DNA of 64,000 bases from Oscillospiraceae bacterium (lineage in GTDB: Bacteria; Bacillota; Clostridia; Oscillospirales; Oscillospiraceae). Numbering within the stretch: position 1 is the first letter of the stretch; each line of letters starts with the position of its first letter. The notes beneath the pieces were generated by a model. The model was not told where the DNA came from, ran no database searches, and saw only the letters and a program-made list of their open reading frames with translations. Below, in pieces: positions 1 to 64,000 of the stretch. The position numbers and the translations under genes were made by a program. Location: positions 59,892 through 123,891 of the forward strand of contig SVMA01000003.1 in NCBI GenBank assembly GCA_015067635.1, given 5' to 3'.

Positions 1-50
1 ATACACCATTTTCGCAAAAATGGAAAGAGTGATTTTTTGGCATTTACGCC

Positions 51-80
51 AAAAAGCCTCCCGCGTGGGAGGCTTTTATT
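51..80 (-). terminator. Terminator of asnB
   Basis: A GCCTCCC/GGGAGGC hairpin with a 4-nt loop is flanked by A and T runs on either side. It lies just past the asnB stop codon, so it can end asnB transcription on the minus strand and could also end anything entering from the left. Bases 1-50 hold a second small TTTTTGGC/GCCAAAAA hairpin and no gene that I can see. Confidence 0.8.
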
Positions 81-110
81 TATTCTTGGGAGTTCCCGCT
101 AAAATACCAC

Positions 111-1928
111 TCACCACAGAAGATTTACATGATACTGCTCCAGCCAACTGTTGATTTGCAGTAAATGAGCTATGGTTTGCGGCCGGCGCATCAGCTGCCC
201 GTACCATGGCCATGCGGGCTCCTCCAAAAGTAATTGCTGAACTTTTTCCCTTGCAACTAATGCAAACAGCGGAGCATTGGTCGTTTTTAACAAGTCCAGC
301 ATTCTGTCCCTGACCAGCGCGTAGTATTTGGGGTCCATGGTTTTCGGATAGGGACTTTTTTTCCGCCACAGGACCTTTTCCGGCAGGATTCCCTCCATAG
401 CGGTGCGCAAAAGCCCCTTCTCCTTGTTTCGATAGTCCTTGAATGCCCAGGGTACACCGTATAGATACTGCGCAATCCGATGGTCGCAAAACGGCACACG
501 GACCTCCAGACCGGAATACATGCTCATACGGTCCTTTCGGTCCAAAAGCGTCTGCATAAACCATCGCAGGTTCAAATTTACCATCTGCTTCATTCGTTTC
601 TCTTGGGCAGTACAATCCGGAAGAATATCACTTTCCGCGCAGGTTTTCTCATATTGAGCCCGCACAAAGTCCTCACCGTTGACTTTACTGCGCAAATCGG
701 ATGCCATCATCTCCGTTCTGTACGCTGTGTTCTGTGCCCACGGGAATCCGTCCTGATTGCGCACCTCCGGGTCACGGTACCATGGATAGCCTCCGAAAAT
801 TTCATCCGCACATTCTCCGGACAATGCAACTGTCACGTGTGGCTTTATCTTCCTGCAAAATGCCAGCAGGGAAAAATCCACATCCGCCATTCCCGGCAGA
901 TCACGGGCAAAGGTAGCATTGTCCAGCTCCGCTATAAGGTCCTCCGGTGACAGAATGCACCAGTGGTGCTCCGTGCGGAAAGTTTCTGCCATGAGACGAA
1001 TATATTCTCCATCGGAATTCGGCTGAAATTTATTCGGCACAAAATACTTGTCGTTATCCACATAGTCCACCGAAAACGTTGGTAACTGCTTCCTGCCCAT
1101 TTTCCTGGCGCAAATCGCTGTAATCAGGCTGGAATCCAATCCGCCTGACAAAAAAGCACCGATCGGCACATCCGACACAGTCTGCCGAAGCACGGAATCC
1201 AGTACCAGCATACGCACATGCTCAGCGGTTTCCTGAAAGTTTTCTCTGTGTTCACGATCCGTCAGGTACCAATACCGCCATACGTTCAGCCGGCTGTTTT
1301 CATAAAAAGCGCATTCTCCCGGCTGTAATTCCCGGATTCCGCGAAATACGCCGCTTCCTGGTATTCTTCCCGGACCCAGCAACAGAATTTGTGCCGCCCC
1401 TTCCGCATCCAGTTCCGCAGGCACACAGGGATGTGCCAGAATCGTTTTCATTTCTGATGCAAACAGCAAGCCGCCGTTTCGCTCTGTAAAAAACAGCGGC
1501 TTGACACCCATTCGGTCGCGCGCTAAAAACAGCCGCTTCCGTCCGGCCTCCCAAATCGCAAAAGCAAAAATTCCGTTGAGCTCTTCCAAACATGCTTCTC
1601 CCCACTGTGCATAGCAGTGAAGAAGCACCTCTGTATCCGAATTGCCTTCAAATTCATGTCCCAATTTGGAAAGGCGCTGACGAAGCTCCGGGGTATTGTA
1701 AAGCTCCCCGTTATATACGATCGTGTATTCCTCCTGCCCTGACCGCAGGGTCATAGGCTGACTGCCGCCCGAAGGATCGATAACTGCCAGCCTTGCATGC
1801 AAAAGCCACCCGTCGTCAACAGAGCAGAATCCCGTAGCATCCGGTCCGCGCCGACTCATAGTTGCAAGCATTTTCCGACATACGGCATCCTCCGTCGGGA
1901 TACCAAGGATTCCGGCAATAGCACACAT
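111..1928 (-). CDS. asnB: Asparagine synthase (glutamine-hydrolysing)
   Basis: Converts aspartate to asparagine in the cytoplasm using ATP and ammonia released from glutamine. The protein is 605 residues. The track ORF starts 14 codons early. I chose the ATG giving MCAIAGILG because class II glutamine amidotransferases need Cys2 as the N-terminal nucleophile, and AAAGGAGG sits 7 nt upstream. The N-terminal half has the amidotransferase motifs SRRGPDATG and NGELYN. The C-terminal half has the synthetase PP-loop SGGLDSSLI and the EVRVPF motif. Length fits bacterial AsnB. It is divergent from the small gene at 2028 and stands alone. No regulatory element is obvious. Confidence 0.95.
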   Translation of the reverse strand: MCAIAGILGIPTEDAVCRKMLATMSRRGPDATGFCSVDDGWLLHARLAVIDPSGGSQPMTLRSGQEEYTIVYNGELYNTPELRQRLSKLGHEFEGNSDTEVLLHCYAQWGEACLEELNGIFAFAIWEAGRKRLFLARDRMGVKPLFFTERNGGLLFASEMKTILAHPCVPAELDAEGAAQILLLGPGRIPGSGVFRGIRELQPGECAFYENSRLNVWRYWYLTDREHRENFQETAEHVRMLVLDSVLRQTVSDVPIGAFLSGGLDSSLITAICARKMGRKQLPTFSVDYVDNDKYFVPNKFQPNSDGEYIRLMAETFRTEHHWCILSPEDLIAELDNATFARDLPGMADVDFSLLAFCRKIKPHVTVALSGECADEIFGGYPWYRDPEVRNQDGFPWAQNTAYRTEMMASDLRSKVNGEDFVRAQYEKTCAESDILPDCTAQEKRMKQMVNLNLRWFMQTLLDRKDRMSMYSGLEVRVPFCDHRIAQYLYGVPWAFKDYRNKEKGLLRTAMEGILPEKVLWRKKSPYPKTMDPKYYALVRDRMLDLLKTTNAPLFALVAREKVQQLLLEEPAWPWYGQLMRRPQTIAHLLQINSWLEQYHVNLLW

Positions 1929-2027
1929 AAAATAGCCTCCTTTCATCAAAATCATCCTATGCAGTTTCACAAAAAATGGAACGGATAAATGCCAAGGTTC
2001 CCCGCATACTAAAAACAGGTGATGAAA

Positions 2028-2456
2028 ATGAAAGACAGCAAAGATATTTTGTCATCCGTTCTGAAAACAACCCAAATGGGTCAGGTCGGAATCCGCAGTG
2101 TGGAAAAAGCCACCAACGGTGCACAGCTAAGAAAAGCACTCAAATCCCAACTCAGCGAGTACAACCAAATTGAGCAGGAGGCCTACGATCTGGCAAAGGA
2201 ACGCGGCTGGGAATTAAGTGAACTGAATCCTATGGCCCGATCCATGGCGGATATAGCTGCACGCAGTAAGCTGATGTATAACAAAAATGACTCTCGCATC
2301 GCCGAAATGATGGTGCAGGGAAACACCCGGGGTGTGATCAAAAGCTTGAAAAATCTCCACCGTTATCATCAGAACGACGGCAGTGTTACCGCCATTGCGC
2401 AGAAGCTGTTAAATTGTGAATATAATAACATCAAGCAGATGGAAGGATTCTTGTAG
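2028..2456 (+). CDS. Small helical protein of unknown function, possibly ferritin-like
   Basis: I do not recognise this 142-residue protein with certainty. It is almost all predicted helix, with no signal peptide or membrane segment. A long polar helix near residues 30-60 is followed by an NPMARSMADIAARSKLMYNK stretch and a histidine/asparagine-rich turn, which suggests a four-helix bundle of the DUF2383 or spore-coat ferritin-like type (inference only). The track start is a GTG at 2019. The ATG at 2028 is better placed behind AGGTGA. A hairpin follows the stop codon, so the gene is probably monocistronic. Its neighbours are spore-wall-like genes, which hints at a sporulation role but does not show one. 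Confidence 0.65.
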   Translation: MKDSKDILSSVLKTTQMGQVGIRSVEKATNGAQLRKALKSQLSEYNQIEQEAYDLAKERGWELSELNPMARSMADIAARSKLMYNKNDSRIAEMMVQGNTRGVIKSLKNLHRYHQNDGSVTAIAQKLLNCEYNNIKQMEGFL

Positions 2457-2458
2457 AA

Positions 2459-2502
2459 AAATTGCAGTTTGGCGACAACGCACCGCCAAGCTGCAATTTG
2501 CA
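2459..2502 (+). terminator. Terminator after the small helical protein
   Basis: A 16-pair hairpin (AAATTGCAG..TTGGCG against CGCCAA..CTGCAATTT, one G-T wobble) begins three bases after the stop codon of the 2028 gene. The T tract is short (TTT), so it is a moderate terminator or an RNA-stabilising stem. Confidence 0.55.
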
Positions 2503-2567
2503 TTATCGGGAACAAGTGGGTACTGCGGTGCATATAATAATGCGAATGTATGAAAGGAGTGATTATT

Positions 2568-2948
2568 CTGCCAGCAACGGGATACATACAGGTCCACGCC
2601 TACACAAGCTATGCGCAAATCCCTTTGGAGAATGTATCTGTCAGCATCACTGCTGAAGACGGCACCGCCATCGCACTGCGTCTGACTGACAAAAACGGTT
2701 CCTTTGCTCCCGTCCCGATCCCGGTCCCTGACCGGGCTGAAAGCTTGACACCGGATGTATCGGAGCAGCCCTTCTCCACCGTAAATATCATTGCCCGTTT
2801 GAGAGATTATGAACAGATTTTCGTGGATAACGTGCAGATTTTTGCGGATGTGATCACTGACCAGGAGCTTCAGATGATTCCCCTGTCTGAATTGCCGGAA
2901 AGCCGAAATAAGTCTGAGGTGTTTAACACACCGCGGCAAAATCTGTAA
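2568..2948 (+). CDS. Carboxypeptidase-regulatory-like (transthyretin-like) beta protein
   Basis: First gene of a three-gene run with two peptidoglycan-binding proteins. The product of about 126 residues starts with a GYIQVHAYTSYAQIPLENVSV strand pattern typical of carboxypeptidase regulatory/CNA-B-like beta domains, which often act as structural or adhesion modules. No signal peptide is visible. The start is uncertain. The only ATG (2550) lies upstream of, and overlaps, an excellent AAAGGAG, while CTG at 2568 lies 8 nt after it. Initiation at CTG 2568 (or ATT 2565) fits the ribosome binding site better than ATG 2550 or GTG 2559. Function is unknown; spore envelope assembly is an inference from the neighbours. 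Confidence 0.6.
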   Translation: MPATGYIQVHAYTSYAQIPLENVSVSITAEDGTAIALRLTDKNGSFAPVPIPVPDRAESLTPDVSEQPFSTVNIIARLRDYEQIFVDNVQIFADVITDQELQMIPLSELPESRNKSEVFNTPRQNL

Positions 2949-2960
2949 AGGAGGATAACT

Positions 2961-4214
2961 ATGCCGCCTGTCGTTTTACCAGCTATCCCCCAACGCATTA
3001 CCGTACATTTGGGTTCCCCTTCCTCTTATGCAGCCAATGTTACGGTTCCGTTTATCGACTATGTGAAAAATGTCGCCTCCAGCGAAATCTATCCCACCTG
3101 GGACGAAAGTGCCCTGCAAGCGAATATTCTCGCAATCGTGTCCTTTGCGCTGAATCGTGTTTATACAGAGTTTTATCGCAGCCGCGGCTATGATTTTGAC
3201 ATTACCAGCAGTACCGCCATTGACCAGGCCTTTGTCAACGGCCGCAGCTACTTTGATAACATTTCCCGCCTTGTGGATAATTTATTCAACGACTATCTGC
3301 GACGACCGGGATTTGTGGAACCACTGGCCGCGAAATTCTGCAACGGTACCACCGTAACCTGTGAAGGCTTAAGTCAATGGGGCAGTCAGAATCTCGCTGA
3401 GCAGGGGCTGTCATCCATTCAAATTCTTCGTAACTATTATGGCAATGTAGAAATTGTCAACAACGCCCCCATTCGAGGAATTACCTCCTCTTATCCGGGA
3501 ACGCCCCTGCGACGAGGAAGCTCCGGACCGGCCGTGGTGGTGGTTCAGGTGGAGCTGAACCGCATTTCGCAAAATTACCCGTCCATTCCAAAGCTCGCAA
3601 ATGTGGATGGAATTTTTGGAAGCCGCACAGAAGCTGCTGTGCGCAGATTTCAGGAGATCTTCAATCTTACACCGGACGGCATTGTAGGCAAAGCAACCTG
3701 GTATGCCTTGGTTCGCCTGTACACCGCTGTGACAAATTTATCCGAATTGCGCAGTCAGGGACAGCAGTTTTATTCCATTAACTGGGAGTATCCCGATCCC
3801 ATTCAGGAAGGGGATTCCGGTGACAAGGTGCGCCACTTACAGTACATGCTTTCCGTTCTGTCAGCCTATATTCAGAACATCCCCTCCGTAGCTGTGGACG
3901 GAATATTCGGTCCAGCCACCCGGGATACCGTAGTTGCCGCCCAACGTTGGTTTGGTCTGCCGGAAACCGGACAGGTGGATGACCGTACATGGGATGAGAT
4001 TTACGATCAATTTGCGGGGATTGAGAACACCAGTCTACGGGACGGTGAGGTATTCCCCGCCATTCGTCCAACCGCCGCAGCACAATCCGCAATGGCAGTT
4101 ATGGCGGGCAATAATCGCAACCGTTATTCCAAGACAACCACACTCAGGCAATTTCCCGGTGAGAATTTGCAATTAGGCCGGCAAGATCCTATTGTGCAGG
4201 AGGTGATTCGATGA
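2961..4214 (+). CDS. SpoIID-like domain protein with two peptidoglycan-binding domains (spore cortex-lytic type)
   Basis: The protein has 417 residues. Residues about 30-162 resemble the SpoIID/LytB fold. The segment YVKNVASSEIYPTW carries the Glu (E42) that matches the catalytic Glu of SpoIID, and CEGLSQWGSQNLAEQG followed by NYYG matches the C-terminal end of that domain. Two PG_binding_1 repeats follow (about 183-255 and 283-350), each with the VDGIFG motif. The tail of about 60 residues is polar. There is no signal peptide, which is odd for a cell-wall enzyme and would fit a protein made inside the mother cell for the forespore coat or cortex. AAAGGAGG precedes the ATG. The next gene overlaps it by 4 nt, indicating co-translation. 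Confidence 0.8.
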   Translation: MPPVVLPAIPQRITVHLGSPSSYAANVTVPFIDYVKNVASSEIYPTWDESALQANILAIVSFALNRVYTEFYRSRGYDFDITSSTAIDQAFVNGRSYFDNISRLVDNLFNDYLRRPGFVEPLAAKFCNGTTVTCEGLSQWGSQNLAEQGLSSIQILRNYYGNVEIVNNAPIRGITSSYPGTPLRRGSSGPAVVVVQVELNRISQNYPSIPKLANVDGIFGSRTEAAVRRFQEIFNLTPDGIVGKATWYALVRLYTAVTNLSELRSQGQQFYSINWEYPDPIQEGDSGDKVRHLQYMLSVLSAYIQNIPSVAVDGIFGPATRDTVVAAQRWFGLPETGQVDDRTWDEIYDQFAGIENTSLRDGEVFPAIRPTAAAQSAMAVMAGNNRNRYSKTTTLRQFPGENLQLGRQDPIVQEVIR

Positions 4215-4747
4215 GACCGGAAGAATCCTTTATCGGCCAGCCGGTGCGCAGTCTGCAAACCATGCTGCGCGTGATTGCAGAAAGCGATGAATTACAGCCA
4301 AGTGTCATCCCTGACGGCATCTACGGTCCGCAGACCATGACAGCAGTATCCACCTTTCAGCGCAGAAACGGGCTGCCCATTACCGGCATCACCAACCAAG
4401 AAACATGGGAGCAGATCGTCGCCGTATATGAATCGGCCCTGGTTGCTGTGGGTCCTGTAGAACCCCTGGAGATCATTCTGGACCCAAATCAGGTGATTCG
4501 TCAGGGAGAAGCAAATCCGAATCTTTATCTGGTTCAGGCAATCTTAATTGTATTGGCTGATATGTATGAAAGCATCTCTGCTCCGGCAGTCACCGGAATC
4601 CTGGACATTCCCACCGCCAACGCACTGACGGAGTTTCAGTCTTTGGCCCTTTTACCGGCCACCGGTGAGCTGGATCGGGAAACCTGGCGGCATCTTGCCC
4701 GCCATTATCCGATGGCAACCATCCCAAAAAAACAGAATAATTTATAA
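4211..4747 (+). CDS. Tandem peptidoglycan-binding domain protein
   Basis: The 178-residue protein consists of little more than two PG_binding_1 repeats. The first (about residues 8-75) has PDGIYGPQTMTAVSTFQ. The second (about 95-168) is more degenerate, with VTGILDIPTANALTEFQ. There is no signal peptide, transmembrane helix or catalytic domain. It overlaps the upstream SpoIID-like gene at ATGA, so the pair is probably made in fixed ratio and may act as one complex. A role as a non-catalytic cortex or cell-wall targeting subunit is inferred. No clear terminator follows; the T-rich stretch 4750-4770 lacks a strong stem. Confidence 0.75.
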   Translation: MRPEESFIGQPVRSLQTMLRVIAESDELQPSVIPDGIYGPQTMTAVSTFQRRNGLPITGITNQETWEQIVAVYESALVAVGPVEPLEIILDPNQVIRQGEANPNLYLVQAILIVLADMYESISAPAVTGILDIPTANALTEFQSLALLPATGELDRETWRHLARHYPMATIPKKQNNL

Positions 4748-4843
4748 AGTTTAATTTTTTTCCATTTTTGGTCTTGATTATCCGGAAAAAACACTATAAT
4801 ATATATTAGTGTATTGGTACAAAGTGCCTCCGGAGGAAATGGA

Positions 4844-5443
4844 ATGCTTAAGAAAGATTGGAAAAGAGATATTTTTACAATACCAAATATGCTCAGCCTG
4901 TTTCGTCTGCTGCTGATTCCCGTATACATCGTTATCTACCTGAACGCGCAGAAACCGGCAGATTATTATCTTGCAGCAGCTATTTTGGCGGTATCCTGTC
5001 TGACAGACCTGATTGACGGAAAGATTGCCCGTCATTTCAACATGATTTCCACTACCGGTCAGATTTTGGATCCCCTGGCTGACAAGGCTACGCAACTCAC
5101 CTTGATTATCTGCCTGCTGGTTAAGTATCCGGAAATTCTCTGGCTGATGCTGTTGTTTATCGTCAAGGAGCTATTTCAGATCATTGCCGCCTATGTGGCA
5201 CTTCGCAAAGGAAAAATGCTTACCGGCGCATTGATTTCCGGAAAGATTTCCACCACGGTACTGTTCATCAGCTTGATTATTTTGGTACTGCTTCCTCAGT
5301 TGGAGCGTGTATATGTGCATATTATTATTTGCATCGACGGTGTCCTGCTGCTGATTGCTTTTGCACACTATGCCCTTACCTATTTTACCGAAAGCTCTAT
5401 GATTCAGAGCTTCCGCCGGAAGGACAGCGAAGAAACGGAATAA
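4844..5443 (+). CDS. pgsA: CDP-alcohol phosphatidyltransferase (PgsA-like)
   Basis: Membrane enzyme of phospholipid synthesis, probably making phosphatidylglycerophosphate from CDP-diacylglycerol and glycerol-3-phosphate. The CDP-alcohol signature D-x2-DG-x2-AR-x8-G-x3-D-x3-D is complete in DLIDGKIARHFN..GQILDPLAD at about residues 59-82. Five to six hydrophobic segments follow. The ATG at 4844 has GGAGG 7 nt upstream; the track start 30 nt earlier has none. It is 199 residues, slightly longer than PgsA. The family has several substrates, so the acceptor alcohol is not certain. A TATAAT at 4795-4800 upstream has only a weak, short-spaced -35. Confidence 0.8.
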   Translation: MLKKDWKRDIFTIPNMLSLFRLLLIPVYIVIYLNAQKPADYYLAAAILAVSCLTDLIDGKIARHFNMISTTGQILDPLADKATQLTLIICLLVKYPEILWLMLLFIVKELFQIIAAYVALRKGKMLTGALISGKISTTVLFISLIILVLLPQLERVYVHIIICIDGVLLLIAFAHYALTYFTESSMIQSFRRKDSEETE

Positions 5444-5448
5444 TTTTC

Positions 5449-5480
5449 AACCCCCAACGTCTGTTGGGGGTTTCTTCTTA
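5449..5480 (+). terminator. Terminator of the phosphatidyltransferase gene
   Basis: AACCCCCAAC/GTTGGGGGTT hairpin with a 4-nt loop followed by TTTCTTCTT, starting six bases after the stop codon. Between this and the metA terminator (about 5481-5680) lie roughly 200 bases in which I see no convincing gene on either strand. Confidence 0.85.
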
Positions 5481-5675
5481 TATCCGTCAGGAACGTGTCA
5501 CGGACGCACTGTCGCCATATCCGCAGAATCCTCCGCGGCATCAGCTTGCCCCAATTCCCTTTATCCGTAAACAGTATAGCACCTGTGCTCTGTGAATCCG
5601 CGGGAAATTGGTCGCAGACGAATTGATTTGTGCCGGTTATTTCCTGTTGCTTTCTGGTATTATGTCCTTGCCTGT

Positions 5676-5711
5676 AATAAAAAACGGTGCAACGATACGT
5701 TGCACCGTTTT
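5676..5711 (-). terminator. Terminator of metA
   Basis: AACGGTGCAACG/CGTTGCACCGTT, a 12-bp stem closing on a 3-nt loop, with T runs on both strands. It begins right after the metA stop codon on the minus strand. Confidence 0.9.
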
Positions 5712-5712
5712 T

Positions 5713-6642
5713 TTACATTTCTTCATCGCCAATGGCCATAATATCATAAGGTGTTGTTTGGTAAACGAAATAATTGAGCCAGTTGGAAAACAGCAGATTT
5801 GCATGACCGCGCCAACGCACAATGGGCTCCTTCGTATCATCGTCGTCCGGAAAATAATTCTCCGGCACTTGAATGGGCAGACCTTGATTTTTATCCCGCA
5901 AATACTCCCCCTTCAGGGTTTCCGGATCATACTCGGAATGACCGGTGACAAAAATCTGCCGTCCTCCCTTGTTCATCAGAGCATATATACCCGCCTGAGG
6001 AGAGGATGCCAGAATCTTCAGCTCCGGGACTGCCTCTATGTCTTCCCTGCTTACCGTAGTGTAGCGGGAATGAGGTGCCCAGAAGCAGTCATCAAAGCCC
6101 CGCAGCAATATTGCCCGCTTATATTCCACCTCATGGGGATAAACACCGAATAGCTTTTCCGGCAGATCCTGTTTGTCAATACCGTAGTGATAGTAAAGTC
6201 CTGCCTGTGCACCCCAGCAGATATGGAAGGTCGAATGGACATGGGTCTTGCTCCACTCCATAATTTGACAGAGCTCCTGCCAGTAATCCACGTCCTCAAA
6301 CGGCATTTGCTCTACCGGTGCACCGGTAATCACCATTCCGTCAAATTTCCGATTCTTCAGTTCGTCAAAGCTCTTGTAAAAGGAAAGCAGATGCTCCTGG
6401 GATACGTTCCTGGACCGGTGAGAAGTGGTATGCATCAGCTCCAAATTTACCTGCAAAGGCGTGTTTCCCAGCAATCGGCTGAGTTGGGTTTCCGTTACGA
6501 TCTTTGTGGGCATTAGATTCAGCAGCACAATTTCCAACGGACGGATATCCTGAGAAACAGCGCGGTTTTGGGACATTACAAAAATGTTTTCCTGCTGCAA
6601 AGTTCCGGCCGCAGGCAAATCATTGGGAATACGAATAGGCAT
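5713..6642 (-). CDS. metA: Homoserine O-acetyltransferase (MetA family)
   Basis: Activates homoserine in methionine biosynthesis. The 309-residue protein begins at MPIRIPND, an ATG behind GAGGAGG; the track ORF extends 19 codons too far upstream. Catalytic Cys142 is in the HICWGAQ motif and the His235/Glu237 pair is in GHSEYD, all at the numbering of the characterised enzymes. Position 111 is Glu (GAPVE), which in this family goes with acetyl-CoA rather than succinyl-CoA use, so the name follows that residue. It lies 31 nt downstream of spoIID on the same strand and may share its transcript. There is no room for a long SAM riboswitch in the gap. Confidence 0.93.
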
Positions 6643-6673
6643 AAAATCCCTCCTCGGAGATGTTAGCTGTATT

Positions 6674-7648
6674 CTAACCCACATCTTGCATTTTGTCAAT
6701 TCTTGTTCCCGGATAATAGTGATTCAGAATTTCTGAAAGTGTTTTTGCGGAGCATGCCATTGCCTGTGCACCCGACTGGCTCATTCCGACCCGATGCCCT
6801 TTCCCAAGTGTTGTAATCCAGACCCCATCCTCTGCAGGAGCTACCGTAAAGGCTGTGGAATACAGCCCCAGCATACGTCTGAGATCCACGCCGCGATAGA
6901 TCGTACCGTCAAAATTCATTTTATCTACGCCGCCACCGGTGGTATAGGTAGTCCACCCCACCCAGTCTTTCGGAATTGAAGAAAGCTCCCTGCTGAGCTT
7001 TTGCTCCAAATTCTCCTTTGAGAAAAAGACCCGATCGGAAAAATGCTCCATATTCTCTTCTCCCGGGCTGTCAACCGACCGTAGATAAGGATAATCCACT
7101 CCCCAAACTGCCAGTGCTTCCTCCGTTCTGCCACCCGAGCAATGAAAATATGTGGCCTCAATCACAGAGCCCTGATATGTCAGAATCAATCCCTTTGTGG
7201 TCTCCACGGCTTCTTTTGCAATGCGGATATCTTCCTCATATCCCAAACCGTTCAAGTATTCCCCGTTTGTCAGATACGCCTGACAGCAGGCAGAATCTGT
7301 GCAAACGGCACCGTCTGCATGACGCTGTTCCATTTGCCTCTTGCACGCATAGGTGCGTGCTACGACGGCCTGAGCCTGCAGAGCCGTCATTTCATAAGTA
7401 GTTGGCATTTCTGCCAAAATCACCCCAACCAGATACTCCTCCATATTCATAATGCAATTTTCTCCCGATGGCAAAAGAACCGAAATACGGGTCACCGGTG
7501 CATCCGATACGCTCCCGGAAGTCACTTCACCCGGAGTGTCCTGTGGGTCGGAAGAAGGGACGGGCGGCTTACAAAGCTGTACCACCAAAAGCGGCATTAC
7601 CAATCCGATAAGTATCGCCATAATCACGCGCAAATAGCTTTCCTTCAT
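6674..7648 (-). CDS. spoIID: Stage II sporulation protein D
   Basis: Lytic transglycosylase that helps degrade septal peptidoglycan during engulfment of the forespore. The 324-residue protein has an N-terminal membrane anchor (about residues 8-26), a short linker rich in Pro and Ser, then the SpoIID domain. The catalytic Glu lies in [11 protein letters not shown] (near residue 80). The conserved [13 protein letters not shown] and [15 protein letters not shown] blocks are present. AAGGGGG lies upstream of the ATG. It is separated from its usual spoIIIA/spoIIQ context and followed by metA. This gene is strong evidence that the host makes endospores. Confidence 0.95.
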
Positions 7649-7736
7649 AGCACACCCCCTTACGCCTATATTACCAAATATCCTTGGTGCAATTTGTCGT
7701 AAAAGGACGAAATTTTTTCCAAATCACAGGGAGTTC

Positions 7737-7765
7737 TTGACAGGCATACTGCCAGCCGTTATAAT
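7737..7765 (+). promoter_or_regulatory. Consensus promoter of the LRR protein gene
   Basis: TTGACA, 17 bases, TATAAT, both boxes perfect, 32 nt ahead of the chosen ATG. It suggests vegetative, housekeeping-sigma expression, unlike the divergent spoIID. Confidence 0.85.
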
Positions 7766-7797
7766 TTATGTTAGATTACCTCGAAACGGAGCAAATT

Positions 7798-9507
7798 ATG
7801 AAAAGAATCATCAAACGCCTTCCACCAATCTTTTTGGGATTGGTTGTAATATGCAGTATTGTCTGGTATCTTCTGGTCTATGACCGCGGCTTTACTCAGG
7901 ATATTTTGTTAAGCAGTGCGAGATTTTTTGAAAGTCACGGCAATCAATCGATCGCTACATGGCTATACAACCAAGCGTATTTTCAAAGCGGTAACGACAA
8001 TGATGTGATCATCGAACTGGCCAACCGGTTCAAACACTTGGGTAATTATACCCAGGCTGAGGTAACGCTTTCCAATGCCATCGCAGAAAACGGGTCAGCG
8101 GATTTATACATTGCCCTTTGTAAGACCTATGTGGAGCAGGACAAGCTTCTGGATGCGGCAAATATGCTGGAAAATGTTACAAATCCGGATATCAAAGCAC
8201 AGCTGGATGCCCTGCGTCCCAAGACTCCCGTGGCATCTCCTGCTCCCGGCTTTTATAACCAGTATATCGATGTTCAAATCCGTTCCGAATCTCCGGGAAA
8301 ATTGTATGTCAGCATGAATGGAGATTTTCCCTCTCTTGAGAATCTTCTCAATGAGGATATCACGCTGGTTGGCGGTGAAAATAAGCTTTATGCCGTGGCC
8401 GTTGGCGAAAACGGCTTGGTCAGCACTCCTGCATACTTCGGATACACCGTAGGCGGTGTTATTGAAAAGGTCACCATCTCCGATCCTGTGCTGGATTCTC
8501 TTTTCAGAAGCCAGTTAAATGTAAGCGCTGACACTCAGCTGTACACAAATGACCTTTGGAAAATCACAGCCTTGACTGTCCCCGAGGGAGTGACAGACTA
8601 TTCCGACCTGGGCCGTCTTTCTTACCTGGAAAATCTGACAATGGAAAATCATAATCCTGATAATCTGCTGTCTCTTTCTTCCCTGACCCAGCTAAAGGAA
8701 TTGGTGATTCGGAACTGTCCCCTCTCCGCCGCAGATCTGACCACGATCGGCAATTTGCCGAATCTGGAAAAGCTGACTTTGAGTGGATGCAGTCTTTCCA
8801 ACATTTCCGGACTTTCCAATGCCTCCAATCTTACCTATCTGGATTTGAGCAGGAACGCCATCCGGGATCTGACACCGCTGGCATTTATGGAAAAGCTGTC
8901 CATGCTGGACCTGAACAACAACGCCCTGACGAACCTCAGTCCGTTAAGCGCGCTGGAGAGTCTGACAGTTCTGGACGTTTCCTATAACTCCATTGTATCC
9001 ATCGCCCCCTTAGCTCCTTGTACGGCATTGACCGGTTTGGTTATCAATAACAACCAGATTACCGAGATTCCTGTTTTCGATAATCCAAGCGTTTTAACCG
9101 TTTTAACCGCATCCAACAACAGTCTGACCAATGTGGATTCCCTGTCCCGGTACACCTCATTGACTGGATTGGACCTTTCCCACAACCAAATCACGGACAT
9201 CAGCTCCTTGGCTTCGTTGGAGAAATTGACTGCCGTTGATTTCTCCTATAACAAAATCACGAAGCTTCCCAAATTTGGTTCCATGTTGGTTGTGTTGGAG
9301 GGTGCACATAATAAGATCTCTTCTGTTACACCTCTGCGCAGTCTGCCGTTACTGAATAAGGTTATCCTGGATTATAACAAGATTTCCAATATCGACGCGC
9401 TGGCCGAGTGTCCTCTTTTGACACAGGTCGATGTTTTCGGAAATCCTGTACGGGATGTATCGAAGCTAACACAATACAGCATTATTGTGAATTATGATCC
9501 AACATAA
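7798..9507 (+). CDS. Membrane-anchored TPR-like and leucine-rich-repeat protein
   Basis: The 569-residue protein starts at MKRIIKR behind GGAG; the track start lies 10 codons earlier without a ribosome site. Residues about 9-27 form one transmembrane anchor, so the rest is outside the cell. Residues 45-140 are TPR-like helical repeats. Residues 145-220 resemble the chitobiase C-terminal-like beta domain seen before repeats in surface proteins. From about 255 to 560 there are some thirteen 21-23-residue leucine-rich repeats of the internalin type (LTxLDLSxNxIxDLxPL). There is no LPXTG sorting signal. It probably binds a protein partner at the cell surface; the partner is unknown. Monocistronic between its own promoter and terminator. 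Confidence 0.85.
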   Translation: MKRIIKRLPPIFLGLVVICSIVWYLLVYDRGFTQDILLSSARFFESHGNQSIATWLYNQAYFQSGNDNDVIIELANRFKHLGNYTQAEVTLSNAIAENGSADLYIALCKTYVEQDKLLDAANMLENVTNPDIKAQLDALRPKTPVASPAPGFYNQYIDVQIRSESPGKLYVSMNGDFPSLENLLNEDITLVGGENKLYAVAVGENGLVSTPAYFGYTVGGVIEKVTISDPVLDSLFRSQLNVSADTQLYTNDLWKITALTVPEGVTDYSDLGRLSYLENLTMENHNPDNLLSLSSLTQLKELVIRNCPLSAADLTTIGNLPNLEKLTLSGCSLSNISGLSNASNLTYLDLSRNAIRDLTPLAFMEKLSMLDLNNNALTNLSPLSALESLTVLDVSYNSIVSIAPLAPCTALTGLVINNNQITEIPVFDNPSVLTVLTASNNSLTNVDSLSRYTSLTGLDLSHNQITDISSLASLEKLTAVDFSYNKITKLPKFGSMLVVLEGAHNKISSVTPLRSLPLLNKVILDYNKISNIDALAECPLLTQVDVFGNPVRDVSKLTQYSIIVNYDPT

Positions 9508-9540
9508 TGAAAACCCCGCTTCACAGCGGGGTTTTTTCTT
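9508..9540. terminator. Bidirectional terminator between the LRR gene and the feo operon
   Basis: AAAACCCCGCT/AGCGGGGTTTT with a TCAC loop. The LRR gene ends two bases before it. On the minus strand the stop codon of the small FeoB-associated gene is formed by the loop bases themselves, so the hairpin serves both convergent transcripts. Confidence 0.9.
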
Positions 9541-9664
9541 TTGATTTTGTACAGCCTGTGCATTTTGCGCAATCTCCGCAGCAGCCTTTACGTTTCCCGA
9601 AAAAGAGAACGTAAATGCCGTAGGAAGCAATCGCTGCTATTAAAATCCAATCCATTATGCCCAT
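9521..9664 (-). CDS. FeoB-associated Cys-rich membrane protein
   Basis: A 47-residue protein with one N-terminal transmembrane helix (MDWILIAAIASYGIYVLFF), a KRK stop-transfer and a cysteine-rich tail CCGDCAKCTGC. This is the form of the small FeoB-associated family (PF12669 type), thought to help ferrous iron transport; the exact role is not established. The start is the ATG of MGIMDWIL, which overlaps the last codons of feoB and has GGAGG 6 nt upstream inside feoB. The track ORF start 43 codons earlier is a read-back into feoB. It is the third gene of the feo operon. Confidence 0.88.
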   Translation of the reverse strand: MGIMDWILIAAIASYGIYVLFFGKRKGCCGDCAKCTGCTKSKEKTPL

Positions 9665-11661
9665 AGAATGCCTCCCAGCAAATAAACGATCCATGCTGCG
9701 ACCCAAGCGATTATGCACTGCATTGCTACAATGCCAAGCGTCTTCCAGCCGGAGTTCATTTCCCTGCGGATGGTTGCAACTGCCGCCACGCAAGGCGTAT
9801 ATAACAGTGTAAACGTCAGGAAGCTGCAGGCGCTGCGCAGGTCAAACAGGCTGTGAAGAGCAGTTGTCAATTCATCGGTACTGACACCAAGAAGCACACC
9901 AAAGGTGCCAACCACCGCCTCCTTGGCGGTAAAGCCGGTTACCAGCGCCGCAACCTTTTCCCATTCTCCAAAGCCCAAGGGTGCAAATACCGGCGCCACA
10001 AATTTTCCGATACTGGCAAGAATGGAATCTCCGCTGTCTCCAACCACATTAAAACGCAGATCAAAATTCTGTAAGAACCAAATCAAAATGGTAATGACAA
10101 AAATGATTCCGAATGCACGCTGGAGAAAATCTTTCGCCTTTTCCCACATCAGCAAAAGAACGCTTTTTGCTGCCGGGAATCGGTAATTTGGCAGTTCCAT
10201 TACAAACGGAATAGGCTTTCCGCGGAAAGCTGTTGACTTCATCACCAGGGCCGCCAACACACCCACCAGCATGCCGCCAAAATACAATGCGATCATTGCC
10301 AGTGCTTCATAACCCGGGAAAAACGCAGCCGCAAATACCGAATAAATGGGAATCTTTGCAGAGCAGCTCATATACGGAGTCAACACAATGGTCATCTTCC
10401 GATCCCGTTTAGACGAAAGCGTCCGCGTCGCCATAATCGCGGGCACAGAGCATCCAAAGCCGATTAGCATTGGCACGAAGCTTCGTCCGGAAAGGCCGAT
10501 CTTTCTAAGCAGCTTATCCATAACAAAGGCAACACGCGCCATATATCCGGAATCCTCCAAAATGGACAGGAAGAAAAACAGCACCACAATAACGGGCAAG
10601 AAGCTAAGGACACTGCCCACACCTGCAAAAATACCTTCGATGATCAAGCTGTGGACAATCGGATTGATGCCGTAATTGCTTAGAAGCGCATCCGCGTGCA
10701 GAGTCAATTCATCGATCGCATAAGCCAGCAAATCCGAAAGCCAGGCACCGAAAACCTCAAAGGTCAGATAAAATACCAGTGCCATAATTCCAACAAACAC
10801 AGGTAATGCCAAAATCCGATGGGTCAGGAGCTTATCGATTTTTACACTGCGCCGATGCTCCTTGCTTTCCTTTGCCTTGGCTACACACTGCTCACACAAA
10901 TCCTCGATGAAATTATAGCGCATATCAGCCAATGCCGCATTCCGATCCAATCCGGTCTCATATTCCATTTCAATGAGAGAGTGCTCCAGCAGTTCCTTCT
11001 CATTCTGGCTCAGCTGAAGCATTTGCAGAAAGTCATCGTCATCTTCCATCAGCTTGATGGCACAGAACCGACGGGAAATGCCAACATTTCTGGCATGGTC
11101 CTCAATCAAATGGCTCACTGCATGAATACATCTATGTACCGGCCCGTCAGGACAAAAGTCGATTACCTTAGGCTGCTGCTGTGTCTTAGCCGTTCTTACC
11201 AAAGTATCCACCAGTTCGGAAACTCCCTCATGCTTTACTGCGCTAATGGGCACCACAGGAACACCCAAAAGCTCTCCCATTTTCTGAACAGCAACACTGC
11301 CGCCATTACCCCGAAGCTCATCCATCATGTTCAGGGCAATTACCATAGGAACGCGCAAAGCAAGCAGCTGCAAGGTCAAATACAGATTACGCTCCAAATT
11401 GGTAGCATCCACAATATTCAAGATTGCATCCGGCTTTTGCTTCAAGATAAAATCCCGGGTGATTACCTCCTCCTCAGAATAAGGACGGATTGAGTAAATA
11501 CCCGGCAGGTCCACAACCTGATGCTCTGTTCCGCGAACAACGCCGATCTTTTGATCCACCGTAACGCCCGGAAAATTACCCACATGCTGATTGGCTCCGG
11601 TCAGAGCATTGAACAGCGTTGTTTTGCCGCAGTTTTGATTACCTGCCAATGCAAAAATCAT
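9655..11661 (-). CDS. feoB: Ferrous iron transport GTPase FeoB
   Basis: Inner-membrane Fe(II) transporter. The 668-residue protein has an N-terminal G domain with G1 GNQNCGKTT (residues 7-15), G3 DLPGIY and G4 NMMD, a helical GDI-like segment to about 270, then the polytopic membrane part with two Gate-type repeats (FGCSVPAIMATR and YTPCVAAVATIRRE). Length fits short-form FeoB. It overlaps feoA by 4 nt upstream and the small Cys-rich gene downstream. Expression is expected to follow iron through the duplicated operator ahead of feoA. Confidence 0.96.
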   Translation of the reverse strand: MIFALAGNQNCGKTTLFNALTGANQHVGNFPGVTVDQKIGVVRGTEHQVVDLPGIYSIRPYSEEEVITRDFILKQKPDAILNIVDATNLERNLYLTLQLLALRVPMVIALNMMDELRGNGGSVAVQKMGELLGVPVVPISAVKHEGVSELVDTLVRTAKTQQQPKVIDFCPDGPVHRCIHAVSHLIEDHARNVGISRRFCAIKLMEDDDDFLQMLQLSQNEKELLEHSLIEMEYETGLDRNAALADMRYNFIEDLCEQCVAKAKESKEHRRSVKIDKLLTHRILALPVFVGIMALVFYLTFEVFGAWLSDLLAYAIDELTLHADALLSNYGINPIVHSLIIEGIFAGVGSVLSFLPVIVVLFFFLSILEDSGYMARVAFVMDKLLRKIGLSGRSFVPMLIGFGCSVPAIMATRTLSSKRDRKMTIVLTPYMSCSAKIPIYSVFAAAFFPGYEALAMIALYFGGMLVGVLAALVMKSTAFRGKPIPFVMELPNYRFPAAKSVLLLMWEKAKDFLQRAFGIIFVITILIWFLQNFDLRFNVVGDSGDSILASIGKFVAPVFAPLGFGEWEKVAALVTGFTAKEAVVGTFGVLLGVSTDELTTALHSLFDLRSACSFLTFTLLYTPCVAAVATIRREMNSGWKTLGIVAMQCIIAWVAAWIVYLLGGILWA

Positions 11662-11888
11662 TTCTGCTCCTCCTTTAAGTCAATCTTCATCGCATCCTCC
11701 CGACGAATCGTCAATTCATATCCCCGAATGCGGATTTGAATTGGATCTCCCATGGGTGCAATCTTCTGTAAGGTCACCTTTGTCCCGGGAATCAACCCCA
11801 TATCCAGAAAACGCAGCCGCAGCGGTCCTTCCCCGCCTACACGGGAAATTACCCCGCCCTCACCGAGCTTTAAGTCATTTATGGTCAT
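11658..11888 (-). CDS. feoA: Ferrous iron transport protein FeoA
   Basis: A 76-residue SH3-like cytoplasmic protein that assists FeoB. The motifs RFLDMGLIPGTKV and RIRGYELTIRREDA are typical. The ATG giving MTINDLKLG is 6 nt after GGAGG; the earlier ATG two codons upstream is too close to that site, and the track start 45 nt upstream has none. It is first in feoA-feoB-Cys-rich protein, with a 4-nt overlap into feoB. Its 5' untranslated region is about 65 nt and contains a long inverted repeat. Confidence 0.93.
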   Translation of the reverse strand: MTINDLKLGEGGVISRVGGEGPLRLRFLDMGLIPGTKVTLQKIAPMGDPIQIRIRGYELTIRREDAMKIDLKEEQK

Positions 11889-11915
11889 ATTCATCCTCCA
11901 TCTATATGTGGTTGC

Positions 11916-11943
11916 TGCAAACTGCCCCAGCAAGCAGTTTGCA
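11916..11943. repeat. Inverted repeat in the feo 5' untranslated region
   Basis: TGCAAACTGC and GCAGTTTGCA, a perfect 10-bp pair around an 8-nt spacer. The distal arm is shared with operator copy 2. It could be a third half-site set for the regulator or an RNA hairpin near the 5' end of the message. Confidence 0.6.
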
Positions 11944-11955
11944 CCTGCTAACTGC
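11934..11955. promoter_or_regulatory. Candidate iron-responsive operator, copy 2 (over the start site)
   Basis: The same CAGTTAGC-N3-TGCAAACTG palindrome as copy 1, displaced 44 bp (about four helical turns) so both copies face the same side of the DNA. It overlaps the predicted transcription start. The middle bases differ (AGG against TAT), which argues for selection on the arms rather than a simple recent duplication. Confidence 0.7.
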
Positions 11956-11959
11956 CAGT

Positions 11960-11988
11960 ATTATATACTATCTTTTTCCAGTTTGCAA
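11960..11988 (-). promoter_or_regulatory. feo operon promoter
   Basis: On the minus strand TTGCAA, 17 bases, TATAAT. The -35 box lies inside one copy of a palindromic operator, and the expected start site (about 11953) lies inside a second copy. Confidence 0.85.
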
Positions 11989-11999
11989 TAGCTAACTGG
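11978..11999. promoter_or_regulatory. Candidate iron-responsive operator, copy 1 (over the -35 box)
   Basis: Minus strand CAGTTAGC-N3-TGCAAACTG, a 22-bp near-perfect palindrome including the outer C/G pair, with one asymmetric position. It covers the -35 hexamer of the feo promoter, and the outer arms extend to a perfect 10-bp inverted repeat (11974-11983 with 11994-12003). The position implies repression by a dimeric metal regulator (Fur or DtxR family); the regulator itself is not in this window. Confidence 0.7.
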
Positions 12000-12054
12000 A
12001 AAATTTTTTAAAAATTTTTACAGCTTTTTCCATCCCAACAATCTAAAACATTTG

Positions 12055-12092
12055 TATAAAAACAACCGGCTGTGCTACCACAGCCGGTTCAT
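12055..12092 (-). terminator. Terminator of the yifB-thiI-pncC run
   Basis: AACCGGCTGTG/CACAGCCGGTT, 11-bp stem with CTAC loop, followed on the minus strand by GTTTTTAT. It begins a few bases past the pncC stop codon. Confidence 0.88.
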
Positions 12093-12094
12093 AA

Positions 12095-12556
12095 TCAACA
12101 GTTCTCCAAAATAAGCTCCAATGCTGCATTTACGGATTGAATCCGAACAAAGTCCCGATCCCCTTCAAACAAAAAACGGCGGGAAATGCAGATTTTTTCA
12201 TCCGCATATGCGATATACACCGTTCCCACAGGGTTTCCGTACTCATCCCCTGCCGGACCTGCCAATCCGGTTACCGATACCGCGACATCTGCATACAGCA
12301 TCTTTCTCGCGCCAACAGCCATCGCTTCCGCAACTGGTGCTGAAACCGCACCGTACTGCTCCAGAATTTCCGCGCTTACATGCAAAAGCTCCTGCTTGAC
12401 TTCATTACAATAGCTGACGATACCACCCTTATACACACGGGATGCACCGGCAACCGCTGTCAATGCAGCTCCCACTGCCCCACCTGTACAGCTTTCTGCC
12501 GTAGCAAGGGTTTTACCTTGCAGACGCTCTATAATCTCAAATGCGGGGCTCATCAT
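12095..12556 (-). CDS. pncC: Nicotinamide-nucleotide amidohydrolase (CinA C-terminal domain)
   Basis: Deamidates nicotinamide mononucleotide to nicotinate mononucleotide in pyridine-nucleotide salvage. The 153-residue protein is the stand-alone CinA C-terminal domain. It has TAESCTGGAVGAALTAV near the N-terminus with the catalytic Ser, KGGIVSYCNEVKQELL, and SVTGLAGPAGDEYGNPVGTVYIA. There is no CinA N-terminal (MoeA-like) domain. AGGTGA precedes a double ATG, so the start may be one codon later. It overlaps the 3' end of thiI by 20 nt, indicating one operon. Confidence 0.9.
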   Translation of the reverse strand: MMSPAFEIIERLQGKTLATAESCTGGAVGAALTAVAGASRVYKGGIVSYCNEVKQELLHVSAEILEQYGAVSAPVAEAMAVGARKMLYADVAVSVTGLAGPAGDEYGNPVGTVYIAYADEKICISRRFLFEGDRDFVRIQSVNAALELILENC

Positions 12557-13727
12557 GATACTTCACCTGAATACGTTCCACGGTTTCCACAGCCTTGTCG
12601 ATCATCGCCTGCCGATCCAGCTTTGCTTCTGCGTGAATCAGCTGACCGATGGTAGGCTTGGTTTTGGGATGCTTGGGTGTAAATACGGTACAGCAATCCT
12701 CATAAGGCAAAATTGAGGTTTCAAAGGCGCCGATCTTGCGGGATATCGTAACAATTTCCTCCTTGTCCATACCCACCAAGGGCATAAACACAGGAATGTC
12801 CACGACTGCGCCGGTCACGGTCATCGCTTCCATGGTCTGACTTGCTACCTGGCCCAGATTCTCACCGGTAATCAGGGCACCGCATCCGTCATGTTTTGCA
12901 AGACGCTGGGCGATCTCCATCATGAAGCGGCGCATGATCAGGGTGAAATATTCTTCGGGGCAGTTGTCCCGAATTGCCTCCTGTATCTCTGTAAAGGAAA
13001 CGATATTCACGGTCATACGACCGGAATATTTTGTCACCAAACGAGCCAATTCCAATACCTTGTCCTTAGCCAGCTGGGATGTATAAGGATAGGAAAAGAA
13101 ATGGACACATTCAATTTCCACACCGCGCTTGGCAATCATATAGGCCGCGACAGGAGAGTCAATACCTCCGGAAAGCAGACACATGGCTCGTCCGCCCACA
13201 CCGGTGGGCAGACCGCCGGCGCCGGGCTCTGCCGGACCGTGGACATATGCCGCCAGATCCCGCACCTCCACATAAACCGTATACTCCGGCTTGCGCACAT
13301 CCACCTTTACCGAAGGATGCGCCTCTGCCAATCTGCCGCCAATTTCCTGAGAAATCTGAATGGAATTCAGCGGGAATTGCTTATCAGACCGTTTGGACTC
13401 CACCTTAAAGGATCTTGCACAGTCCAGATCCTCTCCCAAATACTCCTCAATGGCATTGTAAATCGCATCCACATTCTTTTCACAGGGACGGCAACGGCAC
13501 AGACTGACCACACCGAAAATAGAATGACAGGCTTCCCAAGCCCCGTCCACGTCTGCATTTTCATCTTCCGGCACCACGTAGACCGTGGACTGCATAATGT
13601 ATACATCAAAGTTTCCGTAGTGCTTCATGCGACGGCGGACATTTTGCCGCAGCTTATTCTCAAACTGGCGCTTATTTGCACCCTTGAGTACAATTTCGCC
13701 CAATTTCATCAAAAAAATTTCGTTCAT
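12537..13727 (-). CDS. thiI: tRNA 4-thiouridine synthase ThiI
   Basis: Puts sulfur on U8 of tRNA and in some bacteria contributes sulfur to thiamine thiazole. The 396-residue protein has an N-terminal ferredoxin-like/THUMP region (about 1-165) and a PP-loop ATPase domain with SGGIDSPVA near residue 185. It lacks the C-terminal rhodanese domain of the E. coli protein, as is usual in Firmicutes, so sulfur must come from a partner cysteine desulfurase not seen here. It sits between yifB (15 nt gap) and pncC (overlap). Confidence 0.94.
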   Translation of the reverse strand: MNEIFLMKLGEIVLKGANKRQFENKLRQNVRRRMKHYGNFDVYIMQSTVYVVPEDENADVDGAWEACHSIFGVVSLCRCRPCEKNVDAIYNAIEEYLGEDLDCARSFKVESKRSDKQFPLNSIQISQEIGGRLAEAHPSVKVDVRKPEYTVYVEVRDLAAYVHGPAEPGAGGLPTGVGGRAMCLLSGGIDSPVAAYMIAKRGVEIECVHFFSYPYTSQLAKDKVLELARLVTKYSGRMTVNIVSFTEIQEAIRDNCPEEYFTLIMRRFMMEIAQRLAKHDGCGALITGENLGQVASQTMEAMTVTGAVVDIPVFMPLVGMDKEEIVTISRKIGAFETSILPYEDCCTVFTPKHPKTKPTIGQLIHAEAKLDRQAMIDKAVETVERIQVKYHDEPRI

Positions 13728-13742
13728 CGCGTATTTCCTTCC

Positions 13743-15260
13743 TTATCGGTTTCCTAAGTTAACCGCCCTGTACTGAATTGCCTCGGCAATGTGCTGGGGC
13801 TGGATTTTCTCACTGTCATCCAGATCCGCAACTGTGCGGGCGACCTTTAATATTCGGTCATAGCTGCGGGCAGTCAGACCCATGGCATCAAAGGCCTGCT
13901 TCATCAGGCTCTCCCCTGCCTCGTCAAGCTGGCAGAAGCTGCGCATTTCATCCGGACCCATACGGGCATTGCACATTGTTGTGTTTTCACCGAAACGCTG
14001 ATGCTGCCGCTGACGTGCCGCATCTACACGCTTCTTGATTTCCCCGGAGGGCTCTGCCTCTGCTCTTGCACGCAGATCTTCAAAATGCACCGCAGGAACC
14101 TCTACTACAATATCGATTCTGTCCAAAAGCGGTCCGGAAATACGGCCGCGGTAATTTTCCACAGCCATTTCCGAGCAGGTGCATCGACCGGATACATCTC
14201 CGTACCAACCGCATTTACAGGGATTCATTGCGCACACCAGCATAAATTCTGCGGGATACGTCACCGCACCGGACACACGGGAAATGGTCACAGCCCCATC
14301 CTCCAGCGGCTGACGCATCATATCCAAAGTGTCCTTGCGGAATTCCGGCAGCTCATCCAGAAACAGAACGCCCTTATGCGCCATCGATATCTCGCCCGGC
14401 TTTGGGTTTGTACCGCCACCGGCAAGTCCCGCATTGGAAATGGTATGGTGCGGTGACCGGAAGGGTCGATGGGAAACCAAGGGTCTCTTTGCTGTCAGCA
14501 TCCCCATGACAGAATAGATCTGGCTGACCTCCAAGGCCTCATCCCAGGTCATATCCGGTAAAATAGACGGAAGCCGCTTGGAAAGCATACTCTTGCCGGA
14601 GCCAGGCGGGCCAATCAGCAGCACATTATGAGAGCCGGCTGCCGCCACCTCCAACGCCCGTTTCACATTTTCCTGTCCTAATACATCCTTAAAATCCAGA
14701 CCGACAACACTTTCCTGCTTCGGCTCCCAAAGAGGCTCAGCCTGCAGAACGGTTTCTCCGTTCAGACCTGCCGCCAAATCCCGCAGATGCTTGATGCCGT
14801 ATACCTCAGGACCACGGGCAAGGGTTGCCTCAGCCGCATTTTCTGCGGGAACAAACAATGCCTTAACGCCAGCCTTTTTCGCGGCCAGAGCCATGGGCAG
14901 GACACCGGAAATGGGACGGAGCTGTCCATCCAGGCTCACCTCACCCAGAAAAGCGCTGGTGGATTTGGGACGGCGAATACTCCCGGCTGCGCAGAGAATA
15001 CTCAGCAGGATCGGCAGATCATAATGCGTACCTGCTTTTTTCAGGTTCGCAGGAGCCAAATTGACCGTGATCCGACTGGCCGGAAAGGTCAGTCCTGAAT
15101 TTTTTGCCGCGGCACGGACCCGTTCCCTTGCCTCTTTCACCGCGGCATCCGGCAAGCCAACGATGTCAAAACCGGGTAAACCGTTGGAAATATAGCATTC
15201 TGCCACAACCTCTGTACCCCGGATGCCGGTAATTCCCAAGGTTCGGATACTGCAAATCAT
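13743..15260 (-). CDS. yifB: Mg-chelatase-like AAA ATPase, YifB/ComM family
   Basis: The 505-residue protein has an N-terminal Lon-protease-like domain (GLPGFDIVGLPDAAVKEARERV), the AAA core with Walker A GPPGSGKS near residue 215 and Walker B LFLDELPEF, and the Mg-chelatase C-terminal domain. In proteobacteria ComM is a branch-migration helicase in natural transformation; whether this applies in Clostridia is not settled. The start is the ATG 6 nt after AAGGA; the GTG one codon upstream is the track start. First gene of the yifB-thiI-pncC run. Confidence 0.92.
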   Translation of the reverse strand: MICSIRTLGITGIRGTEVVAECYISNGLPGFDIVGLPDAAVKEARERVRAAAKNSGLTFPASRITVNLAPANLKKAGTHYDLPILLSILCAAGSIRRPKSTSAFLGEVSLDGQLRPISGVLPMALAAKKAGVKALFVPAENAAEATLARGPEVYGIKHLRDLAAGLNGETVLQAEPLWEPKQESVVGLDFKDVLGQENVKRALEVAAAGSHNVLLIGPPGSGKSMLSKRLPSILPDMTWDEALEVSQIYSVMGMLTAKRPLVSHRPFRSPHHTISNAGLAGGGTNPKPGEISMAHKGVLFLDELPEFRKDTLDMMRQPLEDGAVTISRVSGAVTYPAEFMLVCAMNPCKCGWYGDVSGRCTCSEMAVENYRGRISGPLLDRIDIVVEVPAVHFEDLRARAEAEPSGEIKKRVDAARQRQHQRFGENTTMCNARMGPDEMRSFCQLDEAGESLMKQAFDAMGLTARSYDRILKVARTVADLDDSEKIQPQHIAEAIQYRAVNLGNR

Positions 15261-15474
15261 CACAAGTCCTTCTTTCTCTCAATTTAGGACATTGTACCGC
15301 ATTTTCACCAAAAAGACAAGTAGTATTATCCTTTCCTTGCAAATGCTCCTTCTCGCTCCATCCTAACAAATTTTACATTTTGTTAAAAGATATTATGTGT
15401 TCTCCCTTTTCAGAAATCTCCTTTTGCTGTATAGCATATATACCACGCAAAATTAAAAAGATAGGAGCTGTTAT

Positions 15475-15996
15475 ATGAAACCTCTGGGATTATTGATATG
15501 CTGTTTGACTTTGGTTTTGCTTTTGCCTTTTCTTTTCGGTTGTACTCCATCAGATTCCGTGGATAGCGTAAACATCACCCTCAACGGAGTATGGATGACA
15601 CATTCCGGTGAAATTATCGGTGAAGATGAATTATCAATCCGGGGAGAGCTCCCCAATAACCTTCCAAGCGGAGAAAATCGTACATGCACTCTTGATTTGG
15701 TATGGTTAAAGGATTTAGAGAACCTGAACAGTGATTTGGACCAGAGATGTGTTTTTTCTCCTTCAGAGGCATGGAATCTTCCTTACTGTGTTATCTGTTC
15801 CGAGCTATATTACGACGCTGATGCAAATTCTGCAGAAACAGGATATCTTTTGTTTTTCCCGAAGGAAGGGATGGCGTGTTATGCAAAAGACAACTTTGAG
15901 CTTTTCTTTGTCGCATCCACCGATACCAGTGCAGATTCTCAGCATCTGTTACAATATTATAGCGATATTCTTTATACAATTTATGACATTGACTGA
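15475..15996 (+). CDS. Predicted lipoprotein of unknown function
   Basis: A 173-residue protein with a type II signal peptide: positive start (MK), hydrophobic stretch of about 18 residues and lipobox LFGC with Cys23. The mature part is acidic and beta-rich with several cysteines, and I do not recognise the family. AGGAG precedes the ATG by 7 nt. The codons are more AT-rich than those of nifJ next to it. The upstream gap of about 215 bases (15261-15474) shows no gene and no clear consensus promoter. A strong terminator follows. Confidence 0.8.
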   Translation: MKPLGLLICCLTLVLLLPFLFGCTPSDSVDSVNITLNGVWMTHSGEIIGEDELSIRGELPNNLPSGENRTCTLDLVWLKDLENLNSDLDQRCVFSPSEAWNLPYCVICSELYYDADANSAETGYLLFFPKEGMACYAKDNFELFFVASTDTSADSQHLLQYYSDILYTIYDID

Positions 15997-15999
15997 ACA

Positions 16000-16031
16000 T
16001 CGCCCGCTGTCACACGGCAGCGGGCATTTTT
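16000..16031 (+). terminator. Terminator of the lipoprotein gene
   Basis: GCCCGCTG/CAGCGGGC around TCACACGG-type loop bases, followed by ATTTTTATA. It starts six bases after the stop codon. Confidence 0.88.
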
Positions 16032-16066
16032 ATACACCTTTTTCGCAAAAGAACGGGGAATATGAC

Positions 16067-16095
16067 TTTACAAATCGAATAGAAAGTGTTATGAT
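16067..16095 (+). promoter_or_regulatory. nifJ promoter
   Basis: TTTACA, 17 bases, TATGAT, 43 nt upstream of the TTG start codon. Each box has one mismatch to consensus. Confidence 0.7.
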
Positions 16096-16137
16096 ATGTG
16101 GGTAAAAATTTGAATACTATTTAGGAGGTATTTCATT

Positions 16138-19100
16138 TTGGCAAGAAAATTCAAGACTATGGACGGCAATACTGCTGCCGCCCACGTTAGCTACGCCTTT
16201 ACAGAAGTAGCTGGCATCTACCCCATTACCCCGTCCAGCCCCATGGCTGACAACGTGGATCAGTGGTCCGCTGCCGGTCGGAAGAATATCTTCGGCGATA
16301 CCGTCAAGGTCGTTGAGATGCAGTCCGAGGCCGGTGCTGCCGGTACCGTTCACGGCTCTTTGGCCGCCGGTGCTCTGACCACCACCTACACCGCTTCTCA
16401 GGGTCTGCTGCTGATGATCCCCAACATGTACAAGATCGCCGGCGAGCTGCTTCCCTCCGTATTCCACGTTTCTGCCCGTACCGTTGCGGCACAGGCGCTG
16501 AACATCTTCGGTGATCATTCCGACGTCTATGCCTGCCGTCAGACCGGTTTTGCTATGCTGGCCGAGACCAACGTACAGGAAGTTATGGACCTGTCCGCTG
16601 TTGCTCACCTGGCATCCATTGAGGGTCGCGTTCCCTTTATCAACTTCTTTGACGGTTTCCGTACCTCCCACGAAATTCAGAAGGTCGCTATCTGGGATTA
16701 CGAGGATCTGAAGGAAATGACCAACATGGAAGCTGTGGAAGCATTCCGCAAGCATTCTTTGAATCCTGAGCGTCCCGCTATGCGTGGCTCCCACGAAAAT
16801 GACGACATTTTCTTCCAGCACCGCGAAGCCTGCAACCAGTACTACAATGCTCTGCCCGCCGTGGTTGAGAAGTACATGGGCAAGGTCAACGAAAAGCTGG
16901 GTACCAACTATCAGCTGTTTAACTACTACGGTGCTGAGGATGCTGACCGCATCATCGTCTGCATGGGCTCTTTCTGTGACGTAGCAGAAGAAGTCATTGA
17001 CTACCTGAACGCTCATGGCGAAAAGGTCGGTCTGGTGAAGGTCCGCCTGTTCCGTCCCTGGAGCTCCAAGCATCTGCTGGCCGCTATCCCCGCTTCTGTT
17101 AAGAAGATTGCTGTTCTGGACCGTACCAAGGAGCCCGGTTCTCAGGGTGAGCCTCTGTATCAGGACGTGGTCATGGCTTTGGCTAAGGCCGGCAAGAATG
17201 ATATCACTGTGATTGGCGGCCGTTACGGTCTGGGTTCCAAGGATACCCACCCCGCATCCGTATTCGCTGTTTTTGAAGAACTGGCTAAGGATGCTCCCAA
17301 GAATGAATTCACTCTGGGTATCGTGGACGACGTCACCAACCTGTCCCTCACTGAGAAGGTCTCCCCCAACACCGCAGCAGCCGGCACCATCGAGTGCAAG
17401 TTCTGGGGTCTGGGCGGCGACGGCACCGTCGGTGCAAACAAGAACTCCATTAAGATCATCGGTGACCACACCGGCAAGTACGTACAGGCTTACTTCCAGT
17501 ACGACTCCAAGAAGACCGGCGGCGTGACCGTGTCCCACCTGCGCTTCGGCGACAATGCCATCAAGTCTCCTTACTACATCAACAAGGCTGACTTCGTGGC
17601 TTGCCACAACCCCTCCTACATCACCAAGGGCTTCAAGATCGTTCAGGACGTAAAGCCCGGCGGCGTATTCCTCATTAACTGCCAGTGGAATCTGGAGGAG
17701 CTGGAGCATCATCTGGATGCTGCTTCCAAGCGTTACATCGCTGAAAACAACATTCAGCTGTACACCATCAACGCCATTGACCTGGCCATCAAGGTCGGCA
17801 TGGGCAAGCGCACCAACACCATTCTGCAGTCTGCTTTCTTCTCTCTGGCAAAGGTTATGCCTGCTGAGGAGGCAATCGGCTACATGAAGGATGCCGCTGA
17901 GAAGTCCTACGCCAAGAAGGGTATGGACGTTGTGGAATGCAACTGGAAGGCTATCGATGCCGGTGCTACCGCTTACGAGAAGATCACCGTTCCCGCTTCC
18001 TGGGCAACTGCTGAGGATGCCGCTGTTGAACTGAATCTGGAAGGTAATGCAGATACCGTTGCTGTTGTCAAGAACATCCTGACACCTGTTGGCAAGATGG
18101 ATGGCAAGAGCCTGCCTGTTTCCGCCTTCGTTGACTATGCTGACGGTCAGTTTGCTCTGGGTGCCGCCGCATACGAAAAGCGCGGTGTTGCTGTGACTGT
18201 TCCCGAGTGGGATGCAACCAAGTGTATCCAGTGTAACAACTGTGCCTACGTTTGTCCCCACGCTACCATCCGTCCCTACGCTTTGACAGAAGCTGAGGCT
18301 GCCGCAGCTCCCGCTGCCGCAAAGATCGTTCCTGTGAAGGCCGGCAAGGGCAAGGGTGTGTACTCCTACACCATGGCAGTATCTCCTCTGGACTGCATGG
18401 GTTGTGGCGTCTGTGTCGGCGTCTGCCCCACCAATGCCATTACCATGGTTCCTCAAGAAACTCAGCTGCCTCAGCAGGATGTATTCAACTACATGGTCTC
18501 CAAGGTTTCCACCAAGGAAGATATGCAGGATAACACTGTTAAGGGCAGCCAGTTCAAGCAGCCCCTTCTGGAGTTCTCCGGCTCCTGCGCAGGTTGTGCA
18601 GAAACCTCTTACGCCCGTCTGGTGACCCAGCTGTTCGGCGACCGGATGTATATCTCCAACGCCACCGGCTGTTCCTCCATCTGGGGCGGTCCTGCCGCTA
18701 CCTCTCCCTACTGTGTCAACGAGAACGGTCACGGTCCTGCTTGGTCCAACTCCCTGTTCGAGGACAACGCAGAGCACGGCTTGGGTATGTATACCGCACA
18801 GGCTGTGATTCGTGAATCTCTGGCCAATAAGGTACGTGCCGTGATGGACGACACCTGCTGTAAAGAACGCAAGGCTGTCTGCGCTGCATGGCTGGAAACC
18901 TTCAATGACGGCGAAGCAAATAAGGCTGCCACCAAGGCTCTGATCTCCAACCTGGAAGCAAAGGTCTGCTGTGACACCGTTAAGGATATCCTCTCCAAGA
19001 AGGAATACCTGTCCAAGAAGTCCGTTTGGATCTTCGGCGGCGACGGTTGGGCATACGACATCGGCTTCGGCGGTGTTGACCATGTTCTGGCTTCCAACAA

Positions 19101-19665
19101 GGATGTGAACATCTTTGTCTTTGACACCGAGGTTTACTCCAACACCGGTGGACAGGCCTCCAAGGCTTCCAACATCGGTCAGGTTGCTCAGTTTGCAGCC
19201 TCCGGTAAGGAAACCAAGAAGAAGTCCCTGGCCGAAATCGCAATGAGCTACGGTTATGTTTACGTGGCACAGATCGCCATGGGTGCAAACCAGGCACAGA
19301 CCATCAAGGCCATCACAGAGGCAGAAGCTTATAACGGTCCCTCTCTGATCATCGGCTATGCTCCCTGTGAGATGCACTCCATCAAGGGCGGCATGATGAA
19401 CTGCCAGGCTGAGATGAAGAAGGCTGTGGAATGCGGCTACTGGAATCTGTTCCGTTTCGATCCCTCCAAGGAGACCGGCAAGTTCACCCTGGACTCCAAG
19501 GCTCCCAAGGATGGCTATCAGGAATTCCTGATGAACGAAGCCCGTTACAGCCGTCTGACCCGTGAGTTCCCCGAGCGTGCAACCGAGCTGTTCGCTAAGA
19601 ACGAGGCTGCCGCCAAGGAGCGTTACGAGCACCTGCTGAAGCTGGTTGAGATGTATAAGGATTAA
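16138..19665 (+). CDS. nifJ: Pyruvate:ferredoxin (flavodoxin) oxidoreductase
   Basis: Central enzyme of anaerobic carbon metabolism. It oxidises pyruvate with CoA to acetyl-CoA and CO2 and reduces ferredoxin. The 1175-residue single chain has the pyruvate-binding domain at the start (YPITPSSPMADNVDQW), two [4Fe-4S] motifs CIQCNNCAYVCPH (about 696) and CMGCGVCVGVCP (about 752), a further cysteine pair SCAGCAET, and the TPP site GDGWAYDIGFGG (about 967). The start codon is TTG, 8 nt after TAGGAGGT, and no ATG fits. Codon use is extremely biased to C-ending codons, a mark of very high expression. Own promoter and terminator, so monocistronic. Confidence 0.98.
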   Translation: MARKFKTMDGNTAAAHVSYAFTEVAGIYPITPSSPMADNVDQWSAAGRKNIFGDTVKVVEMQSEAGAAGTVHGSLAAGALTTTYTASQGLLLMIPNMYKIAGELLPSVFHVSARTVAAQALNIFGDHSDVYACRQTGFAMLAETNVQEVMDLSAVAHLASIEGRVPFINFFDGFRTSHEIQKVAIWDYEDLKEMTNMEAVEAFRKHSLNPERPAMRGSHENDDIFFQHREACNQYYNALPAVVEKYMGKVNEKLGTNYQLFNYYGAEDADRIIVCMGSFCDVAEEVIDYLNAHGEKVGLVKVRLFRPWSSKHLLAAIPASVKKIAVLDRTKEPGSQGEPLYQDVVMALAKAGKNDITVIGGRYGLGSKDTHPASVFAVFEELAKDAPKNEFTLGIVDDVTNLSLTEKVSPNTAAAGTIECKFWGLGGDGTVGANKNSIKIIGDHTGKYVQAYFQYDSKKTGGVTVSHLRFGDNAIKSPYYINKADFVACHNPSYITKGFKIVQDVKPGGVFLINCQWNLEELEHHLDAASKRYIAENNIQLYTINAIDLAIKVGMGKRTNTILQSAFFSLAKVMPAEEAIGYMKDAAEKSYAKKGMDVVECNWKAIDAGATAYEKITVPASWATAEDAAVELNLEGNADTVAVVKNILTPVGKMDGKSLPVSAFVDYADGQFALGAAAYEKRGVAVTVPEWDATKCIQCNNCAYVCPHATIRPYALTEAEAAAAPAAAKIVPVKAGKGKGVYSYTMAVSPLDCMGCGVCVGVCPTNAITMVPQETQLPQQDVFNYMVSKVSTKEDMQDNTVKGSQFKQPLLEFSGSCAGCAETSYARLVTQLFGDRMYISNATGCSSIWGGPAATSPYCVNENGHGPAWSNSLFEDNAEHGLGMYTAQAVIRESLANKVRAVMDDTCCKERKAVCAAWLETFNDGEANKAATKALISNLEAKVCCDTVKDILSKKEYLSKKSVWIFGGDGWAYDIGFGGVDHVLASNKDVNIFVFDTEVYSNTGGQASKASNIGQVAQFAASGKETKKKSLAEIAMSYGYVYVAQIAMGANQAQTIKAITEAEAYNGPSLIIGYAPCEMHSIKGGMMNCQAEMKKAVECGYWNLFRFDPSKETGKFTLDSKAPKDGYQEFLMNEARYSRLTREFPERATELFAKNEAAAKERYEHLLKLVEMYKD

Positions 19666-19681
19666 TCCGCAATAAACCCTT

Positions 19682-19712
19682 ACCCGCCCATGTTCCCATG
19701 GGCGGGTTTTCA
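19682..19712 (+). terminator. Terminator of nifJ
   Basis: ACCCGCCCATG/CATGGGCGGGT, 11-bp stem with a TTCC loop, then TTTT. The T tract is short and the next small gene's ribosome binding site starts 3 nt later, so some read-through into it is likely. Confidence 0.85.
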
Positions 19713-19721
19713 GGAGATATT

Positions 19722-19877
19722 ATGTTTTGTACTGTAATAGATATGCGCGGCGATTACGCACTGATAAAATACAATGATACCGGTATCATATCGGAAGTAG
19801 CCATTGCGTTGCTTCCTGAGGGAATTGATACAGGCGATCAGCTTAAATTTGAGGACTTTGCGTTCACAACTTTATAA
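19722..19877 (+). CDS. Small DUF3006-like protein
   Basis: A 51-residue reading frame too short for the ORF track. It has AGGAG 5 nt before ATG. The product MFCTVIDMRGDYALIKYNDTG..LLPEGIDTGDQLKF follows the DUF3006 pattern of a short beta barrel (RG-D-A-hydrophobic strand, LPxGxxxGDxL). No signal peptide or membrane helix. Its only transcription source appears to be read-through of the nifJ terminator, because the next promoter is downstream. Function unknown. Confidence 0.65.
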   Translation: MFCTVIDMRGDYALIKYNDTGIISEVAIALLPEGIDTGDQLKFEDFAFTTL

Positions 19878-19892
19878 AATGTAAAAATGCAC

Positions 19893-19921
19893 TTGAAATT
19901 CGCAAATCAAAGTGATATAAT
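19893..19921 (+). promoter_or_regulatory. Promoter of the aromatic amino acid operon
   Basis: TTGAAA, 17 bases, TATAAT. The start site should be near 19928, giving a leader of about 194 nt before aroF, long enough for the attenuator described next. Confidence 0.88.
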
Positions 19922-19954
19922 AGGGACAATTCCACCACGGGAGGCCATTTGTAC

Positions 19955-20020
19955 ATGGTTATCACAGGCTTTGCTGCACAGTTTTATTTTAACTATTACT
20001 TTTTTCGCAACAAGGAGTAA
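19955..20020 (+). CDS. Phe/Tyr-rich leader peptide of the aro operon
   Basis: A 21-codon frame with GGGAGG about 9 nt before its ATG, ending in TAA followed directly by in-frame TAG. Residues 10-17 read FYFNYYFF, seven aromatic residues out of eight, with one more Phe at position 6 and no Trp. It lies between the operon promoter and a hairpin that precedes aroF. The arrangement is that of the pheA and trp leader peptides of enteric bacteria: slow decoding when charged tRNA-Phe or tRNA-Tyr is short stalls the ribosome here. The translation and position are seen in the sequence; the regulatory role is inferred. Confidence 0.8.
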   Translation: MVITGFAAQFYFNYYFFRNKE

Positions 20021-20026
20021 TAGCGT

Positions 20027-20109
20027 TTTGTGCTGCAAGGATTTCCCAAGGCTACGGTAGTATTTATGATGTGCCGCACGAATCGCCATTCGTGCGGCAC
20101 TTATTATTA
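20027..20109 (+). promoter_or_regulatory. Transcription attenuator ahead of aroF
   Basis: Terminator form: GTGCCGCACGAAT (20071-20083) pairs perfectly over 13 bp with ATTCGTGCGGCAC (20088-20100), 4-nt loop, then TTATTATTA. Antiterminator form: TTTGTGCTGCA (20027-20037) pairs with TGCCGCACGAA (20072-20082) in 10 of 11 positions, using the same 5' arm. A GCACAG in the leader frame (19976-19981) can pair with TTGTGC inside the antiterminator arm. A ribosome resting at the leader stop (20018-20020) would cover the start of that arm and favour termination; one stalled at the Phe/Tyr codons would leave it free. Mechanism inferred from complementarity. Confidence 0.75.
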
Positions 20110-20121
20110 GGAGATGTTATT

Positions 20122-21123
20122 ATGATTGCTGTTCTGAAACAAGGTACAACAGAAGCGCAAACCCAGCATTTAATTGAGTGGCTGAAAAACCAGCAGCTGG
20201 ATGTTCACATTTCACAAGGTAAAGAAGTGACCATCCTTGGTCTGATCGGTGATACCAGCCGTGTAGACATGGAGCTTCTGGGCTCATTGGATATTGTGGA
20301 AACCGTCAAGCGGGTTTCCGAACCGTTTAAGCAGGCCAACAGAAAATTCCATCCCTTGGATAGCATTGTTCGGGTTGGAAATGCTGAAATTGGCGGCGGT
20401 AATTTTGCTATGATCGCCGGACCCTGCAGTGTGGAGTCTGAAGAGCAGATCATTGAGGTAGCCACAGCAGTTAAAAGTGCCGGTGCCAATGTTCTGCGCG
20501 GCGGTGCTTTTAAGCCTCGCACCTCGCCGTATGCCTTCCAGGGCATGAAGGATGCCGGAATTGAACTGCTGGTAAAGGCAAAATATGCAACAGGTCTGCC
20601 CATTGTAACGGAAATTATGAACATCAGCACTCTGGATTTGTTTGCGGATGTGGATATGATTCAGGTCGGTGCCCGAAATATGCAGAATTTCGATCTGCTC
20701 AAGGAGCTGGGAAAAACAAAGAAACCCATCCTGTTGAAGCGTGGTCTGGCAAACACCCTTCAGGAGCTTCTGATGAGTGCGGAATACATCATGAGCGAGG
20801 GCAATGAAAACATTTTGCTGTGCGAACGCGGTATTCGTACCTTCGAAACCGTTACTAGAAATACATTGGATTTGTCTGCTGTGACTGTTTTGCAGGAACT
20901 GAGTCACCTTCCCGTCATTGTGGACCCCAGTCACGCAACCGGCAAGGCGCGTTTGGTTCCTCCCATGGCCCTTGCAGCCGCTGCCGCCGGCGCAGACGGA
21001 CTGATGATAGAGGTTCATAATAACCCGTCCTGTGCCTTATGTGACGGTGCGCAGTCCCTTACCCCTGTCCAATTTGCTGAGCTTTCGCAAAAGGTACAGC
21101 AAATTCGTGAGGTTATCCAATGA
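20122..21123 (+). CDS. aroF: 3-deoxy-7-phosphoheptulonate synthase (DAHP synthase, type I-beta)
   Basis: First step of the shikimate pathway: phosphoenolpyruvate plus erythrose-4-phosphate. The 333-residue protein starts at MIAVLKQG behind TAGGAG; the track ORF begins 17 codons upstream inside the attenuator hairpin. Residues 1-70 form an ACT/ferredoxin-like regulatory domain as in the Thermotoga-type enzyme, which allows feedback by Tyr or Phe. The barrel carries GPCSVES (100-106), FKPRTSPYAFQG, LLKRG, CERGIRTFE and VDPSHATG. First of eight tightly joined genes, so the attenuator controls the entire pathway as well as feedback at this enzyme. Confidence 0.95.
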   Translation: MIAVLKQGTTEAQTQHLIEWLKNQQLDVHISQGKEVTILGLIGDTSRVDMELLGSLDIVETVKRVSEPFKQANRKFHPLDSIVRVGNAEIGGGNFAMIAGPCSVESEEQIIEVATAVKSAGANVLRGGAFKPRTSPYAFQGMKDAGIELLVKAKYATGLPIVTEIMNISTLDLFADVDMIQVGARNMQNFDLLKELGKTKKPILLKRGLANTLQELLMSAEYIMSEGNENILLCERGIRTFETVTRNTLDLSAVTVLQELSHLPVIVDPSHATGKARLVPPMALAAAAAGADGLMIEVHNNPSCALCDGAQSLTPVQFAELSQKVQQIREVIQ

Positions 21124-21950
21124 ATGTCGGCATTTTAGGATTAGGATTAATTGGCGGCTCTATGGCGCGTGCCTTTTCCAAAACCGGACACAGTGTTTTT
21201 GCCGCAGATCAGGACAGTTCCGTTCTTGGCTTTGCGGAGCTTTCCGGTGCTGTTCACGGAACGCTGGATGAAAGCACTGTCTCCCAATGCGCGCTTATCT
21301 TGCTGGCAGTTTATCCCCGGGATTGTATTGCTTGGCTGGAAAAGCATGCCATTTGTATTCAAAAGGATGCCCTTGTAATGGACCTGTGCGGTATTAAAGA
21401 GGAAATTTGCAATGCTTGCTTTCCGCTTGCCCAAAAATACGGGTTTACCTTCATCGGCGGACACCCCATGGCAGGCTCTCACAACGCCGGTTTTAAGCAC
21501 AGCCGTTCCAATTTATTCCAAGGCGCACCAATGGTTTTGGTGCCGCCGGTGTTTGATGATATGCAGCTGCTGGAACGGGCAAAAAACGCCTTATCTCCAT
21601 GCAATTTCGGCTCATTTTCCGTTTGCACCGCCCAAGAGCATGACCGCATGATTGCCTTTACCTCGCAAATGCCCCACATATTGAGCAACGCCTTCATCAA
21701 ATCACCTACTGCCCTGAAGCACAAAGGCTTTTCTGCCGGCAGTTATAAGGACTTAACCCGTGTCGCATGGCTCAATCCACAAATGTGGGCGGAGCTTTGC
21801 ATGGAAAACCGGGAGAATATGCTTTATGAACTGGACACCTATATCGAAAGCCTGCAGGAATACCGTCAGGCACTTATGAATAAAGACACCGCAACACTGC
21901 ACGCACTGTTGGATGACGGAAAAAAACGCAAGGAGGAAGTTGACGGATGA
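21120..21950 (+). CDS. tyrA: Prephenate dehydrogenase
   Basis: Oxidative decarboxylation of prephenate to 4-hydroxyphenylpyruvate, the tyrosine branch. The 276-residue protein opens with the NAD(P) Rossmann loop GILGLGLIGGSMA and has the conserved GGHPMAGSHNAGF block (near residue 115) with the catalytic His. There is no C-terminal ACT domain, so feedback must act elsewhere. ATGA overlap with aroF and 4-nt overlap with aroB indicate translational coupling. Arogenate as substrate cannot be excluded. Confidence 0.93.
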   Translation: MNVGILGLGLIGGSMARAFSKTGHSVFAADQDSSVLGFAELSGAVHGTLDESTVSQCALILLAVYPRDCIAWLEKHAICIQKDALVMDLCGIKEEICNACFPLAQKYGFTFIGGHPMAGSHNAGFKHSRSNLFQGAPMVLVPPVFDDMQLLERAKNALSPCNFGSFSVCTAQEHDRMIAFTSQMPHILSNAFIKSPTALKHKGFSAGSYKDLTRVAWLNPQMWAELCMENRENMLYELDTYIESLQEYRQALMNKDTATLHALLDDGKKRKEEVDG

Positions 21951-22999
21951 ATATTATACCGGTAAACACTTCAACTGCATACGAAGTAAAAATCGGCACT
22001 TCCCTCTTGTCTTGCCTGGGGCGTGAAGTTGCAGCGGTAACCAAGTTTGGAACAGCCGTCCTGGTCAGCGACACCAATGTCTGGCCTTTGTATGGAAAAA
22101 ACGCCGAGGAAAGCCTGCAAATCGCAGGTTTTCATGTCCATTCCTTTGTTTTCCCTTCAGGAGAAGCCAGCAAAAATGCAGAAACCTATTTGAAGATTCT
22201 TCATTTTCTTGCGGAAAATCACATCAGTCGTTCGGACTGTTTGATTGCTCTGGGTGGCGGTGTTGTAGGAGATTTGACCGGCTTTGCGGCCGCTACATAT
22301 CTCCGGGGTATCCCTTACATCCAGGTTCCCACTTCCCTGCTGGCTATGGTGGATTCCTCTGTTGGCGGCAAAACCGCCATTGATCTGCCCAACGGAAAAA
22401 ATCTGGTCGGTGCATTTTACCAGCCGAAACTGGTTTTATGTGATACAGATACACTGAGCAGCCTGCCGGAGGATATCTTCCGTGATGGCTGTGCCGAGGT
22501 CATTAAGTACGGAATTTTGTACGATGCCCAACTCTTTGCCGCATTGGAAAAGGACGGCTTGGATTTTGAACGGGAGGCCGTCATAGCCCGGTGTGTGGAA
22601 TTAAAGCGGGATGTGGTTTCCCGGGACGAATTCGATACAGGTGCCCGAATGAAATTAAATCTTGGTCATACCATCGGTCACGGTGTGGAAGCCGGCAGTC
22701 ATTTCACCGTTTCTCACGGCAAGGCAGTCGCCATCGGGACTGCCATCATCAGCCGAACAGCGGCAAAACATGATATTTGCTCCCAGGAAACCTGTGATCG
22801 GATCCAACGCATTTTGGTGCAGTTTGGTTTGCCAATCTCCACGGATTGTTCCCCACAGGTGCTTTTCGATACCGCACTCTCTGACAAAAAACGAAGTGGC
22901 GGCACTGTCAATCTCATCATTCCCCGGCAAATCGGAGATTGTATCATTCGCCCCACACCGATTCAGGAAGTAAAAGCATTGATTGAAGAAGGACTTTAA
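21947..22999 (+). CDS. aroB: 3-dehydroquinate synthase
   Basis: Second step of the shikimate pathway, NAD- and metal-dependent cyclisation of DAHP. 350 residues. The GGGVVGDLTGFAAATY motif and PTSLLAMVDSSVGGKTAID are the NAD and substrate signatures. Metal ligands are Glu in DGCAEVIKYG and His in LGHTIGHGVE plus a later His. AAGGAGG sits before the ATG inside tyrA. Confidence 0.96.
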   Translation: MNIIPVNTSTAYEVKIGTSLLSCLGREVAAVTKFGTAVLVSDTNVWPLYGKNAEESLQIAGFHVHSFVFPSGEASKNAETYLKILHFLAENHISRSDCLIALGGGVVGDLTGFAAATYLRGIPYIQVPTSLLAMVDSSVGGKTAIDLPNGKNLVGAFYQPKLVLCDTDTLSSLPEDIFRDGCAEVIKYGILYDAQLFAALEKDGLDFEREAVIARCVELKRDVVSRDEFDTGARMKLNLGHTIGHGVEAGSHFTVSHGKAVAIGTAIISRTAAKHDICSQETCDRIQRILVQFGLPISTDCSPQVLFDTALSDKKRSGGTVNLIIPRQIGDCIIRPTPIQEVKALIEEGL

Positions 23000-23000
23000 T

Positions 23001-24149
23001 ATGGACATTACCATTTATCCCCGCCAGCTGCGGGGTGAAACAGATGTGATTCCCTCAAAATCCCAGGCGCACCGCCTATTGATCTGCGCCGCATTTGCAG
23101 ACAACCCTACCCAGCTGGTCTGCAGAGAAACAAATCAGGACATCGAAGCGACTGTTGGATGCCTGCGTGCCTTGGGCGCACAGATCACGGAAACAGACTC
23201 CGGTTACACCGTAATTCCCACGCAGGAGATTCCCACATGTGCGGAACTGCACTGCAGGGAAAGCGGCTCAACCCTTAGATTTCTGCTGCCCATCGTGGGC
23301 GCATTGGGTGTTGACGGAACATTTATCATGGAAGGTCGCCTTGCTGACCGCCCGCTTTCTCCTTTGTGGGAAGAAATGGAGCGCATGGGATGCACCCTTT
23401 CCCGTCCATCCGAAAACACCTTACGCTGTACCGGAAAACTAAAAAGCGGTGCGTATCAAATCAACGGAAATGTTACCAGCCAGTTTATCACAGGCTTGCT
23501 CTTTGCCCATTCCTTAATGGGTGACTGCACCTTGACCGTTACCGGAAAATTGGAATCCAAACCCTATGTGGAGCTTACAAATGCAGCCCTTGCCCTGTTT
23601 GCGAATCGCCACTCCCCGGGATGTGTTTCCGTAGAAGGCGATTGGAGCAACGGTGCTTTTTGGCTGGTTGCCAACCGTCTGGGAAGCGAGCTGACTGTCC
23701 GCGGACTGTCCCGGGATTCCTTACAGGGAGACCGTGCCGTAGTGGAGATTCTGCAGTTGCTTCAAAGCAGTAAGCCCACCATTTCTGTTGCAGATATTCC
23801 CGATCTGGTGCCGGTTCTGTCTGTTGCTGCCGCCGCAAATCACGGGGCAGTCTTTACGGATATTCAGCGTCTGCGACTAAAGGAATCCGACCGTGTTGCA
23901 TCTGTAATCCATATGCTGCAAAGCTTGGGCGGCAAAGCCTACGCAACGGAGGATACCTTAACCATTCTCCCCTCCTCCTTAACCGGAGGTACTGTGGATG
24001 GCTGTAACGACCACCGCATAGTCATGGCAGCCGCCATTGCCGCCACCATTTGTACTGAGCCTGTGAGAATCCTTGGCGCAGAAGCAGTTCAAAAATCTTA
24101 TCCTGCATTTTGGGCGGAATACCGCCGATTAGGAGGTAATTATGAGTAG
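23001..24149 (+). CDS. aroA: 3-phosphoshikimate 1-carboxyvinyltransferase (EPSP synthase)
   Basis: Sixth step: transfers enolpyruvate from PEP to shikimate-3-phosphate. The 382-residue protein starts at MDITIYPRQL one base after the aroB stop codon, with AAGGA at the aroB end; the track start six codons earlier lies inside aroB. Motifs include SKSQAHRLLI near the N-terminus, GSTLRFLLP, and RLRLKESDRV with the conserved KESDR. Shorter than the usual 430 residues but with both inside-out barrel halves. It overlaps aroC by 8 nt. Confidence 0.95.
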   Translation: MDITIYPRQLRGETDVIPSKSQAHRLLICAAFADNPTQLVCRETNQDIEATVGCLRALGAQITETDSGYTVIPTQEIPTCAELHCRESGSTLRFLLPIVGALGVDGTFIMEGRLADRPLSPLWEEMERMGCTLSRPSENTLRCTGKLKSGAYQINGNVTSQFITGLLFAHSLMGDCTLTVTGKLESKPYVELTNAALALFANRHSPGCVSVEGDWSNGAFWLVANRLGSELTVRGLSRDSLQGDRAVVEILQLLQSSKPTISVADIPDLVPVLSVAAAANHGAVFTDIQRLRLKESDRVASVIHMLQSLGGKAYATEDTLTILPSSLTGGTVDGCNDHRIVMAAAIAATICTEPVRILGAEAVQKSYPAFWAEYRRLGGNYE

Positions 24150-25233
24150 TACCTACGGAGAAAGTTTGAAATTGTCCATCTTTGGGCAATCCCACAGTGC
24201 CGGAATCGGCATGGTTCTGGACGGAATTCCTGCAGGCTTACCGGTGGATATGGTGGAGCTGCAGCAATTTCTCAACCGTCGTGCACCCGGACAAAATGAC
24301 TATTCTACTGCGCGCAGGGAGACCGACACTCCGGAGTTCCTCTCCGGTATTTCCGAAGGCTTCACCTGCGGTGCGCCCATATCCGCCGTTATCCGCAACA
24401 GCAACACCCGTTCCGGTGACTATGACGATCTTCGGGATTGTCCCCGTCCCGGTCATGCAGACTATACTGCACATATTAAGTACGGTGGCTTTCACGATAT
24501 CGCAGGCGGCGGCCATTTTTCCGGCCGTTTGACCGCACCACTGTGCATCGCCGGCGGCATGTGCAAGCAATGGCTCACAGAAATGGGAATTGAAATCGGC
24601 GCGCATATTACCAGAATCGGCTCTGTTGTCACGGAGGGCTTTTCCGAACAAAATCCGCAGCTTGGACGCATCGGAACGATTTTTCCCACTCTCACCGCTG
24701 AAGCCGCGGAAGCCATGCAGGAGGAAATCTCCCGTGCAAAAGCGGACGGTGACAGTGTGGGCGGTGTGATTGAATGCGCCGTTATCGGATTGCCTGCCGG
24801 TCTGGGAGAACCCATGTTTGGCGGAATCGAAAGCAAGCTTGCACAGATCCTCTACGGCATTCCCGCTGTGAAGGGTCTGGAATTTGGTGCCGGATTTGCC
24901 TCTGCCGCCTTGCGTGGCAGTGAAAATAACGATTCCTTTGCCGTTCAGGACGGCAAAATTGTAACAGTAACAAACCGCTGTGGTGCAATTCTTGGTGGTA
25001 TCTCCAACGGCATGCCGCTATTATTCCGCATAGCCATCAAGCCCACACCCTCCATCGCCAGAGAACAGCAGAGCATTTCTCTGTCTGCCATGGAGGAAAA
25101 GGCATTGGTCATTCAAGGCCGTCACGATCCCTGTATCGTCCCCCGGGCGGTGCCTGTGGTGGAGGCTGCTGCCGCTGTTGCAATTTACGATTTGATTCTG
25201 AGCAACACCCAAACCCAGAGGAGGAAACTGTAA
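24142..25233 (+). CDS. aroC: Chorismate synthase
   Basis: Last shikimate step, FMN-dependent elimination giving chorismate. 363 residues. Signatures are GxSHS (FGQSHSAGIG) at the N-terminus, GDYDDLRDCPRPGHADYT, and the RPTPS-like IKPTPSIAREQQS together with RHDPCIVPRAVPV near the C-terminus. TTAGGAGG precedes its ATG at the end of aroA. Its stop overlaps the next ATG by one base (TAATG). Confidence 0.96.
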   Translation: MSSTYGESLKLSIFGQSHSAGIGMVLDGIPAGLPVDMVELQQFLNRRAPGQNDYSTARRETDTPEFLSGISEGFTCGAPISAVIRNSNTRSGDYDDLRDCPRPGHADYTAHIKYGGFHDIAGGGHFSGRLTAPLCIAGGMCKQWLTEMGIEIGAHITRIGSVVTEGFSEQNPQLGRIGTIFPTLTAEAAEAMQEEISRAKADGDSVGGVIECAVIGLPAGLGEPMFGGIESKLAQILYGIPAVKGLEFGAGFASAALRGSENNDSFAVQDGKIVTVTNRCGAILGGISNGMPLLFRIAIKPTPSIAREQQSISLSAMEEKALVIQGRHDPCIVPRAVPVVEAAAAVAIYDLILSNTQTQRRKL

Positions 25234-26375
25234 TGAATTTGGAAGAATTGCGGTCACAGATCGATGAAATTGATGACCGTCTGATTGACCTTTTCTCTCA
25301 GCGGATGGATATTGCGGCAAAAATCGGAGACTACAAGAAGGAACATCGGCTTCCCATACTCGTTCCTGCAAGAGAACGGGAAAAGCTTTCTGATGTGGCC
25401 CAAAAAGCAGGACCGGAAATGGCAAACTATACCCGTGTGCTTTACTCCATGCTGTTTGAACTGAGCCGCAGTTATCAAAGCAAGCGCAACAATGCCCTTT
25501 CTGCCCTACACCATAAGGTTCAGGATGCCATTACCCATACCTCCAAGCTCTTCCCCACCGAAGCAATGGTAGCTTGTCAAGGCGTGGAGGGTGCGTATGC
25601 ACAGATCGCCTGCGAAAAGATGATAAAGAATCCCTCCATCATGTATTTTAAGAATTTTGAAGGTGTATTCAATGCGGTTGATCACGGTCTTTGCCAGTAC
25701 GGCATCCTGCCCATTGAAAATTCCACCGCCGGTTCTGTAAACAAGGTTTACGACCTGATGATCCATCATCAATTCTCAATCGTCCGCACTGCGCGGCTGA
25801 AGATCGACCACAATCTGTTGGCAAACGCCGGTACGAGTCTTTCCTCTATCAAGGAAATATATTCCCACGAACAGGCCATCAACCAGTGCAGTCAATTCCT
25901 TTCCACCCTTTCCGGTGTCAGGATCATCCCCGTGGAAAACACCGCAATGGCCGCGCAGTTGGTCGCAAAATCCGGACGCACGGACATTGCCGCCATCTCC
26001 AGCAGGAGCTGTATGGAGCTTTATGGACTTGTCAATTTATCCCCATCCATTCAGGATAAAGATAACAATCACACCCGTTTTATCTGCATCAGCAAAAATC
26101 TTGAGATTTATCCCGGATCCGATAAAACCAGCATTATGATGATCCTGAATCACCGCCCCGGCTCTCTGTATCGGGTTCTGGCACGGATGTATGCTCTGGG
26201 TATCAACGTGACTAAGCTGGAATCCAGACCGATTCCCGAACGTGATTTTGAGTTTATGTTCTACTTCGATTTGGACACCTCGATCTATTCTGACGAGTTT
26301 GTCCAGTTGATTTGCGAATTGGACGAGCTGTGCGAAGAATTCACCTATTTGGGAAGCTATAATGAGGTGGTCTGA
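25233..26375 (+). CDS. pheA: Bifunctional chorismate mutase / prephenate dehydratase
   Basis: Makes phenylpyruvate from chorismate, the phenylalanine branch. The 380-residue protein has an AroQ-type chorismate mutase helical domain (residues 1-86, with LRSQIDEIDDRLIDLFSQR), a prephenate dehydratase domain (about 108-290, with GVEGAYAQIA, GILPIENSTAGSV and the catalytic TRF in NHTRFICI) and a C-terminal ACT domain (about 300-375). The ACT Phe-binding motif ESRP is present; the other usual motif GALV reads GSLY, so Phe feedback may be altered. One-base overlaps on both sides (TAATG, TGATG). Confidence 0.95.
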   Translation: MNLEELRSQIDEIDDRLIDLFSQRMDIAAKIGDYKKEHRLPILVPAREREKLSDVAQKAGPEMANYTRVLYSMLFELSRSYQSKRNNALSALHHKVQDAITHTSKLFPTEAMVACQGVEGAYAQIACEKMIKNPSIMYFKNFEGVFNAVDHGLCQYGILPIENSTAGSVNKVYDLMIHHQFSIVRTARLKIDHNLLANAGTSLSSIKEIYSHEQAINQCSQFLSTLSGVRIIPVENTAMAAQLVAKSGRTDIAAISSRSCMELYGLVNLSPSIQDKDNNHTRFICISKNLEIYPGSDKTSIMMILNHRPGSLYRVLARMYALGINVTKLESRPIPERDFEFMFYFDLDTSIYSDEFVQLICELDELCEEFTYLGSYNEVV

Positions 26376-27598
26376 TGATTTGCGGACTGTTGGGTGAAAA
26401 GCTGGAACACAGCTACTCTCCGGCTATTCACAAAATTTTGGGCTATTACACCTATTCTCTTTTTGAAAAAAGTCCGGAAGAACTGGAAGATTTCCTAAAA
26501 AACGGAACTTTTACCGGCATAAATGTTACAATTCCCTATAAGAAGGCAGTCATCCCGTACTGCTCTGCTCTGTCCCCCGTAGCGCAGAAACTTGGAGCAG
26601 TGAATATTCTGGTGCGACAGCCGGATGGTTCTCTGATCGGTCACAACTCCGATTATTTCGGTTTTGAAACCATGCTTGACAACAGTGGACTGCAGGTGGG
26701 CAAAAAAAAGGTTTTGGTTCTGGGCTCCGGCGGTGCAGCTAACACAGCCATTGCTGTTTTGGAAGAAAAAGGAGCACAAGTGGTAACCATATCCCGCACC
26801 GGAAGCAATCATTATGGCAACCTTTCTTTCCATTCCGATGCTGCTGTGATTGTCAATGCAACGCCGGTAGGTATGTTTCCAAATGCCGGTGAAGCTCCGC
26901 TGTCGTTATCGCATTTCCCCCGTTTAGAGGGCGTACTGGATGCAATTTATAATCCTGCCCGTACCAAACTGTTATTAGACGCAGAGGCGCGGGGAATCGT
27001 GGCGATGAACGGACTCTGGATGCTGGTGGCTCAGGCCAAGGAGGCCTCTGAGTGGTTCTCAGGCAAAAAGATCCCTAACAAAACCATCGAAGATATCTAC
27101 CATTCTTTGCAACGACAAATGGAGAATATCATTTTGATTGGAATGCCCGGCTGTGGAAAATCTGCAGTGGGTAAGCTTGTGTCGCAGATAACCGGAAAAA
27201 AATTCGTGGATACTGATGCAGTCATTGCAGAAAGAGCCGGCTGTACCATCCCCGAAATCTTCGCCAACCAGGGAGAAGCCGCATTCCGAAAGCTGGAATC
27301 TCAGGTGCTTTCCGATTTTGGCAAAAAATCCGGACTGGTTATCGCAACCGGCGGTGGCTGTGTCACACAGCCTGAAAACTATCCTCTGCTTCATCAAAAC
27401 GGCAGACTGTTCCTGATAGAACGGCGTCTGGACAAATTGGCCACACAGGGCCGTCCCCTTTCAGAAAACGGAAAACTGGAGGAAATGTATCGCATACGCA
27501 AGCCTTTGTACGACGCCTTTGCCGATTATCAAATCGAGAATCAGGGTACTGTTGCTAAGGCAGCAGAGAAAATTCTTCGCATTTGGGAGGAAATTTGA
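26375..27598 (+). CDS. aroE-aroK: Fused shikimate dehydrogenase / shikimate kinase
   Basis: Two pathway steps in one 407-residue chain: NADPH reduction of 3-dehydroshikimate and ATP phosphorylation of shikimate. Residues 1-245 are AroE with GINVTIPYK (Lys56), HNSDYFGF (Asp93) and NADP loop GSGGAANTA. Residues 251-407 are AroK with Walker A GMPGCGKS (256-263), DTDAVI, and ATGGGCV. The reading frame is continuous through a short SLQRQMENI linker, so this is a genuine fusion. Both catalytic halves look intact. Coupled to pheA and aroQ by TGATG junctions. Confidence 0.95.
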   Translation: MICGLLGEKLEHSYSPAIHKILGYYTYSLFEKSPEELEDFLKNGTFTGINVTIPYKKAVIPYCSALSPVAQKLGAVNILVRQPDGSLIGHNSDYFGFETMLDNSGLQVGKKKVLVLGSGGAANTAIAVLEEKGAQVVTISRTGSNHYGNLSFHSDAAVIVNATPVGMFPNAGEAPLSLSHFPRLEGVLDAIYNPARTKLLLDAEARGIVAMNGLWMLVAQAKEASEWFSGKKIPNKTIEDIYHSLQRQMENIILIGMPGCGKSAVGKLVSQITGKKFVDTDAVIAERAGCTIPEIFANQGEAAFRKLESQVLSDFGKKSGLVIATGGGCVTQPENYPLLHQNGRLFLIERRLDKLATQGRPLSENGKLEEMYRIRKPLYDAFADYQIENQGTVAKAAEKILRIWEEI

Positions 27599-28035
27599 TG
27601 AAAATTCTTGTAATCAACGGGCCCAACATCAATATGCTGGGGATTCGGGAGCCGGGTATCTACGGTAAGGATTCCTACGGGGATCTGCTGGCGCTATTGA
27701 CCACAACCGGGCAAGAGCTTGGCCTTCAAATTGACCACTTTCAGTCCAACCATGAAGGCGCCATTGTGGACACTATTCAGGATGCTTATGAGAAATATGA
27801 TGCAATCGTCATCAATCCTGCCGCGTACACCCACACTTCGGTGGCCATTTTGGATGCGCTGAAAGCTGTTTCCATTCCCGCGGTGGAAGTACACATTTCC
27901 GATGTTTCCGCCCGGGAAGCTTTCCGCCAGATTTCCTACGCCGGAATGTATTGCGAAAAAACCATTAAGGGACAAGGGATTGACGGTTATCGCCAGGCCA
28001 TTGTCTACTTAAAAGAAAAATACGGCTGTCACTGA
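27598..28035 (+). CDS. aroQ: Type II 3-dehydroquinate dehydratase
   Basis: Third shikimate step, dehydroquinate to dehydroshikimate, in a dodecameric flavodoxin-like enzyme. 145 residues starting at MKILVINGPNIN behind GGGAGG; the track start is five codons early. It has the active-site Tyr in GIREPGIYG (usually R-Y), NPAAYTHTSVAI and VHISDVSAREAFR with the catalytic His. Last gene of the operon. Its stop codon lies in the terminator and its 3' end overlaps the convergent gtrA by 7 nt. Confidence 0.95.
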   Translation: MKILVINGPNINMLGIREPGIYGKDSYGDLLALLTTTGQELGLQIDHFQSNHEGAIVDTIQDAYEKYDAIVINPAAYTHTSVAILDALKAVSIPAVEVHISDVSAREAFRQISYAGMYCEKTIKGQGIDGYRQAIVYLKEKYGCH

Positions 28036-28050
28036 CAGCCGTATTTCTTA
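28018..28050. terminator. Bidirectional terminator between aroQ and gtrA
   Basis: AAATACGGCTGTCA and TGACAGCCGTATTT form a nearly continuous 13-14 bp dyad with T-rich flanks on both strands. The stop codons of both converging genes are inside it. Confidence 0.85.
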
Positions 28051-28454
28051 TTTTTCTTGATGAAAACCAGGAATTTACTACCAACATAGTTAATAATTAT
28101 CACCAAAACCGACGTTATAATCTTCATTAGATTTCCGTTCTGTGCCAAAAGGTCAACAGTAAGGAACAAAATAGCCGTTTGGATCCCCCACGAGCCAATC
28201 CGACAGCCAGCAAATTTCACTGCTTCCGGCCAGACAGTCTTCCACGACCAATCATGGCTGTGAAAAACCCACGGTTTATTTGTAAGAAATGCAACCAAAA
28301 CGGCGACCGTCCAGGAAACGGTATTACTGACCACCGACGGCCAACACAGCAGGTTATAACAAGGCCAAAACACCAAATAATCCACCGCTGTCGTCAGTAC
28401 ACCGAAAATCAAATACAGCAATATATCCCGGTATTTATGAATAAGCTTATTCAT
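28029..28454 (-). CDS. GtrA family membrane protein
   Basis: A 141-residue protein with four hydrophobic helices and the GtrA signatures RYxxVG-like start (DILLYLIFGVLTTAVDY) and FLTNKPWVFHSH. The family is thought to flip polyprenyl-linked sugars for glycosylation of surface polymers; the substrate here is unknown. It ends 7 nt inside aroQ on the opposite strand. The gene upstream (an aminotransferase) ends 23 nt away on the same strand, so they may be co-transcribed. Confidence 0.85.
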   Translation of the reverse strand: MNKLIHKYRDILLYLIFGVLTTAVDYLVFWPCYNLLCWPSVVSNTVSWTVAVLVAFLTNKPWVFHSHDWSWKTVWPEAVKFAGCRIGSWGIQTAILFLTVDLLAQNGNLMKIITSVLVIIINYVGSKFLVFIKKNKKYGCQ

Positions 28455-28477
28455 ACTTTGCTCCTAACAGTATATCC

Positions 28478-29767
28478 TTAGATATCAAAAGAAATTCCCA
28501 GGTGCTTTTCCAGTGCAGCGAGCTTTAGGCTGACACAGAAGGCTTCCATCGCCAGCTGCAGCTCTTTAATGGGCGGCAGGCTGGGCGCAATGCGAATCAT
28601 AGAGTCCTGTGGATCCACCCCATAAGGATAGGTTGCCCCGGCAGGTGTAAATGTAACCCCCAGCTTTTGGCACAATTCCAAGGTTCTCTTTGCCGTTCCC
28701 GGCATGGCCGCAACACAGACGAAATAACCGCCCTGAGGATGATGCCAGTGGGCAATGCCCTTATTGGTAAGCTCCCCACGCAGCATTTTCAATACCATCT
28801 CAAACTTCGGTCCCATGATCGTGCTGTGCTTTTTCATCAGTTGCAGGGTATGCTCTTTATTTTGCAGGTAGCGGACATGGCGAAGCTGATTGACCTTATC
28901 ATAGGAAATGGTTTGTGCTCCCACGAGCTTCAGCCAATAGGCGATATTTTCTTCCGAAGTAGCCAGCACAGAGATGCCCGCACCCGGATAGGTTATTTTG
29001 GAAGTGGACGCAAATTCGTATATCATATTCGGTCGCCCTGCCTCAGCACAAAGGGCAATAATATCACGAAACGGCTGAAATTCTCCCTCAAACTCATGGA
29101 CACAGTAGGCATTGTCCCACATAATGACAAAATCCGGAGCCGCAGGCTTCAGATTGGCAAACCGGTCAACGGTCTCCTCTGAATATGTGTAGCCCTGAGG
29201 ATTCGAGAACTTCGGCACACACCAAATGCCCTTTACCGCGGCATCTTTAACCAATTCTTCCACCATATCCATATCCGGACCGTCCGGTGTCATTGGAACC
29301 GTAATCAGTTCAAAGCCAAAGGATTCCGTAATCCGGAAATGACGGTCATAACCGGGTGACGGGCAGAGAAACTTTATCTTCTCCTCCTTGCACCAGGGAC
29401 GGGGAGAATCCTTCAAGCCGTGGCTATACCCACGGGCAATCAGGTCATACATGAGGGTTAAGCTGGCATTTCCGCCCACAAAGGTCTGGGACGGCTTACA
29501 TCCCAACACATCTGCCCAATACGCACGGGCGCAGGGAAGCCCGGCCAGTTCGCCGTAATTGCGGCTGTCTGTGCCGTTGACAATGCATTCACTCTTATCC
29601 GTCAGAACTGTCAGAATATCGCTGACCAGATCAAGCTGGGCCGCACTGGGCTTTCCACGGGAAATATCCAGCTTCAAATTCTCTTGGCGAAGGTTGTTAA
29701 AGCGGGCGAGCAATTTTTCCGCCTCCATGCGGAGTTCTTCCGGTGTTTTGTTGGCGTAACCTGCCAT
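28478..29767 (-). CDS. Aminotransferase class I/II, aspartate aminotransferase Id-like
   Basis: PLP-dependent aminotransferase of 429 residues from MAGYANKTPEEL (GGGGAG upstream; track start seven codons early). The protein has VGGNASLTLMYD, the CPSPGYDRHF segment, WDNAYCVHEF, the Schiff-base lysine in FASTSKITYPGAG and the carboxylate-binding Arg in SMIRIAPS. This pattern matches the atypical aspartate aminotransferase 1d group rather than the common AspC or HisC groups. It could supply the final transamination of phenylpyruvate and hydroxyphenylpyruvate missing from the neighbouring aro operon, but that is an inference from position only. Confidence 0.85.
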   Translation of the reverse strand: MAGYANKTPEELRMEAEKLLARFNNLRQENLKLDISRGKPSAAQLDLVSDILTVLTDKSECIVNGTDSRNYGELAGLPCARAYWADVLGCKPSQTFVGGNASLTLMYDLIARGYSHGLKDSPRPWCKEEKIKFLCPSPGYDRHFRITESFGFELITVPMTPDGPDMDMVEELVKDAAVKGIWCVPKFSNPQGYTYSEETVDRFANLKPAAPDFVIMWDNAYCVHEFEGEFQPFRDIIALCAEAGRPNMIYEFASTSKITYPGAGISVLATSEENIAYWLKLVGAQTISYDKVNQLRHVRYLQNKEHTLQLMKKHSTIMGPKFEMVLKMLRGELTNKGIAHWHHPQGGYFVCVAAMPGTAKRTLELCQKLGVTFTPAGATYPYGVDPQDSMIRIAPSLPPIKELQLAMEAFCVSLKLAALEKHLGISFDI

Positions 29768-29941
29768 TTTATTCTCCCCTTCTTTCAAAAAAGCATCAAT
29801 ATTATGTCCTATTATATGTTATTTGCGCAAAAAATGCAATATCCAACAGTCCTAAATTTCATTTTTATGTCATGGTTTTTCTATGCAATATGTCAAATCC
29901 TTACAAAAAAGCACATTCCGGCCGCCGACGGAAAATTTCCC

Positions 29942-29970
29942 TTGCTTTTTTATCGGTTATGCCATAAAAT
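29942..29970 (+). promoter_or_regulatory. glnN promoter
   Basis: TTGCTT, 17 bases, TAAAAT, 34 nt before the ATG. The AT-rich stretch 29800-29940 upstream may hold control sites but shows no clear dyad. Confidence 0.65.
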
Positions 29971-30004
29971 TGAGTCATAATTTATTGGGAAAGGATGCGT
30001 CAAT

Positions 30005-32089
30005 ATGAGTCATCTCATCAATGTACCCGAGATTTTCGGCACCGATGTTTTCAATGAGGCCACCATGCAGCAACGCTTGGCGCCTTCTATATATAACGCA
30101 TGGAAGCAATGTATTTGCTCCGGCTCTCCCCTGTCTCTGGAGGTAGCAAATGAAATCGCTGAGGCGATGAAGATTTGGGCCATCGAAAAAGGCGCAACAC
30201 ATTACACCCATTGGTTCCAGCCCATGACCGGCATCACGGCGGAAAAGCACGATTCCTTTATCAGCCCCACCGGTGACGGCAGAGTCATCATGGAATTCTC
30301 CGGTTCCGAGCTAGTGCGCGGTGAGCCCGATGCCAGTTCCTTCCCTTCCGGCGGTCTGCGCGCAACCTTTGAGGCCCGGGGCTATACCGCATGGGATCCT
30401 ACTGCTTTTGCTTTTGTCAAGGACGATAGTCTGTATATCCCCACCTGTTTCTTCTCCTATACCGGAGAAGCTTTGGACAAAAAGACTCCTCTGCTGCGTT
30501 CTCTGGATGAAATTTCCCGGGAAGCTGTGCGCATTTTGCGTCTGTTTGGGGACAATGAAACACAGCGTGTGCGTGTATCCGTCGGACCGGAGCAGGAGTA
30601 TTTCCTGATTCCCAAATCCCTGTATGCACAGCGTTTGGATCTGCGGTTAACCGGCCGCACCCTGTTTGGTGCTCCGGCACCCAAGGGACAGGAGTTGGAT
30701 GACCATTATTTCGGAACGATCCGTACCCGTGTTTCCAACTTCATGAAGGATCTGGACGAACAGCTTTGGCGTCTGGGTATTCTGTCGAAAACAAAGCACA
30801 ATGAGGGAGCTCCCTGTCAGCATGAGCTGGCGCCAATCTATTCCGAAGCCGGCAATGCCTGTGATGCTAACCAGCTGGTTATGGAAATCATGAAGAAGTG
30901 CGCAGCCAAGCATGACATGGTTTGCCTGCTCCACGAAAAGCCCTTTGCCGGAGTCGCCGGCTCCGGAAAGCACAACAACTGGTCTTTGTGCACGGATTCC
31001 GGCAGAAATCTGTTTAAGCCCGGTCAAACGCCCCGGCAGAATGCCCAGTTCCTGGTATTTCTCGCCGCCTTTATCAAGGGTGTTGACGAGTATCAGGACT
31101 TCCTCCGTTCCACCGTCGCCTATGCAGGCAACGACCACCGTCTTGGTGTCACGGAAGCGCCTCCCGCCATTATTTCCATATTTCTGGGTGATGAACTGAC
31201 TGCTGTGGTCAATTCCATCATTGACGGAACGAACTACTCCGACCCTGAGAAAAGCCTGATGCGTATCGGTGTGGACGTACTGCCTTCCATTCCAAAGGAT
31301 ACCACGGATCGCAACCGTACCTCTCCTGTGGCTTTTACCGGCAACAAATTCGAGTTCCGTATGCTGGGCTCCTCCCAGTCCATCGCAGGACCCAATATCG
31401 CTCTGAACACCATCATGGCGGAAGAATTGGGCAAATTTGCCGACATTCTGGAAAATGCTGAGGATTTCGATGTTGCTTTGCAGAAGCTGGTTTGCGACAC
31501 ACTTACCGCCCACCAGCGGATAATTTTCAACGGCAACGGCTATTCCGATGCGTGGAAGAAAGAAGCAGTCGACCGCGGATTGAGTAATCTTTCCAATACC
31601 GCAGAAGCTCTGCCGACGTATATTTCTCAGAAAAATATCGATCTTGTTACCAAGCGCGGTATTTTTACAGAAGCAGAATTCCGGGCACGGTATGAAATTC
31701 ACATGCAGTCCTATGCCAAGCTGATTGCCATTGAAGGACGTACCTGCGTGGATATGGCTATGCATCAAATTCTCCCCTCCGCCATGCATTACACCCGGGA
31801 TCTTACCCAATCCATTCTGGATAAGAAGTCTGCCGGGATTTCCTGCAAGGCAGAACAGGCATTGGTGGAGCGTCTGTCTGCGGCGTGTGACAGTCTTTAC
31901 GAAAAAACACAGGCTCTGGCCGCCAGGCTGACTGCCATTCCCTGTGATACCAACGATGCTGCAAAGTACATGAGTGAAGTCATTGTCCCCGCAATGGAAA
32001 CGCTTCGTGGTGATGCAGACCTTTTGGAGCAGTTGACAGACAAAGCCTATTGGCCCTACCCCACCTACTCCGACATCCTGTTTTATTGA
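30005..32089 (+). CDS. glnN: Glutamine synthetase type III
   Basis: Assimilates ammonium onto glutamate with ATP. The 694-residue length and motifs are those of the GSIII group, unrelated in length to the 450-residue GSI. GSIII landmarks visible are THYTHWFQPMTG, FPSGGLRATFEARGYTAWDP, the metal-binding GPEQEYFL, HNEGAPCQHELAPI and the ATP-site EKPFAGVAGSGKHNNWSL. AAAGGATG precedes the ATG. Single gene with own promoter and terminator. Unlike GSI it has no adenylylation loop, so control is likely transcriptional. Confidence 0.97.
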   Translation: MSHLINVPEIFGTDVFNEATMQQRLAPSIYNAWKQCICSGSPLSLEVANEIAEAMKIWAIEKGATHYTHWFQPMTGITAEKHDSFISPTGDGRVIMEFSGSELVRGEPDASSFPSGGLRATFEARGYTAWDPTAFAFVKDDSLYIPTCFFSYTGEALDKKTPLLRSLDEISREAVRILRLFGDNETQRVRVSVGPEQEYFLIPKSLYAQRLDLRLTGRTLFGAPAPKGQELDDHYFGTIRTRVSNFMKDLDEQLWRLGILSKTKHNEGAPCQHELAPIYSEAGNACDANQLVMEIMKKCAAKHDMVCLLHEKPFAGVAGSGKHNNWSLCTDSGRNLFKPGQTPRQNAQFLVFLAAFIKGVDEYQDFLRSTVAYAGNDHRLGVTEAPPAIISIFLGDELTAVVNSIIDGTNYSDPEKSLMRIGVDVLPSIPKDTTDRNRTSPVAFTGNKFEFRMLGSSQSIAGPNIALNTIMAEELGKFADILENAEDFDVALQKLVCDTLTAHQRIIFNGNGYSDAWKKEAVDRGLSNLSNTAEALPTYISQKNIDLVTKRGIFTEAEFRARYEIHMQSYAKLIAIEGRTCVDMAMHQILPSAMHYTRDLTQSILDKKSAGISCKAEQALVERLSAACDSLYEKTQALAARLTAIPCDTNDAAKYMSEVIVPAMETLRGDADLLEQLTDKAYWPYPTYSDILFY

Positions 32090-32092
32090 CAC

Positions 32093-32128
32093 AAAAATCC
32101 GGACCCTGAGGTCCGGATTTTTTATTTA
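32093..32128. terminator. Bidirectional terminator between glnN and dut
   Basis: AAAAATCCGGACC/GGTCCGGATTTTT, 13-bp stem with a CTGA loop, good T tracts in both directions. The dut stop codon adjoins its right edge. Confidence 0.92.
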
Positions 32129-32559
32129 CCTGTGGAGCCAAAGCCTCCGGTGCCGCGACTGGTATCCGACAACTGGGAAACCTCTTCATAAACAGGCGTC
32201 AGCACCGGCGTGATCACCAACTGCGCGATGCGTTCCCCATGGGATATGGTTTGTGCAATCTTTCCGTGATTGTGGAGCACCACTCCGATTTCTCCCCGAT
32301 AATCACTGTCGATCACTCCAACCTTATTGGCAGGAGCCAGCCCACGCTTTGTTCCCAAGCTGCTGCGGGCATAGATCAGACCGGCACAACCCTTTGGTAC
32401 TTCCATAGCGATTCCCGTGGGAATGAATACGGTTTCTCCGGCACCAATGGTAACCGGCTCATCCAAACAAGCATACAAATCTGCACCGGCCGCTTCTGCA
32501 GAGCCATAGGTGGGCAAAATGGCAGTTTCTCTTACTTTTTTTACTGCAACGGTACTCAT
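32122..32559 (-). CDS. dut: dUTP diphosphatase
   Basis: Hydrolyses dUTP to dUMP, keeping uracil out of DNA. The 145-residue trimeric-type dUTPase shows motif 1 AAGADLYA, motif 2 YARSSLGTKRGL, motif 3 GVIDSDYRGEIGV, motif 4 GERIAQLVI and the C-terminal P-loop-like motif 5 RGTGGFGSTG. All five motifs are intact. Own promoter overlaps the end of trxB. Confidence 0.96.
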   Translation of the reverse strand: MSTVAVKKVRETAILPTYGSAEAAGADLYACLDEPVTIGAGETVFIPTGIAMEVPKGCAGLIYARSSLGTKRGLAPANKVGVIDSDYRGEIGVVLHNHGKIAQTISHGERIAQLVITPVLTPVYEEVSQLSDTSRGTGGFGSTGK

Positions 32560-32596
32560 CCGCGTAATTCCTTTCCTCTAACACAGATATAGGATG

Positions 32597-32625
32597 ATTA
32601 TATCACAGGATTTCCCATTAAGCAA
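32597..32625 (-). promoter_or_regulatory. dut promoter
   Basis: On the minus strand TTGCTT, 17 bases, TATAAT. The -35 box shares bases with the trxB stop codon region, so dut probably has both its own start and read-through from trxB. Confidence 0.75.
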
Positions 32626-33544
32626 CGGAAACTGCCAAATATTCTTCACACTGGTACGCCGCCACGGCGCCGTCTGCAGTGGCAGTGACAATCTGCCGCA
32701 CTGCCTTAGTCCGCACATCTCCCACAGCATAAACACCGCTTAGATTGGTAGCCGTGGATTCTCCTGCCACGATATAGCCTGCTTTATCCAATTCCAGCTG
32801 GCCGTCAAACAACGCTACAGCAGGCTCGCGACCGATACTTACAAATACGCCATCACAGGAAATCGGAAGCTCTTCGCCGGTTATCCGGTTGCGGAGAAGA
32901 ACTCCGTTGACATGGTCGGCATGCTGAAAAGAAACAACCTCTGAATTCCAGATAAATTCGATATTTTCTGCCTGCTGCAGGGACGCGTGATAAACCTTGG
33001 ATGCCCGCAGCGTATCTCTGCGATGGACCAGGATCACCTTTTCCGCAATACGGGAAAGAATCAGCGCATCCGCCACAGCGGAATTCCCGCCACCAACCAA
33101 AACAACTGTTTTTCCCCGGTAGAACATTCCGTCACAGGCTGCGCAATAATGCACGCCTTTTCCGGTCAGTTCCTGCTCTTTGGGCAGTCCCAGCTTTCGG
33201 GGATTTGCACCGGTGGCTACAATGACCGTCCGTCCGTAAAAAATGCCCCTGTCTGTGCGCAATTCCTTTACGTCCTGTGTCAGCTGTACCGATTGCACCT
33301 CTGCAAAAACCGTCTTTGCACCAAATCGCTCCGCGCCCTGCTGCATCTTCCTGCCAAGGGTGAATCCGTCCACGCCTTCTTCAAAACCCGGGTAATTGTC
33401 CACCTGATGGGTCAGGGCCATTTGTCCGCCTGCGGCAAGGCGTTCAATTACCAGCGTATCCAAGCCGGACCGTGCCGCATACAGTGCCGCTGTATATCCG
33501 GCCGGTCCGCCGCCCAAAATCAAAACATCATAGATTTTATCCAT
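32618..33544 (-). CDS. trxB: Thioredoxin reductase
   Basis: NADPH- and FAD-dependent reduction of thioredoxin. 308 residues from MDKIYDV, which has GGAGGAAAGAGC upstream; the 32 extra codons in the track ORF run back over the trxA terminator. FAD loop GGGPAGYTAALYA, redox-active pair CAAC (Cys134 and Cys137), NADP loop GGGNSAVADA and the FAD-binding VYAVGDVR near the C-terminus. Lies directly downstream of trxA. Confidence 0.96.
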   Translation of the reverse strand: MDKIYDVLILGGGPAGYTAALYAARSGLDTLVIERLAAGGQMALTHQVDNYPGFEEGVDGFTLGRKMQQGAERFGAKTVFAEVQSVQLTQDVKELRTDRGIFYGRTVIVATGANPRKLGLPKEQELTGKGVHYCAACDGMFYRGKTVVLVGGGNSAVADALILSRIAEKVILVHRRDTLRASKVYHASLQQAENIEFIWNSEVVSFQHADHVNGVLLRNRITGEELPISCDGVFVSIGREPAVALFDGQLELDKAGYIVAGESTATNLSGVYAVGDVRTKAVRQIVTATADGAVAAYQCEEYLAVSVA

Positions 33545-33605
33545 GCTCTTTCCTCCGTTTTTTTCTTCAGTATACCCGGAAAGCAGAAGAATTACTGTGA
33601 TTTTA

Positions 33606-33641
33606 TCACAAAAAATGCCCACTGCCGAAGCAGTGGGCATT
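33606..33641 (-). terminator. Terminator between trxA and trxB
   Basis: AATGCCCACTGC/GCAGTGGGCATT, 12-bp stem with a CGAA-type tetraloop, followed on the minus strand by TTTTTTG. It allows trxA to be made in excess over trxB, or separates them. Confidence 0.88.
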
Positions 33642-33648
33642 GGGCTTC

Positions 33649-33957
33649 TTACGGAAGCATTGCCAGGATCTGTTCCTTTGATTTTGCGCCGGTAGCCTGT
33701 GTCAGTACCTTGCCATCCTTCATAACCACAAGCGTGGGGATGCTGTAAACCTGGAACTGGGATGCCAACTCCGCCTGAACATCCACATCCACCTTGCCAA
33801 CCCGAATATCCGTATTTTCCTCGGCAATTTCATCGATGATCGGACTGACCATCCGGCAGGGTCCGCACCAGGTTGCGAAGAAATCCAGCAAAACAACCTG
33901 CTCGCTGTTCATGACTTCCTTTTCAAAATTTTCTTTCGTGATATTTCTTACTGACAT
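33649..33957 (-). CDS. trxA: Thioredoxin
   Basis: A 102-residue cytoplasmic disulfide reductase. The active site is WCGPCRM with Cys31 and Cys34, preceded by LLDFFAT. The cis-Pro lies in SIPTLVVM. AAGGAGG precedes the ATG. With trxB it forms a complete NADPH-thioredoxin system. Confidence 0.97.
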   Translation of the reverse strand: MSVRNITKENFEKEVMNSEQVVLLDFFATWCGPCRMVSPIIDEIAEENTDIRVGKVDVDVQAELASQFQVYSIPTLVVMKDGKVLTQATGAKSKEQILAMLP

Positions 33958-34026
33958 ATTTCAGTCCTCCTTTTTTGTTTTGTAGCCCTAGTTTACCCTT
34001 TTTTCAGGAGAACTTCTGTGACAAAA

Positions 34027-35892
34027 TCACATTTCCTCTTCCTGCCCGAACTTTACGGCCTCGAATGCACTCCCGTCCACATTGGAGTCACCGAAAACAT
34101 ACAGATACTCGTCAATCACTACGCCACGCACATTATCCAAATTTCCGTTCATCTCTACCCGTTCCAGAACATGGAGATGATATCCGTCAAAATGGAGCAG
34201 AATATAGCCTTCCGTTGTGGGGATACCAAACAGATGATTCTCCCGATCAATCAGATAGGCTTTATAGGCTGTGGCAAAACCTGCCTTTTCCTCGTAACTG
34301 CAGACCGATACCACACGGCCTTCTCCTTCCTCATAGATTTCTACCTTCAGGAAGCCATCTGCACCAAAGCCGATGCCCATCAGAAAGCCGTCCCCCAGCT
34401 GAATGAGCGAGCTGGAATAACCCTCAATCACACCGGTATCCCGTGCAGTAATATGATTCAAATCCGTCATGTCAATAAAGAACACCGGATCTGTCATGGT
34501 CACTACCTCAGCCGTGCAAACATAGGCGTAGTTTCCGTCAAACCGGACGGACTCCACCGTTTCGCCTTCCGGTGCAAAGGCTTTCAGCTCTCCCAGCTTT
34601 TCCCATGTACCGACCTTGAAACAGGTAAGATTGGCATTCCGTTCCTGCTTCAGCATCGCAGAGGTGAATTCGTCTTCCCGGTGTTCCTGTAACTGCTGAA
34701 GATTTGTGGATGTGACGACACGGAAAACCCCATCCTTTTCATCCATGCTGTACTGATTTTTCACCGTTCCATCCACGGTAAAGGTACCTTTGGGTGTCAA
34801 GCCGTCCACACTGTATGCCATGCAGGATATCTCTGTGACCGCTTTGGTAACCGTAGTATTTTCTTCTGTTGTCTCACGCAGTGTACTGCCGCGAATTGCA
34901 TAGATGTTCTCCTTGGACACATAAAGCTCCGTAGAATAGGACATAAACGCACCGGTATCAATCAGGGAGAGATCCCGAGCGTCCAGCATGGTTACCACCG
35001 TATACAGCCGGTTTGTCAGCTTTTCAGGGATAACAATGTTATCTGCCGGAATGGGCTTCATGCTGCCCGGTCTGCCAATTTGGGGCAAATAGGTGGATGC
35101 ATCTTCAAAGTCAATCTGCGTGTTCATCCGGTACTGACTCATAAGCATCAGCTGATCTCCAACCATACGGGAGGTCAGGATGCTGCCTGTCAGGCAGATC
35201 TCACCTGCAAACTTAACATTGGTCGGATCACTGACATCCAGACTGATTACGGATACCAACGCACCATTCTTTTGGGAGACGTCATAACCGTAACTGACTA
35301 ACGTCAGCCGTCCGGCATCTGCAGACAGATACATTTCCGAATAGGAATCGAGCTGATTTACCTGCTTTTCCTGCTTCCATACTGCCACCTGCTCAGTAGC
35401 CCCACCGGCAATTTCATAAACGCTCAGCTCATCCCCGCGCAAATAGAAAATATGGGTCTGACTGCGTTGGATCAGGTCACTTTCCCGAACCCCGGCTACC
35501 TGGTGGTCAGTAATTTCTACTGAAGAATTTTGGATCGCCGTTCCCGGTGCTGTCGTAGCGCCTTCGTCAAAAGCTTGACCCAGTTCCCCCGCACTGCCAT
35601 ATAAAAGTGTGTCTCCGACTTCCTGCAGGGAAGGACTCCATTTTTCAAAATTGTTTTTATATTTGGGTGGTTGATAGGTATATTCATTGATCGCCTGAAT
35701 TACCTCGTAATAATCACTCCCGGCGTACATCTGAACACTTGGCGGTGTTGAAGAGTATGGTACAAACAGTACCGCCAGCAATATACAGAAACATAACGCA
35801 ACGGATGCTGTTGATGTGATAACCACCCGTCTCTTTTTTCGGATTGCCACCTTTTGATGGACCGCTTCTGCTCTTTCTTTATAAGTCTTCAT
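34027..35892 (-). CDS. Membrane-anchored secreted beta-propeller protein
   Basis: The 621-residue protein has a basic cytoplasmic start (to about residue 22), one transmembrane helix (about 23-46), then a large extracellular part built of repeated beta blades. It resembles the family of secreted proteins with a C-terminal beta-propeller distantly related to WD-40 (PF09826 type), including the early ITDHQVAGVRESDLIQ block (VTGVDEADIVKT-like). It overlaps the sigma-factor gene by 14 nt, so the two are co-translated. By position it takes the place usually held by an anti-sigma factor; its 20-odd-residue cytoplasmic tail is too short for a classical anti-sigma domain. Confidence 0.8.
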   Translation of the reverse strand: MKTYKERAEAVHQKVAIRKKRRVVITSTASVALCFCILLAVLFVPYSSTPPSVQMYAGSDYYEVIQAINEYTYQPPKYKNNFEKWSPSLQEVGDTLLYGSAGELGQAFDEGATTAPGTAIQNSSVEITDHQVAGVRESDLIQRSQTHIFYLRGDELSVYEIAGGATEQVAVWKQEKQVNQLDSYSEMYLSADAGRLTLVSYGYDVSQKNGALVSVISLDVSDPTNVKFAGEICLTGSILTSRMVGDQLMLMSQYRMNTQIDFEDASTYLPQIGRPGSMKPIPADNIVIPEKLTNRLYTVVTMLDARDLSLIDTGAFMSYSTELYVSKENIYAIRGSTLRETTEENTTVTKAVTEISCMAYSVDGLTPKGTFTVDGTVKNQYSMDEKDGVFRVVTSTNLQQLQEHREDEFTSAMLKQERNANLTCFKVGTWEKLGELKAFAPEGETVESVRFDGNYAYVCTAEVVTMTDPVFFIDMTDLNHITARDTGVIEGYSSSLIQLGDGFLMGIGFGADGFLKVEIYEEGEGRVVSVCSYEEKAGFATAYKAYLIDRENHLFGIPTTEGYILLHFDGYHLHVLERVEMNGNLDNVRGVVIDEYLYVFGDSNVDGSAFEAVKFGQEEEM

Positions 35893-36430
35893 GAGAGATC
35901 CCCACCTTTTCCAACAATTTTCTCAAGGCAATCTTCGCACGCGCCAGCAAATTATACACCTGCTTTTTATTGCGCGACATGATGACACCGACCTCCTCGG
36001 GAGAAAAGCCCTCAAAATAGCTTAATGTCAAAACCTGACGATACTGCTCCGGCAGTGCCTGCATACAGGCATAAACCGCCCGATTTCGCTGAGCCACAAT
36101 GGTGTCATCCTCCATATTCCCCGCCCCGAGCACATTCTCCACGTCCTCCAGCGGAATATAATTCCGGTGACGGCGCAAATAATTAATGCAGCGATGGCGG
36201 ACAGCCTTGAAAAGATATGCCTTAAAATGGGCCTCATCCGCAAAATGCTTGCCCTTTATCAGCACATCTGCCATGGCATCCTCCATCAAATCCTCCGCAA
36301 CTGCCGCACTGCCCACATAACAGTAGGCAAACCGCACCAAGGGATCGGAATATGTAAGGATGAGCTCTTCCAGTGCCGCCATGTCACCTTTTCGGTAGCG
36401 GCAGTAGCTGCTTTCCGTGGATTGGGACAT
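35879..36430 (-). CDS. ECF-type RNA polymerase sigma factor
   Basis: The 183-residue protein has sigma region 2 (about 22-88, with EDLMEDAMADVLIKG and FKAYLFKAVRHRCINYLRR) and region 4 (about 122-175, with LPEQYRQVLTLSYFEGFSPEEVGVIM..NKKQVYNLLARAK). GAGGTGA lies before the ATG at 36430; the track start is an upstream GTG. It probably directs a small stress or envelope regulon that includes its own operon. The partner gene encodes a membrane beta-propeller protein, and a 10-bp dyad links its promoter to the divergent peptidase. Confidence 0.88.
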   Translation of the reverse strand: MSQSTESSYCRYRKGDMAALEELILTYSDPLVRFAYCYVGSAAVAEDLMEDAMADVLIKGKHFADEAHFKAYLFKAVRHRCINYLRRHRNYIPLEDVENVLGAGNMEDDTIVAQRNRAVYACMQALPEQYRQVLTLSYFEGFSPEEVGVIMSRNKKQVYNLLARAKIALRKLLEKVGISHEDL

Positions 36431-36500
36431 CACAATCACCTCTCTGTCCCTTTAACACACAAAGTTCACAGATTACTCACAAAAAACTTAATCTTTTTTC

Positions 36501-36529
36501 AGTATAATATGGAACAAGAGAAAATGCAA
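36501..36529 (-). promoter_or_regulatory. Promoter of the sigma factor / beta-propeller operon
   Basis: Minus strand TTGCAT, 17 bases, TATACT. It resembles a housekeeping promoter. Its -35 box is one arm of a dyad shared with the divergent promoter. Confidence 0.65.
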
Positions 36530-36551
36530 TCCTAACAGCGCTTGCATTTTC
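36520..36551. promoter_or_regulatory. Dyad between divergent promoters
   Basis: GAAAATGCAA (36520-36529) and TTGCATTTTC (36542-36551) are perfect reverse complements across 12 bases. Each arm contains the -35 hexamer of one of the two divergent promoters. Either the symmetry reflects two similar promoters, or it is the operator of a dimeric regulator acting on both. Confidence 0.55.
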
Positions 36552-36569
36552 TTCAAATTGGGATATAAT
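36542..36569 (+). promoter_or_regulatory. Promoter of the zinc peptidase gene
   Basis: TTGCAT, 16 bases, TATAAT, 28 nt before the ATG. Confidence 0.65.
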
Positions 36570-36596
36570 AAAGACAAATCCAAAAAGGAGAATCCT

Positions 36597-37316
36597 ATGC
36601 TATTCGGTTATTATTACGGTTTTGATCTGACATATCTTGTTCTGGTGCTCCCCTGCGTCATTTTTGCCATTATCGCCAGTGCCAGAGTTAACTCCACCTT
36701 CAAGCGCTATTCTCAGCAGCTTTCTCAGCGGCGCTTATCCGGCGCACAGGCGGCGGAGCATGTTTTGCGTGCCAACGGCGTTTACGATGTAAAAATCGAG
36801 CGTGTTTCCGGAAATCTGACAGACCATTATGACCCCAGAACCAATGTGATCCGCCTGTCGGACAGTGTGCACGACTCCACGTCCGTTGCCGCGATTGGTG
36901 TTGCCTGCCATGAAGCCGGACATGCGGTGCAGTATGCCCATCACTACGGACCCATCAAGCTCCGTGCAGCCATCATTCCCATCACAAGCATTGGCAGCAA
37001 ACTAGCTATGCCGCTGATTCTGTTGGGCATTCTGTTCAGCTTTGGCGAAACGGTTTCCTATGGCTTTGTGTATGCCGGCATTGCCTGCTTTGCCCTGTCC
37101 TTGGTTTTCCAGCTGGTAACGCTTCCGGTGGAATTCAATGCCAGTCATCGGGCTCTGCATGCCATCAATGGCATCGGTCTGTTAACGCCTGAAGAGCAAA
37201 AGGGTGCGAAAAAGACTCTTTCTGCCGCCGCTATGACCTATGTTGCCGCCACAGCCGTTGCTCTGGCACAGCTTCTGCGCCTGCTTCTGATTTTTGGGCG
37301 CCGCAATAACGACTGA
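36597..37316 (+). CDS. Membrane zinc metallopeptidase, YugP family
   Basis: The 239-residue protein starts at MLFGYYYG behind AAGGAG; the track start is 13 codons early. It has an N-terminal transmembrane helix (about 11-28), the metal site HEAGH (His105, Glu106, His109) and two or three C-terminal membrane helices around residues 125-175 and 210-232. This is the neutral zinc metallopeptidase family of YugP (PF04298 type), whose substrate is not established. It is divergent from an ECF sigma operon and shares a promoter dyad with it, which makes a membrane-quality-control role attractive but unproven. Confidence 0.88.
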   Translation: MLFGYYYGFDLTYLVLVLPCVIFAIIASARVNSTFKRYSQQLSQRRLSGAQAAEHVLRANGVYDVKIERVSGNLTDHYDPRTNVIRLSDSVHDSTSVAAIGVACHEAGHAVQYAHHYGPIKLRAAIIPITSIGSKLAMPLILLGILFSFGETVSYGFVYAGIACFALSLVFQLVTLPVEFNASHRALHAINGIGLLTPEEQKGAKKTLSAAAMTYVAATAVALAQLLRLLLIFGRRNND

Positions 37317-37331
37317 GATTATTAAATTTTT

Positions 37332-37365
37332 CCGCCCCGGGTATTGACATCCGGGGCGGTTTTTT
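37332..37365 (+). terminator. Terminator of the zinc peptidase gene
   Basis: CCGCCCCGG/CCGGGGCGG, 9-bp GC-rich stem with a 10-nt loop, then TTTTTT. The loop and 3' arm double as part of the next promoter. Confidence 0.88.
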
Positions 37366-37372
37366 GTATAAT
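37344..37372 (+). promoter_or_regulatory. Promoter of the abrB-lyase-transporter operon
   Basis: TTGACA, 17 bases, TATAAT, a perfect consensus. The TTGACA lies in the loop of the upstream terminator and the spacer consists of its 3' arm and T tract. The start site is about 37 nt before the AbrB gene. Confidence 0.85.
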
Positions 37373-37415
37373 TTCCGTTGTGTGAAAAGTATGAAAAATG
37401 TGAAAGGGGAACACC

Positions 37416-37655
37416 ATGGCTGGCGGTAAACATATTTTGGGCAAAGCCAATGCCCGTCGGGTTTTTGGCACTGCCAAGGTCGGTGACAGGGGGCAAATTG
37501 TCATCCCTAAGGAAGCCCGGGAATTGTTCGGTATTCAACCCGGCGACACTCTGCTGATCGTGGGTGAAAGTGAAACGGGCTTGATTGTTTCCCGTCCGGA
37601 GGCTCTGAATGATCTGGCTGATAAGATTTTGAATAACATAGGTAAAGAGGAATAA
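37416..37655 (+). CDS. AbrB/SpoVT-type transcriptional regulator
   Basis: A 79-residue DNA-binding protein with a swapped-hairpin AbrB domain at about residues 17-62 (GTAKVGDRGQIVIPKEARELFGIQPGDTLLIVGE). A short acidic helical tail follows. AAAGGGG precedes the ATG. It lies 3 nt ahead of the PLP enzyme gene, so it probably regulates its own operon. Targets elsewhere are unknown. Confidence 0.9.
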   Translation: MAGGKHILGKANARRVFGTAKVGDRGQIVIPKEARELFGIQPGDTLLIVGESETGLIVSRPEALNDLADKILNNIGKEE

Positions 37656-37658
37656 GAA

Positions 37659-38942
37659 ATGGAAGAATTATTGGAACTGTATAGCGGCATGGGAATCTCC
37701 CCCCCTGTTTATAATTACGGAGAATCCGTACTGGAAAAACTTTCCGAACGTTTTGCCGCCATTGATCAAATTGCGGAATACAATCAGGCAAAGGTCGTTT
37801 CTGCCATGCAGAAAAACCGCGTTTCTGCCGCTTGCTTTGCCGCTACTACCGGCTATGGCTATGATGATATGGGACGGGACAATCTGGAGCGTGTCTACGC
37901 AGATGTGTTTCATACCGAGGCGGCTTTGGTCCGTCCGCAAATCACCTGTGGCACACACGCGTTAACTGTCGCTTTATCTGCGAATCTTCTGCCCGGGGAT
38001 GAGCTTCTTTCCCCCGTCGGTCTGCCCTATGATACCCTGCAGGAGGTTATTGGTATTCGTCCAAGCCCCTGCTCTCTGGCAGAATACGGTGTCACCTATC
38101 GGCAGGTGGATTTACTTCCCGACGGCACTTTTGACTACGAAGGCATCCGCAAAGCCATGAATGCAAAGACCAAGCTGATTACCATTCAGCGCTCCAAGGG
38201 CTATGCCACACGTCCCACCTTCTCTGTTGCCCAGATCGGTCAGCTGATTGTCTTCTGTAAGGAAATCAAGCCGGATGTTCTGGTAATGGTGGACAACTGC
38301 TACGGAGAGTTTGTGGAGACTCTTGAACCTTCTGATGTAGGCGCTGACATGACGGTCGGTTCTCTCATCAAAAACCCCGGTGGCGGTCTTGCTCCCATCG
38401 GTGGATATATTGCCGGCACACAGGAATGCATTGACCGGTGCGGTTACCGTCTTTCTGCTCCCGGCCTGGGACAGGAAGTAGGTGCAAATCTCGGATTGAT
38501 GCCCGCCCTTTACCAAGGCTTTTTCCTTGCTCCCACTGTGGTCGCCGGCGCGGAAAAGGGAGCGATCTTCGCCGCCAATCTTTACGAGCCTTTGGGCTTC
38601 CGCTGCGTACCGAACGCAACCGAAAGCCGCCACGATATTATCCAAGCCGTGGAGCTGGGCAGTGAAGCCGGTATGGTTGCCTTTTGCAAGGGCATTCAGG
38701 CGGCAGCACCTGTGGATGCCTTCGCCACTCCCATTCCGGGAGACATGCCCGGTTATGACAGCAAGGTCATTATGGCGGCCGGTGCTTTCGTACAGGGCTC
38801 GTCCATTGAGCTGTCTGCTGACGGTCCTATCCGTCCACCTTACGCAGTATACTTCCAGGGTGGCTTGACTTGGTACCACGCCAAATTGGGCATTCTGATG
38901 AGCGTTCAAAAAATGATAGATGCAGGGCTGATTTCCCTGTGA
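37659..38942 (+). CDS. PLP-dependent methionine gamma-lyase-like protein
   Basis: The 427-residue protein belongs to the family called methionine gamma-lyase-like or aluminium resistance protein (PF06838 type). Visible features are VRPQITCGTHAL, VMVDNCYGEFVE with the PLP-binding Asp, the Schiff-base lysine in GSLIKNPGGGLAPIGGY, and a C-terminal PPYAVYFQGGLTWYHAK block. The reaction is not established for the family; C-S lyase activity on a sulfur amino acid is the usual proposal. Second in an operon with an AbrB regulator and a DMT-type exporter, which suggests enzyme and transporter handle the same metabolite. Confidence 0.87.
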   Translation: MEELLELYSGMGISPPVYNYGESVLEKLSERFAAIDQIAEYNQAKVVSAMQKNRVSAACFAATTGYGYDDMGRDNLERVYADVFHTEAALVRPQITCGTHALTVALSANLLPGDELLSPVGLPYDTLQEVIGIRPSPCSLAEYGVTYRQVDLLPDGTFDYEGIRKAMNAKTKLITIQRSKGYATRPTFSVAQIGQLIVFCKEIKPDVLVMVDNCYGEFVETLEPSDVGADMTVGSLIKNPGGGLAPIGGYIAGTQECIDRCGYRLSAPGLGQEVGANLGLMPALYQGFFLAPTVVAGAEKGAIFAANLYEPLGFRCVPNATESRHDIIQAVELGSEAGMVAFCKGIQAAAPVDAFATPIPGDMPGYDSKVIMAAGAFVQGSSIELSADGPIRPPYAVYFQGGLTWYHAKLGILMSVQKMIDAGLISL

Positions 38943-38958
38943 GAAAGAGAGATGTATT

Positions 38959-39864
38959 ATGACTTGGTTTTGGTTTGCAATCGTCGCACTTCTGTGCTGG
39001 TCCGGCTCTGACTTCTTCTCAAAATTAGGCTGCCGTGACGGAAAAGATAAGTATAGCCAGTTCAAAATGGTGATGGCCGTCGGTCTGGTGATGGGTATTC
39101 ACGCGCTATACGAGATTATCAACGGTGTGGAAATTTCCTGGCAGGTAATCTGGGCTTATCTGCCCGTTTCTCTGCTGTACATCGGCTCCATGGCCTTGGG
39201 CTATGTGGGACTTCGCTACATTGAACTGTCTATATCCTCCCCCATCTGCAACGCCTCCGGTGCCATGGTGGCCATTATCGCCATCCTCACCGGCACATCG
39301 GATGTTATGCAGTGGCCGCAATACCTGGCGATTGCATTGGCCTGTGCAGGTGTGATCGGACTGGGCTTCATTGAAGCCTTTGAGGACACCGAACTGCGGG
39401 CAAAGCGTCAGGAAGCCTCCAATTACAAATACGCCAAGTCCTGGCTGGCTCTGGCATTGCCCATCGCATACTGTCTGTTGGACGCCGCCGGCACCTTTGC
39501 TGATGACATTGTATTGGAGACTCTAAACGAGGACTCTGCCAACGTGGCTTATGAGCTGACTTTCTTTGCCGCCGGTGTGCTGTGCTTTGTCTATACGGTA
39601 CTGATTAAAAAGCAACCCTTGATTGCCAAGGTGGAGCGTCCCAAGTACATTGGTGCTATCTTTGAAACAGTTGGCCAGTTTGCCTATGTGATGGCACTTG
39701 CCACCGGTAATGTGGCTCTGGCCGCGCCCATTATCTCCTCTTACTGCATGGTTTCTGTTTTGTGGAGCCGCCTGTTCCTGAAGGAGAAGCTGAGCTGGAT
39801 GCACTATGCTGCTATTCTTGTCACCTTTGCAGGCATCGTCATTATGGGTGTCTATGATATGTAG
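38959..39864 (+). CDS. DMT superfamily (EamA-like) transporter
   Basis: A 301-residue membrane protein with ten hydrophobic segments arranged as two EamA repeats, split by a charged cytoplasmic loop (EDTELRAKRQEASNYKYAKS) near residue 150. The start has WFWFAIVALLCWSGSDFFSKLG, a typical first helix. Substrate unknown; amino acids or related metabolites are common for the family. 16 nt behind the PLP enzyme and followed by a terminator, so it is the last gene of that operon. Confidence 0.87.
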   Translation: MTWFWFAIVALLCWSGSDFFSKLGCRDGKDKYSQFKMVMAVGLVMGIHALYEIINGVEISWQVIWAYLPVSLLYIGSMALGYVGLRYIELSISSPICNASGAMVAIIAILTGTSDVMQWPQYLAIALACAGVIGLGFIEAFEDTELRAKRQEASNYKYAKSWLALALPIAYCLLDAAGTFADDIVLETLNEDSANVAYELTFFAAGVLCFVYTVLIKKQPLIAKVERPKYIGAIFETVGQFAYVMALATGNVALAAPIISSYCMVSVLWSRLFLKEKLSWMHYAAILVTFAGIVIMGVYDM

Positions 39865-39900
39865 CCAAAAGTCGCCGAATTTTCGGCGACTTTTTTATTG
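39865..39900 (+). terminator. Terminator of the abrB-lyase-transporter operon
   Basis: AAAAGTCGCCGAA/TTCGGCGACTTTT, about 12 bp with a tiny loop, followed by TTTTTTATT. Confidence 0.9.
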
Positions 39901-39910
39901 CAATGTTTGG

Positions 39911-39939
39911 TTGACAGGCTCTTTGTTTCGTGGTATAAT
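39911..39939 (+). promoter_or_regulatory. Promoter of the pyrimidine operon
   Basis: TTGACA, 17 bases, TATAAT, both perfect. The leader to pyrC is only about 45 nt and I see no PyrR-binding loop, terminator or antiterminator in it. Confidence 0.9.
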
Positions 39940-39990
39940 TGTGCGGATAATGAAAGTTACATATTCCCGATTCGAAAGGAGCTTAAAACT

Positions 39991-41220
39991 ATGCAGAATC
40001 AGAACACACCGATGTTGGATGCCCTTTGCGGCGAAGGTGTCCGTGTTTCTATTTTGGATCGTTTGGCATCTGTTGACTTGTGTACTTTCAACTCCCCTGA
40101 ATACGCTGTTTTTCCCGGCTTTTGTGATGTGCATGTGCATTTCAGAGAGCCGGGTTTTTCATATAAAGAAACCATCTTTTCCGGTTCTTTGGCAGCGGCT
40201 CACGGTGGGTACACAGCAGTCTGCACCATGCCAAACCTCAATCCCGTGCCGGATGACAAGATGCACCTCAAGGAACAGCAGGAGCTTATTATGCAGGATG
40301 GTTTGATCCATATCTATCCCTACGGGGCCATCACAACAGAGCAAAAAGGCGAAACGCTTTCCGATATGAAAGGACTTGCCCCCTTGGTCATCGGCTTTTC
40401 AGATGACGGCAAGGGCATCCAAAGAGACGATCTCATGCGCTCTGCCATGAAGCAGGCAAAACAGCTGAACAAATTAATTGTTGCCCACTGCGAGGACAAT
40501 TCCCTTCTGAACGGCGGCTATATTCATGACGGAAGCTACGCGCGGGAAAACCATCACCGCGGCATCAGCAGTGAAAGTGAATGGAAGCAGGTTCAGCGGG
40601 ATCTGGCTTTGGTCAAAGAAACCGGCTGTGCCTATCACGTATGTCATGTCTCCACCAAGGAATCTGTTGAACTGATCCGCAAAGCCAAACAGGAAGGCTT
40701 GAACGTTACCTGCGAAACCGCCCCTCACTATCTGATTCTGGACGACTCCTTTTTGCAGGAGGACGGTCGTTATAAAATGAATCCCCCTCTGCGTGACAGC
40801 TCCGATCGGGAAGCTTTGATTGCGGGTATTATAGACGGTACGATTGACATGATCGCCACTGACCATGCCCCTCACTCCGAGGAAGAAAAGAACATGGGTC
40901 TGGACGGAAGCAGCTTTGGCATCGTGGGTCTGGAAACCGCATTCCCTCTGCTGTACACGTACCTTGTAAAAGAAGAGATCATTTCCCTTGAAAAGCTGCT
41001 GCAGCTGTTGGTTACCAATCCCAGAAAGCGCTTCCGCATTCCCATGACCACGGATTTTTCCGTGTGGGATATGCGCCAAAGCTATATCATTGACCCCGCA
41101 GAATTCCAGTCTCAGGGAAAATCCACTCCCTTTGCCGGATGGCGTGTTTGGGGCAAATGCATGGCCACTGTCTGCGACGGCAAACTGGTTTGGTTAGAAA
41201 AAGTACGAAACGGCAAATAA
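39991..41220 (+). CDS. pyrC: Dihydroorotase
   Basis: Third step of UMP synthesis: carbamoyl aspartate to dihydroorotate. The 409-residue protein starts at MQNQNTP behind GAAAGGAG; the track ORF reads back through the promoter. The class I dihydroorotase landmarks are the metal site DVHVHFREPG, AHCED, HVCHVSTK and the final DHAPHS. The chain is about 20 residues shorter than the usual PyrC N-terminus, lacking the small beta-sandwich strands, but all catalytic blocks are there. First of seven pyr genes. Confidence 0.95.
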   Translation: MQNQNTPMLDALCGEGVRVSILDRLASVDLCTFNSPEYAVFPGFCDVHVHFREPGFSYKETIFSGSLAAAHGGYTAVCTMPNLNPVPDDKMHLKEQQELIMQDGLIHIYPYGAITTEQKGETLSDMKGLAPLVIGFSDDGKGIQRDDLMRSAMKQAKQLNKLIVAHCEDNSLLNGGYIHDGSYARENHHRGISSESEWKQVQRDLALVKETGCAYHVCHVSTKESVELIRKAKQEGLNVTCETAPHYLILDDSFLQEDGRYKMNPPLRDSSDREALIAGIIDGTIDMIATDHAPHSEEEKNMGLDGSSFGIVGLETAFPLLYTYLVKEEIISLEKLLQLLVTNPRKRFRIPMTTDFSVWDMRQSYIIDPAEFQSQGKSTPFAGWRVWGKCMATVCDGKLVWLEKVRNGK

Positions 41221-41247
41221 TATAGTTGAATTCACGGAGGTTTTTTT

Positions 41248-44200
41248 ATGGCAAAACGTACTGATATCAAGAAGATTATGATTATCGGCTCCGGCCCCAT
41301 TGTTATTGGCCAGGCCGCAGAGTTTGACTATGCCGGCACGCAAGCCTGTCTTGCATTAAAGGAAGAAGGTTATGAGGTTGTATTGGTAAACTCCAATCCT
41401 GCCACGATTATGACGGATACTTCCATTGCAGATAAGGTCTATATGGAGCCCCTGACCCTGGAATACGTTGCCAAAATCATCCGCTACGAACGTCCCGATG
41501 CTATTGTTCCCGGCATCGGTGGTCAAACCGGACTGAATCTTGCCATGCAGCTGGAAAAGAAGGGAATTTTGCGGGAGTGCCGCGTTAAGCTTCTGGGCAC
41601 TTCCAGCGCCTCAATTGAACAGGCAGAAGACAGAGAGCTGTTTAAGCAGCTGTGCCAGTCCATTGGCGAGCCGGTAATCCCCTCTGAAATCACTTATTCC
41701 ATCGAAGAAGCCAAGGCTGCCGCATTGCGCATTGGCTATCCTGTCGTGCTCCGTCCCGCCTTCACTCTGGGCGGAACCGGCGGCGGTTTTGCATATAGCG
41801 AAGAAGAACTGATTGAGATCGGACTCAACGCCTTCAAGCTCTCCCCCGTCCATCAGGTTTTGGTGGAGAAATCCGTGAAGGGCTACAAGGAAATTGAGTT
41901 TGAAGTTATGCGGGACGGAACTGACCACGCCATTACCATCTGCGGTATGGAAAACATCGACCCCGTTGGTGTTCACACCGGTGACAGTCTTGTGGTTGCT
42001 CCCATCATGACTCTCAGTCAGCAGGATCTGAAAATGCTGAATGATTCCGCCCTGAAGCTGATTCGCAAACTGAAAATTGAAGGTGGCTGTAACGTACAGT
42101 TCGCTTTGAATCCCAATTCCTCCGAATACTATTTGATCGAGGTCAACCCCAGAGTATCCCGTTCCTCAGCCTTGGCATCCAAGGCATCCGGCTATCCCAT
42201 TGCAAAGGTTACTGCCAAAATTGCCGTTGGCATGACCCTGGAGGAAATCAAAATTGCCAATACAAATGCCGCTTTTGAGCCGGCGCTGGATTATGTCATT
42301 GCGAAGCTGCCGCGCTTTCCCTTTGACAAATTTGCATCCGCTACCAATTTGCTGGGCACGCAGATGAAGGCTACCGGTGAGGTTATGGGAATAGGCTCCA
42401 CTTTGGAGGAATGTCTGCTGAAATCTGTTCGCTCTCTGGAAATTGGCTGCTGCCATTTCTATCTGCCGAAATTCGACGGAATGACCGACGGTGAGCTTTT
42501 GGAATATATCTCCCAATTCCGGGACGATAACATGTTTGCCATCGCTGAATTGTTCCGTCGCGGTACACCCATCGAGAAAATCCACAGCGCCACACAAATT
42601 ACAGCCTATTTCCTGGAATCCATTGCCAAAATTGTAGCAATGGAGCAGCAATTAAAGGAAAATATCGGTTGTCCTGCCACCCTGAAAGCAGCAAAGGTTA
42701 TGGGCTTCAGCGATAAATTCATTGCAAAGCTCTGGAAGCAAAAAGAAATCGGTATTTACAATATGCGAAAAGAAAACGGACTTTCTCCGGTATTTCGCAT
42801 GGTGGATACCTGCCATACAAATGCCTATATCCCTTATTTTTACTCGTCCTATACCGGCGAAAATGCTTCTGTATTGACAGACAAAAAGAAAATTATTGTG
42901 CTGGGTGCCGGTCCTATCCGTATCGGACAGGGTGTGGAATTTGACTATTCCACCGTTCATGCCGTGATGACCATTAAAAAGGCCGGATATGAAGCCATTA
43001 TTATCAACAACAATCCGGAAACAGTTTCTACCGATTACACCACTGCGGACAAGCTGTATTTTGAACCCCTGACCACAGAAGATGTGATGAACATCATCGA
43101 ATTTGAAAAGCCCATGGGCGTTATTGCCTCCCTGGGCGGCCAAACTGCCATCAATTTGGCACAGCCGCTGACGGAACGGGGTGTCAAAATCATCGGTACG
43201 GACTGTGCCGCCATTGATAAGGCAGAGGATCGCAACGCCTTTGAAAATCTGCTGAACGAACTGGATATTCCCCGGGCCAAAGGACAGGCCGTAACAAAAA
43301 TCGAGGATGGCATCCATGCCGCCGCGGAAATCGGCTATCCTGTATTGGTCCGTCCGTCCTTTGTTCTGGGCGGTCGTGCCATGCAAATCGTTGCCAACGA
43401 GGAGCAACTGCGGCATTATCTGAAAACTGCCGTAGAAATTGATGAGGACAAGCCCGTCCTGGTGGATAAATATATCGAAGGTCGCGAGGTAGAGGTTGAT
43501 GCCATTTGCGACGGTACCAACGTCTTTATTCCCGGAATCATGGAACTGGTGGAACGCACCGGTGTCCATTCCGGCGACTCCATCTCTGTTTACCCCTCCT
43601 TCTCGATCTCCAATAAGGTGAAGGGTACTATTCTCCAATATGCGAAGAAGCTGGGCTTGGGCATCGGCATCGTCGGTCTATACAATATCCAGTTTATTGT
43701 GGACAAGGATGATAACGTATTCATCATCGAGGTCAACCCCCGTTCTTCCCGTACGGTGCCCTTCCTGAGCAAGGCTACCGGCTATTCCCTGGCAGATATT
43801 GCCACAGAGGTTATCCTGGGTAAGAGTCTGAAGGAGTTGGGCATCTTTGATATCTATCCTGATGAAAAAGAACGCTGGTATGTCAAGGCTCCCGTATTTT
43901 CCTTCAACAAAATCCGCGGGCTGGACGCCTATCTTTCTCCCGAGATGAAGTCAACCGGTGAAGCAATCGGCTATGACAAGACCATGACCCGTGCACTTTA
44001 CAAGGCGCTTCAGGCGGCAGGTACACACCTGCAAAATTACGGCACAGTTCTTGCTACCATTGCCGACAAAGACAAGGAAGAAGCACTGCCTCTCATTCGC
44101 CGGTTCTATCAGCTGGGCTTCAACATTGAAGCCACCGGCGGCACCGCAAGATTCCTGAAGAAGAACGGCATCCGCACCCATACCCTTGGCAAAATCAGCG

Positions 44201-44415
44201 AAGGAAGCGATGCCATTCCCAACGCCTTGCGACAGGGGCATATTGCCTACGTTATCAACACCCGCAACCCCGGCTCCAACGAGAAGGACGGCTACTATAT
44301 CCGCCAGATTTCCACAGAGCATAATGTTACCATCTTCACCGCGCTGGACACCGTTAAGGTTCTTTTGGACGTTCTGGAAGAAACCACGTTAACGATTTCT
44401 ACCATTGACGCTTGA
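41248..44415 (+). CDS. carB: Carbamoyl-phosphate synthase large subunit
   Basis: Makes carbamoyl phosphate from bicarbonate, ammonia and two ATP. 1055 residues with two homologous ATP-grasp halves (GSGPIVIGQAAEFDYAGTQ at the N-terminus, GAGPIRIGQGVEFDYSTVH at about 550) and a C-terminal MGS-type allosteric domain (about 925-1055, FYQLGFNIEATGGTARFL) that normally senses UMP or IMP. The small subunit carA, which supplies ammonia from glutamine, is not in this operon or anywhere in the window. GGAGG precedes the ATG. It lies 10 nt ahead of pyrK. Confidence 0.97.
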   Translation: MAKRTDIKKIMIIGSGPIVIGQAAEFDYAGTQACLALKEEGYEVVLVNSNPATIMTDTSIADKVYMEPLTLEYVAKIIRYERPDAIVPGIGGQTGLNLAMQLEKKGILRECRVKLLGTSSASIEQAEDRELFKQLCQSIGEPVIPSEITYSIEEAKAAALRIGYPVVLRPAFTLGGTGGGFAYSEEELIEIGLNAFKLSPVHQVLVEKSVKGYKEIEFEVMRDGTDHAITICGMENIDPVGVHTGDSLVVAPIMTLSQQDLKMLNDSALKLIRKLKIEGGCNVQFALNPNSSEYYLIEVNPRVSRSSALASKASGYPIAKVTAKIAVGMTLEEIKIANTNAAFEPALDYVIAKLPRFPFDKFASATNLLGTQMKATGEVMGIGSTLEECLLKSVRSLEIGCCHFYLPKFDGMTDGELLEYISQFRDDNMFAIAELFRRGTPIEKIHSATQITAYFLESIAKIVAMEQQLKENIGCPATLKAAKVMGFSDKFIAKLWKQKEIGIYNMRKENGLSPVFRMVDTCHTNAYIPYFYSSYTGENASVLTDKKKIIVLGAGPIRIGQGVEFDYSTVHAVMTIKKAGYEAIIINNNPETVSTDYTTADKLYFEPLTTEDVMNIIEFEKPMGVIASLGGQTAINLAQPLTERGVKIIGTDCAAIDKAEDRNAFENLLNELDIPRAKGQAVTKIEDGIHAAAEIGYPVLVRPSFVLGGRAMQIVANEEQLRHYLKTAVEIDEDKPVLVDKYIEGREVEVDAICDGTNVFIPGIMELVERTGVHSGDSISVYPSFSISNKVKGTILQYAKKLGLGIGIVGLYNIQFIVDKDDNVFIIEVNPRSSRTVPFLSKATGYSLADIATEVILGKSLKELGIFDIYPDEKERWYVKAPVFSFNKIRGLDAYLSPEMKSTGEAIGYDKTMTRALYKALQAAGTHLQNYGTVLATIADKDKEEALPLIRRFYQLGFNIEATGGTARFLKKNGIRTHTLGKISEGSDAIPNALRQGHIAYVINTRNPGSNEKDGYYIRQISTEHNVTIFTALDTVKVLLDVLEETTLTISTIDA

Positions 44416-44425
44416 GGACATGCCC

Positions 44426-45157
44426 ATGAATCAGAGTATTTTTGAGATTATCCGCAATGACGCGCTGACAGAAAACGTATTTCAGATGGTTTTACGCGGA
44501 GATACTTCTGCCATCACTGCGCCGGGTCAGTTTGTAAATATCCGGATAGACGGACTTTTTCTGCGAAGACCCATTTCCGTCTGTGATTATGACGCAAATA
44601 CCCTTACCCTGATCTACAAGGTCGTGGGCAAAGGCACTGCCGCTATGGCAGGGCTTTCCACCGGCAGTCAGTTGGATATCCTCACCGGATTGGGAAACGG
44701 CTATGACCTGTCTCTCAGCGGCGACTTTCCTGTGCTGTTGGGTGGCGGTGTAGGTGTTCCGCCCTTGTACAATCTGGCAAAAAAACTGATTGCTGAGGGC
44801 AAATCCGTTTCTGTCATTCTCGGCTTCAACACCGAAAATGAGGTGTTTTATGAAGATCAATTCCAAGCATTGGGCTGTGCCGTTACCGTCACAACTGTTG
44901 ACGGCTCCCACGGCACCAAGGGCTTTGTCACGGATGCGCTTCCGGAAAATTACAGCTATTTTTATACCTGCGGACCGGAACCCATGCTGAAGACCGTATA
45001 CCGTATGACACACACCTCCGGACAGTTGAGCTTTGAAGAGCGCATGGGGTGTGGCTTTGGCGCGTGCATGGGCTGTTCCTGCCAAACCATCACCGGCTAT
45101 AAGCGCATTTGCAAAGAAGGCCCCGTGATGAAAAAGGAGGAAATCTTATGGGATTAA
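44426..45157 (+). CDS. pyrK: Dihydroorotate dehydrogenase electron-transfer subunit
   Basis: FAD and [2Fe-2S] subunit that couples PyrD to NAD. 243 residues from MNQSIFEI; I prefer this ATG because GAGG is 8 nt away, against 2 nt for the ATG two codons upstream. It has the flavin motif RRPISVCDYD, GGGVGVPPLY for NAD and the C-terminal cluster CGFGACMGCSC..C. Overlaps pyrD by 10 nt, as expected for subunits of one complex. Confidence 0.95.
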   Translation: MNQSIFEIIRNDALTENVFQMVLRGDTSAITAPGQFVNIRIDGLFLRRPISVCDYDANTLTLIYKVVGKGTAAMAGLSTGSQLDILTGLGNGYDLSLSGDFPVLLGGGVGVPPLYNLAKKLIAEGKSVSVILGFNTENEVFYEDQFQALGCAVTVTTVDGSHGTKGFVTDALPENYSYFYTCGPEPMLKTVYRMTHTSGQLSFEERMGCGFGACMGCSCQTITGYKRICKEGPVMKKEEILWD

Positions 45158-46062
45158 CTGTAAATCTTTGCGGCATTGAACTGAGTAATCCTGTCATTCC
45201 CGCCTCCGGCACCTTTGGTTACGGCTATGAATTTGCTGAACTGTATGACATCAATGAGTTGGGCACTTTTTCCTTCAAGGGAACAACAAAAGAACCCCGT
45301 TTCGGCAACCCCACACCGCGTATTGCGGAATGCCCCGGCGGCATGATCAATGCAGTTGGACTGCAAAATCCCGGCGTGGATAAGGTCATTGCCGAAGAGC
45401 TTCCCAAACTGAAGGCCTGCTTTTATAAGCCGGTCATGGCTAACGTTTCCGGCTTTTCTGTGGACGGTTACGCTTATACCTGTGAAAAGCTTGACAAAGA
45501 ACCGCAGGTCGGCTGGCTTGAGGTCAATATCAGCTGTCCCAACGTCCATGGCGGTGGTATGAGCTTCGGCACTCAGCCGGAAGCTGCCGCGGCAGTCACC
45601 AAGGCTGTTAAGGCAGTTACAACAAAACCGGTTATCATCAAGCTCTCCCCCAATGTCACAAACATTGTTGCCATTGCAAAGGCTTGTGAGGATGCCGGTG
45701 CTGATGGCATCAGCCTGATTAACACCATGCTGGGAATGCGCATCAATCTTCACAACCGGAAGCCTGTTATTGCAAACACTATGGGCGGTTATTCCGGTCC
45801 CGGAATCTTCCCGGTTGCTCTGCGCATGGTCTATCAGGTCGCACAGGCCGTTTCCGTCCCCATCATCGGCATGGGCGGTGTCAGTTCCGCTGAGGATGTG
45901 ATTGAAATGATGCTGGCCGGTGCAACCGCCGTGGAGGTTGGTGCCGCCAATCTCGTTAATCCGTATATCTGTCGGGATATCATTCGGGATTTGCCCCGGG
46001 TGATGGAAAAATACAAAATAAACAACTTGCAAGAAATTATAGGAGGCGTTAACCATGGGTAA
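45148..46062 (+). CDS. pyrD: Dihydroorotate dehydrogenase, NAD type (PyrD-B)
   Basis: Oxidises dihydroorotate to orotate. The 304-residue TIM barrel starts at MGLTVNL behind AAAGGAGG; the track start lies inside pyrK. Class 1B features are NPVIPASGTFGYG, the catalytic Cys in NISCPNVHGGG, KLSPNVTNI and IIGMGGVSSAEDV for FMN phosphate. Needs PyrK, encoded just upstream. Overlaps pyrF by 8 nt. Confidence 0.96.
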   Translation: MGLTVNLCGIELSNPVIPASGTFGYGYEFAELYDINELGTFSFKGTTKEPRFGNPTPRIAECPGGMINAVGLQNPGVDKVIAEELPKLKACFYKPVMANVSGFSVDGYAYTCEKLDKEPQVGWLEVNISCPNVHGGGMSFGTQPEAAAAVTKAVKAVTTKPVIIKLSPNVTNIVAIAKACEDAGADGISLINTMLGMRINLHNRKPVIANTMGGYSGPGIFPVALRMVYQVAQAVSVPIIGMGGVSSAEDVIEMMLAGATAVEVGAANLVNPYICRDIIRDLPRVMEKYKINNLQEIIGGVNHG

Positions 46063-46753
46063 GGACGTCATTATTGCCTGTGACTTTTCATCCAGAGAGG
46101 CAACTCTTTCTTTTTTGGATAAGTTTCAGGGTAAAAAACCCTTCGTAAAAATCGGCATGGAGCTTTACTTCGCGGAAGGGCCAGACATCGTACGGGAAAT
46201 CAAAGCCAGAGGTCATAAGATTTTTCTGGATCTGAAGCTTCATGATATCCCCAACACCGTAAAAAAGGCAATGGCTGTTTTGTCAAATCTGGATGTGGAT
46301 ATTTGCAATCTGCATGCCGCCGGTACCGTCAACATGATGGAACAGGCCCTGGAAGGTCTGACACGGGCAGATGGCACCCGTCCCCTGCTTATTGCTGTTA
46401 CCCAACTGACGTCCACAGATCAGGAGAGTCTGGAAAGGGATCTGATGATTCATGCGCCCATGGATGAAGTGGTCATGCACTACGCCCAAAATGCAAAGCG
46501 TGCCGGCTTGGACGGTATCGTATGTTCTCCTTTGGAAGCAGGCAAGGTTCACGATATCTGCGGCAGAGATTTCCTAACCGTCACACCCGGTGTGCGTTTT
46601 GCCGACGGAGATGTAGGCGACCAAAAGCGCGTCATGACCCCTGCCGCTGCAAAAGCCATCGGCTCTGACTACATCGTAGTCGGCCGACCCATTACCGGAG
46701 CAGCCGACCCTGTCGCCGCCTATGGACGCTGTGTTGCTGAATTCTGTGACTGA
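46055..46753 (+). CDS. pyrF: Orotidine 5'-phosphate decarboxylase
   Basis: Last step to UMP. 232-residue TIM barrel with the catalytic FLDLKLHDIPNTV block (Lys and Asp), VTPGVRFADGDVGDQKRVMTP and the phosphate-binding VGRPIT. AGGAGGCG lies upstream inside pyrD. Group I type by motif. Confidence 0.96.
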   Translation: MGKDVIIACDFSSREATLSFLDKFQGKKPFVKIGMELYFAEGPDIVREIKARGHKIFLDLKLHDIPNTVKKAMAVLSNLDVDICNLHAAGTVNMMEQALEGLTRADGTRPLLIAVTQLTSTDQESLERDLMIHAPMDEVVMHYAQNAKRAGLDGIVCSPLEAGKVHDICGRDFLTVTPGVRFADGDVGDQKRVMTPAAAKAIGSDYIVVGRPITGAADPVAAYGRCVAEFCD

Positions 46754-46763
46754 GGAGAGAAAT

Positions 46764-47420
46764 ATGGAAGCTTATAAGAGAGAATTTATCCAATTCCTGC
46801 AGGGTGCGGGCGTGCTGAAATTCGGTGACTTCACCGCAAAATCCGGTCGCAAAATCCCCTACTTTATCAATGCAGGCATGATTAAAACCGGCGAAGAAAT
46901 TGCCAAACTGGGCGAATTCTATGCCAAGGCATATTTTGAGAAAATCGGCAACAAACCCACCGTCCTCTACGGACCGGCATACAAGGGCATCTCCATTGCC
47001 GTATCCGCCGCTGTGGCACTGAGCAAAAACAATCTGAACGTCCCCTTCTTCTTTAACCGTAAGGAAATCAAGGATCACGGTGAAGGCGGCGTATTTGTGG
47101 GTTATGTACCCCAAGCCGGTGAGGAAGTCGTAATTGTTGAAGATGTCATCACAGCCGGTACAGCGATTCGCGAGAGTATGGCCATTCTCAGCACTCTGGA
47201 GAATGTAAAAGTGGCCGCAACCTTTGTCATGGTAGACCGGAAGGAAAAAGGACAGGGAGAAAAAGGTGCCATGCAGGAAATCGAAGAGGAATTTGGCTTC
47301 CCTGTGTACTCCGTGGTTGATGTTTATGATATCATCGAGTACTTGCAGGAAGATCCCGCCAATGAGGAAAATGTCACACGTATTCAAAACTATCTTGCCG
47401 TGAACGGAGCGAAAGTATGA
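46764..47420 (+). CDS. pyrE: Orotate phosphoribosyltransferase
   Basis: Adds PRPP to orotate, giving OMP. 218 residues from MEAYKREF behind GAGGAG; the track start lies in pyrF. It has the PRPP loop [17 protein letters not shown], the [15 protein letters not shown] flexible loop and LYGPAYKGI. Four-base overlap with pyrB. Confidence 0.96.
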
Positions 47421-48499
47421 GAAGCTTGATCAGTATTCTGGATTTTTCGGTGGAGGAACTGGACAAGCTGATCTCCACCGCAAAGGACATCATTGTCCAT
47501 CCCGAAAACTATGTTGAAAAATGTCGGCACAAAAAATTGGCGACCCTCTTTTTTGAACCGTCTACCCGCACCCGTCTGAGCTTTGAAGCCGCGATGCTGG
47601 AGCTGGGCGGTGACGTTCTTGGCTTCAGCGATTCCAACTCTTCTTCTGCCGCCAAGGGAGAAAGCATGGCAGACACTGCCGCGGTTTTGTCCTGTTATGC
47701 GGATATCATGGCCATTCGGCACCCAAGAGAGGGCGCGCCTTATGTTGCATCCAACAATGCAACCATTCCCGTTATCAATGCCGGTGACGGCGGTCATAAC
47801 CATCCCACTCAGACTCTGGCGGATATTCTCACCATATCCCGGGAGATGGGCCGTTTGAATGATCTGACCGTAGGCCTGTGCGGCGATTTGAAATATGGTC
47901 GCACGGTACATTCCCTTATAGAAGCCATGGCACGCTACACCGGTGTCAAATTTGTGCTAATCTCCCCGGAGGAATTGAAGGTTCCCGGCTTCATCCGCTT
48001 TAATGTTCTGGAACGGTACGGCATCCCTTACCAGGAGGTTTCTTCCCTGGAAGATGCAATGCCCAAGCTGGATGTGCTGTATATGACCAGAATCCAGCGG
48101 GAGCGTTTTGACTGTGCGGAAACTTATGAACGTCTGAAGGACAGCTACATTCTGGATACGGCAAAGATGTCTCAAGCGAAGGAAAAAATGTGCGTTTTGC
48201 ATCCCCTGCCCCGGGTCAACGAAATCAGCGTTGCGGTGGACAGCGATCCCCGCGCGGCCTACTTCCGTCAGGTTCTGAATGGCAAGTATATGCGTATGGC
48301 ACTGATTTTGATGCTTTTGGAGGAAGCACAGCGAGATCCCATTCGGCGCGGTGTTGACACCAGCGGCTATCTGCGTGACCGTGTCTGTACCAATCCCAAG
48401 TGTATTTGTCAGGTAGAGCAGGAACTCCCCCAATTGGCAAAGCTTACTGACCCAGAAGCGAATATTTACCGCTGTATTTACTGCGAAAGCAAAGTATAA
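47417..48499 (+). CDS. pyrB: Aspartate carbamoyltransferase with C-terminal PyrI-type zinc module
   Basis: Second step of pyrimidine synthesis. Residues 1-310 are a normal catalytic chain: [13 protein letters not shown] (45-57), [19 protein letters not shown], and [11 protein letters not shown]. Residues 320-360 form an extra tail with four cysteines, C324-x4-C329-x23-C353-x2-C356, the exact spacing of the zinc site in the E. coli regulatory chain PyrI, and similar wording (CTNPKC and CIYCE). The PyrI nucleotide-binding domain is absent. The tail may fix the quaternary structure of the catalytic trimers. Last gene of the operon. Confidence 0.94.
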
Positions 48500-48504
48500 A
48501 AAAT

Positions 48505-48537
48505 CGGATGTGCAAGCACCATTGCACATCCGTTTTC
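48505..48537. terminator. Bidirectional terminator between pyrB and recR
   Basis: CGGATGTGCAA/TTGCACATCCG, 11-bp stem with a 6-nt loop, TTTTC on the plus strand and TTTTTTA on the minus strand. Confidence 0.9.
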
Positions 48538-49137
48538 TTATATTTCTTGCCTGCCTTCCAGCGCACGCGACAGCGTAACCTCATCGGCATATTCCAGTTG
48601 GCTGCCCACAGGCACGCCGTAAGCCAGCCGGGTCACTTTGATTTCCATCGGCCGTAGCAGGCGGGAAATGTACATAGCGGTGGCCTCACCCTCAGTATCG
48701 GGATTTGTTGCCATAATGACTTCCCGCACTTCGCCGGATGCCACACGCATCAGCAACTCCTTAATGCGAATATCGTCCTGCGTCACATGATTCAGAGGAG
48801 AAATCACGCCGTGAAGCACATGATAAAGACCGTTAAATTCGCGGCTGCGCTCCATCGCAATCACATCTCTCGGCTCTGCCACTACGCAGATGATCGAACG
48901 GTCCCGAAGCTCGTTATCACAAATGGGGCAAAGCGCCCTGTCTGTCAAATTCTGACAAACCGGACAGGTATGTACCGTCTGCTTTGCCGTTAATATCGCC
49001 TCCGCAAATGCCTTCGCATCCTCTTCCGGAAGCTCCAGTACATAAAATGCCAGTCGCTGGGCAGTTTTTCCGCCAACACCGGGAAGCCGGGCAAATTGGT
49101 CTGCCAGTTCCTGCAAGGCCGTAGGAAAATACTGCAT
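48538..49137 (-). CDS. recR: Recombination mediator RecR
   Basis: Works with RecO and RecF to load RecA on gapped DNA. 199 residues with the N-terminal helix-hairpin-helix (LPGVGGKTAQRLAFY), the C4 zinc finger CPVC..CPIC and the Toprim domain (ICVVAEPRDVIAMER, ATNPDTEGEATAMYI). Conserved dnaX-ybaB-recR order. It starts at the base where ybaB ends. Confidence 0.97.
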   Translation of the reverse strand: MQYFPTALQELADQFARLPGVGGKTAQRLAFYVLELPEEDAKAFAEAILTAKQTVHTCPVCQNLTDRALCPICDNELRDRSIICVVAEPRDVIAMERSREFNGLYHVLHGVISPLNHVTQDDIRIKELLMRVASGEVREVIMATNPDTEGEATAMYISRLLRPMEIKVTRLAYGVPVGSQLEYADEVTLSRALEGRQEI

Positions 49138-49481
49138 CAGAACAGGCCTCCCAGATTCAAGCCACCAGTCAGTCTGGACATGTTGCTGGCGGCATCGGCA
49201 TCGGCACTGCGCATAGCCTCATTCACCGCCGCGATCACCATATCCTGCAGCATTTCCACATCATCAGGATCTACTGCATCCGGCTTGATTTCCAAATTTA
49301 CCAGCTCATGCTTACCGTTGACGGATGCGGATACCATGCCGCCACCGGAGGTTGCGGTATAGACCTTATTCTCCTGTTCCTCCTGCATCCGCAACAGTTC
49401 CTGCTGCATTTTTTGCGCCTGCTTCATCATTGCGGCCTGATTCATACCACCGGGCATTCCCCGGAAATTATTTTTTGCCAT
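49137..49481 (-). CDS. ybaB: Nucleoid-associated protein YbaB/EbfC
   Basis: A 114-residue dimeric DNA-binding protein. Typical features are a long N-terminal helix rich in Met and Gln (MMKQAQKMQQELLRMQEE), a GGGMVSASVNGKHELVNLEI beta region and the VAAVNEA helix. The N- and C-termini are Gly-rich. Lies 11 nt downstream of dnaX. Confidence 0.95.
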   Translation of the reverse strand: MAKNNFRGMPGGMNQAAMMKQAQKMQQELLRMQEEQENKVYTATSGGGMVSASVNGKHELVNLEIKPDAVDPDDVEMLQDMVIAAVNEAMRSADADAASNMSRLTGGLNLGGLF

Positions 49482-49492
49482 GACAATTCTCC

Positions 49493-51106
49493 TTAGTTGT
49501 CCTTGATGTTCACGATATTGCTGTGAGCGCGGCCAAAATCCATCAGACGCTTCATTTTCTCACCGGTCTGCGGCTTTGTCGTCATATCCTCCGCCCTTGC
49601 GTTTACGTTCTGTCCCAAAATGGCCGATGCTTTTCTTGCAATAACAGCGAGAATTTCCGCCTTATTGATCATATCATACATGAAGCTGTTTGAGCATTGC
49701 AGAACCACCTGATTGTTTCGCAGGATTCCCTTCACCGGCGCATTTTCACTGGTGGTAAAGAAGCCGACGTAGGGCGGTTTCATTTCCTGTCTGATGGCGC
49801 TGACCAATTCTGCCCAAAAGCCCACAGGTGCTTCTATTGTATCCGGAAGCGGTTGTTCTACCGGCTCAGGCTCGTCCACAGTATCTGAAATCGGCTGAGG
49901 CTCCTCTTCCTTTTCCGGAATCATCTGCATCGGCGGATTGGATACAAAGCTACCGCTTTTTATTTGTTCTTCCATACGGGTCAACCGAGCATTGAGGCTT
50001 TGTGTATCCAGTTGCAGCTCCGGCTGGCAAAGACGGATCAGACACAGCTCTGCATCCATTCTCCTGCTGGCACTGCGTGTAAAGCCTGACATCGTAGCCT
50101 CCAGGAGCTCCATCATCAGCACCAGTTCTCCGGAAGAAAGCGCCTTGGAAAGTCCGAACGCCTCTTTATCGGTTGCCACACCGGAAAGCATGGTAAGTCC
50201 CGCCTCCGGCGCCGTTTTCAGAATCAGCAGATCCCGGCAGAGACAGGCAAGCTCATCCAAAAGCGCGCCCATTTCTTTTCCGTCTGCGTACAGCTGATTG
50301 AAAAGGGCCAAAGCCTTTGCCGTGTCATGGGCCGCAATATAGCCCATAAGCTCTGCAGTTTTGCGTTCTCCCGCAATTCCCAGGCAGGCATATACCCGTT
50401 CTGCCGTCAATTCGCCAACAGTAGCCGATGCACACTGATCCAAAAGGCTTAATCCGTCGCGCATACCTCCGTCTGCCATCCGGGCAAGGACACGGGCAGC
50501 AGAATCATCCAAATCGATATTCTCTTGATAGGCTACGTATTGCAGTCTTGCCGCAATATCCTCCTGACTGATGCGTCGGAAGGAAAAACGCTGACAACGG
50601 GACAAAATCGTAGCGGGAACCTTGTGCAGCTCCGTCGTTGCCAGGATGAACAGCAAATGCTCCGGCGGCTCTTCAATAATCTTCAGCAATGCATTGAATG
50701 CCGAAATTGACAGCATGTGCACTTCGTCAATGATATACACACGCATTTTCACCTGGGAAGGCGTATAGATGGCATCATCCCGCAAATCCCGGACATTATC
50801 CACACCGTTGTTGGAAGCCGCATCAATTTCCAGCACATCCATGCAGGCACCGGAGTCAATCGCCTGACATGCCGAGCAGCAATTACAGGGATTTCCATCC
50901 TGAGGATTCAGACAGTTTACAGCCTTAGCCAGAATTTTTGCACAGCTGGTCTTGCCCGTTCCCCGGGAACCGGTGAACAGGTAGGCATGGCTCATTTTAC
51001 CGCTGATAAGCTGGGTTTTCAGCGTTTGCGTAACCGCCATCTGACCGGAAACATCGTCAAAGGTCTGGGGACGGTATTTCCGATAAAGAGCTTGATAAGC
51101 GGACAT
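49493..51106 (-). CDS. dnaX: DNA polymerase III subunits gamma and tau
   Basis: Clamp-loader ATPase of the replisome. 537 residues with Walker A GSRGTGKTSCAKI (near 45), a zinc module CLNPQDGNPCNCCSAC, DEVHMLS, and sensor region ATTELHKVPATILSRCQRF. After the AAA and collar domains (to about 365) comes an acidic Pro/Glu linker and a degenerate tau C-terminal domain. I see no obvious slippery heptanucleotide, so a programmed frameshift gamma form is not indicated. Lies downstream of the SRP RNA. Confidence 0.96.
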   Translation of the reverse strand: MSAYQALYRKYRPQTFDDVSGQMAVTQTLKTQLISGKMSHAYLFTGSRGTGKTSCAKILAKAVNCLNPQDGNPCNCCSACQAIDSGACMDVLEIDAASNNGVDNVRDLRDDAIYTPSQVKMRVYIIDEVHMLSISAFNALLKIIEEPPEHLLFILATTELHKVPATILSRCQRFSFRRISQEDIAARLQYVAYQENIDLDDSAARVLARMADGGMRDGLSLLDQCASATVGELTAERVYACLGIAGERKTAELMGYIAAHDTAKALALFNQLYADGKEMGALLDELACLCRDLLILKTAPEAGLTMLSGVATDKEAFGLSKALSSGELVLMMELLEATMSGFTRSASRRMDAELCLIRLCQPELQLDTQSLNARLTRMEEQIKSGSFVSNPPMQMIPEKEEEPQPISDTVDEPEPVEQPLPDTIEAPVGFWAELVSAIRQEMKPPYVGFFTTSENAPVKGILRNNQVVLQCSNSFMYDMINKAEILAVIARKASAILGQNVNARAEDMTTKPQTGEKMKRLMDFGRAHSNIVNIKDN

Positions 51107-51149
51107 AATGTCCCCTCCTTCTCACTTAGAATAATGACCGGCCTATAAC

Positions 51150-51417
51150 AAGATCGCACACCCACATTTGAACCTGCTGTGTATCCGGTATCAGCGTAGC
51201 CAGCTCAGAAACGGCAACCTCGCGGCACACGGAACAATCCGCTTAATGCTGCTTGGTTCCCCACCTGACATGGTTCACGGGATTCCGTTGCGCAAGACCG
51301 GTTCTTCAACACCGCTTGCCCCGTCCGGACGATACACAAACAAGCCCGGGTGTGGGAATTCATCCCTGCTGTAGCGGATTGCAGGTAACAGGGCACCGCT
51401 ATCTCCCCGATTAGTGC
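51150..51417 (-). ncRNA. ffs: Signal recognition particle RNA, large Gram-positive type
   Basis: The minus strand between acpP and dnaX carries the SRP RNA. The helix 8 core reads CCATGTCAGGTGGGGAACCAAGCAGC, and the 5' Alu-type domain contains GCGGTGCCCTG and CCTGCAATCCGCTA..GCAGGG as in the Bacillus scRNA. Helix ends pair (GTCGCAC at the 5' end with GTGCGAT at 51151-51157). The length of about 268 nt and position upstream of dnaX-ybaB-recR also match the Bacillus arrangement. Ends are estimated to within about 10 nt. Confidence 0.9.
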
Positions 51418-51423
51418 GACCTT

Positions 51424-51454
51424 ATTATAAGCCGGTCAGCCATAATAAGGCTAT
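51424..51454 (-). promoter_or_regulatory. Putative SRP RNA promoter region with inverted repeat
   Basis: A TATAAT (complement of 51424-51429) stands about 7 nt before the RNA 5' end. No good -35 box is seen. CCTTATTAT and ATAATAAGG form a 9-bp inverted repeat around GGCTGACCGGCTT that includes the -10 box; it may also be the weak 3' end signal of acpP. Confidence 0.45.
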
Positions 51455-51465
51455 TTTGTTAATAA

Positions 51466-51687
51466 TCAGTTTACCTTGGAATCAATGAATGCTGCAAGTT
51501 CACCGAAGGTAGCAATCTTCTGCTCCTCCAGTTCCAGTTCCACACCCAGCTCGGACTCCAGATCCATGATCATCTCAACGATGTCCAAAGAGTCAATACC
51601 AAGGCTTTCAAAGCTGCTTTCGGGAGTAATTTCCGCAGGATCCAATTCCAGTTGCTTTGCAGCGTAGGAAACCAGTTTTTCGTACAT
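51466..51687 (-). CDS. acpP: Acyl carrier protein
   Basis: A 73-residue acidic four-helix protein carrying acyl chains on a phosphopantetheine arm. The attachment Ser33 lies in the standard GIDSLDIVEM motif. GGAGGG precedes the ATG. It stands alone here, away from fab genes, so it could serve fatty acid synthesis or another acyl pathway. Confidence 0.95.
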   Translation of the reverse strand: MYEKLVSYAAKQLELDPAEITPESSFESLGIDSLDIVEMIMDLESELGVELELEEQKIATFGELAAFIDSKVN

Positions 51688-51724
51688 AATTTATCCCTCC
51701 GAATTGCATTGATTTTCTCTGTGT

Positions 51725-51753
51725 ATTTTAGTATAAGATGCGGCATTTGTCAA
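51725..51753 (-). promoter_or_regulatory. acpP promoter
   Basis: Minus strand TTGACA, 17 bases, TAAAAT, one mismatch in all. The -35 box directly abuts the stop codon of the upstream flavoprotein gene. Confidence 0.85.
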
Positions 51754-52989
51754 TCACGAATTCTCGTTTTCTTGATTCGCTGCCGCGATTGCCGCCGCAT
51801 GGGCCGTTGCCCAGGCGATCTGAAGATTGAATCCACCGGTGTAGGCATCGCAATCAATGATCTCGCCGGCAAAATACAAACCGGAAACCAGTTTGGATTC
51901 CATCGTCTTCGGATCGATCTCCGATATCTTTATTCCACCGGATGTGATGATTGCCTCAGCCACCGGTCGTTTTCCTGTAATTTCCAGGGAAAATGCCTTC
52001 AATAGCTCCACCAAATCCCGGCGATGCAGACGGGTCAGGGAATTTGCCTGCATTGCAGCATCTATGCCCAGTCTGCGCAAAACCACAGGAATCATACTTC
52101 TAGGAAGCAGATCGGTTAAAGCATTTTCCATGCTTCGGTTCTGATACATTTCCAAATCCCGTAAAATCCGGGCATCCAATTTCCCTTCATCCAAAGCAGG
52201 CTTCAAATCAATTACCAGTCTGCAATTTCCTTTAATATGGGCACTTGCCGACAGGACCGTCGGTCCGGAAACACCGAAATGCGTAAATAAAAGCTCTCCA
52301 AAATCTTTAAATAGGACCTTATTCTTCTCATTCACCAGCTTTACAGCCACATTTCGCAAACTAAGTCCCTGCATATCCCGGCAGTCACTTTCCGCCGTTT
52401 CCAGAGGCACCAGGGACCCAACGCATTCCACAACGGTGTGACCCAATGCTCCTGCCATAATGTAGCCATCACCGGTAGAGCCGGTGGTTGGATAACTCAG
52501 TCCGCCGGTTGCCAGAATGACCTTGCTGCACTTATGCGTTCCCTGCTGCGTTCTTACCCCGCAGACTCTGCCGTTCTCCGACAAAATCTCCAGAACCCGT
52601 TCTGTTTTCACAACCACATGGCATCGGCGCATTTCCTCCCGCAGGCAATTCAAAATCGACATTGCCTTATCGGAGACCGGAAAAACCCGATTGCCGCGTT
52701 CTGTCTTTAGCGGACACCCACGCTTCTCAAAAAAATCCATCACTGCCTTGGGTGGAAGCGCTGCCATGGCACTGTACAAAAACCGACCGTTGCGGGGAAT
52801 GTTTTGCAGCACTTCCGAAGCCTCGCAGTCATTGGTCACATTACAACGACCCTTGCCGGTTATCAACAGCTTTTTGCCCAGGCGGTCATTTTGTTCCAAC
52901 AGCAATACACTGCATCCGTTTTGTGCGGCGGTAATCGCTGCAAACATACCGGCAGGTCCGCCGCCGATGACGATAACATCCAAGCTCAT
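51754..52989 (-). CDS. HI0933/YhiN family flavoprotein (BaiN-like)
   Basis: A 411-residue FAD-dependent oxidoreductase. The FAD loop is VIGGGPAGMFAAI at the N-terminus, then the family marker GKKLLITGKGRCNVTN and the C-terminal SGGIKISEIDPKTMESKLVSGLYFAGEIIDCDAYTGGFNLQIAWATA. Family members have been linked to bile-acid reduction (BaiN) and remain uncharacterised in most species, so the substrate is open. It overlaps the RpiR regulator gene by 4 nt, so the two form an operon. Confidence 0.88.
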   Translation of the reverse strand: MSLDVIVIGGGPAGMFAAITAAQNGCSVLLLEQNDRLGKKLLITGKGRCNVTNDCEASEVLQNIPRNGRFLYSAMAALPPKAVMDFFEKRGCPLKTERGNRVFPVSDKAMSILNCLREEMRRCHVVVKTERVLEILSENGRVCGVRTQQGTHKCSKVILATGGLSYPTTGSTGDGYIMAGALGHTVVECVGSLVPLETAESDCRDMQGLSLRNVAVKLVNEKNKVLFKDFGELLFTHFGVSGPTVLSASAHIKGNCRLVIDLKPALDEGKLDARILRDLEMYQNRSMENALTDLLPRSMIPVVLRRLGIDAAMQANSLTRLHRRDLVELLKAFSLEITGKRPVAEAIITSGGIKISEIDPKTMESKLVSGLYFAGEIIDCDAYTGGFNLQIAWATAHAAAIAAANQENENS

Positions 52990-53855
52990 GTACTCTCTTC
53001 CTGCTTCTCATAGATATGATATTCTTCCCAGATATGCTCCAGCTCCTGGAAGGTCTTGGAAAGCTCTTTTTCCTTTTGGGCAGCAATCGCCACGATCAAT
53101 GCGTTGACAACACTCAAAGGTGCTACCAGAGAATCCACCAGGGAAACCATATTGCTTTTTGCCGCCAGCACATGATCGCTGCACTCACCCAAGGGAGACA
53201 GCTTTGTATCTGTCACACCAATGACCGTTGCACCGGTACTGCGGCAATACTGTGCCGCCTTCAGTGTGGTAGCGGAATACCGCGGGAAGCTGAATGCAAT
53301 TACCGCGTCCTGAGAGTTGACACCAACGATCTGCTCAAACACCTCGCTGGCACCGGAAGCGGTCAGAATATGGACATTGTTGAACATATAGTTCAGATAG
53401 TAACCCAAAAAATTAGCCAAAGGTGCCGCGGAACGCACTCCGAGAATATACACTCTTTCTGCCCCCAGCACCGCCTTCACTGCCGCGTCAAAAGCCGATC
53501 TGTCCACCGTCTCTCCGGTTTGACGCAGTTTCTCCATGTCGGATTGAATCACCATATCCAGTACATTTTGGTTGCCGATACGGTCATTGGTCACTTCAAT
53601 GCGTTGTACAGAGGTAAGCCGGTTGACTACCATTTCCTGCAATGCTTTTTGCATGCTGGGGTAACCGTCAAAGCCCAACTCCACCGCAAAACGAACAACG
53701 GTGGACTCGGAAATCCCCACTGCTTTTCCCAAGCGGTTAGCTGTCATAAATGCGGCTTTGTCGTAAAATTCCAAAATATATTGCGCAATTCGGCGCTGAC
53801 CCTTGGAAAAAGTCGGCTCCTGCGCTTTCAAAAGAGAAATGATATCCTGACGCAT
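52986..53855 (-). CDS. MurR/RpiR family transcriptional regulator
   Basis: The 289-residue protein has an N-terminal HTH_6 domain (about 1-75, with FMTANRLGKAVGISESTVVRFAVELGFDGY) and a C-terminal SIS sugar-phosphate-binding domain (about 115-250, VYILGVRSAAPLANFLGYYL). It probably responds to a phosphosugar. I chose the ATG 6 nt after GAGGTG; the track start is a TTG three codons earlier. Directly upstream of the flavoprotein gene with a 4-nt overlap. Confidence 0.9.
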   Translation of the reverse strand: MRQDIISLLKAQEPTFSKGQRRIAQYILEFYDKAAFMTANRLGKAVGISESTVVRFAVELGFDGYPSMQKALQEMVVNRLTSVQRIEVTNDRIGNQNVLDMVIQSDMEKLRQTGETVDRSAFDAAVKAVLGAERVYILGVRSAAPLANFLGYYLNYMFNNVHILTASGASEVFEQIVGVNSQDAVIAFSFPRYSATTLKAAQYCRSTGATVIGVTDTKLSPLGECSDHVLAAKSNMVSLVDSLVAPLSVVNALIVAIAAQKEKELSKTFQELEHIWEEYHIYEKQEEST

Positions 53856-53932
53856 ATCCAACACCTCGCAGTTTTTCGATATCTCAAATATAACAGAATT
53901 CCGTCATTTTTGCAAGAGTTATTGCAAAAAAT

Positions 53933-53960
53933 GAAAAAGCGGAGCGATTATAGCCCCGCC
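53933..53960 (-). terminator. Terminator of the scpA-rluB operon
   Basis: Minus strand GCGGGGC, 7-nt loop, GCTCCGC (one G-T pair), then TTTTTC. The rluB stop codon is in the loop. Confidence 0.7.
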
Positions 53961-54646
53961 AATTCCTCATTTGTAAGATACCGCCATTTCCCCAACGGCA
54001 GTGTTCCCAGTGTAAGTGTCCCCTCCGAGATACGCCGCAGACGCACTACGTTCATGCCTGCAGCCTCGCACATCCGCCGCACCTGGCGATTGCGTCCCTC
54101 ATGGATGGTAACCAGCAGTTTCCCGCGGTTTCCTTCGGCACGGAGGAGCTTGACCTTCGGTTTGCGGATCTGATATCCGTCCAGCGTAATCGGTCTTCCC
54201 AGCAAGGCAACAGCCGCTTCATGATATCCGGTTACAGAAACCTCGTAGGTTTTATTCACCTCATGACTGGGGTGCATCATACGATTGGTAAATTCCCCAT
54301 CATTGGTCAGCAGCAAAAGGCCTTCACTGTCCATGTCCAGCCGTCCTACGGGATAGACGCGGACGCCGCAGTCCTCCACAAGCTCAGCGACGTTGCTTCT
54401 ACCCTTTTCATCCGACAGGGTAGTTACGTACCCCCGGGGTTTATTCAGCATGATGTACACATATTCCTGTCCGGACGGGATTGGTCTCCCGTCCAGCAAT
54501 ATTTCGTCTTTCTCCGGATCTGCACTGCTGCCCAGGGCAGCCACAACGCCGTTGACTGTCACCCGCCCGTCCAGTATCCACTGCTCTGCCTTACGCCGAG
54601 AGGCAACGCCCCTGTCAGAGAGGATTTTTTGTAATCTGAATTTCAT
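53948..54646 (-). CDS. rluB: rRNA pseudouridine synthase, RluB/RsuA family
   Basis: Converts a uridine of ribosomal RNA to pseudouridine. 232 residues with an N-terminal S4 domain (MKFRLQKILSDRGVASRRKAEQWI), the catalytic Asp in PVGRLDMDSEGLLLLTNDG and the C-terminal IHEGRNRQVRRMC block. RluB in Firmicutes usually acts on 23S rRNA; the target position cannot be read from the sequence. Overlaps dacF by 4 nt, last gene of the run. Confidence 0.93.
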   Translation of the reverse strand: MKFRLQKILSDRGVASRRKAEQWILDGRVTVNGVVAALGSSADPEKDEILLDGRPIPSGQEYVYIMLNKPRGYVTTLSDEKGRSNVAELVEDCGVRVYPVGRLDMDSEGLLLLTNDGEFTNRMMHPSHEVNKTYEVSVTGYHEAAVALLGRPITLDGYQIRKPKVKLLRAEGNRGKLLVTIHEGRNRQVRRMCEAAGMNVVRLRRISEGTLTLGTLPLGKWRYLTNEELAGL

Positions 54647-55734
54647 TTGCCGCCTCCAAATAAACGCTCCCAGAAGCCCGGTTTCTCTTTCTGCACAATA
54701 CGCTCTATTGTTTCGCTGTAAATCAGCTTGACCCTACCCACTGCCACATCTCCGATGCATACATAAGCATATCCGGCCTCCTTGCCCTTCACCACCGGTG
54801 CATAGGCAAAGCCCGGTCCGGAAATAACGATCTGCGCCCTTTCATCTGCACTTAGCGGATAAGAGAAGTCCTTTGTTGCAATCAGTGACACCTTCTCTTT
54901 GCTGCCGGAAAATACTGTTATTTCCCCCAAATGCTCACCGGAACGAATAATGCTTTGTACCGTATAACCGGAAAAGCCTTTTTCCAACAGGGTGCTGTGA
55001 TCCTTCCAGTCATCGCCATCATTGATGGTCACACAGATCAACCGCCGCCCATCCCGTGTCGCGCTGGACACCAAAATCCGACCGGCAGCCTTGGTATAGC
55101 CGGTCTTTACACCGTCTGCACCATCCACACGCCAAAGCAGCTTGTTGTGATTCTGCATGGTCCGGTTCCCAACGCGCACTGACTTTGTGGAAACCGTTTG
55201 ATAGAAAATCGGATTGCGCATTGCATAGGCTGTAAGCTTCGCCAGATCCCGGGCAGTGGAGTAATGATTTGGGCCGTCCAGGCCGTTGGGGTTTTGGAAA
55301 TGTGTTCCCTCCAGTCCCAGCAGCCGCGCCTTGTCGTTCATCATAGCCACAAAGCCCTCCACTGTGCCGCCACAGTAGATTGCAAGCGCAACCGCGGCAT
55401 CATTGCCGCTTCGCAGCATCAGCCCGTACAGCAGCTCCTGAAGGCTGAGAACCTCACCCTCCTGCAAATACATGGAAGAGCCCTCGATTCCAACAGCCTC
55501 TTTGGGAATTTTCATTCTGTCCAGCACATTGCATTGCTCACAAACCAGAAGTGCCGTCATAATCTTTGTTGTGCTGGCAATCAGGCTGCGGCTGTCTGCT
55601 GCTTTTTCATAGAGTACACGACCAGTTTGGGCATCCACCAAAATTGCCTTTTGTGCAGAAATTGCCCCCACAGGAATGGTTAAAAACAGGACGGCGGCCA
55701 ACACAACCGCCGTCCCGGCAAAAAATCGTTTCAT
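54643..55734 (-). CDS. dacF: D-alanyl-D-alanine carboxypeptidase (DacF-like)
   Basis: Trims peptidoglycan pentapeptides outside the membrane. The 363-residue protein has a signal peptide (about 1-25, cleaved near GAISA), the Ser nucleophile in SxxK STTK (54-57), SGN in MLRSGNDAAVA and KTGYTKAAG, then a PBP5-type C-terminal beta domain and a final amphipathic segment. The ATG is preceded by GGGTGAGA; the track start is a GTG three codons upstream. Context with ytfJ suggests sporulation expression. Confidence 0.93.
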   Translation of the reverse strand: MKRFFAGTAVVLAAVLFLTIPVGAISAQKAILVDAQTGRVLYEKAADSRSLIASTTKIMTALLVCEQCNVLDRMKIPKEAVGIEGSSMYLQEGEVLSLQELLYGLMLRSGNDAAVALAIYCGGTVEGFVAMMNDKARLLGLEGTHFQNPNGLDGPNHYSTARDLAKLTAYAMRNPIFYQTVSTKSVRVGNRTMQNHNKLLWRVDGADGVKTGYTKAAGRILVSSATRDGRRLICVTINDGDDWKDHSTLLEKGFSGYTVQSIIRSGEHLGEITVFSGSKEKVSLIATKDFSYPLSADERAQIVISGPGFAYAPVVKGKEAGYAYVCIGDVAVGRVKLIYSETIERIVQKEKPGFWERLFGGGK

Positions 55735-55773
55735 TTCTCTCACCCGGCGTTAGTTTGACCGGGCTAGCAAAAA

Positions 55774-56166
55774 TTATTCTTCGTTTTTCTTGGAACGCGT
55801 ATCCATATAATTGGTAATGCGATCCAGCGTGTCGGGAATCATCTCTACCAAACGGTCAGCTGCCGTATTGGCAGGTACTGCCACAGGCAGGACACGAACA
55901 CTTCCCTCTTTGATAACCAAAAAAGCAATAGGTGTCACCTTTGCACCGCCGCCAATACCGCCGCCAAAGGGATACTCCTGTCCGTTGGCATTTTTGGATG
56001 CAAAGTCTGTACCACCGCCGGCGAAACCAACACTCACATTGGAAATCGGAATGATTGTCACACCGTCGGGCGTGGTAATCGGGTCGCCGACAACAGAATT
56101 GGCATCCACCATTTCGCGAATTTTCGTAAGGGTGTTTTCCAGCATATTGGGAAGATTTTTACTCAT
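55774..56166 (-). CDS. ytfJ: Sporulation protein YtfJ (GerW)
   Basis: A 130-residue protein from MSKNLPNML with GGCGGTG upstream; the track start is eight codons early. Family features are VVGDPITTPDGVTIIPISNVSVGFAGGG and the glycine-rich FGGGIGGGAKVTPIAFLVI. In Bacillus the homologue is made under the forespore sigma factor and is needed for proper spore germination. Lies 39 nt ahead of dacF and overlaps DUF2953 gene by 8 nt. Confidence 0.93.
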   Translation of the reverse strand: MSKNLPNMLENTLTKIREMVDANSVVGDPITTPDGVTIIPISNVSVGFAGGGTDFASKNANGQEYPFGGGIGGGAKVTPIAFLVIKEGSVRVLPVAVPANTAADRLVEMIPDTLDRITNYMDTRSKKNEE

Positions 56167-56737
56167 TTTCAGCACCGCCTTTATTATCATTGGTTTTTAT
56201 AATTGCTTTAATGGCACGCCAGCCATACTTTGCGATCAGACTTAACAGTCTCCACAGGGTTATCGTGATATCTGCCCGAAAATATACCTTAGTATCCTCG
56301 GCTTCAAAATCACAGCCCACCTGAATATTCCGTTTCTTTATGGTAAATAACTGCTCCAGCGGCGACATAAGCAATCCGACTGCCACCCAGGCCTGTCCGT
56401 AATGAACTGCCGCATCGTAAGGGCTGTCTCCTGCCGCTGTCACTTGAAGCTCCAACCGTTTTACGCGGATTTTTCGCCGGAGCTCTCCGAAAAATTCCAG
56501 TGCTATTTTGAATATAGACAACAGCGTCTTTAAGCTGCCGCCTTTTTTGATGGCCGCGTCTCCGATTTTCGAAACCAGCTGCTTATCCTTATCATCGTCC
56601 TCATCAAGAACCTTGAAGGACGCAAAAGAGGCTTCTGTTTTGAAACCGGCTTTGGAGTATCTCAGCCTGACCTTCAGTGGAATAAATCCCAGTGAAAATA
56701 TCAACGCCAAGATGCCCAGAGCAATCCACCAGCCCAT
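56159..56737 (-). CDS. DUF2953 family membrane protein
   Basis: A 192-residue protein with one N-terminal transmembrane helix (about 3-22) and a soluble region of mixed alpha/beta with basic segments (RRKIRVKRLELQV). Commonly found next to ytfJ in Clostridia and Bacilli; function unknown. It begins at the base where scpB ends and overlaps ytfJ, so it is part of the operon. Confidence 0.85.
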   Translation of the reverse strand: MGWWIALGILALIFSLGFIPLKVRLRYSKAGFKTEASFASFKVLDEDDDKDKQLVSKIGDAAIKKGGSLKTLLSIFKIALEFFGELRRKIRVKRLELQVTAAGDSPYDAAVHYGQAWVAVGLLMSPLEQLFTIKKRNIQVGCDFEAEDTKVYFRADITITLWRLLSLIAKYGWRAIKAIIKTNDNKGGAENE

Positions 56738-57318
56738 CAGACTGCCCCCTCTTCCACCGGCTCCTGAATTTCTGTTTGCTCCACAACTTCAACAGGTTCT
56801 CCGAAATTCACCTTCTCAATGGAAGGTAATTCTTCCAGTGAGGATATGCCAAAGGTGCGTAGAAAATCCGGTGTGGTTTGATACTGAATGGGACGTCCCG
56901 GCACATTCAGCCGTCCGGCCTCTTCAATCAATTTCTTGTTGAGCAGTGCCGAAACGGAATAAGAGCTATCCACACCGCGGATCTGCTCGATCATTGCCTT
57001 TGTCGCCGGCTGGTAATACGCAACAATGGTCAAGGTCTCCAACTGGGAAGCAGACAGTCTGGGCGGCTTTCTGGTCTCCAACGCCTTGGTTACATATTCC
57101 GCCATTTCACCGGAGGAAACCATCTGATAGCCGTTTTCCAACTTCAAAATCCGAATACCCTGACGGTCAAAAGCAAGGGCATCCGCCAATGCATCTGCCG
57201 CGGCAACCACATCCTTTATGTCGATTTCCAGCGTTTCTGCCAATCGTTTGACTTCTATCCGTTCACCGGCCGCAAAGAGGATCGCCTCAATGGCACGCTG
57301 CACTTCATTCAGTTCCAT
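56737..57318 (-). CDS. scpB: Segregation and condensation protein B
   Basis: Kleisin-interacting subunit of the SMC condensin complex. 193 residues with two winged-helix domains (VQRAIEAILFAAGERIEVKRLAETL and LSASQLETLTIVAYYQPATKAMIEQIRGVDSS) and the usual GRPIQYQTT. The last 40 residues form a Glu-rich tail. One-base junctions with scpA and the DUF2953 gene. Confidence 0.95.
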   Translation of the reverse strand: MELNEVQRAIEAILFAAGERIEVKRLAETLEIDIKDVVAAADALADALAFDRQGIRILKLENGYQMVSSGEMAEYVTKALETRKPPRLSASQLETLTIVAYYQPATKAMIEQIRGVDSSYSVSALLNKKLIEEAGRLNVPGRPIQYQTTPDFLRTFGISSLEELPSIEKVNFGEPVEVVEQTEIQEPVEEGAV

Positions 57319-58115
57319 CAGGTTGCCTCCTCTACATTCGTATTGCTGCTATCCATCAAACGGACGTTGGGATTCTCCCCGTCTACATCGTCCTCCAAAC
57401 TGACAGAATTGGTTTTGCAAAGCTCCAAAACCGCCAGAAAGGTTGCTACGATTTCCGAACGGCTCTTATTTCCCTTAAACAGATTCTTCAGGCGCTCCAC
57501 GCCCCGAAGCACCAATCGCCTTACCACTTCTGCCGCTTTCTTTGTAACGGGATAACGTTCCTTACCTACAATGCCCTTAAAATTCACTGTTGGCGGTGGC
57601 AGGCACTGTTCATTTCTTTCTGCAATATTATCCAGAGCCAACAGCAGATCCTGGATTTCGTGCTGATAACGGTAGGTCTGATCCCTGCGCAGTGGCTCGG
57701 GCTCTTTCGTAAACAGGCAGCGGCCAATCTCATTACGCGGCTCCAGCCAGGTAACTGCCAGTCGGATCTGCTCAATAGCCTCCTTGCGCTGACGCTCAAT
57801 TAAGGACTGCCGCAACAGATCCAGCTCACTCTCCGCCTCGGCCTGCTCTGCCGCCGAAAGGAGCATCTTTGTCTTAATCAGCATCAGATGGGATGCCATA
57901 GTAATAAACTCGCTGGCAATTTCCATATCCAGACGCTTCATCTCATCCAGATACGCCAAATACTGCTCCAAAATGGAGGTGATGGACACATCCTGGATCT
58001 CTATTTTATTTTTGCTCAGCAGCAGAAAAATAACATCCAAGGGTCCTTCAAAATCCTCCATCCCCTCACTGCGGGTACGGACGATGCCCTCCAGGCGGTA
58101 CTGCGGTTGTCCCAT
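57318..58115 (-). CDS. scpA: Segregation and condensation protein A
   Basis: Kleisin of the SMC complex. 265 residues; the N-terminal motif FEGPLDVIFLLLSKNKIEIQDVSITSILEQYL binds SMC, and the C-terminal winged helix (about 195-245) binds the SMC head. First gene of scpA-scpB-DUF2953-ytfJ-dacF-rluB, with AAGGAG before the ATG. Confidence 0.95.
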   Translation of the reverse strand: MGQPQYRLEGIVRTRSEGMEDFEGPLDVIFLLLSKNKIEIQDVSITSILEQYLAYLDEMKRLDMEIASEFITMASHLMLIKTKMLLSAAEQAEAESELDLLRQSLIERQRKEAIEQIRLAVTWLEPRNEIGRCLFTKEPEPLRRDQTYRYQHEIQDLLLALDNIAERNEQCLPPPTVNFKGIVGKERYPVTKKAAEVVRRLVLRGVERLKNLFKGNKSRSEIVATFLAVLELCKTNSVSLEDDVDGENPNVRLMDSSNTNVEEAT

Positions 58116-58155
58116 ATGATCTCCTTACGCATAGTCTTCCACGTTAATTTTACTT

Positions 58156-58184
58156 ATTATACCATTGAACACACTATTGTGCAA
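58156..58184 (-). promoter_or_regulatory. Promoter of the scpA operon
   Basis: Minus strand TTGCAC, 17 bases, TATAAT, about 40 nt before the scpA ATG. Confidence 0.78.
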
Positions 58185-58236
58185 GTATTTCCACTTATTT
58201 AATTATAGAAAAGTCTCAAAACAGTCTCCGCTTAAA

Positions 58237-58268
58237 CGAAAAAACGCACCCTGGGGTGCGTTTTTTAT
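58237..58268 (-). terminator. Terminator of the YeiH / glycerol-1-phosphate dehydrogenase pair
   Basis: AAAAAACGCACC/GGTGCGTTTTTT with a 4-nt loop, strong T tracts on both strands, just past the dehydrogenase stop codon. Confidence 0.9.
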
Positions 58269-58273
58269 ACGGT

Positions 58274-59446
58274 CTATATCAGCTTCTCCAGCATTTTATC
58301 CGTTGCATATTGAGCATACCGATCAAACCAGCCCTTATCCCGCAAGTAGAACAAGACGGTATATCGGTCCCGCAGAATCAGTCCTTTTTGGATTCCGGTC
58401 AGGATTTTCTCTTTTTCTGTAACCACACTGGGAACCTTCATTTTGGTGCAAAATTCCTCCACCGCATCGAAATACGGCAGGTACTTCTCAATCAAAGCTT
58501 TGAGGTGCAAATCGTCGGTCTCTTCCAGCAAAAGTCTGTACATCTCCATAACTACTCTGGTTGCCTGGCATACCTCCAGACCGTGCAGATTTGGCTTTTT
58601 CCCCTCTGCGACATCCTCCAATTCCCATGCATGGGCAATAATGTGCTCACTGCCGGATGCGGGGCGGGAGTTCCCTGTGTAGGCCATTCCCAAACCAGTA
58701 ACCATGAATCCCTCCATGATATTGGCAATGGTTTGCGGATCCCGCTGCTGCAGCTTGTAGCCATTTTCCAGGCAAAGATTCGTCGCCTCAATAACATTAT
58801 TTACAATATTGGCGCAGTAATACTCCCCTGCATAGTCCCTTGCCAATTCCCAGTCCAGCATGCCGGTATATTTCCCGAACATATCTCCGATACCGGCAAG
58901 CAGCATATCATACGGCGCATCCTTCAATACATCCGTATCGGCAATAATATACCGTGGCGTGGTGCACTTGATGGTCTTTTTTGTGCCGTCACAGAGAAAG
59001 GGTGTTCCTGCCGATGCATACCCATCCATGGACGGTGCGGTTGCCGCCACTGCGTAGGGAATTCCCAAACGGTAGGACGCCAGACCGCAGCTGTCATTGA
59101 TTGTTCCCGAGCCTACTGCAAGAATAAAATCCGGTCGGGGCGAAAAGCCGCTTTCCGAGGCATCTGCCTCCAAGGGATATAAATGAGTCAGAATATTCCC
59201 AACGGTTTCATAGTCCGGCAAAGGATTCTTCTTCAGAACCAGCTTATGGGAGAATTTACCGCTGTTTTTCAGAATTTCCTCCACCCTTGCCCCCAATACA
59301 GCATAGGTGTCCTCATCGCAGACCATGTAAACGGAACAGTAATCTTTCAAAAATACAGGAAGCTTTTGAATGGCACCGCTTTCAATGATATACGCTTCCA
59401 GAGGCGCTTTATGCTCTCTGCCGCAGTTACATTTCATTCTTAACAT
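58274..59446 (-). CDS. sn-Glycerol-1-phosphate dehydrogenase (AraM/EgsA family)
   Basis: Reduces dihydroxyacetone phosphate to sn-glycerol-1-phosphate with NAD(P)H and a bound metal. 390 residues from MLRMKCNCG behind AAAGGAG. Iron-containing dehydrogenase fold: NAD loop VGSGTINDSCGLASYR, APSMDGYASAG, and metal ligands in LAGIGDMFGKYTG (Asp), SGSEHIIAHAWE (His) and NLHGLEV (His). Bacterial members (AraM) make G1P for uncommon lipids or cell-surface groups; no G1P prenyltransferase is in the window. The short Cys pair at the N-terminus (CNC) is unusual. 11 nt downstream of the YeiH gene. Confidence 0.87.
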   Translation of the reverse strand: MLRMKCNCGREHKAPLEAYIIESGAIQKLPVFLKDYCSVYMVCDEDTYAVLGARVEEILKNSGKFSHKLVLKKNPLPDYETVGNILTHLYPLEADASESGFSPRPDFILAVGSGTINDSCGLASYRLGIPYAVAATAPSMDGYASAGTPFLCDGTKKTIKCTTPRYIIADTDVLKDAPYDMLLAGIGDMFGKYTGMLDWELARDYAGEYYCANIVNNVIEATNLCLENGYKLQQRDPQTIANIMEGFMVTGLGMAYTGNSRPASGSEHIIAHAWELEDVAEGKKPNLHGLEVCQATRVVMEMYRLLLEETDDLHLKALIEKYLPYFDAVEEFCTKMKVPSVVTEKEKILTGIQKGLILRDRYTVLFYLRDKGWFDRYAQYATDKMLEKLI

Positions 59447-59457
59447 ATATTGCTCCT

Positions 59458-60474
59458 TTATACGCCCATGCACCAAACAACGATCAAGGCAGTTATGGTC
59501 ACCAGAGTGTCAATGGTAACGCCGTAAAACATTGGTGCCAAGCCTGCATTCCTGAAATCCCGGAAACTGGTATTCAAACCGATTGCCGCCAATGCGGTCA
59601 CCATCAGGAATTTACTGGTCGTCTTCATAATCACGGAAACGTTATCCGGAATGTAGCCAAAGCTGTTACATACCGCCAGTGCCAAAAAGCCCACGATAAA
59701 CCAAGGAATGATTTTCAGAACCTTGACCTTTTTGCCCACATTGTCCGTTTGCAGTTCCTTTCTCTTCATGCGGATGCCGATGTAGGCGAAAACAAGCACC
59801 GTAGGAATAATTGCAATGGTGCGGGTGAGTTTTACCATGGTTGCAAAATCTCCGGCAGCTTCCGAAAAAGCATAGCCCGAGGCAACGACGCTTGCCGTAT
59901 CGTTGACAGATGTTCCTGACCAAATACCGTAACCAATGTCTGTCAGACCCAACAATTTGCCCATAATGGGATACAGCGCTACCATCACCATATCGAAGAT
60001 AAAGGTCGAGGACATTGCAAACGCCACATCCTTATCCTCTGCATCAATTACCGGTGCGATTGCTGCCACCGCAGAGCCACCGCAAATTCCCGTGCCTGCA
60101 GAAATCAGATTGGACAGCTTCCAGTTCAGACCGAACAGCTTGCGAATAAAATATCCGCCACCAAAGCACATCAAGAAGGTAAATACCATCACCAGAAGGG
60201 TCATCTTTCCAACGGAAACCACAACATGGATGGACAAGGATGCGCCCAACAAAATAATGGCAAGCTTCAGTATTTTCTTGGATGTAAATTTCAGGGCTGG
60301 TCCCACCCATTTCGGATGGAAAAAGCTATTGATCACTGTACCCATAAACAGCGCAATAATGGATGCGCCCAACAAGCCGCCGGGAATCCAGTGCTCCAGC
60401 AAAACAGATACCGCCGCAACTGCAAAGCAGATGAGAACGCCCAGAATAAACAAACCGGATTTCTTAAAATCCAT
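59458..60474 (-). CDS. YeiH family putative sulfate exporter
   Basis: A 338-residue integral membrane protein with about ten hydrophobic segments. Family signatures are ALFMGTVINSF, LGASLSIHVV, the GTGICGGSAVAAIAPVI block and SGTSVNDTASVVASGYAFS. The UPF0324/YeiH family is annotated as a sulfate or other small-anion exporter on limited evidence. GAGGGG precedes the ATG at 60474; the track start is upstream. First gene of a pair with the dehydrogenase; a joint function is not obvious. No clean promoter found in the AT-rich upstream 100 bases. Confidence 0.87.
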   Translation of the reverse strand: MDFKKSGLFILGVLICFAVAAVSVLLEHWIPGGLLGASIIALFMGTVINSFFHPKWVGPALKFTSKKILKLAIILLGASLSIHVVVSVGKMTLLVMVFTFLMCFGGGYFIRKLFGLNWKLSNLISAGTGICGGSAVAAIAPVIDAEDKDVAFAMSSTFIFDMVMVALYPIMGKLLGLTDIGYGIWSGTSVNDTASVVASGYAFSEAAGDFATMVKLTRTIAIIPTVLVFAYIGIRMKRKELQTDNVGKKVKVLKIIPWFIVGFLALAVCNSFGYIPDNVSVIMKTTSKFLMVTALAAIGLNTSFRDFRNAGLAPMFYGVTIDTLVTITALIVVWCMGV

Positions 60475-60616
60475 ACTACCCCTCAATGTAATTTTTGTTT
60501 CTAAATTACTGCTTTCACGACAATGTGCAGTCTATATAAAGCAGAAAGACACATTGCATTTAATATATCACAGCAACCAGAAATTTGCAAGGTTTTCACC
60601 CGCATTCATACTGTGT

Positions 60617-60684
60617 GGCAATATTATATTCGCTACCAAAACTGCCCAAAGAGCGATATCCCTCGCCAAAGGCGAATTACATTG
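60617..60684. repeat. Degenerate copy of the hairpin repeat
   Basis: ATATTATATTCGC, ACTGCCC-AAG-GC-ATAT and TCGCC-AAGGCGAAT occur in the same order and orientation as in the repeat at 63358-63459, with an inner stretch missing and scattered changes. Like that copy it is followed at once by an A/T-flanked terminator hairpin ending in TTTTTCTG. It fills most of the 313-base gap between the YeiH gene and the M20 gene, which has no coding sequence. Confidence 0.6.
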
Positions 60685-60717
60685 AAAAAACCTCGTTCCG
60701 AAGAACGAGGTTTTTCT
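60685..60717 (-). terminator. Terminator of the M20 amidohydrolase gene
   Basis: AAAAACCTCGTTC/GAACGAGGTTTTT, 13-bp stem with a CGAA-type loop. It lies 70 bases past the stop codon of the minus-strand amidohydrolase and reads equally well on the plus strand. Confidence 0.85.
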
Positions 60718-60787
60718 GTCTCTCGTGTCCAAAAAAGAACTGGGCGAAAACCGAAAAATTTGATTATTTCTTTACAAAATGAACCTT

Positions 60788-61975
60788 TTATTTTAAAAAG
60801 TTTAAAGCGGTAGCAACATAGACTGCCACGCCTTCCCATAAAACCGACTCATCAACATCAAAACATGGGTTATGGTTGGCCGCAACAATACCTTTTTCTA
60901 TATTATTTGTATGCAAGAAGAAATAGGTGGATGGAATTTTAGATGCATAATTAGCAAAATCATCTGATCCCATTAAAGCTGAGGTCGTCTTGGTAACCAC
61001 TTTGTCCTTGTCCAGTACTTCTGCCGCGGTTTTTGCTACAAATTCGCTAATCTCCGAATCATTCATAACCGTCTGAGAGCCTTTTATTATATTCACATCA
61101 CACCCAGCACGAAAGGCAGAAGCTATGCTTTGTGAAATGCACGTTAGTCTTTCCCCAATAAAATTTCGTATCTTTTCATCTTGAACACGTATACTTCCCC
61201 TAAGCACAGCCTTATCAGGAATGGTGTTATGATCCTCTCCGGCGTGAAAACTACCAAAGCTCAAAACAGCGGCTGTTCCCGCCGGCAATTCTCTGGACAT
61301 GATTTCTTCGCATGCATTTACAATTCGTGAAGCCACCAAAATAGGATCAATTCCCTTTTCCGGAAAAGCTGAATGCGTGCCTTTTCCCAGAACGGTAATC
61401 GTAAATTTATCTTTGCTTGCGCTTACCGGCCCTGGTAAAACAATCAAATTTCCGGCTTTATGGTCATCGCCGGCCAAATTTCCAACATGCAAAGCGCAGA
61501 CAGCATCAACGCCATCCAAAGCTCCTCGCTGTATCATATGTTTTGCACCTGTACCGGTTTCCTCACCCGATTGAAACAAAAATCTGACAGTGCCGTTGAA
61601 CTTATCCTTCTGTTCATTAAGTATTTCTGCCGCAACTAAAAGCATTGCTGTATGGGCATCGTGGCCGCAAGCGTGCATTTGTCCGTTAATTTGCGAATGA
61701 TAAGACACGTCAGTTTCTTCATTGATATGTAGTCCGTCCATATCTGCGCGAAAAGCTAATATTTTCCCGTCATTTATACCTTTGATCTCGGCAACCAAAC
61801 CGTCATCATTCGTGTTTAATGTATATGGAATCTCTCTTTTATCTAACCAATCACAAACGATTTTTCGAGTTTTAGGCAATTCACCGCCGATTTCGGGAAC
61901 TTTATGCAGCTTTCTTCGTAAAGTTACCAAAGCCTCTTCCCGTTCCTTGCAAATATCGACTATCGCTTTCTGCAT
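60788..61975 (-). CDS. M20 family amidohydrolase / peptidase
   Basis: A 395-residue dimetal hydrolase of the amidohydrolase (hippurate or N-acyl-amino-acid type) M20D group. Metal ligands are in MHACGHDAHTA (Cys103, His105), QSGEETGTGA (Glu138-139), ALHVGN (His near 163) and a late NHNPCFDVDE (His). The dimerisation lid lies at about 185-300. No signal peptide, so it acts in the cytoplasm on an imported N-acyl amino acid or similar amide. Codons are clearly more AT-rich than in the preceding 60 kb, and it lies between two copies of a hairpin repeat, suggesting transfer. AGAGGTG precedes the ATG. Confidence 0.88.
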   Translation of the reverse strand: MQKAIVDICKEREEALVTLRRKLHKVPEIGGELPKTRKIVCDWLDKREIPYTLNTNDDGLVAEIKGINDGKILAFRADMDGLHINEETDVSYHSQINGQMHACGHDAHTAMLLVAAEILNEQKDKFNGTVRFLFQSGEETGTGAKHMIQRGALDGVDAVCALHVGNLAGDDHKAGNLIVLPGPVSASKDKFTITVLGKGTHSAFPEKGIDPILVASRIVNACEEIMSRELPAGTAAVLSFGSFHAGEDHNTIPDKAVLRGSIRVQDEKIRNFIGERLTCISQSIASAFRAGCDVNIIKGSQTVMNDSEISEFVAKTAAEVLDKDKVVTKTTSALMGSDDFANYASKIPSTYFFLHTNNIEKGIVAANHNPCFDVDESVLWEGVAVYVATALNFLK

Positions 61976-62031
61976 TCAAAACACCTCTTCTCTTGGAAAA
62001 GATTATACCACACCAACAATAAAAATGCAAT

Positions 62032-62112
62032 AAAATTGATGTTAACCGCAAGTGGAATGATGTTCTCTCGGCTGTTAATCAGGGATACACAGACCAAATT
62101 CGTGAAAAATAA
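62032..62112 (+). pseudogene. Possible 3' remnant of a gene
   Basis: An open stretch without a start codon reads KIDVNRKWNDVLSAVNQGYTDQIREK followed by TAA, with the look of a real protein C-terminus. A plus-strand terminator follows 9 bases later, although no complete plus-strand gene precedes it. The left end is cut where the amidohydrolase 5' region begins. I do not recognise the parent protein. Chance open reading is the alternative. Confidence 0.3.
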
Positions 62113-62118
62113 TAAAAG

Positions 62119-62153
62119 AAAACGGACTCCCGCACGGGAATCCGTTTTTCTTT
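62119..62153 (+). terminator. Orphan plus-strand terminator
   Basis: AACGGA-x-TCCCG/CGGGA-x-TCCGTT with one internal mismatch, then TTTTTCTTT. No intact plus-strand gene ends here; on the minus strand it would follow nothing until the M20 gene's leader. Confidence 0.65.
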
Positions 62154-62198
62154 GGGACCGACACTCAAAATGGAACCGGTCTAAAAACCTGATTATCT

Positions 62199-63227
62199 TT
62201 ATTTTTGTGATTTTTTCAATATATCTTTTATGTGTTTTGACAAATTTTCAAAATAATATTCAAAGCCCTCATCGTTTGGATGCAACCTTAAATCGGCAAA
62301 TAAATCTTCATTTTGCGGAACAAATTCAAAACCTTGAATAACCGAAATGTTGCTAAATGCAGCTGTTTGTTTTTGAATAATCTCCCCCGCACTCTTAAAA
62401 TCTCCAAATGGTCTGCTTTCGTTCATATCCTTGCGCCATATAGGAGTGATTACATAAATTTTAGCATTGGGGTAATTATTACTTAAATTGCAAAGAAAAT
62501 CTTTACAATTGTGCGTTAACTCTTCCTTTGAGCGCTTGCTCCAATCGTTTGTACCATATGCTACAGTAATATAATCCGGTTCAAAATCTTCTTTTGTTGC
62601 TGCAAGCGCAGGAAAGAATACTTCACCGCCGATGGCTTTGTTATACTCCCCTGCATTCAGCATATCGGCAAGCTTTGTAATATACTTGTTGCTGGGATAT
62701 AAAGCATCATAACCATGGGTAATCGAATCACCAAAGCATAACAATTTTTTGTTTGGTTTGACGGGTTTAATGAATGAATCATCATCAATTACAAACTCTT
62801 TTAATGTCGCCTTTACTGACCAAGGAAAATATACACAAACTTCTTTTTCGCCTATTCCAAGATCAAATTCTTTAGAAAACTCTCCGAGAGGAAAATTAAG
62901 CGTTGTATAATTCTGAGGAATATCTATATCAGAAAAATTGTCCAACGTATCTATCTTCACACCGTTAACAAACACATCAAATGCGAAATAAGATCTGCTG
63001 CTTCCGCCAGTGATTTCCGTCCTTAAAAACAATGTTTGACTATTTGTATGAAAACAAATTTTTATCCCTGATGTAGCAAATGTTTTTGTGTAAAAATCAT
63101 TGCTACGATTCTTATAGAGCTCCTCTTGCTGTTTTGTAAAACGATAAAAATGAATACCGTTATCAATTTCTTCAATCCTAACCGCACCTGTGGTTATATC
63201 TCTGATTTGTGATAAATTTAAATTCAT
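62199..63227 (-). CDS. SGNH/GDSL hydrolase with N-terminal beta domain
   Basis: A 342-residue esterase of the SGNH type, without signal peptide. Residues 1-150 form a beta-sandwich-like accessory domain as in two-domain carbohydrate or acyl esterases. The catalytic domain has block I FGDSITHG (Ser168), an Asn/Gly block near AIGGE, block III YGTNDWS and the Asp-His block DLRLHP (Asp312, His316). It probably removes acetyl or acyl groups from a sugar. AT-rich codons unlike the left part of the window; next gene downstream on this strand is the M20 amidohydrolase, 223 bases away. AAGGAG lies 11 nt before the ATG. Confidence 0.85.
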   Translation of the reverse strand: MNLNLSQIRDITTGAVRIEEIDNGIHFYRFTKQQEELYKNRSNDFYTKTFATSGIKICFHTNSQTLFLRTEITGGSSRSYFAFDVFVNGVKIDTLDNFSDIDIPQNYTTLNFPLGEFSKEFDLGIGEKEVCVYFPWSVKATLKEFVIDDDSFIKPVKPNKKLLCFGDSITHGYDALYPSNKYITKLADMLNAGEYNKAIGGEVFFPALAATKEDFEPDYITVAYGTNDWSKRSKEELTHNCKDFLCNLSNNYPNAKIYVITPIWRKDMNESRPFGDFKSAGEIIQKQTAAFSNISVIQGFEFVPQNEDLFADLRLHPNDEGFEYYFENLSKHIKDILKKSQK

Positions 63228-63286
63228 ATATTCCCCATCTCCTTAGGTGTATTATAGCATAAAAGCGGTGGAGGGGCAAGATATTA

Positions 63287-63459
63287 GTGATATTCTGTGC
63301 TTCGCAAAGAGTGATATTATGCCTTACGGCATAGTGATATTTTTGCCGTTGGCAAAAGTGATATTATATTCGCCTCTTAACTGCCCGAAGGGCAATATCA
63401 CTCGGCGTTAGCCGAATATCACTGCGTAGCAATATCACTCGCCGAAGGCGAATATAACT
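63287..63459. repeat. Array of GTGATATT hairpin modules with mirror symmetry
   Basis: GTGATATT occurs at 63287, 63311, 63334 and 63358 (steps 24, 23, 24). Its reverse complement AATATCAC then occurs at 63394, 63415 and 63431, with a degenerate AATATAAC at 63451. Between the boxes are short palindromes such as TGCCTTACGGCA, TTGCCGTTGGCAA and TCGGCGTTAGCCGA. The whole is a large inverted repeat about 63380. No open frame crosses it. A terminator follows directly. Confidence 0.75.
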
Positions 63460-63493
63460 AAAAAACTCCTTGAGAAATCTCAAGGAGTTTTTT
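63460..63493 (-). terminator. Terminator beside the tRNA-like region
   Basis: AAAAACTCCTTGAG/CTCAAGGAGTTTTT, 14-bp stem with an AAAT loop and strong T tracts on both sides. On the minus strand it begins immediately after a CCA-ending tRNA-like 3' sequence. Confidence 0.9.
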
Positions 63494-63494
63494 C

Positions 63495-63717
63495 TGGCGC
63501 CTCAAACAGGGCTCGAACCTTGTTTTGCTTGACTGCCGAGTTTTAAATTTATATTCGGCTTCGTGTGGTCGACACTTGCGGTACCCGAAAGTTGCTTACC
63601 TCTTGGGGCGAGAGCAACTTTCGACCGCTACGCCTTTCCGCCCTTCTCTGCTTCTCACACCGTGAGCGTTCGGGCGGAAACTACCAACTGAGCCCGCTCA
63701 GTCGGTAAACCAAGGCG
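63495..63717 (-). other. tRNA-like, multi-hairpin region (possible interrupted tRNA or structured RNA)
   Basis: The minus strand ends here in GGTTCGAGCC..TGAGGCGCCA, a tRNA T-loop, acceptor strand and CCA. The 5' side offers CGCCTTG (63711-63717), which pairs with TGAGGCG over 7 bp including two G-T pairs, and GGCTCAGTTGGTAG, a standard D-arm wording. Between them are hairpins CGAAAGTTGCT/AGCAACTTTCG (63586-63623), TTTCCGCCC/GGGCGGAAA (63635-63680) and a mirror copy of the D-arm (63681-63708). The T stem is imperfect and no anticodon arm is recognisable, so this is not a normal tRNA gene. A decayed tRNA, an attachment site or a structured RNA are alternatives. Confidence 0.4.
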
Positions 63718-63756
63718 GCTAATCACGATATCATAGACTGGAGCCTTATTAAAATG

Positions 63757-63798
63757 CCAAAAAGAAAAACCATCCACTAGGGATGGTTTTCTTTTTGG
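63757..63798. terminator. Bidirectional terminator downstream of the alpha/beta hydrolase
   Basis: CCAAAAAGAAAAACCATCC pairs with GGATGGTTTTCTTTTTGG around a 5-nt loop, giving a very long A/T-flanked stem usable on both strands. It is about 50 bases past the stop codon of the partial gene at the window edge. Confidence 0.88.
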
Positions 63799-63848
63799 GT
63801 GTTTTGGACTTAATGACACGAATAAAATGTGCCTGAAAACCATTTTTG

Positions 63849-64000
63849 TTATCCTGTTACCTCTATTTTTTTTATTTTAGTATATTGTGATATAATCCAA
63901 TACACTGCGGTTTGCATATCAATTTCATGACCACCGTCAAAAATATCAAGATAAACCGAAGCATCTGGATATTTTTCCATTAAAGCGTTATAAAGTTTAA
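63849..64000 (-). CDS. C-terminal end of an alpha/beta hydrolase (partial)
   Basis: The last 49 codons of a minus-strand gene that continues beyond the window. The peptide ends ..YPDASVYLDIFDGGHEIDMQTAVYWIISQ.., matching the catalytic-His end (FDGGHEID) of dienelactone-hydrolase or esterase-like alpha/beta hydrolases. Too short for the ORF track. With the SGNH esterase and M20 amidohydrolase it makes three hydrolases in the AT-rich right end. AT-rich codon use like its neighbours. Confidence 0.65.
   Translation of the reverse strand, partial: KLYNALMEKYPDASVYLDIFDGGHEIDMQTAVYWIISQYTKIKKIEVTG

Follow-up and report, generated by a model that had tools for sequence, protein, structure and literature searches.

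In enteric bacteria, the control of amino-acid operons by leader peptides and attenuation is textbook biology; to our knowledge, such control was long held to be nearly absent from Firmicutes, where T-boxes dominate. Attenuation of the aromatic pathway is scarcely documented in the Clostridia branch, and the window analysed here (the whole stretch of 64,000 nucleotides from an Oscillospiraceae bacterium) raises the question of what controls its shikimate operon, which is preceded by a short frame rich in Phe and Tyr codons. The best explanation, which we consider highly probable, is ribosome-mediated attenuation of transcription, in which one leader peptide responds to both Phe and Tyr.

The leader peptide frame (MVITGFAAQFYFNYYFFRNKE, 19955–20020; all features of the locus described below are on the plus strand) is read directly from the sequence and consists of 21 sense codons closed by TAA (20018–20020), with a second in-frame stop, TAG, immediately after. 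The putative Phe/Tyr control codons are leader codons 10–17, encoding the core FYFNYYFF (seven of eight codons aromatic); the frame contains no Trp. Upstream lie a Shine-Dalgarno sequence, GGGAGG (19939–19944, 10 nt before the ATG at 19955), and a predicted promoter (19893–19921), TTGAAA (19893–19898)-17 nt-TATAAT (19916–19921), with 11 of 12 consensus matches and an extended TG; translation might instead begin at the in-frame TTG at 19949. The promoter, GGGAGG, 21-codon frame, core and absence of Trp had all been reported in a sequence-only reading of this DNA, correctly to the base. Across 71 genus leaders the GGAGG is at least 90% conserved and the ATG is also conserved, and promoter-like sites 29–33 nt from the leader ATG occur in 29 of 109 genus leaders versus 2 shuffled ones. 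This is the arrangement of an attenuator, in which a short, putatively translated frame with its own start and Shine-Dalgarno sequence stands between promoter and first gene. The peptide has no match in Pfam or NCBIfam, and the leader DNA none in Rfam. Between the leader promoter and the upstream gene, a large 2-oxoacid:ferredoxin oxidoreductase-like frame (judged by eye), there is also a 51-aa frame (MFCTVIDMRGDYALIKYNDTG..., 19722–19877) with no Pfam match.

The first operon gene (20122–21123) encodes a DAHP synthase (AroF/AroG-like, type I beta, with a ferredoxin-like domain; PF00793, PF18152, TIGR01361, NF006421), and profile matches identify the remaining genes (21120–28035) as tyrA, aroB, aroA, aroC, pheA (whose product is a chorismate mutase-prephenate dehydratase), an aroE-aroK fusion and aroQ. 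The eight-gene order is identical in all 18 genus loci read far enough, and is found in Emergencia and several other non-genus loci as well. TrpE (PF04715) was found in none of 40 good genus genomes (1 of 136 overall), against 51 of 161 good genomes at family level; neither TrpE nor TrpF was found in the source genome (86% complete). Because the genus is without TrpE, the amino-acid products of the pathway would be Phe and Tyr only; in the source organism, the chorismate pathway appears to feed just these two among the amino acids, with Trp controlled separately. An operon of this kind suits the dual Phe plus Tyr sensor, lacking Trp, that had been proposed for it. Of 109 genus leaders, 2 contain Trp. 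A relation between Trp codons and TrpE in leaders of other genera was considered and not accepted (Trp in 7 of 24 TrpE-positive versus 8 of 80 TrpE-negative leaders; p = 0.04 before removal of doubtful frames and uncorrected for relatedness). In two Lachnospiraceae operons that have no tyrA (L313, L317), Phe predominates over Tyr in the leader, as though the codons there were chosen to match the operon product.

Upstream regions of DAHP synthase genes were gathered from the same genus (the source DNA and its closest set probably belong to Candidatus Faecousia) and from other genera of the family, the relatives being mostly metagenome-assembled genomes. Of 112 genus regions, 110 contain a frame in which 6 or more of 8 codons are Phe/Tyr, as do 71 of 105 regions from other genera; the two genus members without it have divergent DAHP synthases (64 and 70% identity). 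Among shuffled upstream regions of relatives, 2 of 1090 have 6 Phe/Tyr in 8 and 0 of 1090 have 7, while 1 of 217 antisense control regions reaches 6. In approximately 763 kb of the source genome, no other short frame that follows a Shine-Dalgarno sequence and precedes a long gene has 5 or more aromatic residues in 8. The judgement that such a composition was unlikely by chance is upheld by these controls, and the inspection of relatives' aroF upstream regions, set beforehand as the refuting test, found the frame in most regions of both samples, an outcome in favor of the reading.

How might such a frame act on transcription? The leader RNA (19928–20124) folds far better than shuffled sequences (z = −4.2; 0 of 200), and can be divided as follows. 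Region 1 (TTTGCTGCACAG, 19970–19981, encoding FAAQ) is predicted by folding to pair with region 2, and its GCTGCAC core is conserved; because region 1 repeats the core of the terminator 5' arm, it competes with that arm for region 2. In hairpin P2 (19993–20023), the Tyr-Tyr-Phe-Phe codons pair in the predicted fold with AAGGAGTAATAG around the stop codon. Region 2 (GCGTTTTGTGCTGC, 20023–20036), supported by alignment and a permutation test, is the arm common to the 1:2 and antiterminator (2:3) pairings, and region 3 (GCCGCACGAATCGC, 20073–20086) comprises the terminator 5' arm and loop, which pair with region 2 in the antiterminator. The intrinsic terminator, 3:4 (20071–20100), begins 50 bases 3' of the leader stop and has 13 pairs, a CGCC loop and the tail TTATTATT, which is weaker than the T-run of the genus consensus; this terminator, which separates the frame from the DAHP synthase gene, was absent from the sequence-only reading, as was the strong folding of the leader. 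The layout is classic, with region 1 inside the frame, region 2 right after the stop codon, and regions 3 and 4 forming the terminator. When 71 non-redundant leaders from the genus are aligned, a block with hardly any variation (CTATTACTTT...AAAAGTAATAGCGATTTGTGCTGC) is followed by a free spacer and then by the terminator.

P2 bears on one alternative, in which a U-rich/A-rich hairpin (CTATTACTTTTT/AAAAAGTAATAG) yields the aromatic codons as a by-product and the element is a plain constitutive or regulatory terminator with no peptide. Four of the aromatic codons do fall within the P2 stem, which is paired in 99.6% of cells across the 71 sequences and nearly invariant within the genus. However, aromatic codons are also conserved upstream of P2: at the three codons −5 to −3 (aligned on the invariant TAT TAC pair, and outside P2), 292 of 324 are Phe or Tyr (90%), and this holds in the leader frame only, the other two reading frames giving mixed residues plus stops. 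The changes at these positions are mostly TTT/TTC, TAT/TAC or Phe-Tyr swaps, and because they stay within Phe/Tyr, the cell seems to need Phe or Tyr there, whichever of the two. The conserved leader Shine-Dalgarno sequence and ATG also count against a by-product, as do other genera, where P2 differs through compensating changes (CTTTTAC/GTAAAAG in L045 and L170) yet the frame is still aromatic. We regard the by-product explanation as extremely unlikely; the frame is enriched in codons for the putative end products and kept as codons, as expected of an attenuator.

Attenuation calls for a terminator and for an antiterminator that excludes it. Each of the 110 frame-bearing genus leaders has a terminator-like hairpin, with scores far above shuffles, and in the 71-leader alignment 94% of 3:4 cells are paired, with both sides changed in 8 of 10 pairs; a predicted intrinsic terminator therefore stands before the first gene, as in known attenuators. 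The antiterminator pairs region 2 (GCGATTTGTGCTGC) with the terminator 5' arm and loop, GC(C/T)GCACGAATTGC or GC(C/T)GCACAG(G)ATCGC. Native 2:3 combinations have a mean energy of −16.25 kcal/mol versus −14.95 (sd 0.14) for permuted ones, with 0 of 10000 permutations better; for rare region-2 variants only, the values are −14.75 versus −12.38 (sd 0.42), again with 0 of 10000 (relatedness is ignored in both comparisons). In the fixed alignment, 6 pairs of 2:3 have both sides changed versus 2.4 in shuffles, and matched changes are seen in individual loci: CAATTT/GAATTG (L065), GAGATTT/GAATTTCT (L077), GTGTTGC/GCTACAC (L092), GAG/CTC (L098), AGCTG/AAGCT (L124) and TAATTT/AGATTA (L125). Both sequence and folding thus point to an antiterminator mutually exclusive with the terminator. 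The 1:2 pairing is strong in the window fold and shows little or weak covariation in the genus. By every feature testable from sequence, the element would class as a ribosome-mediated attenuator, with 1:2 as its less firm component. The leader-attenuation reading first offered for this frame is supported, in that the required RNA elements are present and terminator and antiterminator covary.

Two observations concern region 2 and its partner. At core position 5 of the antiterminator (20034 versus 20075 in the window), all 71 genus sequences have a mismatch (U versus C or U), which may hold 2:3 weaker than the terminator 3:4. Use of the element before other genes was considered and rejected: almost every genus genome with the region-2 pattern has it in a single place, at the DAHP synthase gene.

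In the mechanism that we propose, RNA polymerase would start near 19928 and a ribosome would follow on the leader frame. With charged tRNA-Phe or tRNA-Tyr in short supply, the ribosome would stall on codons 10–17 and cover region 1 and the 5' arm of P2, leaving region 2 free to pair with region 3; since the terminator cannot form once 2:3 is paired, the whole operon would be transcribed. With both charged tRNAs plentiful, the ribosome would reach the tandem stop and cover region 2, or leave so that 1:2 reforms; in either event the terminator would form, and transcription would end before aroF. We infer from the arrangement that ribosome and polymerase are coupled, that termination takes place and that it responds to Phe/Tyr.

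Folding with a ribosome mask (equilibrium folds, without kinetics, of transcripts cut before the terminator 3' arm) agrees with this classic scheme, in which a stalled ribosome antiterminates and one that finishes the frame terminates. With the A site on the first aromatic codon, a mean of 0.78 of region 2 is predicted to pair with region 3 in the genus, falling to 0.03 with the A site on the stop codon; the window itself gives 0.79 and <0.001, respectively. Along the frame, the predicted 2:3 fraction is high up to the aromatic codons, lower after them and near zero at the stop, so that the model also antiterminates with a ribosome stalled before the aromatic codons. In the absence of a ribosome, the model is undecided for the genus (means of 0.41 in 2:3 and 0.39 in 1:2) and favors 1:2 in the window (0.64 versus 0.001 in 2:3).

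A leader of this kind might also work at the level of translation, either through hairpins that gate the aroF ribosome-binding site or through a nascent arrest peptide that itself responds, in the ribosome, to free Phe/Tyr. For other amino acids there are known arrest peptides (TnaC, for example), and the YYFF block is conserved in the genus. Yet the conserved Shine-Dalgarno sequence of the DAHP synthase gene (20109–20113) lies 3' of the terminator hairpin and is not sequestered by it, while the non-aromatic residues of the peptide drift or follow RNA pairing (AAQ being region 1, and KK belonging to P2) and the aromatic pattern, unlike arrest motifs, varies freely between genera. The chance that either version of translational control is correct seems to us exceedingly small.

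A third alternative to transcription attenuation by a leader peptide is that the operon is under the control of a T-box or another direct RNA sensor (of tRNA, of an amino acid or of a protein such as TRAP), with the frame being incidental. T-boxes are the usual Firmicutes device, the source genome contains 12 T-box matches, one of them before trpB (TIGR00263), and the near-invariance of region 2 could reflect a bound factor. Against this, the leader has no Rfam match, to the T-box (RF00230) or to any other family, at E values up to 1, the leaders of 13 related loci have no Rfam match, and a direct sensor would not require the synonymous and Phe-Tyr swap pattern of the leader codons; region 2 can instead be nearly invariant because it pairs with the terminator arm and loop. 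Direct sensing is accordingly very improbable. The T-box before trpB (L224, 1501–3000) has a specifier that reads UGG in an alignment with the Rfam consensus, and its position in a genome in which TrpE and TrpF were not found suggests that Trp is made from salvaged indole under T-box control. Another T-box match above the cut-off (L222, 1718–3229) lies upstream of an acyl-CoA ligase-like frame (identified by eye), an unusual target. Bacterial large SRP RNA and Gut-1 RNA are located on the minus strand of the window, at 51154–51419 and 63390–63460, respectively.

The enteric pheL-pheA and trpL-trp systems have a leader peptide rich in product codons, regions 1–4 and a terminator before the first gene. 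The clostridial leader has the same layout, its regions 1–4 being predicted from folding and alignment; in contrast, enteric pheL responds to Phe alone and serves pheA, whereas the clostridial leader mixes Phe and Tyr codons and precedes a whole shikimate plus Phe/Tyr operon. Attenuation of aroF/pheA has been listed previously (PMC2659441). The closest published case, likened by description only, is uORFC-13-1 before aroF of Acholeplasma, reported as 24 sequences from Acholeplasma and unassigned environmental sources only (PMC8632094). It too is described as a short frame with Phe codons, a promoter and a ribosome-binding site, followed by an intrinsic terminator before a DAHP synthase gene, with attenuation proposed; it differs in being defined by a U run coding for at least one Phe, with no Tyr and no antiterminator worked out in the portion available (PMC8632094). 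No Rfam 15 model matches the leader. Ordinary leader-peptide attenuators that take the place of T-boxes in Gram-positives include those with His leader peptides that Firmicutes carry ahead of hisS*/hisZ and his operons, which are His-specific and confined to few lineages (the Bacillus cereus group, Peptostreptococcaceae and Erysipelotrichales; PMC2965389, PMC9413887). In the Staphylococcus aureus ilv-leu operon, a Leu-rich attenuator peptide with genetic support likewise senses the product of its own pathway, with Ile codons possibly sensing a second amino acid; that system, described in one species, concerns branched-chain amino acids (PMC5794164). No account of a Phe/Tyr leader from Clostridia, or from Oscillospiraceae in particular, emerged from a search of open-licence papers.

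The aromatic frame occurs in other families of the order and of the class Clostridia, with carriers including Emergencia timonensis, a Lachnospiraceae isolate and Christensenellaceae; these scans covered the best-scoring loci only. The type of control is already known, and what sets the putative Phe/Tyr attenuator apart is its unusually wide and well-conserved distribution, which is apparently class-wide. In a large group of gut Clostridia, abundant and for the most part uncultured, leader attenuation seems to be the usual way in which the central aromatic pathway is controlled. A broader picture, to which we give slightly less than an even chance, combines an old Clostridia-wide sensor of joint Phe and Tyr charging, kept with the eight-gene operon and having an antiterminator that uses the terminator loop, with horizontal transfer of operon and attenuator together to spirochaetes (Treponema metagenome-assembled genomes, MAGs) and Bacteroidales, and separate handling of Trp by a T-box in lineages without Trp synthesis. 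The locus offers a handle, open to direct test, on how gut Clostridia decide on Phe and Tyr synthesis, and an example of two devices divided by product within one genome (a leader peptide for Phe/Tyr, a T-box for trpB); its relatives provide hundreds of natural variants for the study of leader peptide, antiterminator and terminator co-evolution.

Two sets of loci stand apart. Three contigs (L315, L322 and L326; two from Treponema MAGs and one from a Bacteroidaceae MAG) have an aromatic leader and terminator before a DAHP synthase gene, with the eight operon genes in the same order in L322 and most of them in L326; these represent either transfer of the operon together with its leader or mis-binned contigs. 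Six loci (L200, L203, L213, L214, L216 and L218) have another leader type, which contains the Trp-bearing motif (G)WARFxGxGFF, has a G+C-rich hairpin where P2 would otherwise lie and is possibly a three-amino-acid sensor.
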